Assembly (NCBI GenBank): GCA_016287245.1
Contig: JAEEWG010000007.1
Coordinates: 1 to 64,000, forward strand
Direction: 5' to 3'
From: Clostridia bacterium
GTDB taxonomy: Bacteria > Bacillota > Clostridia > Saccharofermentanales > Saccharofermentanaceae
DNA: 64,000 nt
Shown here in pieces: positions 1 through 64,000 of this stretch. The number at the start of each line of letters is the position of its first letter. Positions within the stretch are counted from its first letter, which is position 1. Both the position numbers and the translations under genes were made by a program. The notes beneath the pieces are model-generated. The model did not search any database. It was not told the DNA's origin and saw only the letters and a program-made list of their open reading frames with translations.

Positions 1-2
1 AG

Positions 3-74
3 CTCTGTGCAGATACATTCCCTAAACTGAGAAGCATTGCGCTAGAACAGTTGGCGCTGATGAAGGCGGCATAG
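3..74 (+). CDS. C-terminal tail of an upstream gene (partial)
   Basis: The third forward frame is open from the window edge and ends at a TAG at 72-74. It encodes about 23 residues ending in LEQLALMKAA. The composition is helix-like and coding-like, while the other two forward frames stop within 30 bases. The protein cannot be identified from this fragment. This is a plausible gene end, not a proven one. Confidence 0.4.
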   Translation, partial: LCADTFPKLRSIALEQLALMKAA

Positions 75-146
75 TCAGACAGAGAATATGCAGGTTTTTG
101 AATTTACACACAAATATGGACTTGACCTGGCTATTTGAAAAATGCG

Positions 147-292
147 CGATTCCCCATGACCTCCCCCGCATGGGGATTCGTATATTCTTTGATTTCCCAT
201 GAAGATTTTCCTCTTTTTCGGCATGGGAATCTTTAGGAACACTCTTTTCCCATGATTTCCTCTTCCAGTTCAGGGCAGAAAAGGCATGGGAA
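147..292. repeat. three tandem CCCATG/CATGGG inverted repeats
   Basis: Three successive imperfect hairpins share a CCCATG left arm and a CATGGG right arm. Arms lie at 147-158/169-180 (12 bp, one mismatch), 191-201/222-231 and 245-254/285-292. Loops differ in sequence and length (about 10, 20 and 30 nt), so only the arms are conserved. Any CCCATG can pair with any CATGGG, so alternative folds are possible. No T-run follows, so these are not ordinary terminators. They lie upstream of the GntR/ABC promoter; function is unknown. Nothing else is evident in the gene-free stretch 75-344. Confidence 0.75.
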
Positions 293-344
293 TCCTTAAA
301 TATACGGACATAGCTTTGGAAAACTCAGTCTTTTGTAAAAGGTG

Positions 345-390
345 TTGACACGGAAGACAAATCGTATTATTGTACTAATCAAGTAGTACA
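345..390 (+). promoter_or_regulatory. promoter and operator of the GntR/ABC operon
   Basis: A consensus -35 box TTGACA lies at 345-350, with a weak -10 (TATTGT) at 368-373 after a 17-base spacer. Directly overlapping the -10 and start region is a perfect 7-bp inverted repeat, TGTACTA at 371-377 and TAGTACA at 384-390, separated by six bases. The position is that expected of a repressor site. The first gene of the operon encodes a YtrA-like GntR protein, so autoregulation is the likely reading. Confidence 0.75.
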
Positions 391-449
391 GATTCGAAAG
401 AGGTTATTCTCCTTTTCGAAAAGATCCTTTCAAGTCAGGAGGTAAGAAC

Positions 450-818
450 ATGCCGTGGGCATTTAAAGAAAACCGGCCGATCTTCCAGCAGATCTACGAC
501 ATGATCGTGATCCGCATCTTAAACGGGACATACCCGATGGGCGGTAAGCTTCCTTCTGTGCGCGAAATGGCCGAGGAGGCGGGCGTGAATCCGAATACGA
601 TGCAAAGAGCAATGTCTCAGTTGGAAGATACAGGACTTGCGATCACGAACCGCACCAGCGGACGTATCGTCACTACAGACGAGGAGCTGCTAAAGAGAAT
701 CAAGCGGGAATATGCTGTGGCCGCAGTAGAAGATTTCCTGCAGGAGATGGGAAAACTCGGGATGTCGCAGGAGGATGCGGTCTCCCTGATCCAGGATATC
801 GGAGGTGAAAAGAAATGA
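450..818 (+). CDS. GntR-family (YtrA-like) transcriptional regulator
   Basis: This 122-residue protein has an N-terminal winged helix (about 10-75) with the GntR pattern IFQQIYDMI...GGKLPSVREMAEEAGVNP followed by NTMQRAMSQLEDTGL. Only a short helical tail of about 45 residues follows, which is typical of the YtrA subfamily rather than the large FadR or HutC types. These repressors usually sit in front of an ABC exporter and control it. Here the next ATPase gene overlaps by four bases (ATGA). The start at 450 has an AGGAGG ribosome site at 437-442. Its likely target is the inverted repeat at 371-390. Confidence 0.9.
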   Translation: MPWAFKENRPIFQQIYDMIVIRILNGTYPMGGKLPSVREMAEEAGVNPNTMQRAMSQLEDTGLAITNRTSGRIVTTDEELLKRIKREYAVAAVEDFLQEMGKLGMSQEDAVSLIQDIGGEKK

Positions 819-1537
819 ATGATCTGCTCAAGATTAATAACCTGACCCGAACCTACGGGAAAAAGAAGGTCTTAGACGGGCTCGATCTGACGATCGGAAC
901 CGGAAAGATCGTCGGGCTCCTCGCACCGAACGGAGAAGGAAAGACGACATTTTTCCGCCTCATGATGGGCCTTCTGACGAAAACTGACGGAACCATTCTG
1001 ATCGACGGACAGGAGCCGTCCGAAGTGACGAACAGTTATGTAAGTTATCTTCCGGACCATTATATTCTGGGGTCATTCCATTCGATCCGCGGTGCGATGA
1101 AGCACATGAAGAAATACTTCTCGGATTTCGACGAGGAAAAAGCACTTTCTCTCATGAAGCGCCTGAAGTTTAAACCGAATCAGCGCCTGGCCTCCCTTTC
1201 GAAAGGACAGAAAGAGCAGGTACAGCTGATCCTGTTCCTCAGCAGAAAAGCAAAGCTCTATCTTCTCGATGAGCCTCTGGCGGCGGTCGATCCGGCCACG
1301 AGAGATTTCATCGTCCAGACGATTCTCGGATCTTTTGGCGAAGAGAATACGGTCATCATCAGCACGCACGTCGTCCTGGATATCGAACTGATCCTCGATG
1401 AAGTGGTCATGCTGAAGAACGGAAAAGTACATCTTCAGGGAGAAGCGGATGACCTTCGTTCCAAGTACGGAATGACCATCAACGACATCTTTAAGGAGGA
1501 GTTCCGTTTTGTGGAAGGAGGCAGTGAAAATGAGTGA
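815..1537 (+). CDS. ABC transporter ATP-binding protein
   Basis: This 240-residue nucleotide-binding subunit probably energises the membrane protein encoded next. Walker A is APNGEGKTT (37-45), with Ala where Gly is usual; the LSKGQ signature is at 128-132 and Walker B LYLLDEP at 148-154. The switch His lies in IISTHV. The small ATPase beside a YtrA-like regulator and a six-helix-type membrane protein matches antibiotic or cell-envelope-stress export systems of Firmicutes. The substrate cannot be told. It overlaps the regulator by 4 bases and the permease by 8. Confidence 0.93.
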   Translation: MNDLLKINNLTRTYGKKKVLDGLDLTIGTGKIVGLLAPNGEGKTTFFRLMMGLLTKTDGTILIDGQEPSEVTNSYVSYLPDHYILGSFHSIRGAMKHMKKYFSDFDEEKALSLMKRLKFKPNQRLASLSKGQKEQVQLILFLSRKAKLYLLDEPLAAVDPATRDFIVQTILGSFGEENTVIISTHVVLDIELILDEVVMLKNGKVHLQGEADDLRSKYGMTINDIFKEEFRFVEGGSENE

Positions 1538-2405
1538 TATGGCGACCAATAAAGTACGAAATAATCTGAAAATGGGCCTGGCCGCATTTGGCGATGAGCT
1601 CAAAAGACTTCTCATCATCGGCATTATCATCCCGATCCTGCTGACGCTCCCGGCATTCGTCATGCAGAACAGGTGGGTCAAGTACGATAAGATCATCGAT
1701 AAAGCTGTGACCGGTGAATATTCTGAGGATCCCTTCAGCAATCTAACCGAAGAAGAGATGAAATTCATCGAAAAGATGGAATCTGATGAAGGATTATATC
1801 AGCTGAGATCGAGCCTGGGGCTTGCATCCTTTTTGCTTTGTGGTTTCCTGATCGCGCTCTGCATAGGGAATCTCATGAAGAACTTCTACGGGGCGCAGGC
1901 GGAGATGACGTTTGCCGTTCCCTGTAAGAAGACGGTTCTTTTTACGGCGAAGTTTCTTTCCTCTGCGCTTATTATCGAATTCGTGTTTGTCCTGTTCCAG
2001 ATACAGACGTATATGATGGACGATGGTATTGGCTGGAAGGACGGCAAATTCTACAGGATTTCATACTCCTACAAAGAGGAATTGACGGATACGATGACGA
2101 GATTTGTCCGCGAATACAGCAACATCGAGATCAATGGAATGACATTTTACTTCCTTTTGGTGATCGTGGCCTGGCTGGGCCTTGCATTCCTGCTTTCCCT
2201 GACGGGAAAACTTCAGAAATACATGGGTACGATCCCCTGTGCTATATGTATCTGCACAACTACGGTCGTTCTCTTTTTTGCGGCCGTCGCCGGGATCCTG
2301 TACGGAGATTCTTATGACAATGTGCCGCTTATGTTAACCGCGCCGGTCGTTCTGTTTGTGCTCGATCTGCTGATGATCCGGAAATACGACAGAGTGTCTT
2401 CGTAA
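1530..2405 (+). CDS. ABC-2-type membrane permease
   Basis: A 291-residue integral membrane protein. Hydrophobic segments occur near residues 25-45 (LLIIGIIIPILLTLPAF), 95-115, 145-165, 205-225, 235-260 and 265-285, with a polar loop after the first. The ATG at 1530 is preferred because GGAGG at 1517-1521 sits at the right distance and the ATG overlaps the ATPase stop; an upstream TTG in frame lacks a ribosome site. It is probably the export channel for the preceding ATPase. Sequence similarity to named ABC-2 families is not obvious by eye, so the call rests mainly on context and topology. Confidence 0.8.
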   Translation: MSDMATNKVRNNLKMGLAAFGDELKRLLIIGIIIPILLTLPAFVMQNRWVKYDKIIDKAVTGEYSEDPFSNLTEEEMKFIEKMESDEGLYQLRSSLGLASFLLCGFLIALCIGNLMKNFYGAQAEMTFAVPCKKTVLFTAKFLSSALIIEFVFVLFQIQTYMMDDGIGWKDGKFYRISYSYKEELTDTMTRFVREYSNIEINGMTFYFLLVIVAWLGLAFLLSLTGKLQKYMGTIPCAICICTTTVVLFFAAVAGILYGDSYDNVPLMLTAPVVLFVLDLLMIRKYDRVSS

Positions 2406-2468
2406 GAAGGAGCGATAAAGAATTTCACTTCCCACACCATTTGTATTATCATAAATGGGTAAGGACAG

Positions 2469-2500
2469 GTGCCTCTGCCTTCGGGTGGAGGCACTTTCCG
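2469..2500 (+). terminator. terminator-like hairpin after the ABC operon
   Basis: An 11-base arm at 2469-2479 pairs with 2484-2494 (two internal mismatches) around a stable TTCG tetraloop. Only three T residues follow, so it may be a weak or leaky terminator. It lies 64 bases past the permease stop and 29 bases before the next gene. Confidence 0.5.
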
Positions 2501-2528
2501 TATTGACAGAAACGCAGGGGGAATAGAA

Positions 2529-3266
2529 ATGGACAGGATCGTTTTCCTCGGAGATCTTCACGGGAATATCGTTGCGACGGAGGCTATGGCCGAAGAGATC
2601 AGGCGGATCGCACCGGATCAGGTATGGTTCTTAGGCGATGCCGTGGGAAAAGGACCGTCCAACATCGAGACCTGCGACTGGGCAAAAGAGCATTGCGATT
2701 TCCACCTTAAGGGGAACTGGGACGAATGGATCTGCGAGAGCTATAAACGGCGGGACGAGAAGGATAACCCGTATATCGAAGAGAACCGTTTCTATTTCGA
2801 GCAGATCGGCCTCGAAAGGCTCAACTGGCTGGATTCTCTTCCTGTAGAAGCCCGCATCCGGATAAGCGGGCTGAATCTTCGCGTGATCCACGGACGCCCG
2901 ATCGACCAGCTCTACCAGGGCTATGATCCGGACGAGAAATTTAAAGCCGGCTTTTACTCCGCGGATAAGAAGACGAAGTTCGATGGTTTCATCTGTGCGG
3001 ACAGCCACCGCCCGTATGTACGCTCCCTTTACGAAGGCTATGCCGTGAACACGGGAAGTGTCGGAAACAGTATCGGTGTCCCGCGGGCACATGCGCTTCT
3101 GGTGGAAGGGGACATCGATTCTCCGGCGATCACACCGATCCGCTTTTCGATCCTCTCTGTCCCGTACGATAACAGAAAGGCCGCAGACCTCGCGCTTAGT
3201 ACCGAAGGGCTTCCGATGAAGGATGCGTTTGCAAAAGAAGTACTAACCGGCATTTATTCAAGATAA
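2529..3266 (+). CDS. calcineurin-like metallophosphatase
   Basis: This 245-residue protein has the metallophosphoesterase signature set: FLGDLHGN (6-13), FLGDAVGKGP, KGNWD (in place of GNHD), VIHGRP and a late ADSHRP/NTGSVGN block. These residues bind a two-metal centre that hydrolyses phosphomonoesters or diesters. The late block resembles YfcE/ApaH-like cytoplasmic enzymes. I choose the ATG at 2529 because CAGGGGG lies just upstream and the GDLHGN motif is then at its usual distance from the N-terminus. It is followed 12 bases later by galactokinase, but a shared role is not evident. Confidence 0.88.
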   Translation: MDRIVFLGDLHGNIVATEAMAEEIRRIAPDQVWFLGDAVGKGPSNIETCDWAKEHCDFHLKGNWDEWICESYKRRDEKDNPYIEENRFYFEQIGLERLNWLDSLPVEARIRISGLNLRVIHGRPIDQLYQGYDPDEKFKAGFYSADKKTKFDGFICADSHRPYVRSLYEGYAVNTGSVGNSIGVPRAHALLVEGDIDSPAITPIRFSILSVPYDNRKAADLALSTEGLPMKDAFAKEVLTGIYSR

Positions 3267-3268
3267 AA

Positions 3269-3278
3269 GGGGCGCCCC
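3269..3278 (+). promoter_or_regulatory. palindrome over the galactokinase ribosome site
   Basis: The ten bases immediately before the galactokinase ATG are a perfect palindrome, GGGGCGCCCC, and contain the only purine-rich ribosome-binding candidate. The site could be masked by local self-pairing or by dimerising transcripts. An effect on translation is inference. Confidence 0.4.
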
Positions 3279-4580
3279 ATGATGATCGAAGATGTGATGA
3301 CGAAGATAAAAAACGGTGATCTCCGAAGTATTTTTGTGGAGCTTTACGGTCCGGAGGAAGAAGTTCTTTCTTATCAGAGCGACCGCTATCTTCGCGCTCT
3401 TTCGGAGTTTTCCAGGACCTTTCCCGAGACCGCATCTTCGGGAAAAGAAACGTTCCTCTTCTCCGCGCCCGGAAGAACGGAGATATGTGGAAACCACACC
3501 GACCATCAGCACGGAAGAGTGCTCGCCGCCGCCGTTGATCTCGACGCTATCGCCGTCGTTTCCGGAAATGATACACACCTGATCCGCCTTCAGTCCGAGG
3601 GATATAAAGAGGTAGAAGTGGATCTTTCCGATACTTCCCCTAAGGAAGAAGAGAAGGGCACGACCGCGTCCCTGATCCGGGGCGTCGCCGCGCAGTTCAT
3701 CTCCCGCGGGGTCGATGTGAAAGGCTTTGATGCCTATGTCACTTCCGATGTCCTTTCCGGAAGCGGGCTTTCTTCTTCTGCGGCATTTGAGGTCCTGACC
3801 GGAAACATCATAGACCATATGAGTAACGGCGGAAAGGCCGGCAGTATCGAGATCGCAAAGTACGGACAGATCGCTGAAAACAATTATTTCGGGAAGGCCA
3901 GCGGCCTTATGGACCAGATGGTCTCGTCGGTCGGCGGCTTTGTCGGGATCGACTTCGCTGACCCCCGATCCCCAAAGATAGATACTCATCAATGTGATTT
4001 AAATAAGCTCGGTTTTTCACTTATCATCACCGACACCAAAGGAAGTCATGCGGATCTTTCGGGAGAGTATTCCGCGATCCCGAAAGAGATGCAGAGCGTG
4101 GCCTCCTTCTTCGGGAAAGAATATCTCCGGGAGGTCGATGAGAAGGCGTTTTACGCAAATCTTGCCGAAATGAAAAAGACCCCCGGGATCAGCGACCGCG
4201 CGATCCTTCGAAGTGCTCACTTTTTTTCTGACGACGCGCGCGTCCCGGAAGAAGAAAAGGCTCTCGATGAAGGGGATATGAGAAGATTCCTCGACCTGGT
4301 CAATGCATCCGGTAATTCTTCGGCAGCACTTCTTCAGAATCTTTACTGCGCGGAAAGACCTGCTGATCAGGAGATCCCGCTGGCACTTCTTTTAAGCAGA
4401 AGAGTCCTGGGAGATCAGGGTGCCTGCCGCGTGCACGGCGGCGGATTTGCCGGTACGATCCAGGCCTTTGTTCCAAAGGCGAAAGTAAAAGAATACATCG
4501 GGGCACTGGAAGGCGTTTTCGGAAATGGCTCCTGCCACATCCTCCGTATCCGCCCTCGGGGCGGCATACGGGTGCTATAA
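3279..4580 (+). CDS. galK: galactokinase
   Basis: This 433-residue GHMP kinase phosphorylates galactose to galactose-1-phosphate, entering the Leloir pathway. The galactokinase signature is GRTEICGNHTDHQHG (65-79), the ATP-binding GHMP loop is GSGLSSSAA (161-169), and the probable catalytic Asp is D212 in GLMDQ. The C-terminal GGGFAGTIQAF motif is also present. It is about 40 residues longer than E. coli GalK, mainly at the N-terminus (about 58 residues before the core). No galT or galE lies in the window. Either of two adjacent ATG codons (3279, 3282) could be the start. Confidence 0.93.
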   Translation: MMIEDVMTKIKNGDLRSIFVELYGPEEEVLSYQSDRYLRALSEFSRTFPETASSGKETFLFSAPGRTEICGNHTDHQHGRVLAAAVDLDAIAVVSGNDTHLIRLQSEGYKEVEVDLSDTSPKEEEKGTTASLIRGVAAQFISRGVDVKGFDAYVTSDVLSGSGLSSSAAFEVLTGNIIDHMSNGGKAGSIEIAKYGQIAENNYFGKASGLMDQMVSSVGGFVGIDFADPRSPKIDTHQCDLNKLGFSLIITDTKGSHADLSGEYSAIPKEMQSVASFFGKEYLREVDEKAFYANLAEMKKTPGISDRAILRSAHFFSDDARVPEEEKALDEGDMRRFLDLVNASGNSSAALLQNLYCAERPADQEIPLALLLSRRVLGDQGACRVHGGGFAGTIQAFVPKAKVKEYIGALEGVFGNGSCHILRIRPRGGIRVL

Positions 4581-4585
4581 AAGGA

Positions 4586-4621
4586 GATACGCTGTCTCTT
4601 CTAAAGAAGAAACAGCGTATC
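4586..4621. terminator. bidirectional hairpin between convergent genes
   Basis: The arms GATACGCTGT (4586-4595) and ACAGCGTATC (4612-4621) pair perfectly, with further pairing TCTTCT/AGAAGA inside. It sits between galK (+) and the small minus-strand gene ending at 4632. Neither side has a clear T-run, so termination in either direction may be weak or Rho-assisted. Confidence 0.6.
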
Positions 4622-4631
4622 GGAAATCACC

Positions 4632-4805
4632 TTATAGTTTGGGTGTCTGGCTTGCATCCATGAGCTTGAATTTCTTCATACAGCTGACGGACTCTTTATT
4701 CGAACCGAAGCTGTTGGACTTTTCGAGGATCACTCCTACGAAGAGAAAACTCAGGCCGACGGATGCGATGATAGAAGCGGCATAGCATAAAAGTACGAAG
4801 ATCAT
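4632..4805 (-). CDS. 57-residue single-pass membrane protein
   Basis: A short minus-strand gene starts at ATG 4805-4803, overlapping the stop of the zinc-ribbon gene by four bases (ATGA), and stops at TAA 4634-4632. Residues 1-27 form one membrane segment rich in I, V, L and F (MIFVLLCYAASIIASVG then LSFLFVGVIL), followed by a polar tail of about 30 residues containing KKFKLMDAS. The coupling implies it is made with the zinc-ribbon membrane protein and may be its small partner. No family is recognised. Confidence 0.75.
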   Translation of the reverse strand: MIFVLLCYAASIIASVGLSFLFVGVILEKSNSFGSNKESVSCMKKFKLMDASQTPKL

Positions 4806-6046
4806 TTGGCATCCCCCTGTCTCTTTTTCGAAAAGATAAATGTTACGACGGATCTGGACAGATTGAGGTTGTCCAGCACTTTCTTAAACCTGGCAAATCC
4901 ATAGCCCATGAGACCGAGCGCGGCGGAGATCACCGCGAGACCTCCGTAGACCTCTTCATAGCCGCCGGTCTTTCTCGAAACTCTGGATACTCTTTCGGTA
5001 TACCCCATTGCGGCCGGAAGGATACCGGACTTAATGAAGAAGAAGGTCGCAAACGAAGCCAGTGCCAAGAAGGACACGCCGATCATGAGCGCGGCCAGAA
5101 GGCGGTTCCACGGGACTGTTCCGACGACCTTTCCCGTCTGTCCGTTGATGAGGAAAGTGTACGGTGTCCCCTTTTTCTCAATCGAGACGAACCACACAGG
5201 AAGAAGCGCATAAGAAGATCGGGCGAACTCTGATTTCGGGACCGATGTGACACGCTTGATCTTACGGACAGTGCCGCTTTGAATCTGGCGGAGCACCTCC
5301 TCATCGAAGAAAGCACGGGCCTTGATGGTCGCATTTCCTCTGGCATGTTTAAGATCGAGGTCCTGTATATTCGAATAAAAACCCATGAGATACGAAGAGT
5401 CGAACTCCACTTTTTCGTTGAGATGGAAAGGTTCGAGCTGCATCGTCGTCTGGTCTGCCAGGTTCTTGCAGGCCTCGACCGGAAGGTCGATAAATTCACA
5501 TTCACCATCGTAAATACGTGTCTCATGACCGACCATGAAGCGCTGTGTATCCTTGAACCAGCCCTCATAGAGGAAGTACGGCACGTAGATGCCGCGGACG
5601 ACCGAAGGCTCGGTGACCTTGAAGTATCTGGGCACGAAGAAGCCTGCTTTCAGCTGCTTTTTCACGTTGGCGACGGCTTCTTCCTTCGATACTTTAAAAG
5701 GCAGAATATAGTCCGGACGGCGCTCTTTGGCAATGCGGTTGAAGACGACGGCCGTCGAGCCGCAGTACACGCACTTGGTAGAAACTTCCGTTCCGGAGAC
5801 GATGACCTCACCGCCGCACTGGCTGCAGGTGTAGATGTGACAGTCGTAAGTCTCGCCTGTCAGTTCTTCCTCCTCGAGTGTATCCTCAAGAGCGGTGGTC
5901 TCATCTTCGTCATAGTTCAGGTAAAAATCATTCGCATCCGGTAAACTTTTCGGATCGATGATGTTGCCGCAAGAGCCGCAGACAAGCGCATCGAACCCCG
6001 GATCATACTCCATCGGGGCTCCGCACCCCGGACAATTCTTCGCCAT
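4802..6046 (-). CDS. double zinc-ribbon membrane protein (TFIIB-type ribbon)
   Basis: This 414-residue protein opens with a zinc ribbon, C5-x2-C8 and C23-x2-C26, then an acidic linker and a second ribbon, C74/C77 and C92/C95. A middle region of about 200 residues (DYILPFKVSKEEAVANVKK onward) resembles the conserved core of bacterial TFIIB-type zinc-ribbon proteins. Two membrane segments follow near 315-340 and 370-390, before a basic tail. The role in these proteins is unknown; the topology suggests a cytosolic metal-binding head on a membrane anchor. ATG 6046 is chosen for the GGAGG just upstream, over an in-frame ATG 21 bases earlier. Confidence 0.85.
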   Translation of the reverse strand: MAKNCPGCGAPMEYDPGFDALVCGSCGNIIDPKSLPDANDFYLNYDEDETTALEDTLEEEELTGETYDCHIYTCSQCGGEVIVSGTEVSTKCVYCGSTAVVFNRIAKERRPDYILPFKVSKEEAVANVKKQLKAGFFVPRYFKVTEPSVVRGIYVPYFLYEGWFKDTQRFMVGHETRIYDGECEFIDLPVEACKNLADQTTMQLEPFHLNEKVEFDSSYLMGFYSNIQDLDLKHARGNATIKARAFFDEEVLRQIQSGTVRKIKRVTSVPKSEFARSSYALLPVWFVSIEKKGTPYTFLINGQTGKVVGTVPWNRLLAALMIGVSFLALASFATFFFIKSGILPAAMGYTERVSRVSRKTGGYEEVYGGLAVISAALGLMGYGFARFKKVLDNLNLSRSVVTFIFSKKRQGDAK

Positions 6047-6071
6047 ATATCCTCCCATTCTCCCCAAAAAG

Positions 6072-6090
6072 ATTCCTTTGGCAAAGGAAT
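6072..6090 (-). promoter_or_regulatory. palindrome at the transcription start of the zinc-ribbon gene
   Basis: ATTCCTTT (6072-6079) and AAAGGAAT (6083-6090) form an 8-bp hairpin with a 3-base loop. On the minus strand a TTTTT run follows, then the ribosome site. The predicted start of transcription (about 6088) falls at the 5' edge of the hairpin, so it is either a repressor operator or a 5'-terminal mRNA stem-loop, rather than a conventional attenuator. Confidence 0.5.
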
Positions 6091-6094
6091 AACT

Positions 6095-6123
6095 ATAAGA
6101 AGCATACCATGAAATTGTGTCAA
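6095..6123 (-). promoter_or_regulatory. promoter of the zinc-ribbon gene
   Basis: On the minus strand a consensus TTGACA (6123-6118) is followed after 17 bases by TCTTAT (6100-6095, four of six matches). It reads into the gene starting at 6046. Confidence 0.7.
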
Positions 6124-6171
6124 ATATTACTGTGATTTTGGCAAAATAGAACCTTCCGGAAAAGGGATCTG

Positions 6172-7254
6172 TCAGTTCGCGCAGAAGAGAAATTCGGTGT
6201 CCCAGCTCAGCAGATGCGGGTGGTGGCGCATATAGACCTTATATTCCGGAACGATCTCCTTTATAAGAAGCGGCAGCTCGAAAAGATCCGAGCTTCTGTG
6301 GTAGCAGGACACGATCAGGGAGGGTCTGTCCCGAAGGAGGATATCCCGTCCGCCTTCGATGGCTTTTTTCTCATTTCCCTCGACATCGAGCTTGATCAGG
6401 TCGGCCCTTCTGTCCTGTAACAGTGTTACAAGTGAGGCGGCTGTAAGCTCTTCGCCCTTGCCGGCGCCTTCGGTCTCATGCACCCCGCGGCCGAGGTTTC
6501 TGGGGATAAAAGAGGTCCCGTCATGGTCAGAAATGAGTGAGCGGACACAGGATATGGTCAGATTTCGCTCTTCCCGGAGAGGTGAAACATTCTCCGAGAG
6601 CTTTCGGAAATTCCTCCTGTCCGGTTCGACGGCAATGACATCCCGGATCGTCGGGAAAAGCGAAGTATAAAGAGAAACCGTGTCTCCGTTATATGCGCCC
6701 AGGTCGATATATCTGGCCGGATCCGGAAGAGAGAAGATCTCTGAAAGTCTGGAAACAGGCGCTTCGCAGGACCGCAGCAACATATAGTCGCCCGTCAATT
6801 TATATTTTACCACACTTTCGAAGGTCTTCTTCGAAAGGTCATCTTCGAGCATCTCCTTCACATCGGACAGATCTTTTTCATGAGAAGCATAATATTCCAT
6901 ATCGAAAAGATCCGTTCCGTATACCGGGACGTCCGGAGCATAGACTTCGCACTCTCCGGCGATGCGGTCGATATTGGAAAGCACGTCCGGAAGGGATGTG
7001 CCGAAGCAGATCAGGACGATCATGTCGGGAAAGCGCTCGTGAAGGGCTTCGTAGCTCTCGACTCTGAAACCGCGGAAATACCGGTCACGCACGAATCCGC
7101 TGCTGGCGAAGACTCCGGACACGGGGATATTCCGTGAGATCAGCTGATCGAGGATCTTATCTCCGCCGTTTCCCGTCCCATAAAGAACGACCGGCTTTTG
7201 GGCGGTCGTCAGATATTGCCAGATATCGCTTTTACTGTTCATAAGCGGACTCAT
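6172..7254 (-). CDS. FkbM-family SAM-dependent methyltransferase
   Basis: This 360-residue protein has two parts. The N-terminal 130 residues contain a Rossmann-like VVLYGTGNGGDKILDQL segment, as in sugar-modifying proteins that carry a nucleotide-binding fold before an FkbM domain. The C-terminal half is an FkbM methyltransferase: IDLGAYNGDTVS binds SAM, followed by VIAVEPDRRNF, DLIKLDVEGNE and a SCYHR segment. FkbM enzymes O-methylate sugars or other small molecules; the substrate is unknown. Its ATG overlaps the stop of the GntR/FCD regulator by four bases, so the two are translated together, which is unusual. Confidence 0.88.
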   Translation of the reverse strand: MSPLMNSKSDIWQYLTTAQKPVVLYGTGNGGDKILDQLISRNIPVSGVFASSGFVRDRYFRGFRVESYEALHERFPDMIVLICFGTSLPDVLSNIDRIAGECEVYAPDVPVYGTDLFDMEYYASHEKDLSDVKEMLEDDLSKKTFESVVKYKLTGDYMLLRSCEAPVSRLSEIFSLPDPARYIDLGAYNGDTVSLYTSLFPTIRDVIAVEPDRRNFRKLSENVSPLREERNLTISCVRSLISDHDGTSFIPRNLGRGVHETEGAGKGEELTAASLVTLLQDRRADLIKLDVEGNEKKAIEGGRDILLRDRPSLIVSCYHRSSDLFELPLLIKEIVPEYKVYMRHHPHLLSWDTEFLFCAN

Positions 7255-7934
7255 TTGCTGTTGTCGGAAATATACTGCTTATACTCTCTGCTGATGATGT
7301 TCCAGTCCAGATCGAAGCGGGCCATATGCTTCTGGAAAGCGGCTCTCGCGGCGGCCGGATCCTTCTTCTTGATGGCGTCGAAGATCGCGCGGTGATCGGA
7401 AACGATCTTGAGATCCTTGACCGAGTGCAGACTCAGGCTTCTTACACGGTCGAAGTGCATGCTCATCAGGCTGACCATGTAATAGCACTGCATCTTGTTG
7501 CAGATGCGGTAGATGAGTTTATGGAATTCGTTATCAAGTGCCAGAAGCTTGTCGGCGTCCTTGGAAAGGTAGAACTCCTGAAGTGCCAGGTTATCATCGA
7601 GTTCGCGAAGATCCTCTTCCTTGGCCAGTTCACAGGCATCCTCGACCAGTGCGGTCTCTACGGTGATACGCAGGAATCTCGCCTCACGGATGAGGTCGGA
7701 ATCGATCATGGAAACGAGGCAGCCCTTCTGCGGAAGGATATCTAAGATCTTCGATTTGGAAAGCTCCAGAAAAGCTTCGTGAACCGGGGTACGGGAAAGA
7801 CCGAGTGCGGTGGCGATCTCCTGTTCGCCGATCATGCTGCCCGGTTCGATCTCCAGACTGATGATGTTCTCGCTGATAACGCGGAATGCATACTCGCGGT
7901 TGGTCTCACTGGAATTCTTAGGTGGAACGATCAT
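7251..7934 (-). CDS. GntR/FadR-family regulator (FCD domain), probable uronate repressor
   Basis: This 227-residue protein has an N-terminal winged helix (GSMIGEQEIATALGLSRTPVHEAFLELSK, about residues 32-60) and a C-terminal all-helical FCD ligand domain. The FCD metal-site histidines are visible in NEFHKLIY, SDHRAIFDAI and FQKHMARF. Family members such as UxuR and ExuR sense uronates or aldonates. It lies next to uxuB-uxuA, and its own promoter has its -35 box inside a 16-base operator also found before uxuA and the ABC importer. I infer that it represses all three and is released by a uronate-pathway intermediate. Confidence 0.92.
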   Translation of the reverse strand: MIVPPKNSSETNREYAFRVISENIISLEIEPGSMIGEQEIATALGLSRTPVHEAFLELSKSKILDILPQKGCLVSMIDSDLIREARFLRITVETALVEDACELAKEEDLRELDDNLALQEFYLSKDADKLLALDNEFHKLIYRICNKMQCYYMVSLMSMHFDRVRSLSLHSVKDLKIVSDHRAIFDAIKKKDPAAARAAFQKHMARFDLDWNIISREYKQYISDNSK

Positions 7935-7976
7935 ATCGAAAAAACTCCTTCACTACATCGGGTTTCAAACAACATA

Positions 7977-8008
7977 AATATACAATATTTTTAACTAGCA
8001 TACAAGTT
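7977..8008 (-). promoter_or_regulatory. promoter of the uronate regulator with overlapping operator
   Basis: On the minus strand TTGTAT (8005-8000) and TATATT (7982-7977) are spaced by 17 bases. The -35 lies within AACTAGCATACAAGTT (7993-8008 on the plus strand), an imperfect palindrome of form AACTnGnA-TnCnAGTT. The same element occurs at 15172-15187 with one change, and its core lies at 10796-10811. The position predicts autorepression. Confidence 0.8.
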
Positions 8009-8017
8009 AGAAAAATA

Positions 8018-9640
8018 TCAGCCCAGATGCTTTTTCAGGGTCTTTCTGACCGCACCGGGTCCCTCGATCATTTCCGAAACGAAAGATTCGATCTTCGGTG
8101 ATAATCCGCATGCCACAAGGTCGGATCCGAAGACGGAACTGTTTGACAGAAGACCGTCGAGATTTCCTTTCACGCTATCGGGGTCCAAAAAACGGATCGC
8201 GGAAAGCTGCTCTTTTAAAGACGGAAGGAGCGAATCGGAACTGAGCTCGATCGGATCGCCGTTGTCATCGATCCCGAGAAGATAGCGGATCCACCCGGCG
8301 ATCGCCAGAGGGATATAGGTCAGGGAAGTAACATCTAACGAAGGATCGGAGATATAGGACTTGATGGTCTCGCCGAAACGGATCGGGACCTTAAGGCTCG
8401 TGTCTGTCGCGATGCGCTGCGGCGCATCCGGGATAAACGGATTCGGAAGACGCTCCTCGATCACCTCCCTGATGAATTCGGAAGGCTTTAGGATCACGGG
8501 ATCTGTTACGACGGGAAGTCCCTCTGAATAGCCGATCTTCGTGATGAGGGAGACCAGCTCCGGATCCTTCATCTCATCCGAGATGCGTGTATATCCGAGT
8601 ACGCATCCGAAAACGGCCAGTGCCGTATGGAGCGGATTTAAGCATGTGGTGACCTTCATGCGCTCGGCCTTATTCACCGTATCGCGGTCGGTCATGAAGA
8701 CGCCGGCCTTTTCAAGCGGCGGACGGCCGTTCGGGAAAGTATCCTCGATCACGAGATACTGCGGAACTTCCGCATTAACGAAAGGCGCGATGAACGTGCC
8801 TTTTGCCGTAGTAAACGGACGCATATCGGAGATCCCCAGTTCCTCGATCATCTTCTCGACCGAGGCATCCGGACGGGGCGTGATCTTGTCGATCATACTC
8901 CACGGGAAAGAAACTTTTCCCGAATCATTCAGATAATCGAGAAATCCGGAGGAGACGAAGCCGCGCTTTTCCCAGGCTTCCGCCACCTCGAGGATACTGC
9001 TCTGAAGCTTTTTGCCGTTGCTGCTGCAGTTGTCCATAGAAGCCAGCGCGAGAGGCGCTCCGCCTTTCTGGAATCGTTCCCACAGGAGAGCGCAGACGAT
9101 ACTCATGGCGTGCCGCGCGCTCTTCGGGCCGTTTTCCATATCGGAGGATACGACCGGAAGGAGCTGCCCGTGCATATCATAGAGGGCATAGCCCTTTTCG
9201 GTAATGGTAAAACTGATGATCTGAAGAGAAGGACTTGAAGCGATCTCATAAAGACGGCTCATTTCCGGTGCGTCATTCGGATCCGCTTTTCTCGATTCCG
9301 TCACACTTCCGATGATCTCGTATCCCGTACTTCCGTCGGGACGAAGGTCGACCATCAGTGTCAGGTCATCGTTCGGCCGGTAGATCCGGTCGATGATCTC
9401 ATAGTCAAAGGTATCGGCGGCAATGATGCCCGTATCGATCAGTCCCTGATTCAGTAGATCCTGGGAAAGACGTGCGATAAAACCGCGGAAGATATTTCCG
9501 GCGCCGAAATGAAGCCAGGTCGGTTCTTTTTCGGATTTTGCCCGCACTTCGTCAATGGAAAAAGAGGGAAGGATGATGTTCCTTTCAGACCATTCTCCTG
9601 TATTTTTCAGGCTGTCCCTGCGCATAGAAAGAGAAAGCAT
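8018..9640 (-). CDS. uxuB: fructuronate reductase (mannitol dehydrogenase family)
   Basis: This 540-residue polyol dehydrogenase family enzyme should reduce D-fructuronate to D-mannonate with NADH. The N-terminal nucleotide-binding loop is LHFGAGNIFRGF (about 44-55). The later NPLHTALAVFG stretch matches the conserved catalytic region of long-chain mannitol dehydrogenases. UxuB, tagaturonate reductase and mannitol dehydrogenase look alike; the adjacent uxuA and nearby uxaC favour fructuronate. It follows uxuA by 45 bases on the same strand, with AGGAGG ahead of its start, so the pair is probably one transcript from the promoter at 10800-10828. Confidence 0.93.
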   Translation of the reverse strand: MLSLSMRRDSLKNTGEWSERNIILPSFSIDEVRAKSEKEPTWLHFGAGNIFRGFIARLSQDLLNQGLIDTGIIAADTFDYEIIDRIYRPNDDLTLMVDLRPDGSTGYEIIGSVTESRKADPNDAPEMSRLYEIASSPSLQIISFTITEKGYALYDMHGQLLPVVSSDMENGPKSARHAMSIVCALLWERFQKGGAPLALASMDNCSSNGKKLQSSILEVAEAWEKRGFVSSGFLDYLNDSGKVSFPWSMIDKITPRPDASVEKMIEELGISDMRPFTTAKGTFIAPFVNAEVPQYLVIEDTFPNGRPPLEKAGVFMTDRDTVNKAERMKVTTCLNPLHTALAVFGCVLGYTRISDEMKDPELVSLITKIGYSEGLPVVTDPVILKPSEFIREVIEERLPNPFIPDAPQRIATDTSLKVPIRFGETIKSYISDPSLDVTSLTYIPLAIAGWIRYLLGIDDNGDPIELSSDSLLPSLKEQLSAIRFLDPDSVKGNLDGLLSNSSVFGSDLVACGLSPKIESFVSEMIEGPGAVRKTLKKHLG

Positions 9641-9685
9641 TGGTTCGAAGCCTCCTGAATTGAAGTAGTTTTCGACCGGAAAAGA

Positions 9686-10759
9686 TCACTTCCGGCTTTT
9701 TTCAACGGCTTCCCACAATCCCTGGATATAGACTGCGCCCAGTGCGCGGTCATAAAGACCGTAACCCGGGCGGGAGGCCTCCGACCAGATACGTCGTCCG
9801 TGGTCCGGACGGATGTATCCGTCAAAACCGTTCTCCTGAAGGGCAGCGACGATGGCGTACATGTCCAGATCGCCCTCGGAAGAAAGGTGGGCACTCTCGT
9901 GGAAATCCTTTTCAGAGGTATGCTTGACGTTGCGCAGATGTACGAAAGGCACGCGTCCCAAGGCGGCAAATTCCTTCGCCATTGCCGGGATATCGTTCTC
10001 CGGATTGGCACCGAGACTTCCGGTACAGAGCGTAAGACCATTGCGCTTACTGTCGTTGAGCGCCAGATATTTTCTGATGGACTCTGCGGAGCAGACGACC
10101 TTCGGCAGACCGAAAAGCGGCCACGGCGGATCGTCCGGGTGCACGCCGAAATCCAGATCATATTCCTCGGCATACGGCATAACGGCATCGAGGAAGTACG
10201 TGATGTTTTTGAAGTATTCTTCAGCAGAAACATTATGGTAGAACTCGACATCCTTGGCCATTGCAGGGAATCTCTCCGGCTCCCATCCGGGAAGCGTCAT
10301 GTCATGCGAACCGTCCATCATGGAAGCGATAATGCGGTCGAGGGTCAGTCCGCTCGCGAAGGAATGCTCGTATGCCATGGCAAAAGAACCGTCCTTCAGC
10401 GGGAGTTCGAGATTGCTTCGAAACCAGTCCATGACCGGCATGAAGTTATAGCAGATGCACTTGACTCCGGCTTCGTGAAGATTCTTCATGGTGGTGATGT
10501 AGTTGGAGATGTATTCATCTCTGGAAGAAAGGCCCTTCTTAATATCCTCGTGGATATTCACACTCTCGATCACTTCCATCTCCAGACCGGCCGCATGGAC
10601 CTGATCTCGAAGCGCGAAGATCGTCTCTCTGGGCCAGATCTCACCGGCGGGGATATCGGAGAACATCGTCGCGACACCGGAAACGCCCGGGATCTGACGG
10701 ATCTGTTCCAATGTTACCGTATCATCGCCATGCGGCCACCAACGAAACACCATCTTCAT
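9686..10759 (-). CDS. uxuA: mannonate dehydratase
   Basis: This 357-residue cytosolic enzyme converts D-mannonate to 2-keto-3-deoxygluconate. The start MKMVFRWWPHGDDTVTLEQI and the following IPGVSGVATMFSDIPAGE are characteristic of UxuA. Later metal and substrate segments include FGVHPDDPP, FVHLRNVK and YIRPDHGRR, consistent with a TIM-barrel metal site made of His, Asp and Cys residues. Its length is close to the Gram-positive UxuA norm. It is first in an operon with uxuB. The promoter upstream carries two overlapping copies of the operator, so it should be tightly controlled by the adjacent regulator. Confidence 0.96.
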   Translation of the reverse strand: MKMVFRWWPHGDDTVTLEQIRQIPGVSGVATMFSDIPAGEIWPRETIFALRDQVHAAGLEMEVIESVNIHEDIKKGLSSRDEYISNYITTMKNLHEAGVKCICYNFMPVMDWFRSNLELPLKDGSFAMAYEHSFASGLTLDRIIASMMDGSHDMTLPGWEPERFPAMAKDVEFYHNVSAEEYFKNITYFLDAVMPYAEEYDLDFGVHPDDPPWPLFGLPKVVCSAESIRKYLALNDSKRNGLTLCTGSLGANPENDIPAMAKEFAALGRVPFVHLRNVKHTSEKDFHESAHLSSEGDLDMYAIVAALQENGFDGYIRPDHGRRIWSEASRPGYGLYDRALGAVYIQGLWEAVEKSRK

Positions 10760-10795
10760 AGTTATTGCCTCTTTTCCACATCAAACATAACCTGC

Positions 10796-10828
10796 AACTA
10801 GCATACTAGCAAACTAGAATAGTGTCAA
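10796..10828 (-). promoter_or_regulatory. uxuAB promoter with paired operators
   Basis: On the minus strand a consensus TTGACA (10828-10823) is followed after exactly 17 bases by TATGCT (10805-10800). Two CTAG-type operator units overlap this core: CTAGCATACTAG at 10798-10809 covers the -10, and CTAGCAAACTAG at 10806-10817 fills the spacer. The upstream-most bases AACTAGCATAC match the operators at 7993 and 15172. The arrangement predicts strong repression with an otherwise strong promoter. Confidence 0.82.
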
Positions 10829-10878
10829 GGTCGTTAGATTTTTATTTTTTCGTTTTTCCCAAAAGGGAAACGGCAGGA

Positions 10879-11253
10879 TCACATTTTGTCCGTGTCGTCT
10901 GTCTTCGGTCCCGGTCTTCTGCGGAACATATTGATGAGCCACGGGATCAGGATGATCCATCCGTAAGACCGGAAAGAAGAGGCGAAGCAGGAGAAAAGAA
11001 GCTCGCCTAAAGAGCACACGCCATTATAGTAATCATCGTAGTGCATGCCGACATAGCAAAGGCCCATGCAGAGATTGGAGATCAGAAGGAAAATGGTCGA
11101 ACGCACCAGCACCTCTCTTGGGAGCGGCTCCGGTTCGTCCTGTTTTTTCACTGCTTTGGTCGTGCAGCGTATTCCGATAAAGAGAAATACGATGGCGCCA
11201 ATCAATGCGATCAGCATTCCGGTGGTACAGATGATAGATAGTGTTGTGCCCAT
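10879..11253 (-). CDS. small membrane protein of unknown function
   Basis: A 124-residue protein with an N-terminal membrane segment (GMLIALIGAIVFLFIGI, about 12-30), a charged linker, then hydrophobic segments near 52-70 and 95-110, ending in RRRPGPKTDDTDKM. The start at 11253 has GAGGT upstream. It lies 35 bases downstream of the DUF624 gene on the same strand and may be cotranscribed. No family is recognised. Confidence 0.65.
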   Translation of the reverse strand: MGTTLSIICTTGMLIALIGAIVFLFIGIRCTTKAVKKQDEPEPLPREVLVRSTIFLLISNLCMGLCYVGMHYDDYYNGVCSLGELLFSCFASSFRSYGWIILIPWLINMFRRRPGPKTDDTDKM

Positions 11254-11288
11254 GAATACCTCAAAAAAGAAAAACGTACATTAATACT

Positions 11289-12038
11289 TTATTCCTCGAA
11301 ACCCTCTTCGTCAACATCGGAAGGCTCGTTATCCTCGTCGTTTCCGTCGTCATCATTTTCGCTTTCGACGGCGTCTTCATCACCGTCCTCCGCGTACTTT
11401 TCAGGATGCTCACGCTTATCCTTGAGAAGCAGGGCATAATTGAAATCCCTCTCGCAAAGACGTCGGCAGAGATAGCAACAGGTAAAAGGCACAAACAGGA
11501 TCGACGGGATAAAGACGATCATGAGCGCCAGAGATAAGAGGATATAAAGCCACATGAGAAAGGTGTGGCTCGTATACATCGTCGAGAAAGTAAAACTGTG
11601 GAAGATCGTATTTCTGACCGTGTTTTTGAATCTCGCCAGATACGGGCAGACGAAAGGCACCGTGAAGAAAAGCGGAAGGATCAAAAGGATCGCCACACCG
11701 GTATAAAGCGACGGAAGGTGTACGCCGTTAAAGCCGAAAAGAGCGAAGCAGAGGTTAAAAGCGGTCACGCCGGCATAAAGGAGAAGGACGATCGTAACCG
11801 CGATGCCCTGCTTGAGGTTCTGTTTAAAGGAATGGAAGAAATCCTTCACAGGAGTGGCCGAATTCTTCTCGACTCTCTTATTGACCGCATAGTAAAGCGC
11901 CGTCGCCGAAGTACCGATCGTCACGATCGGAAGGCACGTGACGAAAAAACAGAGGCTCAGGAGCATAACATCTCCCAGTTTGTCACCGAGAGAATACAGG
12001 CGGCTTTTGGAAACGCGGTCGTAAAATGATTCTTCCAT
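11289..12038 (-). CDS. YesL-like DUF624 membrane protein
   Basis: This 249-residue protein resembles the YesL/DUF624 family. The family start is visible in SRLYSLGDKLGDVMLLSLCFFVTCLPIVTIGTSATALYYAV, and about five membrane segments follow (near 20-45, 75-95, 105-130, 140-165, 170-190). Such genes often sit beside CUT1 sugar importers and polysaccharide-use genes, as here; their biochemical role is not known. The C-terminal 40 residues are very acidic (EDGDEDAVESENDDDGN), an unusual tail. The start at 12038 has a GGAGA ribosome site. Confidence 0.85.
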   Translation of the reverse strand: MEESFYDRVSKSRLYSLGDKLGDVMLLSLCFFVTCLPIVTIGTSATALYYAVNKRVEKNSATPVKDFFHSFKQNLKQGIAVTIVLLLYAGVTAFNLCFALFGFNGVHLPSLYTGVAILLILPLFFTVPFVCPYLARFKNTVRNTIFHSFTFSTMYTSHTFLMWLYILLSLALMIVFIPSILFVPFTCCYLCRRLCERDFNYALLLKDKREHPEKYAEDGDEDAVESENDDDGNDEDNEPSDVDEEGFEE

Positions 12039-12218
12039 GCTTGGGATATCTCCTTTTCTCCAATATATTAGACGCTGAAAACAGGAAAAGCAAGAGTAAA
12101 AACGCGATCTGCCATTCTAGTGTTAAAGCTGTGGAAAAGCCGTCTCGATTGTGCTATCTTATAACCATCAAAGGGAAAAGCTCCGTGCTCGGAGGCCTTT
12201 TCGGAAACGGAAGAGAAC

Positions 12219-13748
12219 ATGATCGAACTTGCACCAATATTCGGAAATGGCATGATACTTCAGAGGGAACGCCCCGTCTCCATCTGGGGCAGAGACGACA
12301 AGGCAGGATCCGTGTCGGTCCTTTTGGAGGGGGAAACATATACCGCTCCTGTCACCGGCGGACAATTTCTCATCACCCTTCCCGCGCATCCTGCGGGAAA
12401 AGATCTATCCCTTCAGATCCGCGGCAGTGAGACCATCGAGCTGAGTGACGTCTGCTTCGGAGATGTCTTCTACCTCGGCGGCCAGTCGAATATGGAGCTG
12501 CCGGTATCCCGCACTCTCGATGTTTCAAAAGAGGAAGTCGATGCCTCGGACTATCCCTACATCCGTCAGTACCGAGTCACTCCGCAGTACAATATGGCCG
12601 AAGACGAGATCGCAGATCTTGCGAAAAATCCCTGGACGGCGGCCGTTCCCGGCAGGATCGGCGAGATGAGCGCGGCCGGATTCTATTTTGCCCGGAGGAT
12701 CTATGACGAAAAGCAGATCCCGATCGGACTGGTGCTCGGTGCCCAGGGCGGATCCACGATCGAATCCTGGATGCCGGAAGAACTCCTTTCGAAGTTCGGC
12801 GACTATAAAGAGAAGATGGCTCCGTTCATGGGAAAAGACGCTCTGAACGAGTATCTGAAGCTTCGTGACTGTTCCATCGCCTCCTGGAGAAGCGCACTTT
12901 CTTCGGAAGATGATGAGAAGATGAATAAGGAGATCCCGGAAGATGCATCGGACTTTCCGGTTCCGGGCATGCTCCGAAAAGAAGACGGGACCGGCTTTAT
13001 CGGGATCGTCTGGTTCTATAAGGAATTCACACTGGAAGATGTGCCGTCTTCGGATGCCTTCCTTTATCTCGGCGATCTGATCGATGCGGATCAGACCTTT
13101 ATCAACGGGACCCTCGTGGGGAGAACGGAGTATCGTTATCCTCCGCGTAAATATCCGTTCGACGGTTCGATCCTGCGCAAGGGAAGAAATCTCATCGCCG
13201 TGCGGCTGATCATCGAGACAGGGGACGGCGGCTTCGTCGCCGAGCATCCGTACTATGTAAGATCCGGAGATGAGAAGATCGAGCTTTCGGGCACGTGGAA
13301 GATGGCTTTTGGAAAAGAAGCGGCTTCTGCTGTTCCGGCATTTCTCATGGGACAGGAAGTCCCGACTTCACTTTATAAGACGTCCGTCCGCCCGCTGAAG
13401 GACTATTCTTTCCTCGGTCTTTTGTGGTATCAGGGAGAAGCCAATTCTTCCGATCCGGAAAGATACAGTGAGAAGTTCTCCGCTATGATCAGAAACTGGC
13501 GGGATCTTTTCGGGCAGAAGCTTCCGCTGATCTGTGTCGAGATGGCGGACTATACGGATCCCGTGACAGGAAAAACGCCTCCCGGCTGGGATCTGATTCA
13601 ATCCCAGCAGAAAGAGGCGGAAAAAACTGTACCCGACTGCGCCGTAGTATCCGCGAAAGATCTGTCGACGCCCCTGGAGCTTCATCCCCAGCGCAAAAGC
13701 GAGCTGGGCGCGCGACTTTCTGAAGCGGCAAAGAAGATCTTCTATTAA
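12219..13748 (+). CDS. sialate O-acetylesterase-like carbohydrate esterase (SGNH)
   Basis: This 509-residue protein has the split-SGNH layout of sialate 9-O-acetylesterases. The nucleophile block is LGGQSNME (S90), the LWYQGEAN block is near residue 405, and the His of the triad is in ELHPQRK near 490. A beta-sandwich-like insertion lies near 245-350. No signal peptide is visible, so it is probably cytosolic and deacetylates imported oligosaccharides or sugars. Nearby uronate genes suggest acetylated plant glycans such as xylan or pectin rather than sialic acid; this is inference. Confidence 0.85.
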   Translation: MIELAPIFGNGMILQRERPVSIWGRDDKAGSVSVLLEGETYTAPVTGGQFLITLPAHPAGKDLSLQIRGSETIELSDVCFGDVFYLGGQSNMELPVSRTLDVSKEEVDASDYPYIRQYRVTPQYNMAEDEIADLAKNPWTAAVPGRIGEMSAAGFYFARRIYDEKQIPIGLVLGAQGGSTIESWMPEELLSKFGDYKEKMAPFMGKDALNEYLKLRDCSIASWRSALSSEDDEKMNKEIPEDASDFPVPGMLRKEDGTGFIGIVWFYKEFTLEDVPSSDAFLYLGDLIDADQTFINGTLVGRTEYRYPPRKYPFDGSILRKGRNLIAVRLIIETGDGGFVAEHPYYVRSGDEKIELSGTWKMAFGKEAASAVPAFLMGQEVPTSLYKTSVRPLKDYSFLGLLWYQGEANSSDPERYSEKFSAMIRNWRDLFGQKLPLICVEMADYTDPVTGKTPPGWDLIQSQQKEAEKTVPDCAVVSAKDLSTPLELHPQRKSELGARLSEAAKKIFY

Positions 13749-13750
13749 GA

Positions 13751-13951
13751 TCAGATATCCAGTTCGATCTCTTTATCGAGTTCTTCCGGACGGTATTTGC
13801 CGTTCTTCTTTCTCTGCTTGACGCATTCAGTCAGAAGATATTCGATCTGTCCGTTGACGGAACGGAAGTCGTCCTCGGCCCATGCGGCGATCGCATCGTA
13901 GAGCTTCGCCGACAGGCGGAGAGGTATCTGTTTTTTCTCAGGACCGGCCAT
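13751..13951 (-). CDS. ribbon-helix-helix (Arc/HicB-like) protein
   Basis: A 66-residue protein with a beta strand KKQIPLRLSAKLYDAI (7-22), helix A, and VNGQIEYLLTECVKQ as helix B, the pattern of Arc-type ribbon-helix-helix DNA-binding proteins. Its ATG shares one base with the stop of the SPFH gene (TGATG), so translation is coupled. It probably binds DNA as a dimer. The perfect TGATATC-N5-GATATCA inverted repeat over the operon promoter is the natural candidate operator. Confidence 0.82.
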   Translation of the reverse strand: MAGPEKKQIPLRLSAKLYDAIAAWAEDDFRSVNGQIEYLLTECVKQRKKNGKYRPEELDKEIELDI

Positions 13952-15006
13952 CAGTAAAGGCTCCCGGAGTTAACGATCGGCTGGGCTTCCTTATTGCCGC
14001 ACAGTACGACCAGAAGATTCGAAACCATTGCCGCCTTACGCTCTTCATCCAGTTCGACTGTTTTCTTCTCGGACAATCTTTCAAGCGCCATTTCTACCAT
14101 TCCGACTGCACCATCCACGATCAGCTTTCTGGCATCGACGATCGCGGCTGCCTGCTGACGCTGGAGCATCGCTGCAGCGATCTCCGGAGCATAGGCGAGG
14201 TAGGTGATACGTGCATCAACGATTCGAAGTCCGGCATCAGATACCTTGCTCTGGATCTCTTCCTTGATACGTCTTGCAACGATCTCGGTGGATCCGCGGA
14301 GAGAACCGTCATCGGCTTCGCCGTCACCGGTGGTATCGATGTTATCCGTGACATCGTACGGATAGACCTTTACGACATTACGTACCGCTGTGTCGCACTG
14401 CAGGGAGAGGTACTCCTTAAAGTTATCCACATTAAATACGGCCTTTGCCGTATCCTCGACTTTCCACATGACCGCGACCGCGATCTCTACCGGGTTACCG
14501 AGGACATCGTTGACCTTCTGCTTGCTGTTAGAAAGCGTCATGACCTTAAGAGAGATCTTGCGGGAGACCATCTCCATGGTCGTATTTGCGGCAGCTCCGG
14601 TGCTGGCAGCAGCTGCAGCGGCCAGGAGATTTCCCTTCTGGCTGACGTCACCGCTCTGGCCGAGATGTGTACCGGCGGCCGGGTTGAAGGCTGTGCAGAA
14701 CGGGTTTACGAAGAAGAAGCCGTCGCCCTTCAGTGTGCCTACATATTTACCGAAAAGTGTCAGAACCAGTGCTTCGTTCGGCTTCAGGACCTTAAGTCCG
14801 CATAGCGGGAGCCAGCCGACGCAGAGGAAGACGATGCAGAGGATGAAAAGCCACATCGGACTTGGCGCGTCCTCGCTTCCGTTGACGGCGCAGCAGATGA
14901 TGCCGGCTGTAGCGGCACATGTCAGGAGGATATAAAGGAAAAGTACCAGTCCTCCGATCTTGCGTCCCTTAAGGACTTTTTCAGTGATCTCATAATTCTC
15001 TTTCAT
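13951..15006 (-). CDS. SPFH/band 7 membrane protein
   Basis: This 351-residue protein has two N-terminal membrane segments (about 15-40 and 50-70) and then an SPFH domain starting at GLKVLKPNEALVLTLFGKYVGTLKGDGFFFVNPF. Later features are MWKVEDTAKAVFNVDN, ARRIKEEIQSKVSDAGLRIVDARITYLAYAPEIAAAMLQRQQAAAIVDARK, the conserved helix of the family; a coiled-coil-like tail follows. SPFH proteins oligomerise as flotillin-like membrane rings. A low-complexity, Ala-rich segment (AAAAAASTGAAAN) interrupts the domain near 130-145. It forms an operon with the ribbon-helix-helix gene. Confidence 0.88.
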   Translation of the reverse strand: MKENYEITEKVLKGRKIGGLVLFLYILLTCAATAGIICCAVNGSEDAPSPMWLFILCIVFLCVGWLPLCGLKVLKPNEALVLTLFGKYVGTLKGDGFFFVNPFCTAFNPAAGTHLGQSGDVSQKGNLLAAAAAASTGAAANTTMEMVSRKISLKVMTLSNSKQKVNDVLGNPVEIAVAVMWKVEDTAKAVFNVDNFKEYLSLQCDTAVRNVVKVYPYDVTDNIDTTGDGEADDGSLRGSTEIVARRIKEEIQSKVSDAGLRIVDARITYLAYAPEIAAAMLQRQQAAAIVDARKLIVDGAVGMVEMALERLSEKKTVELDEERKAAMVSNLLVVLCGNKEAQPIVNSGSLY

Positions 15007-15030
15007 TTTTTCTTACCGCCTTTTCTTTGG

Positions 15031-15069
15031 TGATATCGTAATGATATCATGTTGATTTCTCTTCGTCAA
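15031..15069 (-). promoter_or_regulatory. SPFH/RHH operon promoter and palindromic operator
   Basis: On the minus strand TTGACG (15069-15064) and TATCAT (15046-15041) are separated by 17 bases. A perfect inverted repeat, TGATATC (15031-15037) and GATATCA (15043-15049) with five bases between, covers the -10. A further GATATC lies at 15070-15075, just upstream of the -35. The site is ideal for repression, probably by the ribbon-helix-helix protein of the same operon. Confidence 0.78.
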
Positions 15070-15130
15070 GATATCGGGAGTTCTTTGTGCATCCTGGCTA
15101 AAAAGACAGGCGAAAATATCAAATCCGACG

Positions 15131-15187
15131 TTGACATGCAACTAGTATGGTGGTATTCTGTCATCGTAAACAACTAGCATACAAGTG
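15131..15187 (+). promoter_or_regulatory. importer operon promoter with two operators
   Basis: TTGACA at 15131-15136 and TATTCT at 15154-15159 are spaced by 17 bases. A half-site AACTAGTATGG (15140-15150) lies in the spacer. A full operator AACTAGCATACAAGTG (15172-15187), 15 of 16 bases identical to the site before the regulator gene, lies just after the expected transcription start. Dual placement predicts strong repression by the GntR/FCD protein. Confidence 0.82.
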
Positions 15188-15337
15188 TGGAAGCAAGCAC
15201 TGTACGGTAGTGAATGAGATCTATCATCCTGTGGATCAAATCACTGAGCGAATCGCTTTATGACCTCCTGATGCCCGGCACCCCAATTGCTTCGCTTCCA
15301 CGCACATGCTGGATGGCACATGAAGGAGTAGTGGGGT
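15187..15337 (+). promoter_or_regulatory. structured leader of the importer mRNA
   Basis: The 5' leader is about 170 bases long. GTGGAAGC (15187-15194) pairs perfectly with GCTTCCAC (15294-15301), and the adjoining AAGC/GCTT extends the helix, enclosing roughly 95 bases. Inside is a small GAGCG-AAT-CGCTT hairpin near 15246-15258. A 47-codon open frame (15214-15357) spans this region but has no ribosome site. The closing helix and length resemble a cis-regulatory RNA; no known riboswitch class is recognised. Confidence 0.5.
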
Positions 15338-16291
15338 ATGAGTACAAACAGCATTAACCGGGAATGGGTTCCTGCAAAAAAGAAGCACCGTTTCATAAGA
15401 CATATCGGACAGTACTGGCAGATCTATCTGATGCTCCTGGTACCGATCGTTTACTATATCGTTTTCCGTTATCTTCCCATGTTTGGAAACATCATCGCTT
15501 TCCGTAAATACAGAGCCGGCGGTTCGATCTTCGGATCTCAGAACAGCGGTCTGAAATACTTTAAGCAGTTTATCGGAGATAAGTCTTTCTGGAGAGCTTT
15601 TAGAAATACACTTACCCTGAATTTCACATATCTTCTTTTCCGATTCCCGCTGACGCTGATTTTCGCTCTCCTGATCAATGAGATCAGAAATCTTCACTGG
15701 AAGAAATTCGTGCAGACAGTTTCTTATCTGCCTCACTTTATTTCCATGGTCATCGTCTGTGGTGTTATCAAGGAACTCCTCGGAACGACAGGCCCGGTAA
15801 ATAACGTCATCGTTTCCATGGGCGGAAGGCCTGAGCAGTTCCTGTCGATCGCCAAATACTTCGTGCCGATCTTCACGATCTCCGGTATCTGGCAGAGCAT
15901 GGGCTGGGGCACGATCCTTTATCTTGCCGCGATGTCCAACATCAACCCTTCGCTTTACGAAGCGGCAGCGGTCGATGGTGCCGGACATTTCCAGAGAGTT
16001 TGGCACATCACAATTCCTTCTATCATGCCGACGATCACCACACTTCTTATCCTGGATATCGGCGGACTTGTCGGATCGGGCGGAGCTTTTGAAAAAGTAT
16101 TCCTGCTTTATAACCCGATGATCTATTCCTCGGCGGATATCGTATCCACATACGTCTACCGAATGGGTCTCGGTTCCGGTAACTACAGCTACGCGACGGC
16201 AGTAGGTCTTTTCGAAGGACTCATAAATCTCATACTGCTTACTTCGGCGAACTTTCTGTCGAAAAAACTGACGCAGAGCAGTTTGTTCTAA
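15338..16291 (+). CDS. CUT1 sugar ABC importer permease (LplB-like)
   Basis: This 317-residue integral membrane protein has six hydrophobic segments (first near 30-50, IYLMLLVPIVYYIVF). The permease EAA loop reads EAAAVDGAGHFQRVWHITIPSIMPT (about 208-232), the contact for the ATPase. It resembles the LplB/YtcP/oligosaccharide class of CUT1 permeases. These systems import complex oligosaccharides using a shared ATPase (MsmX-type) encoded elsewhere, which explains the lack of an ATPase gene here. It is first of three genes behind the regulated promoter at 15131-15159; an AAGGAG site precedes the ATG. Confidence 0.95.
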   Translation: MSTNSINREWVPAKKKHRFIRHIGQYWQIYLMLLVPIVYYIVFRYLPMFGNIIAFRKYRAGGSIFGSQNSGLKYFKQFIGDKSFWRAFRNTLTLNFTYLLFRFPLTLIFALLINEIRNLHWKKFVQTVSYLPHFISMVIVCGVIKELLGTTGPVNNVIVSMGGRPEQFLSIAKYFVPIFTISGIWQSMGWGTILYLAAMSNINPSLYEAAAVDGAGHFQRVWHITIPSIMPTITTLLILDIGGLVGSGGAFEKVFLLYNPMIYSSADIVSTYVYRMGLGSGNYSYATAVGLFEGLINLILLTSANFLSKKLTQSSLF

Positions 16292-16304
16292 GGAGGACGA
16301 TGAG

Positions 16305-17159
16305 ATGAAACTGAAAGAAAACACAGGCTATAAAGTCTTCCTGGTCGTAAATACTATCATCATGATCCTGATCTCGGTGGCGACACTGTTCCCGTTCGTG
16401 TACCTCGTTGCCCAGTCACTTTCTTCGGAAAAAGAGATCATCTCCGGTAACGTTACATTGATCCCGAAGGGTTTTAATTTAAAGACATATATATATGTAA
16501 TAACACAGGGCGAGTTTATAAAGTATTACAAGAACACGATCCTCTATACCGTAGTTGGTACGACGCTCTCGCTGGCTTTTTCCTCTATGCTGGCCTACCC
16601 GCTTTCGAAAAAGGAGCTGAAAGCGACGAAGATCCTGACACCTTTCGTCATCTTTACGATGTACTTCGGCGGCGGCATGATCCCGAACTACATCCTCGTG
16701 GTAAAACTCGGACTGAATAACACCATGGCCGCTTTCATTCTTCCGATGATGATCAGCACATACTACGTGCTCCTGATGAAGTCTTTCTTCGCGAGTACGC
16801 CGAAAGATCTCGAGGAAGCAGGTGAACTCGACGGCCTCAATAAATTCGGCGTGTTCATACGGATCGTTCTTCCGTTAAGTAAACCGATCATTGCGACGAT
16901 GACTCTTTTCTATGCGGTCATGTATTGGAACAACTGGTTCCAGGCATTCCTGTATCTGAGAAAAGATAAGTGGCCGGTCGCTTACTACCTTCAGAACATC
17001 ATCCGAGGTGCGGGCGCCAACGATGCCGACGCGCAGCAGGTGGCGACGAATATCCGCTCCTGTTCCATGGTGCTCACGGCACTTCCGATCATCTGTGTAT
17101 ATCCGTTTATCCAGAAGTATTACGTGCAGGGCATGATGCTCGGCGGCGTAAAAGAATAA
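16305..17159 (+). CDS. CUT1 sugar ABC importer permease (YtcP-like)
   Basis: The 284-residue second permease of the importer has six membrane segments (first near 12-35, VFLVVNTIIMILISVATLFPF). The EAA motif is DLEEAGELDGLNKFGVFIRIVLPLSKP (about 168-195), and the C-terminus VQGMMLGGVKE is typical of this class (family ending QGMMxGAVKG). It follows the first permease by 13 bases with AAGGAGGA ahead of the start. Both permeases should form the transmembrane heterodimer with the lipoprotein encoded next. Confidence 0.95.
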   Translation: MKLKENTGYKVFLVVNTIIMILISVATLFPFVYLVAQSLSSEKEIISGNVTLIPKGFNLKTYIYVITQGEFIKYYKNTILYTVVGTTLSLAFSSMLAYPLSKKELKATKILTPFVIFTMYFGGGMIPNYILVVKLGLNNTMAAFILPMMISTYYVLLMKSFFASTPKDLEEAGELDGLNKFGVFIRIVLPLSKPIIATMTLFYAVMYWNNWFQAFLYLRKDKWPVAYYLQNIIRGAGANDADAQQVATNIRSCSMVLTALPIICVYPFIQKYYVQGMMLGGVKE

Positions 17160-17247
17160 CTTTTCGAATGTTACCGTGTGTGCCGGGGTCGGAGCCGGCG
17201 GGCGCGGAGCAGAAATAATGAATGAAACGAGATTGAGGAGGAAAACA

Positions 17248-18993
17248 ATGAAAAGTAAAATTGTTAGTCTTTCGCTGGTAGCTTCGATGCTGCTGGCAAC
17301 GGCAGGTTGTGCGACGAAAGAAACAACGGTCGGATCGACAACGACCGCACCGGACAAGATCGACACAAGTGCAACCGAGACCGAACAACCGTCCCTGGGC
17401 TATGAATTCGGACTGGGAAAAACATTCCATGCGGATCAGCCGACGACCTACAGCATGTTCTTCAGTGACGCGAACTGGTATTCCATGCAGCCGACCTGGA
17501 AAACGGAGGGTATTTTCAAGAAGATCGAAGATATCACAAACGTTCATCTTGATCTGATCTCTTTCGACTCCAACGACTACATGAAGAATGTTACTCTTAA
17601 CATTTCTGCCGGTGAGTCTGCGTACATCATTCCGAAGATCTACGACGAGAGTGCTTTCGTAGATGGCGGCGCGATCGTTCCGATCTCTGACTGGGTCGAG
17701 TACATGCCGAACTACTGTGAATTCTATAACACCTACGACATGGCACCGGATATCCGTACGATCACAAAGAGCAACGGTAAGTACTATCGTCTGCCGGGCA
17801 TGCTGGAGCAGTGTCTCCTGAACTATACCTTCGTTATCCGTCAGGATATCTTCAAGGCAGCCGGCGTTGATGTAGCATCTATGGAAGCTACATGGACTTG
17901 GGAAGATCTTCTCGAAGCCCTTAAGAAAGTTAAGGCATACATGGTCGCCCAGGGCATGTGCAGCGAAAAAGATTATATCTGGTCTGACCTGTGGTGCGGA
18001 AGTGAGAGCGGTCAGAGCAACGGCGGTAACCTCCTGAAAGTCATGGGTATCACCTATGATGTAAACGCAGGATGGGCCATCTCAGATGGTATCCGTTATG
18101 ACCAGGCGAAGGATGAATGGTACTTCAGCCCGACAACTGACAACTACAAGGAATTCCTTGCTATGGCTGCCCGTTTCGTAAACGAGGGCATCCTCGATCC
18201 GGGTACTTTCAACCAGGATGACGATACAGCGACCAACCAGTTCTATAACGGCAAGACCGTTATCATGAGCGTTAACCAGAGCCAGTACGCGAACTATGTC
18301 AAGAAGTGTGAAGAAGTTCTCGGTGCCGGAAACTTCGAACTGTATGCCACGATTCCGCCGAGATCCAAGCTCTATAACTATTCCACAGCCGGTGATGTCC
18401 GTCTGGAGAATGGTGTCATGATCTCCCAGAAGGCGCTGGACGAACTCGGAAAAGACGGCTTCATCGAGATGTTGCGTTTCGTTGACTGGCTGTTCTACTC
18501 TCCGGAAGCTTACATCCTTTATAAGTGGGGCGTCGAGGGCGAGACCTTCAAGTACGCAGAAGACGGATCCAAGGTACTGCTCGATGGCTACTGCTGCAGC
18601 GGCCTCGGTATCAACGGCAAGGATGGCGACATCGATATCCGTAAGCAGTGGGGTTATGCCGGCGGTAACTTCTGGTACGGCCACACCTTAGCGGAAATGA
18701 CAGATAACTACATTCCGGAAGTTAAGCACTTCGTAGACTCCAACTTCAATAACCGAGAGAAGCCTCCGATTGCTCCGGGTATTGCTCCGAACGACGAACA
18801 GAACGAGAAGATCACGCTGATCTCTACACCTCTCATCGACGAAGTCAACGCATGGACACTCTGGTTCGTGACCGGACAGAAGGATGTGGAGAAAGACTGG
18901 GACGAGTACGTCAAGGTCTGCCAGGAGAAGAGATGCCAGGAACTCGTAGATCTTTATAACACGATCTACAAGGGAGCAGCAAAGTCCTCCTGA
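17248..18993 (+). CDS. extracellular sugar-binding lipoprotein of the CUT1 importer
   Basis: This 581-residue lipoprotein starts MKSKIVSLSLVASMLLATAGC; Cys21 is the lipidation site, and a Thr-rich linker follows. The mature part is a large family-1 solute-binding protein of the LplA/YtcQ type, longer than monosaccharide binders, so the ligand is probably an oligosaccharide. ATG 17248 is chosen because GAGGAGGA directly precedes it and it gives a proper signal peptide; upstream in-frame codons would add an Arg/Gly-rich stretch. With a uronate-type operator before the operon, a glucuronate-containing oligosaccharide is a plausible ligand (inference). Confidence 0.95.
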   Translation: MKSKIVSLSLVASMLLATAGCATKETTVGSTTTAPDKIDTSATETEQPSLGYEFGLGKTFHADQPTTYSMFFSDANWYSMQPTWKTEGIFKKIEDITNVHLDLISFDSNDYMKNVTLNISAGESAYIIPKIYDESAFVDGGAIVPISDWVEYMPNYCEFYNTYDMAPDIRTITKSNGKYYRLPGMLEQCLLNYTFVIRQDIFKAAGVDVASMEATWTWEDLLEALKKVKAYMVAQGMCSEKDYIWSDLWCGSESGQSNGGNLLKVMGITYDVNAGWAISDGIRYDQAKDEWYFSPTTDNYKEFLAMAARFVNEGILDPGTFNQDDDTATNQFYNGKTVIMSVNQSQYANYVKKCEEVLGAGNFELYATIPPRSKLYNYSTAGDVRLENGVMISQKALDELGKDGFIEMLRFVDWLFYSPEAYILYKWGVEGETFKYAEDGSKVLLDGYCCSGLGINGKDGDIDIRKQWGYAGGNFWYGHTLAEMTDNYIPEVKHFVDSNFNNREKPPIAPGIAPNDEQNEKITLISTPLIDEVNAWTLWFVTGQKDVEKDWDEYVKVCQEKRCQELVDLYNTIYKGAAKSS

Positions 18994-19026
18994 TCAGTAA
19001 AAAACAGGGTCAAAAATCATTTTTTG

Positions 19027-19057
19027 GGAGCTATCGCATGTCGATAGCTCCTTTTTT
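19027..19057 (+). terminator. intrinsic terminator after the importer operon
   Basis: A 10-bp perfect stem, GGAGCTATCG (19027-19036) with CGATAGCTCC (19042-19051), has a 5-base loop and is followed by six T residues. Confidence 0.95.
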
Positions 19058-19100
19058 ACAAATTTTACTGAAATTTTCTTCATTTTTTTCTAAAAAACAA

Positions 19101-19129
19101 TTGCATCTTGTCGAAAGCGAGAGTATAAT
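19101..19129 (+). promoter_or_regulatory. promoter of the pilin-like gene
   Basis: TTGCAT (19101-19106) and a consensus TATAAT (19124-19129) are separated by 17 bases. The gene starts at 19187, giving a leader of about 50 bases ending in AGGAGG. The region is AT-rich and sits directly after the importer terminator, so the gene is an independent transcription unit. Confidence 0.85.
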
Positions 19130-19186
19130 TGTGTCATAAATATGAACGAACTGTGAATAACCAGCATGCACCAGGAGGTTAGGGGT

Positions 19187-19393
19187 ATGGTTAAGTTACA
19201 CAAGACAAAAAAAGGCTTTACGCTCGTTGAAATGGTTTTAGTTATCGCAATCTTAGTTATTCTTGCTATGGTCGTTTGGTTTAGCGTTTCTTCTTATCTC
19301 GGAAAAACCAGATCAGCAACAGAGAAAATGGAGGCTTACGTTAAGAACGTAGGTGATGTTACTGCACAGATCGATGCAGACTTAAAGAGTTAA
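19187..19393 (+). CDS. orphan type IV pilin-like (prepilin) protein
   Basis: This 68-residue protein has a short basic leader, MVKLHKTKKG, then FTLVEMVLVIAILVILAMVV. This is a class III prepilin signal: cleavage after Gly10, N-methylatable Phe11, and Glu at mature position 5 (E15). The remaining 38 residues are polar and helical (KTRSATEKMEAYVKNVGDV), with no room for a globular pilin head, so the mature product is little more than a pilin stalk. No prepilin peptidase, assembly ATPase or other pilin is in the window. AGGAGG fixes the start at 19187. Confidence 0.88.
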   Translation: MVKLHKTKKGFTLVEMVLVIAILVILAMVVWFSVSSYLGKTRSATEKMEAYVKNVGDVTAQIDADLKS

Positions 19394-19400
19394 CGATTAA

Positions 19401-19426
19401 CAGATAATGTTCTCCCACATTATCTG
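19401..19426 (+). terminator. first hairpin after the pilin-like gene
   Basis: CAGATAATGT (19401-19410) and ACATTATCTG (19417-19426) form a perfect 10-bp stem with loop TCTCCC. The T-rich tract comes only 11 bases later (from 19437), so this may be an mRNA 3' stabiliser or one half of a double terminator. Confidence 0.7.
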
Positions 19427-19456
19427 ACTAACCGTCTTTTTCATTTTTTTCAGAAG

Positions 19457-19500
19457 AAAGAACTGCCAGCAAGTCCTTCCACGCGAGCAGTTCTTTTTTT
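19457..19500. terminator. second terminator between pilin-like gene and uxaC
   Basis: AAAGAACTGC (19457-19466) and GCAGTTCTTT (19487-19496) pair perfectly around a 20-base loop, followed by a run of T to 19500. On the other strand it lies just past the end of uxaC and could serve that gene too. Confidence 0.85.
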
Positions 19501-19551
19501 GCGTAAATTTAGGGAAAAATGCCGGAAAAAGGAGCTTTTGGCGGTCAACGC

Positions 19552-20964
19552 TCACTCCTTTATGAAGATCCTCCTGGCGTTTTCGTAGCAGATATCCCGG
19601 ACAATGGAACCGAGAGTATCCATGTTTTTGTCAAACTCTCCTTTTTCGACCAGATCACCGAGGAAATCACAGAGGATCCGGCGGAAATACTCGTGACGGG
19701 TATAGGAAAGGAAGCTTCGGGAGTCGGTCAGCATGCCGATGAATCCCGGAAGGTAACTCTGGGAGGCAAGGGACCGGAGATGCTCTCGGATCCCGTGCTC
19801 ATTATCGTTGAACCACCAGGCGGCGCCATGCTGGATCCACAGAGGCTCCTGTCCCGTCTGAAAGCACCCGATCAGCGTGTCAAGGATCGTATCGTCATTG
19901 GGATTGAGACTATAAAGGATCATGCGCGGAAGCATGTCATGCTCCGTAAGATAACTCATGTATTCTGCAAGAGGAGAAACGAAACTGCTATCTCCCAGGA
20001 TCGTGTCAAAGCCTGTGTTCGCGCCGAGCTTTCGCATAGTAAGCGCGTTGTTGTCGCGGCGGCAGCCGAAGTGGATCTGCATGGTCCAGCCGCGGGACTG
20101 GTATTCGGCCGCAAGGAAGATGAGAAGAGCACTTCTGTAGATGGTTTCTTCTTCTTCGGTCAGGGAGATTTCCGGGGAAGAGAGCTTTTTTTGGAAGATT
20201 TTCTCCGCTTCGTCATCTGTGGCGGGGACGAACATAAACTTCGTCATACCATGGTCGGCCAGACGGCAGCCATTTGCTGCGAAGTGATCCAGCCTCTGGC
20301 TCAAAAGGATCTTCAGCTCCATCCAGCTGTTGGCCGGACAGTTCGAAACAGAAGAAAGGGCCTGGAGATACGCGATATAGTCGCTCTTTCCAATGTCGAG
20401 GATCTGGTCCGGACGAAATGTCGGAAGTACGACGGTCGAAAAGGAAAGGTCATCTGCGATCGCACGGTGATAATTAAGGTCATCGATCGGATCGTCTGTC
20501 GTGCACAGAAGTTCCACATTCGAACGCTGGATCAGCTGGCGGGCGGTGAAAAGACCGCTTTGGATCTTCTCGTTGGCCAGATCCCAGACCTGCTCTGCAT
20601 TCTGCATCGTGAGCGGGTCTTTTATATCGAAATAGCGGAGGAGCTCCAGACTGCACCAGTGGTAGATGGGGTTTCCTACGGCCTTTTCGAGAACACTTAC
20701 GAAAGCGAGGAATTTCCCGTGATCATCGGCGTCACCGGTGATATATTTTTCCTCGATCCCGGCGGACCGCATCAGTCGCCATTTATAGTGATCTCCCTTG
20801 AGCCACAGCTCGGTGAGGTTTTGGAAAGAATGATCCTCAGCGATCTCCCGGGCACTTAAGTGGCAGTGATAATCGATGATGGGACAGTTCTTCGCGTAGT
20901 CAAAATATAGTCTCTCCGCAGTAGCGGATCTCAGCATAAAACGGTTGTTGATCAAAGTGGCCAT
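19552..20964 (-). CDS. uxaC: glucuronate isomerase
   Basis: This 470-residue enzyme isomerises D-glucuronate to D-fructuronate (and galacturonate to tagaturonate). It shows the UxaC hallmarks: IIDYHCHLSAREIAED with the metal-binding His pair, VELLCTTDDPIDDL, IHFGCRRDNN, WIQHGAAWWFND and GMLTDSRSFLSYTRHEYFRR near the C-terminus. It is the first step of the pathway completed by uxuB, uxuA, kdgK and the KDPG aldolase in this window. ATG 20964 follows GGAGGTG at the proper distance; an in-frame TTG 12 bases earlier is less likely. No full copy of the shared operator is seen upstream. Confidence 0.96.
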   Translation of the reverse strand: MATLINNRFMLRSATAERLYFDYAKNCPIIDYHCHLSAREIAEDHSFQNLTELWLKGDHYKWRLMRSAGIEEKYITGDADDHGKFLAFVSVLEKAVGNPIYHWCSLELLRYFDIKDPLTMQNAEQVWDLANEKIQSGLFTARQLIQRSNVELLCTTDDPIDDLNYHRAIADDLSFSTVVLPTFRPDQILDIGKSDYIAYLQALSSVSNCPANSWMELKILLSQRLDHFAANGCRLADHGMTKFMFVPATDDEAEKIFQKKLSSPEISLTEEEETIYRSALLIFLAAEYQSRGWTMQIHFGCRRDNNALTMRKLGANTGFDTILGDSSFVSPLAEYMSYLTEHDMLPRMILYSLNPNDDTILDTLIGCFQTGQEPLWIQHGAAWWFNDNEHGIREHLRSLASQSYLPGFIGMLTDSRSFLSYTRHEYFRRILCDFLGDLVEKGEFDKNMDTLGSIVRDICYENARRIFIKE

Positions 20965-21056
20965 AAACACCTCCAAATAATTGGATCAGCGCAATTTCAT
21001 TCAGATATAATGATAACAGAAACAGCAAAAAGTCTGAATAGTTTTCCGACAAAAAA

Positions 21057-21067
21057 TATGCTAGAAT
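21057..21067 (+). promoter_or_regulatory. candidate extended -10 promoter and half-operator of the KDPG operon
   Basis: TGCTAGAAT at 21059-21067 is an extended -10 (TGn before TAGAAT); no good -35 is seen. TATGCTAG at 21057-21064 matches half of the operator found before uxuA (TATGCTAGTT on that strand), but the other half is absent. It could be a weak fourth site for the uronate regulator. Confidence 0.4.
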
Positions 21068-21104
21068 GTTAGATGCTAAAAACGTTTTTTGGGGAGGAAA
21101 TCGC

Positions 21105-21749
21105 GTGAACAAAAAGAGTATCATGCAGAGGATAGAAAAGACCGGTCTTGTCCCGGTCGTGGTGATCGAGGACATAGAGGATGCAGTGCCGACCGCAAGG
21201 GCCTTACTGGCCGGCGGGATCGATATGATGGAGATCACTTTCCGCACCGCGTGCGCGAAAGAGGCCATCCGGAAAGTGAATGAGGAAGTGCCGGAAATGC
21301 TCGTCGGAGCAGGAACGATCCTCGACCTTCTTCAGGTTCAGGAAGCGATCTCGGCAGGTGCCGGATTTATCGTGTCTCCGGGTTTTTCCGAAGAAGTCGT
21401 CAGATGGTGCGAGGATGCGGGGATCGCCGTGGTTCCGGGGTGCGTGACTCCGACGGAGATCATGGGGGCGAGAAGACTCGGTCTTTCTGTCGTCAAATAT
21501 TTCCCTGCCAATCTTTACGGCGGGATCAAGGGCATCAAGACGCTGTCGGGCGTGTTCCGCGATATGCGGTTCCTGCCGACCGGAGGCGTCAACCTCGATA
21601 ATCTTTCGGAGTTTGCCGCAGAAAAGAGCGTGATCGCGATCGGCGGAAGCTTCGTATGCACATCGAAGGATATCCGAAATAAGGATTTCGATAAGATCAC
21701 GGACCTTTGCAGATCTGCGGTCGAGACGATCCGGAAGACGAGAGGCTAA
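21105..21749 (+). CDS. eda: KDPG/KHG aldolase
   Basis: This 214-residue class I aldolase cleaves 2-keto-3-deoxy-6-phosphogluconate to pyruvate and glyceraldehyde-3-phosphate. The catalytic pattern is MMEITFRT (E43, R47), VGAGTIL, VSPGFSEEVV, PGCVTPTEI, and the Schiff-base Lys131 in VVKYFPAN; the phosphate site is PTGGV. A GTG start at 21105 is chosen because GGGGAGGA lies just upstream and the protein then begins where family members do. An upstream in-frame ATG at 21066 lacks a ribosome site. It is followed by KDG kinase after 12 bases, forming the terminal half of the uronate route. Confidence 0.95.
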   Translation: MNKKSIMQRIEKTGLVPVVVIEDIEDAVPTARALLAGGIDMMEITFRTACAKEAIRKVNEEVPEMLVGAGTILDLLQVQEAISAGAGFIVSPGFSEEVVRWCEDAGIAVVPGCVTPTEIMGARRLGLSVVKYFPANLYGGIKGIKTLSGVFRDMRFLPTGGVNLDNLSEFAAEKSVIAIGGSFVCTSKDIRNKDFDKITDLCRSAVETIRKTRG

Positions 21750-21761
21750 GGAGGTTTTTCC

Positions 21762-22790
21762 ATGAAAAAGGTACTGACGATGGGTGAGATCATGCTGCGT
21801 CTGAAGACGAAGGGCAACGAAAGGTTTTTCCAGAGCCCGGAGTTTGAGGCGACATTTGGCGGAGGCGAGGCCAATGTGGCGGTTTCACTTGCAAATTATA
21901 AGATGCCCGTAGAGTTTTTAAGTGTGCTTCCGGACAATCAGATCGGAGACGAATGTATCGCTGAACTCCGCCGTTTCGGCGTGGGTACGGAGAAGATCCT
22001 CCGTAAAAACGGAAGGATGGGCATCTACTATCTGGAGACCGGCGCGAACCAGCGTCCGAGTAAAGTGATCTACGACCGGGCGGGCTCCACCATGGCCGAA
22101 GCAGGAATCGGAGACATCGACTGGGAGAGTGCTTTTTCTGATGTGGACTGGTTTCATATCACGGGCATCACACCGGCGATCAGTCAAAGCGCGGCGGAGC
22201 TTTCCATCGAGGCGGTAAAGGAAGCAAAGAAGCGTGATATCACGGTATCCGTGGATCTCAATTTCCGTAAGAATCTTTGGAAATACGGAGTTGCGGCATC
22301 GGAAATCATGAAGGAGATCACGAAGTATACGGATGTCGTGATCGGAAATGAAGAAGACTGCCAGAAATCCCTGGGACTTCAGATCGATGTGGACGTGGAA
22401 GAGGGGTCTCTCGACACGGAAAAATACGAAAAGCTCACGAGCTCTCTTCTTTCGGAATATCCGAATGTAAAGAAGGTTGCCATTACGCTTCGCGAGAGCC
22501 ACAGCGCCGACCATAACGGCTGGGCGGCATGCATCAATAACGGCTCCGTTTTCTATGTCAGCAGAAAATATGAAATCTGCGATATCGTCGACCGCGTCGG
22601 CGGAGGCGATTCATTTGCCGCAGGACTGATCTACGGATTAAGATCCTATGAGACAGATACTGAAGCTCTCGAATTCGCAGTTGCCGCAAGCTGCCTGAAA
22701 CACTCGATCCCGGGCGACTTCAACAGAGTCAGCGTAAAAGAGGTCGAAACTCTGATGAAAGGCGACGGCTCCGGCAGAGTGCAGAGATAA
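21762..22790 (+). CDS. kdgK: 2-keto-3-deoxygluconate kinase (PfkB family)
   Basis: This 342-residue ribokinase-family enzyme should phosphorylate KDG to KDPG, substrate of the aldolase encoded just upstream. The family features are the N-terminal [15 protein letters not shown], the [22 protein letters not shown] substrate region, and [17 protein letters not shown] near 278-294, in which D283 is the catalytic base. It is a little longer than usual, with an insertion near 205-220 ([15 protein letters not shown]). AGGAGG precedes the ATG. It shares a transcript with the aldolase and ends at the complex hairpin at 22811. Confidence 0.93.
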
Positions 22791-22810
22791 GAAGATCACT
22801 TAAAAAGAAA

Positions 22811-22906
22811 AAGAGAATCCCGAAGGATCATCGCAGGCGCGATTCCGCAGACGCAGCGCGTCGAGGACCAGCGCCAAGATCACCTTCGGGATCTCTTTTG
22901 TTTAAA
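22811..22906. terminator. bidirectional terminator with a large structured apex
   Basis: AGAGAATCCCGAAGGATC (from 22812) pairs with GATCACCTTCGGGATCTCT (to 22897) with small bulges. Unlike a normal terminator the loop is about 50 bases and has its own fold: GGCGC near 22836 pairs with GCGCC near 22873, around CGCAGACGCAGCG. T-rich tracts flank both ends (TTTTGTTT on plus; TCTTTTTCTTTTT on minus), suiting the convergent genes kdgK and the phosphatase-like gene. Confidence 0.8.
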
Positions 22907-22914
22907 ATAGCAGC

Positions 22915-24159
22915 TTATCTTCGCACGTATCCGGAGATGTCGGTGCTATCCACGAGTTCGATCGCTTTTTTGCCGACCTCTAAGATGCAGCCGCCCTCGG
23001 TGGTCGTGCCTTTCTGCTCGCTTTTGATGAGGCCGGGGCCGATCTCGAGGTAGAAGATCTTATAGTCGTCGTTATCCAGAGTATAGCCGTGCTGGCCTTT
23101 CTTGATGGCGCCGAAGGTGTAGCCGGACTGTGCGGTAAATCCCATGGAGAAGCCGGCATCGATGGCGCCGCTTTCACGGAGCTCCTCGTCGGTGAGCTTT
23201 CTTCGAACGCCGGGCATTTCCGAAAAGCTTTGAAGGAACGCGTCGAGCGATTCTTTTTCAGAAGAAGAAATATTCTCATTTATGTGCAGGAAGCAGGCAC
23301 CGTTGACGGTCTGAAACCAGGCAGTTGAGAAGGAGATGCCCTTTTCTGTCAGGAGTTTGTTCGGAGAGATCGCGGTGTGCACGTTCATGCAGGAGTGGTC
23401 GCTGAAGATCAGAAGATCCAGGTGCTCGATGCCCTTGGCGGGATCACCGCCGGCTTTCCGCTCGGCTTCTTCGATACCTTCGATGATCACGCCGAGGAGC
23501 TTGTCATCGTACTCGATCGATTTTTTCGTCGTCTCGGAATCTGTGCCGGTGTGGTGCTTCTGGTGGTCGGTGTCCTGCAGATGCAGCATGTAAAGGTCGG
23601 CTTTTTCACCCGCGATCAGGTCGCGTGAAGAGTAGGCGATAAACGTGTCGATGCCGAAATAGTTGAAAGACTTGCACTTCCTCATGTAGCGGAAAAACTT
23701 CGGGCAGAGGCGAAAGGTCGAGCTGTAGTGGACGAACTTCATGCCGCGGAAGAACATGCTCTCGGTGCCGGGGACCTCCGCGAGGTGGTAGTTGATCTTT
23801 TCGCCCGGAGTACAGGGATACATCATGGCGCAGGTGACAAGGCCCTTATCGTGGGCTCGTTCGGGAAGCGTCTTTACCTTGATGAGTTTCTTATGCGCGC
23901 GCCATTTCTCCGAGTTTTTAAACGGGTCATAGATGACGTTATCGAAAAGGCCGTGCTCCGACGGCATTACGCCGGTCGAGATGCTCGTGTGGACCGGGTA
24001 GGTGTTCGAGATAAAGATGGAATCGACTTTCCTGTGCAGAAGGCCCCAGGACGCGAGCTTACGGAAGTTCGGGAGTGTCAGCAGATAGTTGATGTCAGAA
24101 TCCGAGATGGCGTCCAGGGAGATCATGATCAGTGGGCGTCCGGAACGGTTTTTGCGCAT
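22915..24159 (-). CDS. alkaline-phosphatase-superfamily phosphodiesterase (NPP-like)
   Basis: This 414-residue protein follows the nucleotide pyrophosphatase/phosphodiesterase layout. The first metal Asp is in PLIMISLDAISD, the nucleophile Thr in ISNTYPVHTSISTGVMPSEHG, the second site in HLQDTDHQKHH and LLIFSDHSCMNV, and the last His in KGQHGY. No signal peptide is visible, so it may act in the cytosol on phosphodiesters or phosphonates; the substrate is not predictable. ATG 24159 has GGAGGA upstream; an in-frame GTG 18 bases earlier would overlap that site. It is divergent from deoB. Confidence 0.87.
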   Translation of the reverse strand: MRKNRSGRPLIMISLDAISDSDINYLLTLPNFRKLASWGLLHRKVDSIFISNTYPVHTSISTGVMPSEHGLFDNVIYDPFKNSEKWRAHKKLIKVKTLPERAHDKGLVTCAMMYPCTPGEKINYHLAEVPGTESMFFRGMKFVHYSSTFRLCPKFFRYMRKCKSFNYFGIDTFIAYSSRDLIAGEKADLYMLHLQDTDHQKHHTGTDSETTKKSIEYDDKLLGVIIEGIEEAERKAGGDPAKGIEHLDLLIFSDHSCMNVHTAISPNKLLTEKGISFSTAWFQTVNGACFLHINENISSSEKESLDAFLQSFSEMPGVRRKLTDEELRESGAIDAGFSMGFTAQSGYTFGAIKKGQHGYTLDNDDYKIFYLEIGPGLIKSEQKGTTTEGGCILEVGKKAIELVDSTDISGYVRR

Positions 24160-24199
24160 AGGTGATTCCTCCGGCACGTTTTTTCAGTCACTTATACGA

Positions 24200-24205
24200 T
24201 ATAAT
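24200..24205 (+). promoter_or_regulatory. -10 element of the deoB-deoC-cdd operon
   Basis: A consensus TATAAT lies 42 bases before the deoB start, in an AT-rich gap between divergent genes. No convincing -35 is present, so activator help or a weak promoter is possible. Confidence 0.5.
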
Positions 24206-24246
24206 ATGAAGTGGAATTAGTAAACACTAACGAAAGAGGATGAAAG

Positions 24247-25425
24247 ATGGGTAAAAGAGTCATTCTGATCGTACTGGACAGCTGCGGGATCGGCGGTGCA
24301 AAGGATGCGGCCGCGTTTGGAGACGAAGGGTCCCACACCCTCGGCGCATGCTCGAAGGACAGTGCTTTTTCGATCGCAAATATGAGACGGATCGGCATGG
24401 GGTGTATCCCGGATGCCCTTCCTTACGATTCACCGGATGGGAAAGGTGTCGGCGCGTGGGCCAGGGTCGAGGAAGCATCCATGGGAAAAGATACGACCAT
24501 CGGCCACTGGGAGATCGCGGGACTGATCTCGCCGGAGCCGCTGCCGACATATCCGGAGGGTTTTCCGGAGGACGTGATATCAGAGTTTGAAAAGCAGACC
24601 GGGAAAAAGGTGCTCTGCAATAAGCCGTATTCCGGGACGGAAGTGATCCGTGACTTCGGGCAGGAGCACGTGAAAACAGGCGACCTGATCGTCTATACTT
24701 CCGCGGACAGTGTGTTCCAGATCGCTGCACACGAGGAGGTCGTGCCGGTAAAAGAACTCTACCGCTACTGTGAGATCGCAAGGAAGATCCTTACGGGAAA
24801 ACACGGTGTCGGAAGAGTCATCGCCCGACCTTTCATCGGGGAGTATCCGAACTACGAAAGAACATCGAACCGCCACGATTTTTCTCTTCTTCCGCCGAGA
24901 GATACGCTCCTCGACGATCTGACGGCGGCGAAGATCCCGGTCTATGGAGTCGGGAAGATCTACGATATCTTTGGCGGCCGCGGTGTCGGCATGTCGGTCA
25001 GGACAGCCGGAAATGCCGACGGCATCGAACAGACGCTGGGAGCGATGGATATGCAGAAGGAAGGTCTGATCTTCGTAAATCTCGTCGATTTCGACATGCT
25101 CTACGGACATCGAAATGATGTGCACGGATATGCCGAGGCGCTGACGTATTTCGATGACCGTCTGCCGGAGATCCTGTCGCGTCTTCAGAAGGACGATATC
25201 CTCATGATCACGGCCGATCATGGCTGCGATCCGAGCACGCCTTCTACGGATCATTCAAGAGAAAATGTGCCGTTTCTGGCTTACGGAGAGAGAGTCCGTC
25301 CGGGAACGGATCTCGGGACGAGATCGAGCTTTGCGGACATCGCGAAAACGATCGGAGATTTCTTCGGGATCAACACATCGAATCTGGACGGGGAATCCTT
25401 CTGGAAAGAGATGAGAATGAAGTAA
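24247..25425 (+). CDS. deoB: phosphopentomutase
   Basis: This 392-residue enzyme interconverts ribose- or deoxyribose-1-phosphate and the 5-phosphates. The start KRVILIVLDSCGIGGAKDAAAFGDEGSHTLG carries the first metal Asp; DTTIGHWEIAG contains the phosphorylated Thr; LVDFDMLYGHRND, ITADHGCDPSTPSTDHSRE supply the remaining metal ligands. Length matches the DeoB norm. It is first of three nucleoside salvage genes with deoC and cdd, which together degrade deoxyribonucleosides to acetaldehyde and glyceraldehyde-3-phosphate. Confidence 0.97.
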   Translation: MGKRVILIVLDSCGIGGAKDAAAFGDEGSHTLGACSKDSAFSIANMRRIGMGCIPDALPYDSPDGKGVGAWARVEEASMGKDTTIGHWEIAGLISPEPLPTYPEGFPEDVISEFEKQTGKKVLCNKPYSGTEVIRDFGQEHVKTGDLIVYTSADSVFQIAAHEEVVPVKELYRYCEIARKILTGKHGVGRVIARPFIGEYPNYERTSNRHDFSLLPPRDTLLDDLTAAKIPVYGVGKIYDIFGGRGVGMSVRTAGNADGIEQTLGAMDMQKEGLIFVNLVDFDMLYGHRNDVHGYAEALTYFDDRLPEILSRLQKDDILMITADHGCDPSTPSTDHSRENVPFLAYGERVRPGTDLGTRSSFADIAKTIGDFFGINTSNLDGESFWKEMRMK

Positions 25426-25479
25426 AAAGACGGGATCTTTTCGAGCAGAAAAGGAACGGGAAAAGAGAGAGGAAAGCTT

Positions 25480-26130
25480 ATGAAAGAATACACAGAAGAA
25501 GAAAAAAAGATCATCGCGAAGGTGGATCACACCCTCCTTCGTACGACGGCTACACTTGCGGAGATCAAGGATCTCTGTGAGGCGGCGCTGGAGGCGGGGA
25601 CGGCAAGCGTCTGCATCCCTCCGTGCTACGTCAACGATGCAGCGCAGTTCCTGAAAGGGAGACTTCCCGTATGCACGGTCATCGGTTTTCCGAACGGCTA
25701 TGCGACGACCGCCACGAAGGTGTTTGAAGCAAAGGAAGCGATCCGCCAGGGAGCGTCGGAGATCGACATGGTCATCAACCTCTGCGACGTGAAAAACGGG
25801 AGTTTCGACCGCATTTATCTCGAGCTCCTCGCGATGCGCGAAGCCTGCGAAGGCGCGGTACTGAAAGTCATCATCGAGACCTGCCAGCTGACCGAGGAAG
25901 AGAAGATCAAGATGTGCGAACTCGTAAGCAAGGCACATGCCGATTTCATCAAGACATCCACCGGTTTTTCGACCGGCGGAGCAACGATCGAAGATGTCCG
26001 TCTCCTCCGTAAATATACGGCGCCGGAAGTAAAGGTAAAAGCGGCCGGCGGGATCAAGGATATGGAAGATGCAAAGGCCATGATCGAGGCGGGCGCGGAC
26101 CGTCTCGGAACGAGCCGTCTGGTGAAGTGA
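25480..26130 (+). CDS. deoC: deoxyribose-phosphate aldolase
   Basis: This 216-residue class I aldolase splits deoxyribose-5-phosphate into acetaldehyde and glyceraldehyde-3-phosphate. Family motifs include KVDHTLLRTTAT, VCIPPCYV, VIGFPNGYATTATKVFEAKEA, the Schiff-base Lys in ADFIKTSTGF, and VKAAGGIKDMEDAKAMIEAGADRLGTS. It follows deoB by 54 bases with GAGAGGAAAG as ribosome site and uses the product of that mutase. Confidence 0.97.
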   Translation: MKEYTEEEKKIIAKVDHTLLRTTATLAEIKDLCEAALEAGTASVCIPPCYVNDAAQFLKGRLPVCTVIGFPNGYATTATKVFEAKEAIRQGASEIDMVINLCDVKNGSFDRIYLELLAMREACEGAVLKVIIETCQLTEEEKIKMCELVSKAHADFIKTSTGFSTGGATIEDVRLLRKYTAPEVKVKAAGGIKDMEDAKAMIEAGADRLGTSRLVK

Positions 26131-26167
26131 GAAAGATTCCTGCGGGAAAGAAGAAAGGCGGGAGAAA

Positions 26168-26566
26168 ATGGATCAGGCAAAGCTGCTGAAGGAAGCGAAA
26201 AAAGCACGCATGAACGCCTATGCGCCGTACTCCGGTTTTACCGTCGGCGCGGCACTTGTGACCAAAGACGGGAAGATCTTCCGGGGCTGTAATATCGAAT
26301 CTTCCGTGATGGCCCCGAGTCTTTGCGCCGAGCGCGTGGCACTGGCCAAAGCACTCAGCGAAGGCGAGAAAGAATTTGCTGCGATCGCGATCGTCGGGGC
26401 GCCGGCGAATGAAGAGACGAAGGATCCCTGCTATCCATGCGGCGTGTGCCGTCAGGTCTTATCTGAACATGTGAAGACCGATACTTTTGAAGTGATCGTG
26501 GAGGAAGACGGGAAGGCGGAAGTCGCCTCTCTTTCCGACCTTCTTCCGAAGGCTTTCAAATTATAA
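26168..26566 (+). CDS. cdd: cytidine deaminase
   Basis: This 132-residue zinc enzyme deaminates cytidine and deoxycytidine to uridine forms. The catalytic block APSLCAERVAL provides one zinc Cys and the general-acid Glu, and PCYPCGVCRQVLSEH provides the other two Cys. Length matches tetrameric bacterial Cdd. It ends the deoB-deoC-cdd salvage operon; a nucleoside phosphorylase is not in the window. Confidence 0.96.
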   Translation: MDQAKLLKEAKKARMNAYAPYSGFTVGAALVTKDGKIFRGCNIESSVMAPSLCAERVALAKALSEGEKEFAAIAIVGAPANEETKDPCYPCGVCRQVLSEHVKTDTFEVIVEEDGKAEVASLSDLLPKAFKL

Positions 26567-26572
26567 GAAAAA

Positions 26573-26597
26573 GCCGCCCCGGGGAGACCGGAGCGGC
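26573..26597 (-). terminator. terminator between cdd and the DUF4173-like gene
   Basis: GCCGCCCCGG (26573-26582) pairs with CCGGAGCGGC (26588-26597) with one mismatch. On the minus strand TTTTTCTT follows, a good intrinsic terminator for the membrane-protein gene. On the plus strand the tail is poorer, so cdd may be served less well. Confidence 0.8.
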
Positions 26598-26621
26598 CGG
26601 AAAGGATCTTTTCAAGAAGGA

Positions 26622-27941
26622 TCAGATAAACGGGAAACAGATGAAATTCATGAGCACGTAGCTTCCGGCGGAGAACATCAGCCACGGAGCGAACGTGCGC
26701 TTTTTACTTGCCAGATGCACGATGGCCAGAATAGATCCGCAGAAGACGACGGCGGTGCCCCACAGGCCCATCGTACGGGAACTGGTGTATCCGAAACGCG
26801 TCATGTAAAGGATGATCTTCGATGCGGAGATCATGGAAAAGACCATGCTCTCGGCCATGAGGACGATGCTCAGGATGTTGAGCAGTTTCTTCTTATGCTT
26901 TCCGAAAAGACGGACCAGCGACAGAAGAAGGAAGTTGATGATGACGACATTGATGAGCTCGTGGAAGCCGCTGACGGCGTACTCGGATGCGGTGAATTCC
27001 TCGGGAAGGACGCCGGCGAAGGCGCTGAACATATACTCTCCCTGTGAGATGAAGAAAACAAGATAGACTAAAAGGAAAACAGAGAGGACCCCGCAGAACA
27101 GATAGTCCGGCATGATGTGGAGTTTCGAACAGCTGTTTTGAAGATCCTCGCTGTACTCTTTTTCCTTCGAAGAAGAACTGCGGACACAGCCCTGGAAAAG
27201 GCCGAAAAGATAGGCGCCGACAGGAATGCTGAAGATGATCTTGATGGTGATCTCCGAAACGGAGATATTCGAGAGGAAACGGTCGATGGAAAACAGTGCT
27301 TCCGAGAATCGGGCATCGGCGAGCGCGAGGTTATGAAGGGCGATGCCGAAGATCATGAGGATAAAAAGGAGAACTACGATGATGGCGATGACATGGACCG
27401 GTTCTTTTTCCTCGGAAGAAGACTGCGGATCGGGATCCCCGGAGGCCTTTTCAGCGCCATTTTCTCTTCGTGCTTTTATCGTATCGTGTACGGAAAGGAT
27501 GCGGGAGAAAAAGTTGATGAACGGCAGCCGGCAGAAGCCGTTGATGAGGTCAAAGGGAAGGAAGACCGAGGAGCGGTCGGACAGCATATGCCCGGTGCCT
27601 ATGAGAACCATATAGACGACCACGGCGTGGATGAAAAGAAGCGTCAGTTCCGGGATCTGTCCGAAGTAGGTATTGAAGCAGAGTAGAAGAAGGATAGCTT
27701 CCCAGAAACGCACCTCGATCTTCTGGAAAGAAGTGGTCTCAAAGCTTCCGAGAAAGCGTTTCTGCGACATGGTCATCTCCAGCCAGATTATGGCGACGAC
27801 AGACATGCAGGACACGAAGATCGTGGTCTGAACGGCTGTCAGAGCGAAGTCGATCATGGAGATATATGCGTAGGAAAAAGCGTAACTTAACCCAAGGCAG
27901 AGAAATTTCAGGATCTCTGCCCTCTTCAGATTCGTATTCAT
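26622..27941 (-). CDS. DUF4173-like polytopic membrane protein
   Basis: A 439-residue protein with about ten membrane segments, and a charged loop near 160-180 (ENGAEKASGDPDPQSSSEEKEP). The segment FAGVLPEEFTASEYAVSGFHELINVVIINF (about 305-335) matches the conserved region of the DUF4153/DUF4173 family, whose role is unknown. The start at 27941 has AAAGGAG. The preceding genes on this strand encode an HTH regulator and a DUF2975 protein, which may share the transcript. Confidence 0.8.
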   Translation of the reverse strand: MNTNLKRAEILKFLCLGLSYAFSYAYISMIDFALTAVQTTIFVSCMSVVAIIWLEMTMSQKRFLGSFETTSFQKIEVRFWEAILLLLCFNTYFGQIPELTLLFIHAVVVYMVLIGTGHMLSDRSSVFLPFDLINGFCRLPFINFFSRILSVHDTIKARRENGAEKASGDPDPQSSSEEKEPVHVIAIIVVLLFILMIFGIALHNLALADARFSEALFSIDRFLSNISVSEITIKIIFSIPVGAYLFGLFQGCVRSSSSKEKEYSEDLQNSCSKLHIMPDYLFCGVLSVFLLVYLVFFISQGEYMFSAFAGVLPEEFTASEYAVSGFHELINVVIINFLLLSLVRLFGKHKKKLLNILSIVLMAESMVFSMISASKIILYMTRFGYTSSRTMGLWGTAVVFCGSILAIVHLASKKRTFAPWLMFSAGSYVLMNFICFPFI

Positions 27942-27987
27942 TTTTTCGTTAACTCCTTTGAAAAAAGCCCTTTGCGGGTGTTATAGA

Positions 27988-28212
27988 TCAGTTGCTGTCA
28001 GAAGGCGTATCCGGCTGGTATTCCAGGATGTCTCCGGGCTGGCAGTCCAGAGCTTTACAGATATCGTTCAGCGTAGAAAAGCGCACGGCTTTCGCTTTCT
28101 GGTTCTTCAGGATGGAGAGGTTGGCCGGCGTGATACCGATCTTTTCGGAAAGTTCTCCGGAAGAGATCTTGCGCTTCGCCATCATTACATCTAAGTTCAC
28201 TATGATCGCCAT
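27988..28212 (-). CDS. XRE/Cro-type HTH regulator (YozG-like)
   Basis: A 74-residue protein that is almost only a helix-turn-helix: VNLDVMMAKRKISSGELSEKIGITPANLSILKNQKAKAVRFSTLNDICKALDCQPGDILEY. This is the YozG-type regulator normally found directly after a DUF2975 membrane protein gene, as here (9 bases apart). The pair may form a membrane-regulated switch, with the DUF2975 protein controlling the repressor. A TTATCG-N5-CGATAA site upstream of the operon is its probable operator. Confidence 0.92.
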   Translation of the reverse strand: MAIIVNLDVMMAKRKISSGELSEKIGITPANLSILKNQKAKAVRFSTLNDICKALDCQPGDILEYQPDTPSDSN

Positions 28213-28221
28213 ACTATCACC

Positions 28222-28722
28222 TCACACTGTAAGATCCAGCTCATCGCGCATGTCGATGGCTTTATCCATGACCAGACGCACACACTGTACGATCAGTCCG
28301 ACGAAAAGTCCGATCATCGAGACGGCGACCAGCGAGAAGGTCGCGAAGGAGCCGACGATGCAGATCAGACAGATCAGGAAACAGCAGATGGAGATGATCG
28401 ACAAGTAGCGTGTATTTATCTTCTCGAAAACGTGATCCTTCTTCAGGTTCAAAATGATGTTCACCACACAGAAAAGGATCGGGTAGGTCAGAAGCGTGCT
28501 CAGATAAAAGCATGTCAGGAAGACGTAGAAGCGGACATCCGGCGTACCCAGGAAAGAAGCGGCGCCGATGTAACTCTCTGTAAAGAAATCTCCGTACCAG
28601 CAGAAACGGCAGAAGGAATATCCGAAGATGTCGCCGATCAGGCAGACGATGAAGAATACGGCACAAGTAAGAAGCGTCAGATTCAGCCAGATGGAATAAC
28701 TGGGTCGGTTTGATTTATTCAT
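28222..28722 (-). CDS. DUF2975 membrane protein
   Basis: A 166-residue protein with four membrane segments (about 12-32, 62-85, 105-125 and 130-150) and a conserved LKKDHVFEKINTRYL motif between the second and third, typical of DUF2975. Genes of this family are nearly always followed by the small HTH regulator seen here. Function is not established. GGAGGT precedes the ATG at 28722. Confidence 0.9.
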   Translation of the reverse strand: MNKSNRPSYSIWLNLTLLTCAVFFIVCLIGDIFGYSFCRFCWYGDFFTESYIGAASFLGTPDVRFYVFLTCFYLSTLLTYPILFCVVNIILNLKKDHVFEKINTRYLSIISICCFLICLICIVGSFATFSLVAVSMIGLFVGLIVQCVRLVMDKAIDMRDELDLTV

Positions 28723-28760
28723 ATCCGAAATACCTCCGAAAATGTCTTTGTCCTGTCCTT

Positions 28761-28814
28761 ATACTACTACGCTCATTATCGAAATGCAAGCATTTTTTAT
28801 CGAGAAACGATAAT
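28761..28814 (-). promoter_or_regulatory. DUF2975/HTH operon promoter and operator
   Basis: On the minus strand TTGCAT (28789-28784) and TAGTAT (28766-28761) are spaced by 17 bases. Directly upstream of the -35 lies TTATCG-AGAAA-CGATAA (28797-28813), and an extra half-site ATTATCG (28775-28781) sits in the spacer. This spacing suits repression by the small HTH protein. Confidence 0.75.
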
Positions 28815-28874
28815 TTATTTATGCAAAACGAGGTTCGCGCAGAAAAACTGTGCAATGTAACAAGGGGAATTAGA

Positions 28875-28902
28875 TTGAAAGAAAGTGAAAACGCTCTATA
28901 AT
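28875..28902 (+). promoter_or_regulatory. promoter of the LTA-synthase-type gene
   Basis: TTGAAA (28875-28880) and consensus TATAAT (28897-28902) are spaced by 16 bases. It probably drives the three-gene run to the GH9 gene. The gap 28723-28965 otherwise holds the divergent promoter described above. Confidence 0.8.
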
Positions 28903-28965
28903 AGGGTTACATAAAGTACAATAGGGTACCTATGGAGAAGTGAAGGAAAAAGGAGATCTGAAAGC

Positions 28966-31554
28966 TTGATCAAGTTTACGAAAAAACCGCTCAGTTTCAC
29001 ACGCAACAAAGCGCGCTGGGTCTTCGTGAGCCTGGTGATGCTCGTGCTGCTTCTGATCGTTATTTTCGACTCAGGCGTATTCAACTCCCGGAAGACCCGC
29101 TCCTATCTCGGGCAGGGTGCACAGCCGATCGGTATCCTGAATGGCGAGACACCTCTCGTCCAGACCTTTACTCCGGACCGCACACATATCGACTATATCG
29201 AGATCCGTATGGCGACGAATGTCGAATTCGGAAATGTGGTCTCTCCGCAGGGTAATCTCCGCTTCCGCGTGGAAGAAGATGACGGGGATCTCCTTTACGA
29301 GGAACTGGTTCCGATCCAGAACATCAAGGATAACGAGTATCTCCGCTTCCGCGTGAAGCTCGATGTCATGCTCGAGCGCTCATACCGCTTCACCATGCAG
29401 GTCGTGGATACGATTGGTGAAGAAGTGCCGACAGTATGGCTCTCCTCGAATGTCGATGACGCGCTCGGCCGCGTGGATTTTCCGGGCGTAGATAATTACA
29501 CCAACCTGCAGTGTAATACTCAGATCCGTTATACGCAGATGGATTATCTGGCGATGACGATCAGTATCCTTCTCGTCTTACTGGCCGGACTCTTAGGTCT
29601 TCTGCATGTGGATCTTTCCGATAGGGGAGAGGAAAGACTGACCATGGCGATGCTCTATATCACGCCGGTCATGATGTACACGATCACAGAACTTCTGAAC
29701 AATAACTCCGTTCTCAAGAAAACGCCGGCGGCATTCCTGATCAACTACTTCTACTTCCTCGTGATCTACCTGCTGCTCTATATCTGCTTCAACCGTTTCC
29801 GTCTGACGACGATCATCGCCAACACCCTGATCTTCGCAGTCGCGATCTTCAACTATTTCAAGCTCCTCTGGAGAGGTGAGCCGGTCCAGCTCCTCGACGT
29901 TGTGACGCTGAAGACGGCCATGAACGTATCGGACAACTATCACATCGAACTGTCGCCGATCCTGATCATCGCGACACTGCTTTTCATCGTGACGGGGATC
30001 GTCATTTCCAAGTGCACCTACACGCTGACACTGAAGAGAAAGCGTGCGACGATGGGCGCGCTCTGCGGTGCGCTCGCGATCTTCCTCGTACTCGTTTTAG
30101 TCGATACGAGAAAATCGAAGAACCCCTCCTTCAGCCTTACGGAGAAGATGGGCGTGATCAACGATGAGAACAACCCGTCCTCGACATTTGTCCAGAACGG
30201 CATGATGGTCGCGCTGACGATCAACGCGCAGCACCTTTCGGTCGAGATCCCGGAGGACTATAGCGCGGAGCGTGTGCAGCGCATCGAAGAGAATATCGAA
30301 AACCGCTATGAACACTCGATCCTGCCGAACGATGTCATGCAGAAATACGAAGAGGAGAAGGCCATTCACGAAGAGGAAGGAAAGCGCATCCTGAAGGAAG
30401 GCGAGAAGCCGAACATCATCTGCATCATGAACGAATCGTATTCCGATATGTCCACGGTCGGCTCCTTTGAGACCAACCTTCCGATGCACCCGTATATGGA
30501 TGCTCTGTTCCAGGGAGAAAACGTCGTGCACGGTGACCTTTGCGTTTCCGTATATGGCGGCGGTACAGCCAATTCGGAGTTCGAATTCCTGACCGGAAAT
30601 TCCATGGCGTTCTTCCCGACCGGAAGTATCCCGTACCAGCAGTATATCGGCGATACCACAGGATCGCTGCCGCGTTTCCTGAAGAGCCAGGGATACCAGA
30701 CCATCGCTGTCCACCCTTATCTGGCGAGCGGATGGAACCGCCCGGATGTCTATGCCAGCATGGCTTTCGACCAGTTCCTCAGCATCGATGATTTTTCTGA
30801 CAGATCGGAGTACATCCGCTCCTATATCTCCGACCGCAGCTCCTACGCGAAGCTTATAGATCTTTACGAGCATAAAGATCCGAGACATCCGCTGTTCCTC
30901 TTTAACGTGACGATGCAGAATCACGGATCATATACCAGCACGAACCCGAATTTCAATCAGGATGTCCGCCTGATCGAATACCCGGAGAAGTTCCCGGAGA
31001 CGGAGCAGTATCTGTCTCTGGCCAGACAGAGCGACCTGGCCGTTCAGGACCTGATCGATTACTTCCGTTCTGTGGACGAGCCCGTGCTCATCTGCTTCTT
31101 CGGCGACCATCTGCCGAGCATGATCAACGGTTTCTACGAAGCTCTTCTCGGAAAAGATCTGATCGACTTGACCGGCGCGGAGATGCAGAACCTCTATAAG
31201 ACGGACTTCTTTATCTGGGCCAATTACGATATTCCGGAATGTGAAGTCGAGAGCATCAGCCTCAACTACCTCTCCACACTGCTCCTGCAGATGTCGGGGA
31301 TGGACCTTCCGGCCTATAATCTCCTGATCGCGGATTGCTACGACCAGTATCCGGTCGTGACGACCATGGGAGTTTACGATGCAAACGGAAAGCGCTATGA
31401 CACACTCAAGAATGTTCCGGATGAGACCGGCATCTTAAATGAGTACAACACGCTTACGTATAATAATATTTTTGAAACCACCAAGCGGCGCTCGGAGATC
31501 TTCGATGTGGTGTATTTTGTGCCGCAAAAAAAGGAAACGGAAATCGAGGAATAA
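28966..31554 (+). CDS. lipoteichoic acid synthase-type sulfatase-fold membrane enzyme
   Basis: This 862-residue enzyme resembles LtaS, which transfers glycerol-phosphate units to build lipoteichoic acid outside the membrane. A first membrane segment (about 18-37) is followed by an extracytoplasmic region of about 150 residues, then a cluster of membrane segments (near 190-370). The sulfatase-fold domain starts at KPNIICIMNES; the nucleophile is T534 in YGGGTANSEFE, and metal ligands include D714-H715 in FFGDHLP. It is longer than canonical LtaS (about 650) because of the extra N-terminal outer region. The TTG start is fixed by AAAGGAG. Confidence 0.9.
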   Translation: MIKFTKKPLSFTRNKARWVFVSLVMLVLLLIVIFDSGVFNSRKTRSYLGQGAQPIGILNGETPLVQTFTPDRTHIDYIEIRMATNVEFGNVVSPQGNLRFRVEEDDGDLLYEELVPIQNIKDNEYLRFRVKLDVMLERSYRFTMQVVDTIGEEVPTVWLSSNVDDALGRVDFPGVDNYTNLQCNTQIRYTQMDYLAMTISILLVLLAGLLGLLHVDLSDRGEERLTMAMLYITPVMMYTITELLNNNSVLKKTPAAFLINYFYFLVIYLLLYICFNRFRLTTIIANTLIFAVAIFNYFKLLWRGEPVQLLDVVTLKTAMNVSDNYHIELSPILIIATLLFIVTGIVISKCTYTLTLKRKRATMGALCGALAIFLVLVLVDTRKSKNPSFSLTEKMGVINDENNPSSTFVQNGMMVALTINAQHLSVEIPEDYSAERVQRIEENIENRYEHSILPNDVMQKYEEEKAIHEEEGKRILKEGEKPNIICIMNESYSDMSTVGSFETNLPMHPYMDALFQGENVVHGDLCVSVYGGGTANSEFEFLTGNSMAFFPTGSIPYQQYIGDTTGSLPRFLKSQGYQTIAVHPYLASGWNRPDVYASMAFDQFLSIDDFSDRSEYIRSYISDRSSYAKLIDLYEHKDPRHPLFLFNVTMQNHGSYTSTNPNFNQDVRLIEYPEKFPETEQYLSLARQSDLAVQDLIDYFRSVDEPVLICFFGDHLPSMINGFYEALLGKDLIDLTGAEMQNLYKTDFFIWANYDIPECEVESISLNYLSTLLLQMSGMDLPAYNLLIADCYDQYPVVTTMGVYDANGKRYDTLKNVPDETGILNEYNTLTYNNIFETTKRRSEIFDVVYFVPQKKETEIEE

Positions 31555-31557
31555 AAA

Positions 31558-32676
31558 TTGGAATACACATCTTTTGACCAAATGGACTTGTCCGAGGAGA
31601 TCATGCGCGCCCTTTCGAAGATGGGCATGACAACACCGACATCAGTGCAGAAGCAGGCGATCCCCCTCATGATGGACAACCGATGCGTCATCGCGAAGGC
31701 CCCGACAGGAACGGGAAAGACCTTCGCTTTCGGAATACCGATCCTGGAATATCTCAACATGGAAGCGGACTTCGTACAGGCTCTGATCTTATGCCCGACA
31801 AGAGAGCTGGCCTTACAGATCTGCACGGAACTTCGCGCACTCGGATCTTTTATCAAAGGATTAAAGATCTGCGGCATCATCGGCGGACAGAAAATGGATA
31901 AGCAGATCCAGATGCTGAAGAAAAAACCGCATATCGTCGTCGCGACACCGGGCCGTCTTCTGGACCATGTGCAGCATAAGAATATCAACATCTCCGACAT
32001 CTATACGCTCGTTTTGGACGAGGCGGATAAGATGCTCGATATGGGCTTTATCAAGGATATAAGAAAGATCATGAAGCTCACGCCAAAGGACAAGCAGATC
32101 GCGATGTTCTCGGCCACCATGTCCCGTGAAGTCATGGACATCACGTGGGAATATATGGAGGGTGCCGATGAGATCGAAGTGGCGCCGAAGGAAGAGGATA
32201 TGCCGAAGATCAGACAGTACCTCCTCCACCTCGAAGACCGGCAGAAGATGGAAGCGTTCGGTAAGATCATGGAGAGCTACGACTGCCACCGCGTCATGGC
32301 TTTCTGCAACACGAAGACCCGCGTGCGCATCGTGACCGAGGGCATCAAGAAACTCGGTTACAAGGCGGAGTGCCTGCACGGCGACATCGGACAGGGTGCC
32401 AGAAACCGCATCATGGACGATTTCCGAAGAGGCAAGTTCAATATCCTCGTGGCGACGGATGTCGCGGCCAGAGGTATCGACGTATCCGATATCGACACGG
32501 TCTTTAACTTCGAAGTCCCGAACGAAAATGAATATTACCTGCACCGTATCGGCAGAACAGGACGTGCCGGCAGAACGGGACAGGCGTTTACCTTTATCAA
32601 TTATTCCCAGAGCCTGCGAATGGACGATATCATCAAGTACACCAAGGTACAGACCGAGGAGCTAGATCTGACATGA
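31558..32676 (+). CDS. DEAD-box ATP-dependent RNA helicase
   Basis: This 372-residue protein is a minimal two-domain DEAD-box helicase. The Q motif starts at F6 with Q31 in TPTSVQKQAI; Walker A is APTGTGKT (48-55), DEAD is 154-157, SAT follows, and motif VI HRIGRTGRAG lies near 323. It ends right after the second RecA domain, without the basic tail of CshA-type helicases. The TTG start, three bases after the previous stop, keeps the full Q motif. Its stop overlaps the GH9 start by four bases (ATGA). RNA remodelling or decay is the likely role. Confidence 0.93.
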   Translation: MEYTSFDQMDLSEEIMRALSKMGMTTPTSVQKQAIPLMMDNRCVIAKAPTGTGKTFAFGIPILEYLNMEADFVQALILCPTRELALQICTELRALGSFIKGLKICGIIGGQKMDKQIQMLKKKPHIVVATPGRLLDHVQHKNINISDIYTLVLDEADKMLDMGFIKDIRKIMKLTPKDKQIAMFSATMSREVMDITWEYMEGADEIEVAPKEEDMPKIRQYLLHLEDRQKMEAFGKIMESYDCHRVMAFCNTKTRVRIVTEGIKKLGYKAECLHGDIGQGARNRIMDDFRRGKFNILVATDVAARGIDVSDIDTVFNFEVPNENEYYLHRIGRTGRAGRTGQAFTFINYSQSLRMDDIIKYTKVQTEELDLT

Positions 32677-35357
32677 AAGAAAAAGTAAGAATCGCCGCAC
32701 TCTGCGGCATTTTCCTGGCCGTCGCGATCCTGATCGCGGGGGTCTTTTACGCATGGAAAAAGACTTTCGGCAAGAAAGAAAATGAGGAGACATCCCGCGA
32801 AAGCCGCATCGTGAATGAAGTGGTCACGGATGAAAAGGAAAGCGATACTGAAAGCGCTGCTTCGAAAGAAACCACAGTGGCGTCTTCAGAAACCGATGAG
32901 ACCACGGAGCCCTCGGAAACAGATGATTCGGAAACATCTTCTTCCGCTTCAGAAAGCTCCGCAGAGACTTCTGAAACGAAAGAAACGAAGGAGACAAAAC
33001 CCTCTTCGAATGTACAGAAGAAGGACTATGGGACCATCTCCGGAAACGGCATCGAAGGAACACCCGGAACCGGTAAATATAACTACGGCGAAGCACTTCA
33101 GAAATCGCTTCTTTTCTATGAACTCCAAAGATCCGGAGATCTTCCGGAAGATACAAGATGCAACTGGCGCGGTGACTCCTGCCTGCGCGACGGCGCAGAT
33201 GCAGGGGTCGATCTGACCGGAGGGTGGTTCGATGCCGGAGACAATGTCAAGTTCAATCTCCCGATGGCCTATACCGCTTCGGTCCTGGGCTGGTCGATCT
33301 ACGAGGATAAGGATGCTTACGAACAGAGTAATCAGCTCTCTTACGCACTTTCCAATATCCGCTGGGCAAATGAATATTTCATCAAGTGCCATCCGTCGGA
33401 TGAGCTCTATTACTATCAGGTCGGAAACGGCTCGGCGGACCACGGCTGGTGGGGAAGTGCCGAGTGTGTCGAGTACCAGATGGACCGTCCGTCCTACTTC
33501 GTCGACAGCAATCACCCGGGTTCCTGCGTAACGGCGGAAACGGCGGCCTCTCTTGCCATCTGCAGCATCCTCTATAAAGATGCCGATCCATCTTTCAGCA
33601 AGACATGTCTTTCGCATGCGGTCTCTCTTTATGCATTCGCTGACAAGTACAAAAGCGATGCGGGATATACGGCGGCGGATGGTTTCTATACCTCCTGGAG
33701 CGGCTTCTATGATGAGCTTTCATGGGCAGGTGTATGGCTTTACCGGGCAACCGGAGATGCTACTTATCTCAACAAGGCGAAAGAGTACTATCCGAAGGCC
33801 GGTCAGGACTATAACTGGGCATTCTGCTGGGACGACGTGCACATCGGTGCGGCGCTCCTTCTGGCCGAGGAGACCGGCGAACAGAAGTATAAGGATGCGG
33901 TCGAAAAGCACCTCGATTTCTGGACGCGCGGCACTTCTTCCGGAGAGCGGATCACCTATACGCCGAAGGGTCTGGCATGGCTCGACAGCTGGGGATCTCT
34001 CCGCTATGCGACGACTACAGCGTTCCTCGCTTCCGTGTACAGCGAGACGGATCTTTGCGCGTCTTCGAAGAAAGACACCTACTGGAACTTCGCTGTTTCG
34101 CAGGCAAACTATGCGCTTGGTGACACCGGCTTTTCCTACCAGATCGGATTCGGGAAGAGCTATCCGGAGCATCCGCATCACCGTACGGCGCAGGGATCCT
34201 ACTGCGATAACCAGAACGAGCCGGGCACCTCGCGGCATGTGCTCTGCGGCGCCCTCGTAGGAGGTCCGGACGCCTCCGACGGATATACCGACACCGTCTC
34301 CAATTACAACACCAACGAAGTGGCCTGCGACTATAACGCCGGATTTACAGGGCTGCTTGCCAAGCTCTACACCCGCTATCACGGACAGACGCTCAAGGGA
34401 TTCGGCGCCGGGGAAAAGGCCGGCGAAGAGTACAGGGTCGAGACATCTGTCAACGCCGGCGGCGCGGATTTTCTGGAGATCAAGGCGCTTACATATAACA
34501 TGACCGGCTGGCCGGCCAGAGCCCCGAAGAACCTGGAGCTCCGCTACTATTTTACGCTCCCTTCCGGAAAAGATCTGAACGGGCTTTCGGTCTCTTCGTC
34601 CTACGGACAGAACGTCAAGGCGATCACGCTTTTAGACGGGCCGGGAAACACGGCCTGCGTGCAGGTGGTCTTCGAGGAGTATTCCTGCTATCCGGGCGGT
34701 CAGGAAGAATATAAGAAAGAAGTGCAGTTCCGTATCACCGGACTTGCGCAGGACGCCGCATCTTCGGCACTTACAAGTCTTTTCGAAGACGGCGTGCTGG
34801 TATACGGAAATGTCCCGGACGGCTCCGGATCTATCGCCACCCCGACACCCGCTCCGACATCTTCGGATCCGACGAAGGAAACATCTTCTGTTCCTTCCGG
34901 AAACGGAAGTGTTACTGTTTCGATGGAGTACCACATGAGCGGGACCGGCAATGCGATCGCCGGGAACATGACGATCGAGAATACGGGAAAAGATCCGATC
35001 GATCTTAATACGCTTTCGATCGAATACTATTTCACGAACGAAAAAGAAGCTTCGCTGGCCTACGACTGCTACCATTCCGCGATCAACGGAAAGGACGGAA
35101 AATACGAGGCAATTAACAGTGTGAAAGGCGAATTCCTGAAGGTCGATCCCAAGAAAGACGGCGCTGACACGATCTGCCGGATGAGTTCTTTTGGATCGGG
35201 AAAACTGAATAGCGGCGACAAGCTCATCGTGCAGTTTTCGATCCACCACAGCGACTGGTCTGACTTTAACCTTTCCGACGACTACTCGAGAAAGTCTGCC
35301 GACAGGATCGTGATCTTCGAAAACAAGGCGATCCTCTATGGCGTTGCGCCCTCCTGA
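32673..35357 (+). CDS. membrane-anchored GH9 cellulase with two CBM3 modules
   Basis: This 894-residue protein has an uncleaved-looking N-terminal membrane segment (8-27, no lipobox), then a Ser/Thr/Glu-rich stalk (about 35-112). The GH9 catalytic domain runs about 136-575: D187/D190 in WFDAGDNVKFN, the HPHHRTAQG loop near 498, and the proton donor E549 in NTNEVACDYNAGF. A CBM3c-like module follows (about 590-715, AGGADFLEIKALTYNMTGWP), then a PTPAPTS linker and a second CBM3 (about 745-894). GH9-CBM3c enzymes are processive endoglucanases. No dockerin or sorting signal is present, so the enzyme is probably tethered to the membrane. Confidence 0.94.
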   Translation: MKEKVRIAALCGIFLAVAILIAGVFYAWKKTFGKKENEETSRESRIVNEVVTDEKESDTESAASKETTVASSETDETTEPSETDDSETSSSASESSAETSETKETKETKPSSNVQKKDYGTISGNGIEGTPGTGKYNYGEALQKSLLFYELQRSGDLPEDTRCNWRGDSCLRDGADAGVDLTGGWFDAGDNVKFNLPMAYTASVLGWSIYEDKDAYEQSNQLSYALSNIRWANEYFIKCHPSDELYYYQVGNGSADHGWWGSAECVEYQMDRPSYFVDSNHPGSCVTAETAASLAICSILYKDADPSFSKTCLSHAVSLYAFADKYKSDAGYTAADGFYTSWSGFYDELSWAGVWLYRATGDATYLNKAKEYYPKAGQDYNWAFCWDDVHIGAALLLAEETGEQKYKDAVEKHLDFWTRGTSSGERITYTPKGLAWLDSWGSLRYATTTAFLASVYSETDLCASSKKDTYWNFAVSQANYALGDTGFSYQIGFGKSYPEHPHHRTAQGSYCDNQNEPGTSRHVLCGALVGGPDASDGYTDTVSNYNTNEVACDYNAGFTGLLAKLYTRYHGQTLKGFGAGEKAGEEYRVETSVNAGGADFLEIKALTYNMTGWPARAPKNLELRYYFTLPSGKDLNGLSVSSSYGQNVKAITLLDGPGNTACVQVVFEEYSCYPGGQEEYKKEVQFRITGLAQDAASSALTSLFEDGVLVYGNVPDGSGSIATPTPAPTSSDPTKETSSVPSGNGSVTVSMEYHMSGTGNAIAGNMTIENTGKDPIDLNTLSIEYYFTNEKEASLAYDCYHSAINGKDGKYEAINSVKGEFLKVDPKKDGADTICRMSSFGSGKLNSGDKLIVQFSIHHSDWSDFNLSDDYSRKSADRIVIFENKAILYGVAPS

Positions 35358-35429
35358 TGATATAATGAAACCAGTTTGAGAAATAGGAGGCCCCGGGGTA
35401 TCCGAGGCGGATCTTCGGGAATTGGCATT

Positions 35430-35882
35430 ATGGGATTGTTTGATTTTTTAGGCAAAGGAAAAGAGAAGGCGGCAGAGCAGGAAGCGAAGGCAAAAGCTCT
35501 CTTAGAGGCTGCACCGGTCGGATCCAGCGGGATCTCGTTCGGATCACAGTTTACCTGTTCGACATTTTTCCCGATCGCACCGAAGCCTTTAGATGTCGGT
35601 GTTAAGCGTTCCAGGGAACTTGAAAACAGGATCGTCGTCAGCGGAAGCGTTAAGGGCGGCGAATTCGAAAAAGGCGACGCGGTCGTCATTTTAGGTTCCG
35701 ACGGAGTCGTCAAGGCGGTAACGAAACTTCTGGATCTGATCCCGGACGATGGTTCGGTCGATTTTTTCACGGAGCTTTGTGCGAACATGCATAAGAAAAA
35801 AGCAGCTCTCGGTGTTTCCGCATGGCTGATCCTCGATGTGACAAACGGAGTCGATGCCGGAGATATGATCGCCAAACTCTGA
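35430..35882 (+). CDS. small protein with a translation-factor-like beta-barrel domain
   Basis: This 150-residue protein starts MGLFDFLGKGKEKAAEQEAKAKAL, a short amphipathic helix followed by charged helix. The later SRELENRIVVSGSVKGGEFEKGDAVVILGSDGVVKAVTK resembles domain 2 of elongation factor Tu and similar beta barrels, although no GTPase domain exists. The C-terminal DVTNGVDAGDMIAKL also recalls that fold. Function is unknown. ATG 35430 is the first start near a purine-rich stretch. It precedes two paralogous membrane proteins on the same strand. Confidence 0.7.
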   Translation: MGLFDFLGKGKEKAAEQEAKAKALLEAAPVGSSGISFGSQFTCSTFFPIAPKPLDVGVKRSRELENRIVVSGSVKGGEFEKGDAVVILGSDGVVKAVTKLLDLIPDDGSVDFFTELCANMHKKKAALGVSAWLILDVTNGVDAGDMIAKL

Positions 35883-35912
35883 TAAAGAAATATCCATCCA
35901 GGAGAATGAAAT

Positions 35913-36890
35913 ATGCTTATCTGGCTTAGCGGCGCGTTCCTGGGCTTTTTCGTGCTCGGGTATCTTCGCGCGTTGATCGAATATCTTTATGGAAAGCTGA
36001 AGGGATATAGTTTCTTCGGCCTGACCCATCTTTTTCTTCTTTGGAAAAAGGACCTTTATTCGGAAACATATCCGGGAAAGATACGCTTTTCCACATGCCG
36101 TATCTCCCACTTAACTCCTCATGTCGATATGTTCCGTGCCGATGCGACAGAAGAGGATCTGAATAACCATAATATGGTGCTGTTCTTTATCTGGTTCCTC
36201 TGCGGCATGGCGACAGGAATATCGGCAAGGGTCTTTTTTCAAGGAGATTACAGCATTTCCGCGAATTTTGCGGCCGGGATCCTGACCGGCCTGACGTTCG
36301 TGTTCCTTTTCGGAATACTTTCTGTTAACTATGGCTGGCGGTCCCAACGCATCCCGCTGTCGGGGAAGACCCGGTCGATCCGCCTGCTTCTTCAAAACAG
36401 AAATCTTCTCTTAGAGACTCCGATGCCCGAATTTGCGGTCGGTGAATTCGGTAAAGCGAGTATTCTCGAGAAGATCGATTATGCGGTCCGTTACTACCAG
36501 CTGGCAGAGATCAAAAACGAGCTTACGGCGATGTCGCTCTGCGCCAGTTCGATGGAGAGACTGATCAGTCCCGGATTAAAGCCGGATCTCCGCAGCCGGC
36601 TGGATTCGGAACTTTTCTCCTTCTACAGTTTCCGGTGCAAAGATCCGCAGAAGGCGATGAAGCATTATCAGGGTTCGAGAAAAGAGATCGATTCCGCCAT
36701 GGACCCGAGTGGAAGAAGAAAACTGGCGTACTATTCGCTTTATATCCTTTCGGATAAAGAGGCGGCCCGGTCCTTTACGGAGCAGGGCATACGCGGGCTT
36801 TCCGTTTCGGACCCGAGGATCTTCCCGACCATAACGGAAAATGAAGAGAAGATGCTTTCCTATATAAAATCCATTCTGGAAGAAGGGTGA
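35913..36890 (+). CDS. membrane protein, first of two tandem paralogues
   Basis: This 325-residue protein has three membrane segments (about 3-22, 85-105 and 117-140). A helical cytosolic C-terminal domain of about 170 residues follows, with a TPR-like look (FYSFRCKDPQKAMKHYQGSRKEIDSAMDPSGRRKLAYYSLYILSDKEAARSF). The next gene encodes a clear paralogue with the same topology; shared motifs include EYL(Y/F), KGY(S/T)F, NPGK/YPGK, the SGRTR-like GKTRS/GRTRD step and GRRKLAYY. No family is recognised. AGGAG precedes the ATG. Confidence 0.8.
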   Translation: MLIWLSGAFLGFFVLGYLRALIEYLYGKLKGYSFFGLTHLFLLWKKDLYSETYPGKIRFSTCRISHLTPHVDMFRADATEEDLNNHNMVLFFIWFLCGMATGISARVFFQGDYSISANFAAGILTGLTFVFLFGILSVNYGWRSQRIPLSGKTRSIRLLLQNRNLLLETPMPEFAVGEFGKASILEKIDYAVRYYQLAEIKNELTAMSLCASSMERLISPGLKPDLRSRLDSELFSFYSFRCKDPQKAMKHYQGSRKEIDSAMDPSGRRKLAYYSLYILSDKEAARSFTEQGIRGLSVSDPRIFPTITENEEKMLSYIKSILEEG

Positions 36891-36897
36891 CGGGGAT

Positions 36898-37884
36898 ATG
36901 GATATACTGGTATTTTTCCTTTTTATGCTCCTTGGGAGCATGCTTTTCGGGCTGCTTGCGGCAGCATTCGAGTATCTTTTCTGGAAGAGCAAAGGATATA
37001 CATTTTTAGCTTTCGTGTTCTATTTTGCGAAATGGTACAGGGACTATTACGATGAAGCCAACCCCGGGAAACTGAAGGTCACGGCTTCGTCGAGGATCCA
37101 GCAGGTGCACCCGCAGATCGCGATGTTTTCTCATTCCTATCCGCCGGAGAAAGAAAGAAGGCACATCAAGGTCTACTCCGTGATCTATCTCGTTCTGGGC
37201 GTTTGCTGTCTTGCGCTGAATTACGGGCTGATCCCGTGGAATCGAGATGCATTTTACACCAGTATCCTTCAGGGGCTGATCGGAGGCGGCTTCTGCCTGT
37301 TCGTTTCGATGGGTTACTACGGTCTGAAGAATACGGCCCGCGTATCGAACCTTGCCGGACGGACCCGGGATCTGGGGGATCTTCTGAGAAATGAAGAGAA
37401 ACTTCTCTCTTCTCCGATGCCGGCCTTCGATTATCTGGAATATGGGAAAGCTCCTGTCATGCAGAGAGTTCCTTATCTTTGCACATACTATCTGTGTGCG
37501 GAGATCAAGAATGACCTTCCCGCACTGGCCCAGGCGGCCAACGCATTCAGTAAGTTAAATACGGCTACGCTTACGGATGCGGGACACTTCTCCGTGGATA
37601 CTACCATGTTCGGCTATTATTCTTTCCGCGAAAAGAACCCGTCGATGGCGACAAGGCATTATTCGCATTCGATGAAGAACATCGACGCGGATATGGACTG
37701 TAACGGGCGCCGGAAACTGGCGTATTACGCATTCTATATCCTTGAAGATAAGGATCTGGCCAGGACCTATCTCGAGCAGGGGCTTCGCGCACTAAAAGTA
37801 GTGGATCCGAGGATCACGCCGGCGCACCTCCACTTTGAAGAGAGGATGCTCAATTATCTGAAGTCCCAACTCGAATCTGATTGA
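36898..37884 (+). CDS. membrane protein, second of two tandem paralogues
   Basis: This 328-residue paralogue of the preceding protein starts 7 bases after its stop. It has membrane segments near 5-27, 88-107 and 119-142, then a helical domain with FGYYSFREKNPSMATRHYSHSMKNIDADMDCNGRRKLAYYAFYILEDKDLARTYLEQGLRALKVVDPRI. The two differ at most positions but keep motif order, so the duplication is old. Co-translation suggests a heteromeric complex. Its last codons contain the -35 of the pta promoter. Confidence 0.8.
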   Translation: MDILVFFLFMLLGSMLFGLLAAAFEYLFWKSKGYTFLAFVFYFAKWYRDYYDEANPGKLKVTASSRIQQVHPQIAMFSHSYPPEKERRHIKVYSVIYLVLGVCCLALNYGLIPWNRDAFYTSILQGLIGGGFCLFVSMGYYGLKNTARVSNLAGRTRDLGDLLRNEEKLLSSPMPAFDYLEYGKAPVMQRVPYLCTYYLCAEIKNDLPALAQAANAFSKLNTATLTDAGHFSVDTTMFGYYSFREKNPSMATRHYSHSMKNIDADMDCNGRRKLAYYAFYILEDKDLARTYLEQGLRALKVVDPRITPAHLHFEERMLNYLKSQLESD

Positions 37885-37909
37885 AAACCAGCCGTTATAA
37901 AGGTATAAT
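37881..37909 (+). promoter_or_regulatory. strong promoter of pta
   Basis: TTGAAA (37881-37886), overlapping the stop of the upstream gene, and consensus TATAAT (37904-37909) are spaced by 17 bases. The leader is about 85 bases and GC-rich in its first half (GCGCGCGCC near 37937), where local pairing is possible. Confidence 0.85.
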
Positions 37910-38000
37910 ATTTAGGCACGATTTCAATGCTGCGCGCGCCTAAGTCAAGCGCTAAGGCACCCGCGGATGAAAAATATTAAGCAAGGCAGGCGATTGATTT

Positions 38001-38996
38001 ATGGCATTTATTGACGAAATTAAAGCAAAAGCAAAAAGTAACAAGAAGACCGTCATTCTTCCGGAGTCCATGGACAGAAGAACTTTTGAGGCGGCTGCAG
38101 AGATCCTCGCTGAGGACATCGCAGATCTGATCATCATCGGTACAGATGAAGAGGTCAAGGCAAACAGCGAAGGTCTTGATATTTCCAAGGCAACGATCAT
38201 CAACCCGCACACCTACGAGAAGACAAAAGAATACATCAATGGTTTCTACGAGCTCCGTAAGGCAAAGGGTATGACACCGGAAGAAGCTGAGAAGACTCTC
38301 CTCGGTGATTATATGTACTACGCCTGCATGATGGTAAAGATGGGCGATGGTGACGGTATCGTTTCCGGTGCCTGCCACTCCACCGCAAATACACTCCGTC
38401 CGTCCCTTCAGATCATCAAGACAGCTCCGGGCACCAAGCTTGTTTCCGCTTTCTTCGTAATGGTCGTTCCGGATTGTGAATATGGTGAAGACGGTGTATT
38501 CGTATTCGGTGACTGCGGTCTCGTTCAGAACCCGAATCCGGAAGAACTCGCTGCTATCGCAGGTTCCTCCGCTGCATCCTTCAAGCAGCTCGTCGGCAAA
38601 GAGCCGGTAGTTGCTCTTCTTTCCCACTCTTCCATGGGTTCCGCAAAGCACGACGACGTTACCAAGGTCGTTGAGGCAACCAAGATCGCCAAGGAAGAAT
38701 ATCCGCAGTTCGCCATCGACGGTGAGCTCCAGGCTGACGCCGCTATGGTTCCGTCCATCGGTGCTTCTAAGGCTCCGAACAGCAATGTTGCAGGTAAGGC
38801 TAACGTTCTTATCTTCCCGGACCTCGATGCTGGTAACATCGGATACAAGCTGGTTCAGAGACTGGGCAAGGCAGAAGCATACGGCCCGATGTGCCAGGGT
38901 ATCGCAAAGCCGGTCAACGACCTGTCCCGTGGATGCTCTGCGAAGGATATCGTTGGTGTAATCGCTATCACAGCTGTACAGGCACAGAATTCTTAA
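38001..38996 (+). CDS. pta: phosphate acetyltransferase
   Basis: This 331-residue enzyme converts acetyl-CoA and phosphate to acetyl phosphate. The sequence is a short-form Pta without the regulatory N-terminal domain: KKTVILPESMDRRTFEAA, GDGDGIVSGACHSTANTLRPSLQIIKT, VFGDCGLVQNPNPEELAAIA, LSHSSMGSAKHDDV and IFPDLDAGNIGYKLVQRLG. Its codon choice favours GGT, GTT and TCC more than its neighbours, a sign of high expression. With ackA downstream it forms the ATP-yielding acetate route. Confidence 0.97.
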   Translation: MAFIDEIKAKAKSNKKTVILPESMDRRTFEAAAEILAEDIADLIIIGTDEEVKANSEGLDISKATIINPHTYEKTKEYINGFYELRKAKGMTPEEAEKTLLGDYMYYACMMVKMGDGDGIVSGACHSTANTLRPSLQIIKTAPGTKLVSAFFVMVVPDCEYGEDGVFVFGDCGLVQNPNPEELAAIAGSSAASFKQLVGKEPVVALLSHSSMGSAKHDDVTKVVEATKIAKEEYPQFAIDGELQADAAMVPSIGASKAPNSNVAGKANVLIFPDLDAGNIGYKLVQRLGKAEAYGPMCQGIAKPVNDLSRGCSAKDIVGVIAITAVQAQNS

Positions 38997-39006
38997 GTCA
39001 AATAGA

Positions 39007-39039
39007 AGCGGGACAGGAAGCTGCCCCGCTTTACTTTTG
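39007..39039 (+). terminator. terminator/attenuator between pta and ackA
   Basis: AGCGGGACAG (39008-39017) pairs with CTGCCCCGCT (39022-39031) with one mismatch and a short loop, followed by TTACTTTT. As there is no strong promoter visible between the genes, it probably allows partial read-through and sets the pta:ackA ratio. Confidence 0.7.
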
Positions 39040-39067
39040 AAATATCAAGAAACTAAGGAGAAACGAA

Positions 39068-40261
39068 ATGAAGATTTTAGTTATCAACTGCGGAAGTTCT
39101 TCCTGCAAGTTCCAGCTTTTCGAAACATCTACAGGCGACGTTCTTGCCAAGGGTAATGCTGAGCGTATCGGTATCGACGGCAAGCTCACATACAAGACAC
39201 CGGGTAAGGAAGATTTCGTCTGCACAGATCCGATGCCGGACCATAAGGTCGCTGTTAAGATGATCCTCGACGCTCTCGTAGATAAGGATCATGGTGTTCT
39301 TTCTGATATCGGCGAGATCAAGGCTGTCGGTCACCGCGTACTCCACGGCGGTAAGTACTACAGCAAGTCCGTTATCGTAAATGACGATGTTAAGCGCGTT
39401 ATCCGCGAGTGCTTCCCTCTGGGACCTCTGCACAATCCGGCAAACCTCACAGGTATCGAAGCCTGCGAATCCGTTCTTCCGGAAGGCACACCGCAAGTTG
39501 CCGTATTCGATACCGCTTTCCATATGACCATGCCGCCGAAGGCTTACACATATGCACTGCCGTATGAGCTCACAGAGAAGTATTCCATCCGCCGCTACGG
39601 TTTCCATGGTACTTCCCATCGTTATGTTTCCCGCCGTGCAGCAGAATTCCTCGGCAAGGACTATAACAACATCAAGATCATCACCTGCCACCTCGGTAAC
39701 GGCTCCTCTTTCGCTGCTGTTGACCACGGTAAGTGTGTAGATACATCCATGGGTCTTACTCCTCTTGCAGGTATCTGCATGGGTACCCGCTGCGGTGACA
39801 TCGACCCGGCTATCGTTCCGTTCCTTATGACAAATGAGAACATGAGCCCGGACGATATCGATGTCCTTATGAACAAGAAGTCCGGTGTTGAAGGCCTGTC
39901 CGGCGTATCCTCCGACTTCAGAGATCTCGAGAAGGCTTCCCGCGAAGGTAACGAGCGCGCAACTCTGGCTCTCGATATGTTCGAGTATCAGGCAAGAAAG
40001 ATCATCGGTTCCTATGCAGCAGCAATGGGCGGCGTTGACGTCATCGCATTTACTGCAGGTATCGGCGAGAACACGGACTACATCCGTGCAGCTGCCTGCG
40101 AAGGCCTCGAGTTCATGGGCGTTAAGATCGATCCTTCTAAGAACAACGGCGTTCGTTCCGAAGCTGTGATCTCTTCTGACGATTCCAAGGTAACTGTAGC
40201 GATCATCCCGACCAACGAGGAGCTCGCCATCGCACAGGAGACAGAAGAATTAGTGAAATAA
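39068..40261 (+). CDS. ackA: acetate kinase
   Basis: This 397-residue enzyme makes ATP and acetate from acetyl phosphate. Acetokinase signatures are visible: [17 protein letters not shown] at the start, [39 protein letters not shown] with the catalytic His, [28 protein letters not shown] and [13 protein letters not shown]. Length is typical. Codon bias resembles pta, again suggesting strong expression. AAGGAG precedes the ATG. Confidence 0.98.
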
Positions 40262-40267
40262 AAATCA

Positions 40268-40322
40268 GATCCCTTGACGGCTTCAGACAGTTTGCTCGTG
40301 CAAAACTCGACGTCTCGGGATC
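40268..40322 (-). repeat. structured element 1 (core shared with element 2)
   Basis: GATCCC (40268-40273) pairs with GGGATC (40317-40322), and GACG (40276-40279) with CGTC (40311-40314). Read on the minus strand the apex contains GAGTTTTGC, loop ACGA, GCAAACTGTCTGAAGCCG. This core closely matches the one in element 2 on the plus strand, while the outer stems differ. It lies just after the ackA stop; only a weak T-tract follows. Confidence 0.7.
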
Positions 40323-40354
40323 GAATTTTATACGCAATGATTTCATAAAGAAAT

Positions 40355-40440
40355 AAGAAGGAAAGGATCACTTCGAAGTGGCGAGTTTTTTGCGGAGCAA
40401 AAGCTGTTTGAGCCGAGGAGAAGTGAATCCTTTCCTTCTT
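40355..40440 (+). repeat. structured element 2 with a 20-bp outer stem
   Basis: The arm at 40355-40374 (AAGAAGGAAAGGATCACTTC) pairs with 40420-40440 over 20 bp with a single bulged A. The 45-base apex contains GGCGAG, a hairpin TTTTTTGC-GGA-GCAAAAG, then CTGTTTGAGCC. The same apex occurs inverted in element 1. It ends 13 bases before the ribosome site of the phosphatase gene, so it is in that gene's leader or in the ackA 3' region. No standard terminator tail follows. Confidence 0.75.
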
Positions 40441-40461
40441 AAAAGTTTATAGGAGGAAAAC

Positions 40462-41121
40462 ATGCGGATAATCATCGTGCGCCACGGCGATCCTGATTAT
40501 GAGAAGGACTGTCTTACCGAGCTTGGGAAAAAGCAGGCTGAGGCGGTGGCGAAGCGGTTGATGCCAGAGGGGATAGAGGAGATCTATTCTTCCTGTCTGG
40601 GACGCGCGAAAGAGACCGCGCAGGCTTTTTCGGACCTGTCCGGGATAAAACCGGTGCATATCCTCGATTTCATGCAGGAGATCCGTTTCGGATACGGGAT
40701 GGATCTTTACACGACGGGAAATCCGTGGGATGAAACGGATGAGATGTCGAAAAGAGGCGAAGACCTCACGGATAAGAACTGGCGCGGGCATCCGTTCTTT
40801 AAAGAAAATGCCGCGACCAGTGATGTCGATATGATCGCGGAAGCAACGGATAAGTGGATGGCCACTCTCGGATACGAGAGAGAAGGCCTTTACTACCGCT
40901 GCACGAGGGAAGATGCGGAAGAACATACCATCGTGCTGTTTGCGCATGGCGGATCAGGAACCGCGATGCTCTCGAGGATCCTGAATCTTCCGTTCCCGTA
41001 TCTATGCGCGATCGTGCGCATGCCACACACGGCGATCACGATCCTTCGGATGGATAAACGCCCGGGTTCCGTCACGATGCCAGTCCTGGAGCTCCTCTGT
41101 GATGCGGGTCATATCCGATGA
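40462..41121 (+). CDS. histidine phosphatase superfamily protein
   Basis: This 219-residue protein belongs to the phosphoglycerate mutase-like branch. The catalytic motif IIVRHGDPDYEKDC includes R7-H8-G9, YSSCLGRAKETAQAFSDL provides the second Arg, and LFAHGGSGTAMLSRIL the second His. An insertion near 95-120 (NPWDETDEMSKRGEDLTDKNW) is longer than in minimal members. The substrate is unknown. AGGAGG fixes the start. Confidence 0.92.
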   Translation: MRIIIVRHGDPDYEKDCLTELGKKQAEAVAKRLMPEGIEEIYSSCLGRAKETAQAFSDLSGIKPVHILDFMQEIRFGYGMDLYTTGNPWDETDEMSKRGEDLTDKNWRGHPFFKENAATSDVDMIAEATDKWMATLGYEREGLYYRCTREDAEEHTIVLFAHGGSGTAMLSRILNLPFPYLCAIVRMPHTAITILRMDKRPGSVTMPVLELLCDAGHIR

Positions 41122-41221
41122 GAAAAAGTTTTTGTGTTTTCAGAATGTTCATAAAAACTGAAACTTTGCTTTACCCTCTTGGGGCGTTTGGTTTTTATAA
41201 TGAACTCATCAAGCATCAAGG

Positions 41222-42550
41222 ATGAGCAGTACTATGCGACACACTTTTACGATCTTTAAATGGGAGATGAAAAAGATCATCGCGAACTGGAGAAAGACGC
41301 TTACGACGTTTCTTCTTCCCGCGGTGCTCCTCCTTGCAGCGATCAATGTGTTTCCGCTTCTTATCAACTATCTTTCCACAGGACATATTCAGAGCCGCCC
41401 GGTCACGGTCATTGCGGCGCCGGAATCTTTTAAGGACTATATCGGTTCCAACAGCAAATCCTCTCTTTATTCTTTCACATGGCTGTCCAAAAAAGACGGA
41501 AGGAAGCTTTTGAATGATAAAGATGAATTTCAAAGCCAGCTCGAAAAGGGCAGGGTCTTTATCTCGTTCACCGCAAAAGAACAGAGTAAGACGGTCGGCT
41601 TTGATGACTGCGTAAGAGGCTATTATTCGGCGCTGGCACACGGTGAAAGAACGAGCGGCTACGAGATGATGGTCCGTATCTTCTACGACTCCCAGTCCTT
41701 CACGAGTTATCTTCTGGCCGAGCAGTTCCAGGCCGATCTCGGAGACGGATATGCCCAGTATCTGATGGATGAACTGGGGCAGGAATATCTCGATGTCGGC
41801 GGCGGATCCCGCTGGGATAGAGACGCTTTCAATCCCTTTAATTTCGTTCTTTCCAACCGCGCGAATGCGAACCTCGGGGCATCAAGAACGATCCCGTCGA
41901 TGATGATCCTTCTGATGTACTACTGCATCTATTCGCTGGCGGCCGAGACACTGGCATCGTCCCGTCAGAGCGGCTTTCTAACGAAGGTCTATCTCACGCC
42001 GATCTCCAAGCATGCCCTCCTTACGGGAAAAGCCCTGATGGTCATTATGGTCGGTGTCGTCAGTGCCTTGATCACATATTTCATGCTGTTTATATCGTCG
42101 TGGGTGAACCGGAGTAACAGCGCCTATTCGCTTCTGCCATTCGGATTATTCCTTTCCGGATCCCAGCTTCTGCTGTTTTTCATCTCGATCCTTCTTGCGG
42201 CCATAGTCATGACCATGATCTGCTTTGCGATCGTCTTTAAGCTTCGAAGGATGGAAGATGTGATCATGAATCTGCAGACGCCGCTTGTGCTTTTGATCTT
42301 CGAATTCTTCGGAAACATGTTCCGCCCGTCCAGCGCGATCGCACTGGAATACTGCATCCCGGTCCATAACTCGATCATGCTCATCCGGGAGATCTTCCTG
42401 GGGACATTCACCTGGGGCAATTTCGCTATCGTCTCGCTGGTGAACATTTTAGTCGCGGGACTTCTGTTCATGATCTGCCTTAACACCAAAGACGGTATGA
42501 TCCATATCGCTGAAGGAGGTACGTATGATATCCGTAAATCACGTAAGTAA
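41222..42550 (+). CDS. ABC-2-type (NatB-like) permease
   Basis: This 442-residue protein has an N-terminal membrane segment (about 23-47, TFLLPAVLLLAAINVFPLL), a large outer region (about 50-215), then five or six segments between 225 and 430. This is the layout of ABC-2 exporters of the NatB/YhaP type. It overlaps the next ATPase gene by 26 bases, and a second permease fused to a protease follows, so the three form one export system. A TATAAT at 41196-41201 may be its -10; the ribosome site is weak. Confidence 0.88.
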   Translation: MSSTMRHTFTIFKWEMKKIIANWRKTLTTFLLPAVLLLAAINVFPLLINYLSTGHIQSRPVTVIAAPESFKDYIGSNSKSSLYSFTWLSKKDGRKLLNDKDEFQSQLEKGRVFISFTAKEQSKTVGFDDCVRGYYSALAHGERTSGYEMMVRIFYDSQSFTSYLLAEQFQADLGDGYAQYLMDELGQEYLDVGGGSRWDRDAFNPFNFVLSNRANANLGASRTIPSMMILLMYYCIYSLAAETLASSRQSGFLTKVYLTPISKHALLTGKALMVIMVGVVSALITYFMLFISSWVNRSNSAYSLLPFGLFLSGSQLLLFFISILLAAIVMTMICFAIVFKLRRMEDVIMNLQTPLVLLIFEFFGNMFRPSSAIALEYCIPVHNSIMLIREIFLGTFTWGNFAIVSLVNILVAGLLFMICLNTKDGMIHIAEGGTYDIRKSRK

Positions 42551-43259
42551 GAGATATAACAAGCGCGACATGGTGGTCGACGATGTCAGCTTCACTGTGG
42601 AAAAGGGCAGGATCTTCGGTCTTTTAGGACCGAACGGTGCAGGCAAGACCACGCTGATGCAGATGATCGCGACGCTCCTTGAGCCGACGTCCGGGATCGT
42701 CTCGATCTGCGGTCTGGATACCAAAGCCTCCGCCCAGGAGATCAGAAAGAAGATAGGATTTCTGACGACGGAGATCAAGCTTGACCCGCTTTCGACCCCG
42801 AACCAGCTCTTCGATTTTTTCAGTGAGCTTTACGATATTCCGAAGGAAAAGATCGCTTCACATAAACAGGAGAGCTTCGCCCGTTTCGGCATCGGACCTT
42901 TCGCCGACAAGCGGATCGCGGAACTGTCTACCGGCATGAAGCAGAAGATCTCTATCGTGATCTCTCTGATCCATGATCCGCAGGTGATCATCTTCGACGA
43001 GCCGACGAACGGCCTGGATATCCTTACTTCCCGGCAGGTCATGGACTATCTTCTCGAGCTTCGGGAAAAGGGCTGCTGCGTTCTGCTTTCGACCCACATC
43101 TTCTCCGTGGCAGAGCAGCTCTGCGATGAGATCGCGATCCTTGTAGACGGCAAGATCGTAGATCAGGGATCGGCGAAGGAACTGGCCGAGAAGACAGGCA
43201 GTACGACATTTGAAGAAGCCTTCTTCAAACTTTATTCAGAACACCACAAGGAGGGATAA
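42525..43259 (+). CDS. ABC transporter ATP-binding protein (NatA-like)
   Basis: This 244-residue ATPase has Walker A GPNGAGKTT (35-43), signature LSTGMKQKISI, Walker B VIIFDEPTNGLD and the switch His in LLSTHIFSV. The late VDGKIVDQGSAKELAEKTGSTTFEEAFFKL segment matches NatA-like and drug-export ATPases. The start lies inside the end of the upstream permease gene with GGAGGT as ribosome site. It should serve both flanking ABC-2 permeases. Confidence 0.95.
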   Translation: MISVNHVSKRYNKRDMVVDDVSFTVEKGRIFGLLGPNGAGKTTLMQMIATLLEPTSGIVSICGLDTKASAQEIRKKIGFLTTEIKLDPLSTPNQLFDFFSELYDIPKEKIASHKQESFARFGIGPFADKRIAELSTGMKQKISIVISLIHDPQVIIFDEPTNGLDILTSRQVMDYLLELREKGCCVLLSTHIFSVAEQLCDEIAILVDGKIVDQGSAKELAEKTGSTTFEEAFFKLYSEHHKEG

Positions 43260-43261
43260 GG

Positions 43262-45523
43262 ATGCGCCGCGCGATACGTGCCCTGATACGGAAAACATTT
43301 GGCAAAAACCACTCCATGCAGGCCCAGGCTTCCTGGATCACGATGGTGGTATGCCTTGCGTTTATCGTGGGCATCGTATGCTTTTTCTACAGCATTCTGG
43401 ACATGGTCGTTGTCGGAGAAGAAGACCCCGTTTATTCGGATGGCATCATCATCGTCAACGCCCCGGATTCCTGGAAGGATTTTTCAAAAGAAAAGAAACT
43501 ATCGAAAAAATACGACATCACATATAAGAAAACTGACGCCTATTTCGACGTCTTTACCTTCTCGAACTGGATGAAGGAAGAAGATGCCTTCATGGTCCTT
43601 GTTTTCCCGGAGGATTTTGATGAAAAATGTCTGGTCAGAAAGGTGGAGGAAAAGCCGGAGATCCTGACATTCTGCTCTTCGGACCACCTCGAATATGTAT
43701 CGATGAAAGACGAGTTCTGTGACAGCGTCGTCGATGGCGATTATTACATGTCTCTCTCGCAGGACCTTGGTGTCCCGCTTCCTATGTGGAAAGAACCGTA
43801 CATGGATACGGTCCCTGTCGGAAGACGGACGGTCGCAGGTGTCGCTGCGGAAAGGATCGCCCGTATGGTGGTGCCGCTCCTGTTCTTCGTGAGCATCATG
43901 TACGTCTGCATGCTGATCGGCATGAATGCCATTGCCGGCGATAAGGAAAGAGGAACGTTCGCCTCGATCCTGATGACACCGATCTCCAGGGGGACGATCG
44001 TGTTCGGAAACTATCTGGGAGTCGTGCTTCATGCCATGATCCCTGCAGCGGTGCTGTGGCTTTGCCTGATCTTCCCGGCTTCACCGGTCGGGCTGATCGA
44101 GATCATTCTGCTGACAAGCTCTTTCGTGCTCCTTATGGCCGCGATCACGATCCTCATCTCCTGCATGAGTAATTCCATCGTATCAGCGCAGACCGCTTTC
44201 CTGCCGATCTTCCTGATCGTGCTCGTCGTCTGCGTGACCTGTATGCAGTCCACATCGCCGAATCCGGTGAACCGCTATATCCCGATCTACGGGCATTTCT
44301 ACGGCATCGGCGACAGCCTCATGGGCGCAGAAGGGGCGCTCCCTCTCCTTTGCTGCGTGATGACTTCGCTCCTTCTTGCGGCGATCTGTCTTCTGATCTC
44401 CCGGCGTCTTCTCATGACGGAGATGTTCACGGTAGCCGTCGAATCCAAGTCGGAGAAAGAGATCCGCAAGGCCGCGGCACGCGCCAGAAAACAGGCGAAC
44501 GATTATGTCTCTTCGGCAAGAGCCAATGTCTTCGGATATAAGCCGGTAAAGAGAAAGCCGGCCCATCGTTTCCTTATTGGGCATGCGGTGCTGCCGCTTG
44601 CGCTTCTGTCGCTGTTCCAGCCTCTGGCCATGATCCCTGCGATCCTGTCGTACATGAAGTCTCCGGAATCGGTCGAATTCCTCCGCATGTTCAGGGACAT
44701 GTCGGGGATCCGGAAAATCAGCGACGCCCTGTCGGAATCTTCCCGCCTCTTTTCCGGCTTCATGCAGAACCATTACTTCATCCTCTTCATGGGGATCGGC
44801 TACTGGGTGATCATCGGACTATATATCCTGCTCGTCAAGAAGATCGAGAGAAATCCACTGAAGACTCTGGGCTTTTCTTCGGGAAAAGAACTGTCCGGGG
44901 CGGGCCATGCGTCTCCATTGAAGTGTTATCTCCGGGGCCTTCTTTTCGGACTCCTTCTGATCTCATCCGTCTATGGACTCCTGCTTCTTACCGGACAGGT
45001 CAGCTGTGAGGGATTCTCCCTTTCTTCGGAATCGATCCTGCTCTTTATTTTCTACATCATGATGTGGATCCCGCAGGGCGCGACCGAAGAGGTCATGATG
45101 CGCGGCTATATGCTCCCGAGAGTTGCCTCCCGGTTCGGCATTCCTTTCGCCGTATTTTTCTCCTCGTTCTGCTTCTCAGTACTCCATGCAGCCAACGCGG
45201 GATTCTCGATCCTTGCCCTTTTGAACCTGATGCTGATCGCCGCGCTCTTTGCCCTGATCGCCCTTTGCGACGGTCACATCTACACGGTCTGCGCGATGCA
45301 TACGATCTGGAATTTCTGCCAGGGCAATTTCTTCGGACTCGAGGTCAGTGGTAACCCGCAGTCCGCATCGATCCTGGCTTCGAACTATACCGCATCTTCG
45401 AGAGATCTTCTGACCGGAGGCGGGTTCGGACCGGAGGGCGGCCTCTGTGTGACCGCCGTGATCGCGGCCGCTTTCCTCGTCCTCTTCTTCCTTACAAAGC
45501 GCAAAAAACTGCAGAAAGTGTGA
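43262..45523 (+). CDS. ABC-2 permease fused to a CPBP intramembrane protease
   Basis: This 753-residue fusion has an ABC-2 permease half (about 1-395): a first membrane segment (30-50), an outer domain, then segments between 195 and 385. A cytosolic linker follows (KSEKEIRKAAARARKQANDYVSSARANVFG). The C-terminal half (about 435-750) is a CPBP/Abi glutamic-type intramembrane protease with E609-E610 and R614 in ATEEVMMRGY, H642 in FSVLHAAN, and H680/N684 in HTIWNF, all catalytic residues retained. Such fusions suggest that a peptide is both cleaved in the membrane and exported. Confidence 0.92.
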   Translation: MRRAIRALIRKTFGKNHSMQAQASWITMVVCLAFIVGIVCFFYSILDMVVVGEEDPVYSDGIIIVNAPDSWKDFSKEKKLSKKYDITYKKTDAYFDVFTFSNWMKEEDAFMVLVFPEDFDEKCLVRKVEEKPEILTFCSSDHLEYVSMKDEFCDSVVDGDYYMSLSQDLGVPLPMWKEPYMDTVPVGRRTVAGVAAERIARMVVPLLFFVSIMYVCMLIGMNAIAGDKERGTFASILMTPISRGTIVFGNYLGVVLHAMIPAAVLWLCLIFPASPVGLIEIILLTSSFVLLMAAITILISCMSNSIVSAQTAFLPIFLIVLVVCVTCMQSTSPNPVNRYIPIYGHFYGIGDSLMGAEGALPLLCCVMTSLLLAAICLLISRRLLMTEMFTVAVESKSEKEIRKAAARARKQANDYVSSARANVFGYKPVKRKPAHRFLIGHAVLPLALLSLFQPLAMIPAILSYMKSPESVEFLRMFRDMSGIRKISDALSESSRLFSGFMQNHYFILFMGIGYWVIIGLYILLVKKIERNPLKTLGFSSGKELSGAGHASPLKCYLRGLLFGLLLISSVYGLLLLTGQVSCEGFSLSSESILLFIFYIMMWIPQGATEEVMMRGYMLPRVASRFGIPFAVFFSSFCFSVLHAANAGFSILALLNLMLIAALFALIALCDGHIYTVCAMHTIWNFCQGNFFGLEVSGNPQSASILASNYTASSRDLLTGGGFGPEGGLCVTAVIAAAFLVLFFLTKRKKLQKV

Positions 45524-45541
45524 AATTAGTCACCTATTTCC

Positions 45542-45571
45542 TTGTAAAAGAATGTAGAATTTACTTATACT
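45542..45571 (+). promoter_or_regulatory. promoter of the RR-HK-ABC operon
   Basis: TTGTAA (45542-45547) and TATACT (45566-45571) are spaced by 18 bases, 31 bases before the response regulator start. Confidence 0.65.
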
Positions 45572-45601
45572 ATGAGTGAAAAATGAAACAGAGGTTGGTT
45601 T

Positions 45602-46276
45602 ATGGGACGTGTATTACTTGTAGAAGATGATTCGAGCATCGTAACGACATTATCCGCTTTTTTGAAATCGGAAGGATACGAAGTTATCTGGGCTCCGGGC
45701 CAGACGACAGCGCTTACCAAGATCGAGACGGAGACGTTTGATCTTGCGCTGATCGATATTTCCCTGACAGATGGTAACGGGTATGCGGTCTGTGCCGCGA
45801 TCAAGGCGCAGAAGGCAGATATTCCGGTCATTTTCGTCACGGCATCCGGTGATGAATACAGCGTAGTCACAGGCCTCGATATGGGTGCTGATGACTATAT
45901 CAGCAAGCCTTTCCGTCCCAGAGAGATGCTCTCCCGAATCAAGAGCGTCATGAGAAGGACCCATAAGTCTTCGGACGTTGTCGAACTCGGAAACGTCAAG
46001 ATCGACACCGCCCGCGCCAACGTCAGCAAGAACGGCGAAGAGATCATCCTTTCTGCTCTCGAGTACCGTCTGCTGCTGCTTTTTGCCAACAACCAGGGCG
46101 TCGTCCTTACCCGCGCCAAGCTCCTGCAGGATCTGTGGGATGTCGGCGGCGAGTATGTCAACGACAACACCCTGACAGTATATATCAAGCGCCTTCGTGA
46201 AAAGATCGAGGACGATCCGGCCATGCCGGAACTGATCCGCACGATCCGGGGCTTCGGATATAAAGCCGGAGAGTGA
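45602..46276 (+). CDS. OmpR-family response regulator
   Basis: This 224-residue protein has a receiver domain (acidic pair E8-D9-D10, phosphorylated D52 in LIDISLTDG, T in VTASG and K in YISKPF), then a winged-helix DNA-binding domain from about 127 with TVYIKRLREKIEDDP and IRTIRGFGYKAGE. It overlaps the kinase gene by four bases. The operon order RR-HK-ATPase-FtsX permease is that of bacitracin-sensing (BceRS-AB-like) modules, so it probably regulates the adjacent transporter in response to an antimicrobial peptide. Confidence 0.96.
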   Translation: MGRVLLVEDDSSIVTTLSAFLKSEGYEVIWAPGQTTALTKIETETFDLALIDISLTDGNGYAVCAAIKAQKADIPVIFVTASGDEYSVVTGLDMGADDYISKPFRPREMLSRIKSVMRRTHKSSDVVELGNVKIDTARANVSKNGEEIILSALEYRLLLLFANNQGVVLTRAKLLQDLWDVGGEYVNDNTLTVYIKRLREKIEDDPAMPELIRTIRGFGYKAGE

Positions 46277-47289
46277 AAATGTTTCGATATAACGCGGAAG
46301 TCCGACGAGAATATCTTACTTGCATCGCACTTACACTGATCCTTGCAGCCTCCCTGTCCCTGATCGGACCGGAGGCTTCTATCGCTGTGCTTTTAACAGC
46401 CGCGGTATTCATGCTGGTCCGCATCATCGCAGATATCCGCCGCTACCGGAGGATCTCGGATCTTTCGGACAGCATCGATAAGATCCTGCACGGTGCCGAG
46501 GATGTGAAGTTCGAAGAGTATAAGGAAGGCGAAGTCGCGATCTTAAGTTCGGAGATCCATAAGATGGTGATCCGTCTGCGCGAACAGGCTTCCCAGCTTT
46601 TAGCCGACAAGCGCTTCCTTTCCGACTCGATCGCGGATATCGCCCATCAGCTTCGGACCCCGCTTACGTCCATGAACATCATCGTGGACATGTTCTCCGA
46701 TGCCGAGCTTTCCGACGAGAAAAGATTCGATCTTCTCGCGGAGATGATGCAGAGCCTGAACCGTATCGAGTGGCTCATCAACACGCTTCTGAAGATGAGT
46801 AAGATCGACGCGGATACGGTCTTTTTCGAGACGAAAGAATATAACGTCAAAGAGATGCTCAGAAAATCGGCCGAGTCGCTGGCAGTGCCGCTCGATATCA
46901 ACGGCGTGGCACTTAAGATGGAAGTCCCGGACGATGCCGTCGTACGTGGCGACATGATGTGGACCTGCGAGGCGATCAGCAACATTTTAAAGAACTGCAT
47001 GGAGCATACGCCCGAAGGCGGCATGATCGAGATCTTCGTCAAGCACACGCCGATCTATACCGAGATCGTAATCCGGGATACGGGAACGGGTATCGATCCC
47101 GAGGACATCCCGCACGTATTCGAGCGTTTCTACCGGGGCAAGGTCGCCCTTAATACCAGTATCGGTATCGGACTTGCCTTAAGTAAGATGATCGTAGAAA
47201 GACAGAGCGGTACGATCCGCGCGGACAATCGTGAGGAGCCGGAGCACGGCGCCCAGTTCACGATCCGTTTCTATACAACGAAGAGGTAA
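46273..47289 (+). CDS. sensor histidine kinase without an outer sensor domain
   Basis: This 338-residue kinase has two closely spaced N-terminal membrane segments (about 12-50) with only a short connector, so no extracellular sensor. A linker leads to the HisKA domain, SIADIAHQLRTPLTSM with phospho-acceptor H125. The ATPase domain has the N box NILKNCMEHTPEGG, DTGTGIDPEDIPHVFERFYRG and GIGLALSKMIVE. This short, intramembrane layout is typical of BceS-like kinases that sense through their partner ABC transporter, here encoded next. Confidence 0.95.
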   Translation: MKMFRYNAEVRREYLTCIALTLILAASLSLIGPEASIAVLLTAAVFMLVRIIADIRRYRRISDLSDSIDKILHGAEDVKFEEYKEGEVAILSSEIHKMVIRLREQASQLLADKRFLSDSIADIAHQLRTPLTSMNIIVDMFSDAELSDEKRFDLLAEMMQSLNRIEWLINTLLKMSKIDADTVFFETKEYNVKEMLRKSAESLAVPLDINGVALKMEVPDDAVVRGDMMWTCEAISNILKNCMEHTPEGGMIEIFVKHTPIYTEIVIRDTGTGIDPEDIPHVFERFYRGKVALNTSIGIGLALSKMIVERQSGTIRADNREEPEHGAQFTIRFYTTKR

Positions 47290-47292
47290 AAA

Positions 47293-47976
47293 ATGGAACT
47301 ACTTAGAGCGGAACATCTGACCAAGACCTACGGTAAAGACGAGAACGTCGTTGCCGCGCTCAACGATGTCTCCCTTTCTATCGAAAAGGGCGAATTCGTC
47401 GCCATTATCGGTGCGTCCGGTTCCGGCAAATCGACACTTCTTCACATGCTCGGCGGTGTAGACCGTCCGACGTCCGGCACCGTCCTTGTCGATGGAAAGG
47501 ATATTTTCAAGCAGAACGATGAGCAGCTGTCGATCTTCCGAAGAAGAGAGATCGGACTGGTGTATCAGTTCTTTAACCTGATCCCGGTGCTCTCTGTCGT
47601 GGAGAACATCACGATGCCGGTGCTCCTCGACCACAGACGCGTCAATCAGGAGCGTCTCGACGAACTGCTGGATCTTCTGGGACTTCGGGAAAGAAAGGAT
47701 TTCTTCCCCAGCCAGCTGTCCGGCGGACAGCAGCAGCGTGTGGCGATCGGCCGTGCGCTCATCAACGCGCCGACGATCCTTCTGGCGGACGAGCCGACGG
47801 GCAACCTCGACTCGAAGAACAGTCAGGAAGTTGTCGATCTTCTCAAGTATTCCAACACGAAATATAACCAGACGACGGTGTTGATCACCCACGATGAAAA
47901 CGTGGCACTTCAGGCAAAGAGGATCATCACGATCCAGGATGGACGGATCAAGCACGATGAGGTGATCCGTAAATGA
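47293..47976 (+). CDS. MacB/LolD-type ABC transporter ATP-binding protein
   Basis: This 227-residue ATPase has Walker [10 protein letters not shown] (40-48), [16 protein letters not shown], Walker [17 protein letters not shown] and [15 protein letters not shown]. The sequence type is that of the MacB/BceA/LolD group, which drives mechanotransmission by FtsX-like permeases rather than classic transport. Its stop overlaps the permease start by four bases. Confidence 0.96.
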
Positions 47977-50585
47977 GCCGTGTCTCCAATATCGTCAGCA
48001 AGTACGCCAAGCGTACCGTATTTGCCAATAAGGGCAGATCGATCCTGACCCTGATCGGCATCGTCGTGGCGACCATGATGTTCTCGATCGTGGCCTCGGC
48101 ACACGTGAGTGCGATCGATATCCTGAAGAGCTTTGCAAACGACGAATACGGAAGATGGCACGTTCAGGCCTATTCGATGACTTCGATGGACTATCAGAAA
48201 ATCATAAAGGACGACCGCCTAAAGAGCGTCGCCTATGTCCAGGAGATCGGATATGACCCGGGACCCTACTATGATCCCGATACCCACACCGCCATCCGGT
48301 ATGCGGAGCGATACCGCTATTTCGTAGGCGCCATGAGCGATGAATTCCCGGAGCTTTGTAATCTCTCACTGCTTCGCGGAAGACTTCCGAGAACGGAGTC
48401 CGAAGCGATCATCTCCCTGGAGATGTATTCCAACGACAGAGAGAATCTGGCGATCGGAAAGAAGATCAAAGTGGATCTTTATTCCCGTTATTCCGAAGGC
48501 CGGAAAGTCATGAATCTCCAGTACCTGGTGAGAAACGGGACCGGTGAAGTGGATGAGCAGGTATATCCTTTCGGCTCGAAAGAATACACCATCGTCGGAT
48601 ACTTCGTCGTTCCGGGATACGCCAGATGGAAAAACTTCGCCGAAAATACGATCCTGACGCATTCTTCGGGACTGTCCGGAGGATCTGCCGTGAATGCCTA
48701 TTTCGAGTTCAAGGATCCTTCTGTATATACGGAGTTCACGCTCGACCGTTTCGAGAACGAAGACGACTGCCTCTATAACAAGGACTTCATCCGTCTGGAG
48801 AATTCCGCAGATGACTCCAAACTGGAGATGACCATCGGCGTGATCGCGATCGCGACCATCGCCATGATCGCCCTTCTGGCCGTCATGCTCATCTATAACT
48901 CTTTTTCGACCTCCTCCTCAGAGAGGATCCGTGCCATCGGCCTTCTGAAATCGGTCGGTGCCACGAGACGGCAGGTGAGAGAACTGATCCTGCGCGAAGC
49001 CCTTTACTTCTCGATCATCGGCATCCCGATCGGTCTTCTTCTCGGCCAGGTCACAAGCTATTTCCTTTTCGGCGCGCTCAATCAGATGAGCAGCTATGCG
49101 GCGAATTACTTTATTCTAAAGAACATCGATCTTCAGTACCGTCTCGATTACCAGAACATCATCGCGCCGGCGGTCCTCGCGCTTATCACGGTATTTGCGG
49201 CGATCATGCTCCCGATGATCCACGTCTCGAAGGTCTACCCGATCGAAGCCGTCCACGTGAACGACAATTTCTCACAGGGCAAAGACCGCAAAAAATACAG
49301 AAGTATCACCATGCGCCTTTTCGGTTTTACCGGCGCACTTTCCATCAAGAACTATTTCCGCTACAGGAAAAGATACCGTGCCACGGTCATTTCGATCATG
49401 GCCAGTGTATTCATGATCCTGTTTGCCAACATGATGGTCCGTTCCGTCACAAGAAGATACCAGATCGAAGATATCGGAAGAGAAGATGTGATCCGCTACA
49501 CGAAGGTCATCGGAAATGACGGTTTCACGGAGCAGGACAGAGCACTGTTTTCCAGACTTTCCGAGACAGACACTGTATATTCCAGCACAATGGTGCTCAT
49601 TACGGAGTGTAATATCCAGGAAAGAGAAGGACTCTTTTCGGATACTGTGGATATTTATCTTTCCGGCAATGCGGATGAGAAGCCCAGATCGCTGGAAGCA
49701 GACTTCGTTTTTATCGATGATGGTACATGGCGCGAGCTCTGCCAGAAGGACGGGATCGACCCGGAGCCTTTCCTCGAGTATGGATCGAGCAAGTGTCTTA
49801 TCTTCGACAGCCTGAAAGTCTACGATGAGACGGGCCGAATGGTCGATGAAACAAAATACTTCCGGGAGCTTCCGGAACAGATCCTTATAGATACGACACC
49901 GTCTAACCAGATCGAATTCTGGGTCGCGATCGAGCCGGTCGCGGAAGTCTCGTGGCAGGATGCCTTAGGATCTTATGCTTCGGGCCTTCAGATCTATCTG
50001 CCGATGAGCCAGCTGAATTATTACGGATCCGCTCACTCGGAAGGATACTCGATCTTCCGTTTTGCCGCCAAGCGTCCGGTCGCCGCGATCGCCCAGATGA
50101 AGGAGATCCTCGAAAGTGAATTGTATCTTACCGATTCTCTCGAGGATACAGGTATCACGTCACGAGCGGCAAATGCAGTCAATTCCCTGGTGGAGATCAT
50201 CATGTACGGCTATGTCGCGATGCTCAGTTTTATGTGCTTTTTAAACCTCATTCTGACGGTGATCGGCAACATCGTTTTCCGCCGAAAAGAGTATATTCTT
50301 CTCATGTCTGTCGGCATGTCCAGAAAAACGCTCTTCCGCATGGTCATCTCGGAAAGCCTCATCTACTTCTTTGAAAGTGTGCTTACGCTGCTTCTGATCA
50401 TGTTCGTTTCTTTCGGCGTATTCGGTATCGTTTTCGAAAGGAATATCATGAGATATATCAACGTCCCGTACTTTGCCGTGATACTGATCCTGCATCTTCT
50501 CGTCGTGGTCACTACCACAGCGATCGGACTGTCACGCATCATGACAGACGAGATCATCGAAGGGATCCGCAAGGATTATTATTGA
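47973..50585 (+). CDS. FtsX-domain ABC permease with two repeats
   Basis: This 870-residue permease has two FtsX-like halves. In the first, a membrane segment (about 22-45) is followed by an outer domain to about 285 and three segments (285-310, 340-365, 395-415). In the second, a segment near 470 is followed by an outer domain to about 730 and three segments ending at 862. The FtsX core IRAIGLLKSVGATRRQV lies in the first half and LLMSVGMSRKTLFRMVI in the second. It is longer than BceB (about 650) and has two outer domains rather than one. Likely role: antimicrobial peptide sensing or removal. Confidence 0.92.
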   Translation: MSRVSNIVSKYAKRTVFANKGRSILTLIGIVVATMMFSIVASAHVSAIDILKSFANDEYGRWHVQAYSMTSMDYQKIIKDDRLKSVAYVQEIGYDPGPYYDPDTHTAIRYAERYRYFVGAMSDEFPELCNLSLLRGRLPRTESEAIISLEMYSNDRENLAIGKKIKVDLYSRYSEGRKVMNLQYLVRNGTGEVDEQVYPFGSKEYTIVGYFVVPGYARWKNFAENTILTHSSGLSGGSAVNAYFEFKDPSVYTEFTLDRFENEDDCLYNKDFIRLENSADDSKLEMTIGVIAIATIAMIALLAVMLIYNSFSTSSSERIRAIGLLKSVGATRRQVRELILREALYFSIIGIPIGLLLGQVTSYFLFGALNQMSSYAANYFILKNIDLQYRLDYQNIIAPAVLALITVFAAIMLPMIHVSKVYPIEAVHVNDNFSQGKDRKKYRSITMRLFGFTGALSIKNYFRYRKRYRATVISIMASVFMILFANMMVRSVTRRYQIEDIGREDVIRYTKVIGNDGFTEQDRALFSRLSETDTVYSSTMVLITECNIQEREGLFSDTVDIYLSGNADEKPRSLEADFVFIDDGTWRELCQKDGIDPEPFLEYGSSKCLIFDSLKVYDETGRMVDETKYFRELPEQILIDTTPSNQIEFWVAIEPVAEVSWQDALGSYASGLQIYLPMSQLNYYGSAHSEGYSIFRFAAKRPVAAIAQMKEILESELYLTDSLEDTGITSRAANAVNSLVEIIMYGYVAMLSFMCFLNLILTVIGNIVFRRKEYILLMSVGMSRKTLFRMVISESLIYFFESVLTLLLIMFVSFGVFGIVFERNIMRYINVPYFAVILILHLLVVVTTTAIGLSRIMTDEIIEGIRKDYY

Positions 50586-50596
50586 TTCCAGAGAAC

Positions 50597-51274
50597 TTAG
50601 GGATTGATCCACTCGTCGACGGAGAATGCTCTTCCGTGCGCGCTCAGATACTGTTTGCACTTTAATCCGATCAGCGTCTCCCAGGTGCGTGCCAGCTGTG
50701 CTTCATTATCGACAAAGACAGGGGCGAGGACGCGCTTATTATACTGGGCGGCATCACCGATCAGGACGGTGTCACCGATCTTTAGAGAGATGGAGTCTTC
50801 AGAGTGACCGGGGGTCATGAGGAGCTGGACATCTTTTCCCAGGTACTCTTCGGCGACGGTCTTCGTAAGAGGCTCGACGTTCTGGCACGGTTCAAAGGGT
50901 ATGAAGGCCGGAAGCTTCGGGACGATACCTCCCGCGGAACCGGCCTTTTTCACATAGGGATGGTCTTTGCCGGGACGCTTATAGGCGCCTTTTTTCAGGA
51001 ATTCCATAGATGGCTTTATCGCATATACCGGACAGTTGAAAAGCATGGAGAAGTACTCCGCGTTTCCGGCTGTATCACCGTGTGCGTGGGTCAGGAAGAT
51101 CGCGTCGATGGCGAAGAGAAAGTCCTTACTTAAGTTCTTCTCGATGACTTCCTTTTCGGAGAGCGGACCACAGTCGATCATGACGGCTTTGTCGCGGTAG
51201 GTCACACAATAGCACGAATAGATCTTCGTTCCGATGTTAAAGAACTGGTAGTCCCCGTTGTGGCTTAAAAGCAT
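50597..51274 (-). CDS. metallo-beta-lactamase-fold hydrolase
   Basis: This 225-residue protein shows the metallo-beta-lactamase signature FLTHAHGDTAG (H63, H65, D67); the usual final His of HxHxDH is Thr. Further ligands are in MTPGHSEDSISL and VLIGDAAQY. A zinc hydrolase of the glyoxalase II or quorum-lactonase type is possible, but the substrate is unknown. It lies convergent to the FtsX gene with only 11 bases between stops, and shares its strand with the VanY-type gene. Confidence 0.9.
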   Translation of the reverse strand: MLLSHNGDYQFFNIGTKIYSCYCVTYRDKAVMIDCGPLSEKEVIEKNLSKDFLFAIDAIFLTHAHGDTAGNAEYFSMLFNCPVYAIKPSMEFLKKGAYKRPGKDHPYVKKAGSAGGIVPKLPAFIPFEPCQNVEPLTKTVAEEYLGKDVQLLMTPGHSEDSISLKIGDTVLIGDAAQYNKRVLAPVFVDNEAQLARTWETLIGLKCKQYLSAHGRAFSVDEWINP

Positions 51275-51286
51275 GCCCTTCTCCCT

Positions 51287-52198
51287 TTACTCGTTATAGT
51301 CGTCCGGCAGAAGCTGGGGTTTTCCGTAGTATTCCTCCAGCGTCATGATGTTGTTATCGTACATTTCAGTGGCGACTTCGACGCCGACATAGCGGAAGTG
51401 CCAGCCCTCGACACCGTATCCGGTGATGTGGCCGTAATCGGCCGGGTAGCGCCAGATGAAACCGTATTCATGACCATGTTCGAGGACCCATTTTCCCGCT
51501 TTCGTATAGACGAAATTATCACGGATCTCCGGGTCGCTCTTGATATTGATGTCCAGCGCAAGACCCAGCGGATGCTCGGAGCGTCCGGGGTAGGCGTTTT
51601 TACAGACGGCCTTATCGAGGCCTCTTCTGGGGATCGCGTTATTGAAACTGTAGGTCTGTGTAGCCCAGTCTCTGTAGCCGGAGATGAGATACAGATCTTC
51701 GCCGATCTCGGAAAGGCAGGCATCGTGCATCTTCTCCCAGGCTTCGGCCGCTTCCGGACGGAGCTTCTGACCTGCGGAGTATTTCGCTAAGGTGAGTTCC
51801 GGTACGTATTCGGCGGTGGTGGTGTAATACTTATTGACGAGAACGGCGATGTCTTCCGGATTCGAAACGACTTCGGCGCGGACACTTCTGGGGTCAACAT
51901 AACCGTTATACCAGACAGGTCCGCCGGTGATGATCGGCTCTACGTATTCCGGTACCGGTGTCGGCGACGGGGAAGGTGTCGGTGTGGATGTAGGAGTAGG
52001 CGTTTCCGTAGGCGTCGGCGTTTCTGTCGGTGTCGGTGTCTCGGTGCTTACTGAAGATTCCAGATAGGACGAGATCGCGGCGCTTTCAGACGTGTCGGTC
52101 AAACGAGTCAGATTTTTCTTGTCCTGACAGGATGTGCCGAAACAGGATGTGGCCACGATGGCGGTTACTAAAATGACGGGCATGAAATTGCGCTTCAT
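51287..52198 (-). CDS. VanY-type D-Ala-D-Ala carboxypeptidase, surface-anchored
   Basis: This 303-residue protein starts with a signal-like segment (MKRNFMPVILVTAIVATSCFGTSC; C19 or C24 might be lipidated, though neither lipobox is ideal). A Thr/Pro-rich linker of repeated TETPTP units follows (about 50-85). The peptidase M15B domain begins near 135: SGYRDWATQTYSFN, SEHPLGLALDI (zinc His and Asp) and EGWHFRYVG (catalytic Glu and zinc His). It trims D-Ala from muropeptides outside the membrane. Confidence 0.93.
   Translation of the reverse strand: MKRNFMPVILVTAIVATSCFGTSCQDKKNLTRLTDTSESAAISSYLESSVSTETPTPTETPTPTETPTPTSTPTPSPSPTPVPEYVEPIITGGPVWYNGYVDPRSVRAEVVSNPEDIAVLVNKYYTTTAEYVPELTLAKYSAGQKLRPEAAEAWEKMHDACLSEIGEDLYLISGYRDWATQTYSFNNAIPRRGLDKAVCKNAYPGRSEHPLGLALDINIKSDPEIRDNFVYTKAGKWVLEHGHEYGFIWRYPADYGHITGYGVEGWHFRYVGVEVATEMYDNNIMTLEEYYGKPQLLPDDYNE
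51955..52045 (-). repeat. Thr/Pro codon repeat in the VanY-type gene
   Basis: This coding minisatellite reads as repeated GTCGGTGT/GTAGGCGT-type units on the plus strand and encodes repeated (T/S)P(T/S) and TETPTP units. It forms the wall-spanning linker. Such tracts change length readily by slippage. Confidence 0.7.
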
Positions 52199-52321
52199 CT
52201 TCTAAAATGCCCCTCCTTACATATTTTCACATCGTCTAGTATACCCCAGCAAAAGCAACGGGAGTGTTTCACTTTCGTTAATTTGTGCTTTCGGTGCGCC
52301 CCTGCTTATGGATGAAAAGAA

Positions 52322-52353
52322 TTGACAGACTATTGAGTTCTATTTACACTCAA
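52322..52353 (+). promoter_or_regulatory. promoter with inverted repeat before the orphan lipoprotein
   Basis: TTGACA (52322-52327) and TACACT (52345-52350) are spaced by 17 bases. TTGAGT (52333-52338) and ACTCAA (52348-52353) form an inverted repeat over the spacer and -10, the place for a repressor. The rest of the 52199-52397 gap is AT-rich without other clear signals. Confidence 0.6.
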
Positions 52354-52397
52354 AACATAGATGGCAAATAGTATGAATAGTGTGATCGGAGGTTTCT

Positions 52398-53174
52398 ATG
52401 CGTCGAGGTCGATGGCAAAGGGGTATCTGTACCCTGTTATCGTCAGCGGTTCTTTTATCATGTGTGATGCTGAGTTCTTGTTGGAGATCCGAGCATCCGA
52501 AAGAAAAAGCAGAAACTAAAAGAATTCTGTCGTATCTTCAGGAAACGGATTGCCTTGGAGATCTGTCTTTATGGAATACTCGTGTTTTTGAGGAAGAGAT
52601 AGAAATAAACTTTTGGGGTGATTGTGATCTGCAGAAGGTGTTCTCCACAGCAGAGCGGGCAAACCAATATCTGGAAACACATCCGGAATCAATTCTCCTC
52701 GAGAATGACATAGATTTTCGAATCGCGTTTTTCCCCAAGGGTTCGGTTAAACGAACTCGGGAGATGATGAGCTATTTCGCATGTGTGCAAAAGAAACCAA
52801 GAGAAGATCAACTGGAACACTTGTATATTAATACTGAGGAATGCATAAAGACATCTGACTTTCGGGACTGTGATGTATCCTTCAAATCTGTTAATTGTAC
52901 GTATAACGTTGTCTTTGATGACCCGGAGGCACTTTTACACATGAATGGACTCCAAATCTTTTCGTTTGACAACTCGTTCGTTCCAACAGACAAAGAAACT
53001 TTGGCAAGAGTCCTTCAGTCTGTTTGCTATTACGAAGATAATGGGAGTCTACCAGATTTTGAGTTTGAGTTCTGTTTCAGTATTAATGCCAGTATGAATG
53101 AAGAGTTGCGAAGTCAGTATGATGACTTTGTCGAATCGCATTCGGAATACACGGTTTTCCACCCGTTGACCTGA
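52398..53174 (+). CDS. orphan lipoprotein of unknown function
   Basis: This 258-residue protein has a signal peptide ending in the lipobox VMLSSC (Cys28). The mature part is acidic, with several Cys residues and no recognised domain; a repeated theme of short beta-strand segments (FDDPEALLHMNGLQIFSFD, YEDNGSLPDFEFEF) suggests an alpha/beta fold. The gene is visibly richer in A and T than its neighbours (many AAA, GAA, TTT and ATA codons) and stands alone between a VanY-type gene on the other strand and the ribU unit. It may be acquired DNA. GGAGG precedes the ATG. Confidence 0.75.
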   Translation: MRRGRWQRGICTLLSSAVLLSCVMLSSCWRSEHPKEKAETKRILSYLQETDCLGDLSLWNTRVFEEEIEINFWGDCDLQKVFSTAERANQYLETHPESILLENDIDFRIAFFPKGSVKRTREMMSYFACVQKKPREDQLEHLYINTEECIKTSDFRDCDVSFKSVNCTYNVVFDDPEALLHMNGLQIFSFDNSFVPTDKETLARVLQSVCYYEDNGSLPDFEFEFCFSINASMNEELRSQYDDFVESHSEYTVFHPLT

Positions 53175-53190
53175 AATCTAAAATTCTCCA

Positions 53191-53219
53191 TTGACACAGG
53201 CAGGGCAGAGCCTTATAAT
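53191..53219 (+). promoter_or_regulatory. consensus promoter of the riboswitch-ribU unit
   Basis: TTGACA (53191-53196) and TATAAT (53214-53219) are both perfect and spaced by exactly 17 bases, directly before the FMN riboswitch. A promoter this strong suits control by premature termination or translation block rather than by a repressor. Confidence 0.95.
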
Positions 53220-53228
53220 CCTGTCGTA

Positions 53229-53348
53229 ACTTCAGGGCGGGGTGGAATTCCCCACCGGCGGTGATGTATCAAGAGAAGATACGAGCCCGCGAGCGAAGAG
53301 CTGAACCGGTGTGAATCCGGTGCCGACGGTAGAGTCCGGATGGAAGGA
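53229..53348 (+). promoter_or_regulatory. FMN riboswitch (RFN element)
   Basis: The RFN consensus is clear: ACTTCAGGGCGGGGTGGAAT, TCCCCACCGGCGGTGAT, GAGCCCGCGAGCG, CCGGTGTGAATCCGGTGCCGACGGT, AGAGTCCGGATGGAAGGAG. The aptamer ends in the ribosome-binding GGAAGGAG of ribU, with only 17 bases between this and the ATG, and no separate terminator hairpin follows. Control is therefore probably translational: FMN binding hides the ribosome site. Confidence 0.97.
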
Positions 53349-53357
53349 GTGATATAA

Positions 53358-54011
53358 ATGTCAGAAGTAACAACTAATCTCAAAGAACAAAACCAGGCCA
53401 GAAAGAAAATGATCTATCGGATCGCGCTTATGGGCGTAATGACAGCCCTTGCGGAAGTTCTCATGATGCTTGAGATCCCGCTTCCGCTGATGCCGACGTT
53501 CCTTAAGTACGACTTTTCCGATATTCCGGCGCTTTTTGCAGGATTTGCCTGCGGACCGATCGCCGGTGTGGTCGTGGAATTTCTTAAGAACCTGATCCAC
53601 ATGCCGTTGACCAACACACAGAACATCGGTGAAGTCGCCAACTTCATTTCCGGTTCTTTTTTCGTAGTCGCAGGAACACTGGTATACCGCCGCATCCGTG
53701 GCAAGAAGGGCGTAGCTCTTTCACTGGCTGCAGGTACCGTCGCGCTGACGATCGCCACCTCTTTCGTCAACTACTTCTTCTGCCTGCCTCTCTATGAAAA
53801 GGTGATGGGTTTTCCGCTTCCGGCGATCATTGACATGTGCAACAAGGCAAACACGCTCGTATCGATCAATTCCAAACTGGAAGTGATCCTCATGACATTC
53901 GTGCCTTTCAACATCTTCAAGGGAGTGACGATCTCCATCGTCGCATTCCTCGCCTACCTGCCTCTGCGCCGCTTCTTCGAAGACGAGAAGACCGCTGAGA
54001 CAGAGGCCTGA
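53358..54011 (+). CDS. ribU: riboflavin ECF transporter S component
   Basis: This 217-residue membrane protein is the riboflavin-binding S component of an energy-coupling factor importer. RibU features are IALMGVMTALAEVLMMLEIPLPLMPTFLKYDFSDIPALFAGFACGPIAGVVVEFLKNLIH, the fingerprint containing KYDFSD. About six membrane segments are visible. It needs the shared EcfA/EcfA'/EcfT module, not in this window. The upstream FMN riboswitch confirms the ligand. Confidence 0.96.
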   Translation: MSEVTTNLKEQNQARKKMIYRIALMGVMTALAEVLMMLEIPLPLMPTFLKYDFSDIPALFAGFACGPIAGVVVEFLKNLIHMPLTNTQNIGEVANFISGSFFVVAGTLVYRRIRGKKGVALSLAAGTVALTIATSFVNYFFCLPLYEKVMGFPLPAIIDMCNKANTLVSINSKLEVILMTFVPFNIFKGVTISIVAFLAYLPLRRFFEDEKTAETEA

Positions 54012-54782
54012 TCAAAGCCCTAAGATCTGCTGGTAGTTGTCACAGACATCTTTATAGTTCTCGGGCGTGCCGATATCGATGCACGTGCCGGGAGCTCTAA
54101 AGGCGTAAACATCTTTCCGCTGATAAAGCCAGGACGGGAAGTTGCCCGGAGCATCCGGAGTATTCCCTTCGTCGAGATACTGGCGGAACATCGGGATCGT
54201 CTCCCTAAGATAGAAATACGTGGCGTAGATGGCTACGTTCGAAGTCGGATTTGCAGGTTTTTCTGCAAGTTTAAGGACCTTATCGTCCTCGTCGAGCGTG
54301 GCCACTGCCAGTTTACGGAGCTGTTCGATCTCATCGACACGGATCGCCACGAGCGTATCTTTCTGCTTCTCCATAAAGAAGTCATACATGTCGGAAAGCT
54401 TGTAGGTGAACAGGTTATCGCCTGCGATGATCATCATGTCATCGTCGATCCGGAGCTTGTCGATGACATACTGGATGTCGCCGATGGCGCCGAGTTTATT
54501 GGTATCGTCAGTGGTGCCGTCATCGATGACTTCGATGGACGGATGAGTGCCTTCAGAAACGGCATCTGCCGCTGAACGCTCCTGCGCCCACTTATCGAAA
54601 TGGTCGGCGAAACGGTGGTTCGTGACTACGACGATCTTTGACACATCAGAGATGGTCTCGATCTGATCGACGATATAGTCGATCATGGCCTTCGGACCAA
54701 CGGGCAGAAGCGGCTTCGGTGTATTTATCGTCAGCGGATAAAGGCGTGTCGCATATCCGGCTGCAAGGATCAGTGCAATCAT
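54012..54782 (-). CDS. sugar-phosphate nucleotidyltransferase
   Basis: This 256-residue protein starts with the nucleotidyltransferase signature MIALILAAGYATRLYPLTINTPKPLLPVGPKAMIDYI (nucleotide loop and Lys). IIAGDNLFTY carries the metal Asp, and the C-terminal CIDIGTPENYKDVC is typical of NDP-sugar pyrophosphorylases (RmlA/GlmU N-terminal type). The activated compound could be glucose-1-phosphate, mannose-1-phosphate or a choline-like phosphate. ATG 54782 has AAAGGA upstream, better than an in-frame ATG 24 bases earlier. Confidence 0.9.
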   Translation of the reverse strand: MIALILAAGYATRLYPLTINTPKPLLPVGPKAMIDYIVDQIETISDVSKIVVVTNHRFADHFDKWAQERSAADAVSEGTHPSIEVIDDGTTDDTNKLGAIGDIQYVIDKLRIDDDMMIIAGDNLFTYKLSDMYDFFMEKQKDTLVAIRVDEIEQLRKLAVATLDEDDKVLKLAEKPANPTSNVAIYATYFYLRETIPMFRQYLDEGNTPDAPGNFPSWLYQRKDVYAFRAPGTCIDIGTPENYKDVCDNYQQILGL

Positions 54783-54934
54783 GGCAAATTCCTTTCTATC
54801 AGGCATTTAGAGTCATTTTTAATATATTAACAGAATTTGAGATAAAAATCCATTTTCAAACTGTTTCGATTGCATGACAAAGAAAAGGTGGCAGGATACG
54901 GGAAAAGCGGATATAATGAATATTAGTGAGAAGA

Positions 54935-54996
54935 AGCCGGATAAACCAATGATCATCTATCACGATCATTGGGGCTTTTGTGCGCGGAAGAGCGCA
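54935..54996 (+). promoter_or_regulatory. double-hairpin leader of glmU
   Basis: After a TATAAT at 54912-54917, CCAATGATC (54946-54954) pairs with GATCATTGG (54964-54972), extended by AGCC/GGCT, and is followed by TTTTG; this looks like a terminator in the leader. A second hairpin TGCGC (54981-54985)/GCGCA (54992-54996) follows. The ATG is at 55026. The arrangement suggests attenuation of glmU, by an unknown signal. Confidence 0.5.
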
Positions 54997-55025
54997 TCAG
55001 AACTACCTAAAGGAGATACATAAAT

Positions 55026-56438
55026 ATGGAGCTTTGTGCAGTTGTTATGGCAGCAGGTGAAGGTAAGAGAATGATGTCCAATCATTCCAAAGTCGTCCAG
55101 CTGGCTGCCGGAAAACCGCTGATCCGCTGGGTGGCGGAAGCACTCTCCGGAGTGGGCGCCACTGAGCAGGTATATATTGTCGGACACAGACAGGAAGAAG
55201 TCAGAGAAGTACTCGGCGAGGATGTTGCCTTTGTATTCCAGGAGCAGCAGCTCGGTACCGGACATGCCGTTATGCAGGCCGCACCTTTCCTCGAGGGAAG
55301 AAACGGATGCACTATCGTTCTTCCGGGCGATGCCCCGCTCATCACATCGGAGACGATCTCCCAGGCCCTGACCATGTTTGAACAGGGCGATTACGGCGCG
55401 GTCATCATCACAGGTCTGGCACCGGATCCGAAGGGATACGGACGTGTCGTACGTAATGCCGAGGGCAATGTCGTAAAGATCGTAGAGCACAGAGACTGCA
55501 CAGAAGAGGAGCTGAAGATCAACGAGATCAATTCTTCGATCTACTGCTTTAAGACGCCGCTCCTTCTGTCTGCATTAGGCCGCATCGACGCCAAGAATGC
55601 CCAGAAGGAATACTATCTCACGGATACTATCGAGATCCTCATCAAGGACGGTCATAAGGTCGGTGCGTATGTGGCGGATTTCAACGAGACCCGCGGCGTA
55701 AATGACCGTGTCGAGCTTCAGGCTGTCGGCAAGATGCTCAACAGAAGGGTCTGCGAGAAGTTCATGCGCGAGGGTGTGCAGATCGTCGATTCCGAGACGA
55801 CATGGATCGCGGATACGGTCAAGATCGGAAGAGACACCCTGATCCTTCCGGGAAGCATCATCCTCGGAAACAGCGTGATCGGCGATGAGTGCGTTATCGG
55901 TGAGAATGCCCGTCTGGAAAACGTCATCCTGGGCGACGGTTCCACGATCGACAACTCTATCGCTTCCGATTGCGAAGTCGGTAAGAACTGCCGTATCGGA
56001 CCTTACTCTCACCTGCGTCCGGATACGATCCTTAAGGATAATGTCACCATCGGTGCATACGTAGAAGTCAAAAATGCCACCATCGGGGATTATTCCCGTG
56101 CCCGTCACCTCACTTATGTCGGTGATGCGAAGGTCGGTAAGAACGTTAACTTCGGCTGCGGTACCGTCACCTGTAACTATGATGGTATGGATAAGACCTG
56201 GTGCGTCATCGGCGATAACGTATTTATCGGCGGTAACAGCAACCTTATCTCTCCGGTGACTCTGAAGGAGAACTCCTACATCGCCGCCGGTTCCACGATC
56301 ACGGAAGACGTGCCGGAACTCGGTCTTGCGATCGCCAGATCCCAGCAGGTCGTCAAGGAGAACTGGGTCGCCAAGAAGAACCGTTCCCGTGCTTCTACGG
56401 TCATCCAGCCGGATAAGAAACGTACAAGCGGAATGTGA
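55026..56438 (+). CDS. glmU: bifunctional GlcNAc-1-P uridyltransferase/GlcN-1-P acetyltransferase
   Basis: This 470-residue enzyme makes UDP-GlcNAc for peptidoglycan. The N-terminal pyrophosphorylase domain (about 1-230) has VVMAAGEGKRMMSNHSKVVQLAAGKPL, LGTGHAVMQA and LPGDAPLI. The C-terminal left-handed beta helix (from about 250) has hexapeptide repeats and the acetyltransferase site YSRARHLTYVGDAKVGKNVNFGCGTVTCNYDG. The usual SxLPK of the first motif is changed to SNHSKV, a variant seen in Firmicutes. It starts a run glmU-pth-mfd-lipase on one strand. Confidence 0.96.
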   Translation: MELCAVVMAAGEGKRMMSNHSKVVQLAAGKPLIRWVAEALSGVGATEQVYIVGHRQEEVREVLGEDVAFVFQEQQLGTGHAVMQAAPFLEGRNGCTIVLPGDAPLITSETISQALTMFEQGDYGAVIITGLAPDPKGYGRVVRNAEGNVVKIVEHRDCTEEELKINEINSSIYCFKTPLLLSALGRIDAKNAQKEYYLTDTIEILIKDGHKVGAYVADFNETRGVNDRVELQAVGKMLNRRVCEKFMREGVQIVDSETTWIADTVKIGRDTLILPGSIILGNSVIGDECVIGENARLENVILGDGSTIDNSIASDCEVGKNCRIGPYSHLRPDTILKDNVTIGAYVEVKNATIGDYSRARHLTYVGDAKVGKNVNFGCGTVTCNYDGMDKTWCVIGDNVFIGGNSNLISPVTLKENSYIAAGSTITEDVPELGLAIARSQQVVKENWVAKKNRSRASTVIQPDKKRTSGM

Positions 56439-56499
56439 TCCGATGTGGTTCAAAAAGAAATCGAAAAAAGAAGACGACTGGACGGCAAAAGGTGAAAAC

Positions 56500-57069
56500 A
56501 TGTGGCTGATCGTTGGCCTGGGAAATCCGGGAAAAGAATATACTTCCACATTCCATAACTGCGGCTTCATGACCCTTGAGGTCCTGGCCCAAAAGAACAA
56601 TATACGTGTAGATAAACTCAAGTGGAAAGGTGAGTACGGAAGAGGAACGATCCAGGGTGAGGATTGTATCCTTCTGCGTCCGCATACCTTCATGAACCTG
56701 TCGGGACAGAGCGTGATCGAAGTCATGCGCTTCTTCAAGATCCCTCTCGACCACCTGATCGTGATCTACGACGATATCGATATTCCGCGCGGGAAGATCC
56801 GTGTCAGATCCAGCGGTTCCGCCGGGACTCATAACGGCATGAAGTCCGTGATCTACTGTGTGGAGTCACAGGACTTTGCCCGTGTGCGCATCGGCTGCGG
56901 TCCGGTCCCCGAGCACTGGGATCTTGCGGATTTCGTGCTTTCCACGATCCCGAAGGATGAACAGGAAACGATGTATAAGTCATTTGAAGAAGGCGCAAAA
57001 GCCGTAGAGGATATCCTCCAGGGCAAGCCGATCCCGGGCGGCAGAAACCGCGGCGGAGGCCGTTCATGA
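56500..57069 (+). CDS. pth: peptidyl-tRNA hydrolase
   Basis: This 189-residue enzyme releases peptides from dropped-off peptidyl-tRNA. Pth signatures are present: MWLIVGLGNPGKEYTSTFHN (N9, H19 catalytic), LLRPHTFMNLSGQSV, IVIYDDIDIPRGKIRVRSSGSAGTHNGMKS. I choose ATG 56500, with AAAGGTG upstream, because it gives the family's usual N-terminus; an ATG at 56443 would add 19 basic residues, and a start further upstream is implausible. It overlaps mfd by four bases. Confidence 0.95.
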   Translation: MWLIVGLGNPGKEYTSTFHNCGFMTLEVLAQKNNIRVDKLKWKGEYGRGTIQGEDCILLRPHTFMNLSGQSVIEVMRFFKIPLDHLIVIYDDIDIPRGKIRVRSSGSAGTHNGMKSVIYCVESQDFARVRIGCGPVPEHWDLADFVLSTIPKDEQETMYKSFEEGAKAVEDILQGKPIPGGRNRGGGRS

Positions 57070-60000
57070 ATTTCCTTCCCCAGATAAAAAAGATGCTGAA
57101 AGAAGCATATGTCGACCCTGCTTTTCAGGAGCTGGTCGATTCTTTTTCTGCGAAAAAAGGACACATCAATCTGACCGGCATGACCGAGACGCAGAAGGCA
57201 TATCTGATTGCTGCGGCGACACTTTATCAGAGTGAAAACAGTGAAAAAGATACATTCCCGATCCCGGTGATCCTCGTTTCCGACGAGCTTTCCGCCCGCC
57301 AGATGAAATCTTATATGGATGCCTTTTTCGAAAAAGAAAGTGTGGTCCTTCGCGGAAGAGAGACACATATGTCCGCGGTCTCGGCATCGAGCCGTGAGAT
57401 CGAGCAGGGACGTGTCCGCGCCCTGATCAAGTACGGCACCCGCGACTGCGGCTGTCTGATCGTCACCGCCGGCGCACTTCTTACGAAGATGCTGCCGATG
57501 GAAGATTTCATGAAGACGACCATACGGCTCCGCCTCGGAAAAAGGATCGCGCCTGAGGATCTGGCACTGACACTGAGCCTCATGGGATATGTCCGCGTCA
57601 GGGAAGTCGAGGGCGTGGGCGAGTTCTCCCAGAGAGGCGATATCTTTGACTTTTATCCCGCAGGCTCGGACATGGGCGTGCGTGTCTCTTTCTTCGATGA
57701 CGAGATCGACCAGATCAAGCTTTTCAATCTGAAGACACAGCGCTCGGAAGAGCAGCTCAAGGAATATACCGTCTATCCGGCCTCCGAACTGATCCTGCCG
57801 CAGAAAAGATGGGAGAGTCTCGCCGACAGGATGATCGATATCGGTGAGGAAGCCTCTACGAAGGCGGCGGCCATCGGTGCCGAAAGAAACAACATCGACA
57901 CCATGCTCCGCATGATCGGAAAAGAAAGCGAAGCACTAAGGTCCGGCGGATCTTTTTCCGGATGGGAAAAATGGATCTCCGTATTTTCGGAAAATACCGA
58001 GTCGATCCTCTCTTTCGTAAGAAGCAGGGGAGATACGATATACATAAACGAATTCGCACAGGTCCGGTCCCGCATGGACGGCGTGGCAGCGGATTTCGAG
58101 ACGCGTTTCCGCACAGCCTTTGAAAAAGGACTGGTCCCGTCCGCCTGTTCAACGGCCCTCGGCAGCATTCCGGAGACCATGATCGAACTGGATAAAAAAC
58201 AGGTGGTCTCGATGGCCGTTCTGCCGAGCACGAGTAACGGACTTCCCGGAGGCATCCGCATCAGTATTCCGGGTACGGCATGTAACAGCTACCGCGGTCA
58301 CGAAGAATCCCTCGCGGAGATGATCTCCGAGAGAAATAAGAAGGGACAGATCACATACATCATGAGCGGCACGGGAAGCCGCGCCGAAAAACTTAGAACA
58401 TTTCTTTTCGAGCGGAACAGTATGCCGGTCCTTCTGAACCGTCCGCTTCCGAGCGGGTTTGTATATCCTGCGATCTCCATGATCCTCATCGGCACGCAGG
58501 ACATCTTCGGCGTGGACCGCGGCATCAAGAAGAAGAAAAAGGGCGGCATGACCATCGACCTTTTCTCCGACCTCGTGCCGGGCGAACTGGTCGTCGATGA
58601 CGAAAACGGCGTCGGCCGCTACGACGGTCTCGTGAACCTCGAAGTCGAGGGCACCAAGCGCGACTATCTGCAGATCACCTACGCCAACGACGACCATCTT
58701 TATATCCCGATGGACCGCCTCGACCATATCCAGAAATATGTCGCTTCCGACGGCAGGACGCCGAAGCTTGCCCGCCTCGGTTCGCAGGAGTGGAGCAAGT
58801 CCGTCAGCCGTGCGAAGAACTCGATCAAGCAGCTCGCCTTCGACCTTGTCGAACTCTATGCGAAAAGACAGGCCGTGGACGGATATGCGTTTTCTCCGGA
58901 CACCGTCTGGCAGACGCAGTTTGAAGACGATTTCCCGTATCAGGAAACGGAAGACCAGCTCTCGGCGATCGCTGAGATCAAGAAAGATATGGAGTCGAAA
59001 AAATCCATGGACCGCCTGCTTTGCGGAGACGTGGGATTCGGTAAAACAGAGGTCGCTTTCCGTGCGATCTTCAAGTGCGTCATGGACGGAAAACAGGCCA
59101 TCCTTCTGGCGCCGACCACGGTACTTGTGCAGCAGCATTACGATAACCTGAAAGAGCGATTGAGAGGATACCCGATCCGCATCGCCATGCTCAGCCGTTT
59201 TGCGACGCCGAAGGAAGTCAAGCGCGCCGTGACCGGCATCAACGACGGCTCGGTCGATGTCGTCGTCGGGACCCACCGCGTCTTAAGCAAGGACGTCCAG
59301 CCGCGAAACCTCGGACTGATGGTCATTGACGAAGAGCAGCGTTTCGGCGTCAACCATAAAGAGAAGATGAAGACGCTTCGAAATACGGTCGATGTCCTGA
59401 CACTTACCGCGACCCCGATCCCGAGAACGCTTCACATGTCGCTTTCGGGCATCCGCGATATCTCCGTGCTCGAAGAACCGCCGCAGGATCGAAGACCGGT
59501 GCAGACCTATGTTATCGAGTACGATCCGCAGATCGTGGCGGAGGCATGTCTTCGTGAGATCGAGCGGCACGGCCAGGTATTCTATCTTTACAACAACACG
59601 CATCACATCGAGGAAAAAGCACAGGAGCTCTCGGCGATGCTTCCGGGCGCACGCATCGTCTTTGCCCACGGCAAGATGAGCGAAAGAGAACTCGAGAGCA
59701 TCATCGAATCCTTTATCCGGAGAGAAGCGGATATCCTCGTCTGTACGACGATCATCGAGTCGGGCGTGGATATGCCGAACGTCAATACCATCATCGTGGA
59801 AAACAGCGACCGCTTCGGCCTTTCCCAGCTGTATCAGCTGAAAGGACGAGTCGGAAGATCGGACCGTCAGGCCTATGCCTATATCACCTATGAACCGGAA
59901 AAAGTGCTTAATGAAGATGCGGAAAAACGCCTCGCGGCCATCCGCGATTTTACGGAACTCGGTTCCGGTATCAAGATCGCTCTTAAGGACCTGGAGGTCC

Positions 60001-60605
60001 GCGGCGCAGGTAATCTTCTCGGCGCGGAGCAGCACGGACAGATGGATGTGATCGGCTATGAACTTTACTGCCGTATGCTCGACGAAGAGATCAAGAAGCT
60101 CTCCGGAACATGGGTCCCGGAGGTCGAAGATACGGTCATCAAGATGAGCGAAGATGCCTATATCTCGCCGGAATACATCCCGGATGACGGACAGCGCATG
60201 GATGTTTACCGCCATATCCAGAGCATCGCCAGCAGGAAGGAAAGAGAAGATCTCGAAGATGAACTGACCGACCGTTTCGGCGATGTCCCGAAGGAGGTCA
60301 CGATCCTTGCCAATATCGCGATCATCCGGCACCAGGCGGCGACTCTCGGTTTTGAAAAGGTCGAGATCGAAAAAGAAGCGGCGAAGCTCTTTTACCGTCC
60401 GGGTGTCTCCAATGCCGCCGCGGCGATCCTCATGGCCGGCAGTGACAAGCGTTTCGACGGGCGCATCATGGTATATTCCCTGAAGCATCCGTACATGCAG
60501 TATACCCCTTCAAAGAAGGATTGTAGCGAGATCGTCGCCAACGTGGCGGATCTTCTCGACCTGATGAGTGAAGGAGTAAAAGAAGGAGGAAAAGTGAATT
60601 CATGA
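57066..60605 (+). CDS. mfd: transcription-repair coupling factor
   Basis: This 1179-residue motor removes stalled RNA polymerase and recruits UvrA to lesions. Domain order is UvrB-like N-terminal region (about 1-430, LRLGKRIAPEDLALTLSLMGYVRVREVEGVGEFSQRGDIFDFYPAG), the RNA polymerase-interacting domain (about 490-560, LVVDDENGVGRYDGL), the helicase core with GDVGFGKTEVAFRA and DEEQRFGV, a TRG segment, and the C-terminal D7 domain. Length is normal. The pth-mfd order is common in Firmicutes. Confidence 0.97.
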   Translation: MNFLPQIKKMLKEAYVDPAFQELVDSFSAKKGHINLTGMTETQKAYLIAAATLYQSENSEKDTFPIPVILVSDELSARQMKSYMDAFFEKESVVLRGRETHMSAVSASSREIEQGRVRALIKYGTRDCGCLIVTAGALLTKMLPMEDFMKTTIRLRLGKRIAPEDLALTLSLMGYVRVREVEGVGEFSQRGDIFDFYPAGSDMGVRVSFFDDEIDQIKLFNLKTQRSEEQLKEYTVYPASELILPQKRWESLADRMIDIGEEASTKAAAIGAERNNIDTMLRMIGKESEALRSGGSFSGWEKWISVFSENTESILSFVRSRGDTIYINEFAQVRSRMDGVAADFETRFRTAFEKGLVPSACSTALGSIPETMIELDKKQVVSMAVLPSTSNGLPGGIRISIPGTACNSYRGHEESLAEMISERNKKGQITYIMSGTGSRAEKLRTFLFERNSMPVLLNRPLPSGFVYPAISMILIGTQDIFGVDRGIKKKKKGGMTIDLFSDLVPGELVVDDENGVGRYDGLVNLEVEGTKRDYLQITYANDDHLYIPMDRLDHIQKYVASDGRTPKLARLGSQEWSKSVSRAKNSIKQLAFDLVELYAKRQAVDGYAFSPDTVWQTQFEDDFPYQETEDQLSAIAEIKKDMESKKSMDRLLCGDVGFGKTEVAFRAIFKCVMDGKQAILLAPTTVLVQQHYDNLKERLRGYPIRIAMLSRFATPKEVKRAVTGINDGSVDVVVGTHRVLSKDVQPRNLGLMVIDEEQRFGVNHKEKMKTLRNTVDVLTLTATPIPRTLHMSLSGIRDISVLEEPPQDRRPVQTYVIEYDPQIVAEACLREIERHGQVFYLYNNTHHIEEKAQELSAMLPGARIVFAHGKMSERELESIIESFIRREADILVCTTIIESGVDMPNVNTIIVENSDRFGLSQLYQLKGRVGRSDRQAYAYITYEPEKVLNEDAEKRLAAIRDFTELGSGIKIALKDLEVRGAGNLLGAEQHGQMDVIGYELYCRMLDEEIKKLSGTWVPEVEDTVIKMSEDAYISPEYIPDDGQRMDVYRHIQSIASRKEREDLEDELTDRFGDVPKEVTILANIAIIRHQAATLGFEKVEIEKEAAKLFYRPGVSNAAAAILMAGSDKRFDGRIMVYSLKHPYMQYTPSKKDCSEIVANVADLLDLMSEGVKEGGKVNS

Positions 60606-61957
60606 TCGCCCTTGAAATACTGTATTTTCTGATCGGCACTGCGTGTGCGTTTCTTCTCGGAAACATAGTGATGCTTCCGATCCCTGTGTGGTCTCTGATC
60701 TTCCTGATCCCGCTGTTCCTTCTGTTCCTGGTCCTTCCATCATTTCCGGGATCTCTTTCCCGTATTCACTCGGCGAAACTGAAGAACACGAAGTGCGGTA
60801 CTGCGCTTCTTAAGATATTCCTTGCCTCGATGGTCCTGGATCTTGTATTCAATATCCCTGCCATGTGCGGTGCCCTGGAAGAGCACGGGATCCCGGCGAT
60901 CGGCGATGCGGGATGGAAGTGGACCGGCAGCATCCTTCTGATCCTCCTGATCGAAAATCTCGTATTCTGGAACGGGATCATCCGTATCTATCTGACCTCA
61001 TCGCAGCTCGGCGCGAAGTACCGGATCATCGGCATCGCCTGCGGCATGATCCCGATCGTTAATCTTATCGCGCTTAGTATCCTGATCCGCATCAGCGATA
61101 AGGAAGTGAAGGTCGAAAATGAGAAGATCCTGCTGAACGAATCGCGTGCCGCGGAGCGGATATGTGAAACGAAATATCCGATCCTCATGGTGCATGGTGT
61201 TTTCTTTAGAGACTTCCGTTTCTTTAACTACTGGGGACGTATCCCCGAGCAGCTCGAAAAGAACGGTGCGAGAGTCTTCTACGGGAACCAGCAGTCTGCA
61301 GCATCGGTGGAAATATCGGGAAGAGAACTGGCCGAGCGCATTAAGAAAGTATGCGAAGAAACAGGAAGTGAGAAGGTCAACATCATCGCGCACTCCAAGG
61401 GCGGACTTGACTGCCGCATGGCGATCGCCAAGTACGGCGCGGGTCCTTATGTGGCCAGTCTTACGACCATCAACACGCCGCATAGAGGATGTGAATTTGC
61501 AGATTACCTTTTAAGTAGAATCGGAGAATCCCATCAGATCCGGGTGGCTGGAATGTACGAAGCGGCGCTTCGCAAAGCCGGAGATCCGAACCCGAATTTT
61601 CTCGCCGCGGTAACAGATCTAACCTCTTCTGCTGCGGTCCGCTTAAACGAAGAAATGCCGGATCCGGAGGGCATCTACTGCCAAAGTTTCGGATCGAAAC
61701 TGAACCGCCCGGGATCGGGAAGATTTCCTCTGAATTTTTCCACACTTCTGGTCGGTCATTTCGATGGTCCGAACGACGGTCTTGTGGGTGCGAAATCTTT
61801 CTGCTGGGGACAGGATTATCACTTCTGGACTGCTCCTGGAAAACGAGGAATCTCTCACGGAGATGTCATCGATCTCAATAGAGAAAACATCGACGGATTC
61901 GACGTCCGGGAGACCTTCGTACAGATCGTTTCCGATCTGAAGAAAAAAGGTCTGTAA
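60602..61957 (+). CDS. membrane-attached lipase-like alpha/beta hydrolase
   Basis: This 451-residue protein has four or five membrane segments in its first 170 residues. It then has an alpha/beta-hydrolase domain with YPILMVHGVFFRDF (oxyanion region), the nucleophile elbow IIAHSKGGLDCRMA (GxSxG variant AHSKGG), TTINTPHRGCEFADYLL and late GPNDGLVGAKS/GISHGDVI segments that supply the Asp and His. It resembles triacylglycerol lipases of the LipA type. The membrane half is unusual for that family. It overlaps mfd by four bases. Confidence 0.85.
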   Translation: MIALEILYFLIGTACAFLLGNIVMLPIPVWSLIFLIPLFLLFLVLPSFPGSLSRIHSAKLKNTKCGTALLKIFLASMVLDLVFNIPAMCGALEEHGIPAIGDAGWKWTGSILLILLIENLVFWNGIIRIYLTSSQLGAKYRIIGIACGMIPIVNLIALSILIRISDKEVKVENEKILLNESRAAERICETKYPILMVHGVFFRDFRFFNYWGRIPEQLEKNGARVFYGNQQSAASVEISGRELAERIKKVCEETGSEKVNIIAHSKGGLDCRMAIAKYGAGPYVASLTTINTPHRGCEFADYLLSRIGESHQIRVAGMYEAALRKAGDPNPNFLAAVTDLTSSAAVRLNEEMPDPEGIYCQSFGSKLNRPGSGRFPLNFSTLLVGHFDGPNDGLVGAKSFCWGQDYHFWTAPGKRGISHGDVIDLNRENIDGFDVRETFVQIVSDLKKKGL

Positions 61958-62090
61958 GACGAAGAAGCAGGCTTCCCTGTAATCAAAAAACTCTGCGAAA
62001 AAAAGAGCAAAAATCCTTCCTGAAACCCCTTCCGTTTTCCTTAAGAGTGTTACAATTATTTTAAGGTAAAAATCACAAGGAGGGTGTTTT

Positions 62091-63470
62091 ATGGGTGATA
62101 ACAAAGAAGCGATATACGACGCGAAAAAGCTCGGATATCCCAAGATGCTCGTACTCGGACTTCAGCACATGTTTGCGATGTTCGGTGCGACAGTTCTCGT
62201 ACCGGCACTGACCGGTCTTTCTGTATCTGCGACACTTCTGTTCGCAGGATTGGGTACATTACTCTTCCACTTTCTCACAAAGGGTAAAGTACCTGCATTC
62301 TTAGGTTCTTCCTTTGCATTTATCGGAGGATATAAAGCGATTGCATGGACCGTGGAAGACGGCAATGAAATCCTTCACACGGAGCTGCTTCCTTATGCCT
62401 GCATAGGTGTTCTGGCAGCCGGCGCGCTCTATCTTGTCCTGGCAGGACTCATCAAGGCTTTCGGACAGAAGAAAGTTATGCGTTTCTTCCCGCCGATCGT
62501 TACCGGCCCGATCATCATCGCTATCGGTCTTACGCTTTCCGGATCTGCTGTTTCCAGCTGCGAAGATAACTGGGTCGTTGCAATTCTGGCGATCCTGGTC
62601 GTAGTGGTCTGCAACATTTACGGCAAAGGCATGATCAAGATCGTACCGATCCTTCTGGGTGTCGTTGTTTCCTACATCGCAGCATGCATCCTCGGTATCG
62701 TTGATTTTACAGCAGTAAAAGAAGCGGCATGGATCGGACTTCCGTTCGATATGCAGGATACGGCATTTGAAGTATTCAAGGATCCGGACAGTTCCCTGAT
62801 TGCCAATTCGATCATCACCATCATGCCGATCGCGCTTGCAACAATGGTCGAGCATATCGGCGATATCTCCGCGATTTCTTCTACCACGAACAGAAACTTC
62901 ATCGAGGATCCGGGTCTTCACAGAACGCTCCTCGGCGATGGTCTTGCGACAATGCTTGCATCTCTTTTCGGTGCTCCGGCGAACACAACATACGGCGAGA
63001 ACACCGGTGTTCTTTCTCTTACAAAAGTATACGATCCGAGAGTTATCCGTATCGCAGCTTACTGCGCAGTGATCTTCTCCTTCTCACCGAAATTTGCAGC
63101 TCTGATCGGCTCCATGCCGTCAGCAACTGTAGGTGGTGTTTCCCTCGTACTTTACGGTATGATCTCTGCCGTCGGTGTACGTAACATCGTAGAGAATCAG
63201 GTTGACTTCAGCAAGGGCAGAAACATCATCATCGCGGCTTTGATCCTGGGTCTTTCCGTAGGTGTGAAGTACCATAACGCTGCAGGTGCGATCCTGTTCT
63301 CCATCGGTTCTGTTGACTTCCAGCTGACAGGTCTGGCTGTTGGTGCTCTGGTAGGTATCATCCTTAACGCGATCCTCCCTCTCGAAGAGAAGGAATATAA
63401 GGGAGCAAACAAAGCATTTGTTACCGAAGAGGAAGAAGCAGAGAAAAAGGCGGAAGCAAGTAAGGAGTGA
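62091..63470 (+). CDS. uraA: uracil permease (NCS2 family)
   Basis: This 459-residue transporter of about 14 membrane segments imports uracil by proton symport. UraA-like sequence runs from MLVLGLQHMFAMFGATVLVPALTGLSVSATLLFAG, through FLGSSFAFIGGY, FFPPIVTGPIIIAIGLTLS and MPIALATMVEHIGDISAIS with the substrate Glu, to GAPANTTYGENTGVLSLTKVYDPRVI with the second Glu. A xanthine substrate is less likely given the NTTYGEN motif. AGGAGGG precedes the ATG; codon choice suggests good expression. Confidence 0.95.
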   Translation: MGDNKEAIYDAKKLGYPKMLVLGLQHMFAMFGATVLVPALTGLSVSATLLFAGLGTLLFHFLTKGKVPAFLGSSFAFIGGYKAIAWTVEDGNEILHTELLPYACIGVLAAGALYLVLAGLIKAFGQKKVMRFFPPIVTGPIIIAIGLTLSGSAVSSCEDNWVVAILAILVVVVCNIYGKGMIKIVPILLGVVVSYIAACILGIVDFTAVKEAAWIGLPFDMQDTAFEVFKDPDSSLIANSIITIMPIALATMVEHIGDISAISSTTNRNFIEDPGLHRTLLGDGLATMLASLFGAPANTTYGENTGVLSLTKVYDPRVIRIAAYCAVIFSFSPKFAALIGSMPSATVGGVSLVLYGMISAVGVRNIVENQVDFSKGRNIIIAALILGLSVGVKYHNAAGAILFSIGSVDFQLTGLAVGALVGIILNAILPLEEKEYKGANKAFVTEEEEAEKKAEASKE

Positions 63471-63473
63471 TCC

Positions 63474-64000
63474 TTACTGATCCATCCTGCTATCTTCGTC
63501 AGATAGAAGCACGAGTTTCGAATTTAAGATCGAATACCAGAGTGCGAACTGGCAAAGCCCGGTCGCCACAGAAAAACCGATGTTCTTCGTGACCGGATAC
63601 ATGGCAAATGCAAAACCTATACTGATCAGCAAAGCGATCGCCCATCCGGACGGTCGCTTTACTTTTTGTACTTTCGGGACGATCCTCCCGAGATAAGTTC
63701 CTTTTTCGAATTTGGCGTAGTAGTTAAGAAGCGCGATCTGGCGCATGATATCCTTCTCCATATCCTCTTTATCCTCGGGGCTTACATCTCCGTCGATGAA
63801 GGTGAAATCGCAGTCAAAGCTCTTCTCGTGCTTTTCGACGATAAAGACAGAGCGGAGGAGTTTCCCTTTTTCATATGCGAAAACGACGCCGTTATTCAGA
63901 AGAGCGCTCTGCCCCAGGGCGAGGATCCTCTGTCTCGTTTTGTCGTCAAAATCCAGGGATTCAATAAAGGTGCGGCTGGCGATATTTCTTTTGCTTATGG
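63474..64000 (-). CDS. membrane protein of unknown function (5' end beyond the window)
   Basis: The minus-strand frame stays open from the stop at 63476-63474 to the window edge, giving at least 175 residues. It therefore extends upstream of the first in-frame ATG at 63761, which is probably internal. The outer portion reads RTFIESLDFDDKTRQRILALGQ, then NGVVFAYEKGKLLRSVFIVEKHEKSFDCDFTFIDGD, resembling a small alpha/beta domain. Two membrane segments follow (WAIALLISIGFAFAMYPV and VATGLCQFALWYSIL). Its stop lies three bases past the uraA stop, on the opposite strand. Confidence 0.75.
   Translation of the reverse strand, partial: ISKRNIASRTFIESLDFDDKTRQRILALGQSALLNNGVVFAYEKGKLLRSVFIVEKHEKSFDCDFTFIDGDVSPEDKEDMEKDIMRQIALLNYYAKFEKGTYLGRIVPKVQKVKRPSGWAIALLISIGFAFAMYPVTKNIGFSVATGLCQFALWYSILNSKLVLLSDEDSRMDQ

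Follow-up and report, generated by a model that had tools for sequence, protein, structure and literature searches.

Rho-independent terminators of Firmicutes are hairpins placed soon after a stop codon, with a U-rich tract and its A-rich complement at the base. Uptake signals of Neisseria and Pasteurellaceae are conserved short words situated in terminators, usually in 1,000 or more copies (PMC1852404), and REP/REPIN, BOX and RUP elements are interspersed intergenic hairpins that often lie near gene ends and sometimes form inverted pairs (PMC2267715, PMC3049150). Hairpins are also reshaped by template switching, whose footprints in DNA are double changes without wobble intermediates, homogenisation of the arms and inversion of the spacer (PMC8794818, PMC8604942). 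The window analysed here, a 64,000-nucleotide stretch of a clostridial contig, holds two hairpins that belong to an apparently new family of gene-end, terminator-like elements in rumen Clostridia, with dozens of copies.

The two elements of the window

Both hairpins lie between ackA (acetate kinase, 39068..40261, plus strand; Pfam PF00871, 1.5e-155) and a histidine phosphatase gene located 3' of element 2 (40462..41121, plus strand; Pfam PF00300, 3.8e-21). Element 1 (40268..40322, plus strand), read in the orientation of ackA, is a terminator-like hairpin that begins 6 nt past the ackA stop codon and is the gene-end hairpin of ackA. Its outer stem (40268-40273 paired with 40317-40322) is followed by GAATTTTAT. 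The apex on this strand has an asymmetric internal loop, in which UCAGACAG (40283..40290), the complement of CTGTCTGA, forms the long strand and ACUC (40305..40308), the complement of GAGT, the short strand, with the P2 mini-hairpin TTTGC-TCGT-GCAAA (40291..40304) between them; the apex in its GAGT form is on the minus strand. Element 2 (40355..40440), which is seen in the sequence, the fold and a covariance-model match, is opposed to element 1, with its core on the plus strand, and stands about 20 nt upstream of the phosphatase start. Its arms (40355-40374 and 40420-40440) form 20 bp with one bulged A around a 45-nt apex (40375-40419), coordinates that agree exactly with the stem, bulge and apex given in the earlier note, and its loop strands GAGT and CTGTTTGA are found at 40383..40386 and 40404..40411 of the plus strand. 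Aligned on one strand, both elements read P1 - GAGT - P2 hairpin - CTGTYTGA - P1', with the common core CGAGTTTTGCACGAGCAAACTGTCTGA (40283-40309, minus) in element 1 and CGAGTTTTTTGCGGAGCAAAAGCTGTTTGA (40382-40411, plus) in element 2.

A 101-nt stretch with element 2 folds with z = -6.2 on the plus strand and -8.2 on the minus strand, none of 200 shuffles being equally stable, and the fold of element 1 is weaker (z = -2.0 against shuffles, on either strand). R1, a covariance model based on 19 copies, matched element 2 at 40362-40431 (56.6 bits, 6.1e-15) and, on the minus strand, element 1 at 40262-40329 (54.9 bits, 2.3e-14), and found no match besides these two over the 64-kb window. Sequence, folds and model matches bear out the initial description of two real hairpins in opposed orientation with differing outer stems and one shared apex. 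The mRNA orientation of element 2 corresponds to the minus strand. No genuine gene has its end there, and the 166-aa minus-strand frame at that place is the complement of the phosphatase. Elsewhere in the window, an FMN riboswitch (RF00050, 109 bits) is located at 53224-53355.

Distribution of the family

The pattern CGAGTTTN{2,31}CTGTYTGA has five matches in the genome of the window, four being true elements and the fifth falling in coding sequence, and the reversed-pattern control has none. Over 58 genomes of the taxonomic family the core pattern is abundant in the genus of the window only, with up to 33 copies. R1 gave nine matches below 1e-7 in the window's own genome (about 10 copies), matches in all 23 sampled genomes of the genus and weaker ones in the sister genus. 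Copies number 1 to 33 in these 23 genomes, with a per-genome maximum of 33 by the pattern or 27 by the model, and fewer in the sister genus. Among 391 genomes of the class, the single genome outside the family that R1 matched was G251. A second, broader model trained for wider reach, R2, added one more sister-genus genome and a second clostridial family (three copies in G251) over the same 391 genomes, and over 398 genomes of the phylum it matched none except the window's own. Closer inspection of the second family revealed 12-15 copies each in G251 and G952 and three in G951. These elements (L095, L328-L356) are multicopy gene-end palindromes with a GAGUU / UUGUYUGA loop (in the DNA, GAGTT ... 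TTGTYYGA or something close to it) and a different, longer P2; their body sequence is more uniform and their outermost base pairs vary by locus. Named records with the core are metagenome-assembled genomes of rumen Clostridiales, one of which is filed as Mageeibacillus sp. UBA3781.

Rfam 15 has no match at gathering score at the window element (best sub-threshold E 2.8 and above), and at 12 further element loci it gave nothing but a neighbouring tRNA. A literature search by sequence string returned only unrelated papers among the matches listed. With strongly covarying stems, copies in many relatives and none in Rfam, the proposal of a conserved structured element is upheld; the element is neither confined to this genome nor merely a known Rfam terminator, the two outcomes that the earlier note had named as fatal to its reading.

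Viral contigs gave 0 matches to the exact core, and 12 matches to a looser pattern resembled, by eye, chance protein-coding sequence; a viral origin was rejected on these grounds. Separately, CTGTYTGAGCGNAGCGAGT was seen at 16 places in viral contigs, where it mostly forms the tip of a long hairpin. IMG/VR contigs L302-L309 and L312-L314 carry long hairpins capped CTGTYTGA-GCGNAGC-GAGTT, so that the loop strands of the family recur with their order rearranged. Several of these hairpins follow what we take to be P2-like terminase (gpM-like) or capsid (gpN-like) genes, names assigned from sequence without search, and are succeeded by a second hairpin. Rfam had no match at the element in the phage-contig hairpins, and two phage hairpins, compared by BLAST with annotated phages and plasmids, gave none either. 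The rearranged phage loop may be either the same motif or a coincidence.

Gene context and strand

In 58 of 74 elements, the stop codon of a coding frame lies at most 60 nt before the element on the mRNA strand, and in most copies a gene on the strand opposite the core ends 20-50 nt ahead of it. When genes of at least 140 aa ending at most 120 nt upstream were counted for 143 distinct elements, 79 had a gene end solely on the mRNA strand and 20 solely on the opposite one (p = 2e-9), 21 had one on each strand and 23 had none; at random positions, 377 of 429 had no gene end on either strand. Of the 30 second-family copies, 26 have their gene end on that same relative strand. Head-to-head pairs of elements often coincide with convergent genes, one element per gene (e.g., L098). 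Large tandemly repeated genes, one with a weak GH85_C match, were observed at G000:C22:121000-134891 (L137) and G016:C29:150000-163000 (L134); two have an element after each, and the copy number differs between the two species.

Since genes end opposite the CGAG...CTGTYTGA strand, the mRNA usually reads UCARACAG-P2-ACUC in the hairpin. By gene context, the transcribed strand in most copies is the complement of the one on which the earlier note had read the element. The orientation is not strict, because 20 of the 143 elements are reversed relative to their only adjacent gene and element 2 is without a gene end on its mRNA strand.

The lower stem has an A-rich 5' base and a U-rich 3' base (TTTCTTTTT), and a U tract comes straight after the stem, with the consensus ...GAGATTTCTTTTT; the GAATTTTAT tract of element 1 is weak. 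A stable hairpin soon after the coding region and an adjoining U tract are two features of an intrinsic terminator. At many loci an extra inverted repeat outside the hairpin spans the stop codon and last codons, and this outer repeat exceeded the 99th percentile of mismatched controls in 32 of 74 cases. Being situated past the U tract, the outer arm would be absent from a terminated mRNA.

Covariation and the conserved tip

A first alignment comprised core-pattern copies only, with clear chance coding matches dropped by eye and three further copies, most with an extra A, likewise left out by eye. Double changes were present in 11 of its 12 P0/P1 pairs, with 54 double-change cells; shuffling gave 16.6 +/- 3.8 and sliding no more than 13. 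With 98 distinct copies aligned to R1, and to that extent biased towards the model, all 12 pairs have double changes, P1 and P0 vary by locus, and the whole structure has 287 double-change cells versus 69 +/- 12 shuffled and at most 68 slid. The strict core pattern fits 86 of the 98 distinct genus elements and the internal loop GAGU / YUGUYUGA is near-invariant, an invariance that is in part the effect of searching with the core. In the same set, 22 variants of P1 and 40 of P2 plus its loop occur while the 4 + 8 nt loop is fixed.

Stem evolution and probable template switching

Behind orthologous genes in different species the tip is kept and the stems differ, as for glutamate dehydrogenase, EF-G, an SRP54-type GTPase, MscL, iPGM, ackA, CoA ligases, an ABC ATPase and others, some of these ortholog names being drawn from sequence ends alone. 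G000 and G016 are identical at the coding end and in the distal flank of the CoA-ligase locus, whereas the intervening element has been rewritten with its pairing preserved. Flanks identical over more than 150 bp surround a fully rewritten element when G000:C22:89348 is compared with G016:C29:119571, a local mutation hotspot. The ackA locus of 22 genus genomes holds, variously, an element of the element-2 type only, of the element-1 type only, both, decayed forms or unrelated terminators; several copies are decayed, and five genus members are without the element there. In G024 this locus has the hairpin of G003 and G044 inverted in place, with 50/54 and 52/54 identity when inverted versus 31/54 as it stands, and in G017 it has a perfectly homogenised arm and a truncated tip. 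Of the stem pairs, about 1.3% are G-U when one strand is read and 2.0% when the other is, as compared with 9.2% (21/229) in eleven local tRNAs. A strand-specific excess of wobble pairs was sought in elements with a one-sided gene, and none was clear (15 vs 8). Selection on the stems as RNA only was rejected, as wobble pairs are rare and without clear strand preference.

The earlier note had taken pairing retained without sequence conservation as the mark of a selected structure. Rare G-U pairs, changes that are nearly all double, inversion and arm homogenisation point instead to template switching, which is probably a main source of the stem pairing, the covariation being probably largely its product. 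These footprints weaken, for the stems, the argument that covariation proves selection. The asymmetric tip is not explained by switching, because switching would erase it, as in G017; together with the 79:20 strand bias, the tip points to selection.

Interpretation and rival readings

The reading given somewhat better than even chances is that of an intrinsic-terminator-type 3' element with a conserved, strand-asymmetric tip that is under selection and probably recognised as RNA. A gene-end hairpin, often part of a longer quasi-palindrome extending back across the stop codon, would bear the asymmetric tip, and RNA polymerase moving past the stop codon would transcribe the hairpin and the U-rich tract, whereupon transcription would end and the hairpin would provide the mRNA with a tough 3' end. 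The internal loop 5'-UCARACAG-P2-ACUC-3' would probably be read by a putative factor for termination or 3'-end stability. Template switching during replication would repeatedly copy one arm onto the other, leaving the stem sequence free, and selection would hold the tip, which could not come from switching.

The main rival places the element at the DNA level, as a REP/REPIN- or MITE-like dispersed repeat whose single-stranded or cruciform hairpin would be known by a recombinase and would settle behind genes, any terminator role being secondary. Many copies per genome, head-to-head pairs including that of the window, Watson-Crick-only pairing that is symmetric on both strands, second-family bodies fairly uniform as after recent spread, and the lack of a gene ending on the mRNA strand of element 2 all suit this reading, but each locus has a unique stem, insertions at the same gene are common to several species, and no copies were found in viral contigs. 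Moreover, of the 10 genus genomes tested, 8 have no Y1 transposase (PF01797), among them G000, G003 and G026, in which the element numbers about 10 to 33 copies; the transposase is present in 5 of 6 second-genus genomes, and neither of two second-family Y1-gene loci inspected has a copy of the element. A REP/RAYT system was rejected on the same Y1 observations and the unshared stems, and the dispersed repeat in its general form is considered possible though hardly probable. It is unlikely that the hairpins are ordinary bidirectional intrinsic terminators whose tip, common through descent and conversion only, has no function of its own: an A/U-rich base on both strands, gene-end placement, convergent gene pairs and the tips decayed at ackA in several species agree with it, whereas the 4 + 8 nt loop that stays fixed as P1 and P2 change, the identical loop on other stems in an unrelated family and the strand bias argue against it.

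Two narrower readings carry very little weight. The earlier likening to a kink-turn, here a GAG...CUGUYUGA RNA strand bound by an L7Ae/YbxF-type protein, agrees with the GA flanks, present on both sides on that strand only, and with the topology P1-GA-GU-P2 / P2'-CUGUYU-GA-P1', which would set tandem G.A pairs beside one helix; several phage contigs also bear a rearranged version on their gene strand. It is nevertheless very improbable, for the bulge has 4-5 nt, not 3, the strand in question runs antisense to the neighbouring gene in most clostridial copies, and the usual mRNA strand offers no GA/AG tandem. A DNA-uptake-type label inside terminators, as in Neisseria and Pasteurellaceae (PMC1852404), seems the most improbable of all, since the known pattern of a conserved short sequence in terminators is matched, but with a few tens of copies per genome at most versus the usual 1,000 or more, and with constraint on an internal loop and flanking helices, not on one linear word.

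A wider and doubtful conjecture would make GAGU/YUGUYUGA a modular nucleic-acid motif fitted into gene-end palindromes of unrelated bacteria, here two clostridial families, and into long phage hairpins with the rearranged order CUGUYUGA-GCGNAGC-GAGU, and served by a widely shared putative mRNA-3'-end factor.

Comparison with known systems

The family is a multicopy gene-end element, not described before, of uncultured bacteria that are abundant in the rumen. It is also a clear natural case of strong covariation, a signal usually accepted as proving a selected RNA, that probably arises largely through template switching. The asymmetric tip, unexplained by switching, marks the place to seek function, and if it binds a factor, it would provide a new point of access to termination in Clostridia or to the stability of their mRNA 3' ends.

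Like the Rho-independent terminators of Firmicutes, these hairpins follow soon after the stop codon with a U-rich tract and an A-rich complement at the base; unlike them, they have a long stem with a 2x2 loop and a fixed asymmetric 4 + 8 nt loop, and one tip is repeated at unrelated genes. With uptake sequences in terminators (PMC1852404) they share a genus-wide conserved word in gene-end hairpins, but copies number tens at most, and the conserved part is an asymmetric loop. They resemble REP/REPIN, BOX and RUP (PMC2267715, PMC3049150) as interspersed intergenic hairpins, often near gene ends and sometimes in inverted pairs, whereas their stems differ at nearly every locus and the tip alone is shared, and, in contrast to REP/REPIN, most genus genomes are without an associated Y1/RAYT gene. 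Finally, they share double compensatory changes, homogenised arms and inverted spacers with hairpin evolution by template switching (PMC8794818, PMC8604942), which is a mutational mechanism and not an element, and which here probably acts on one repeat family whose asymmetric tip is preserved.
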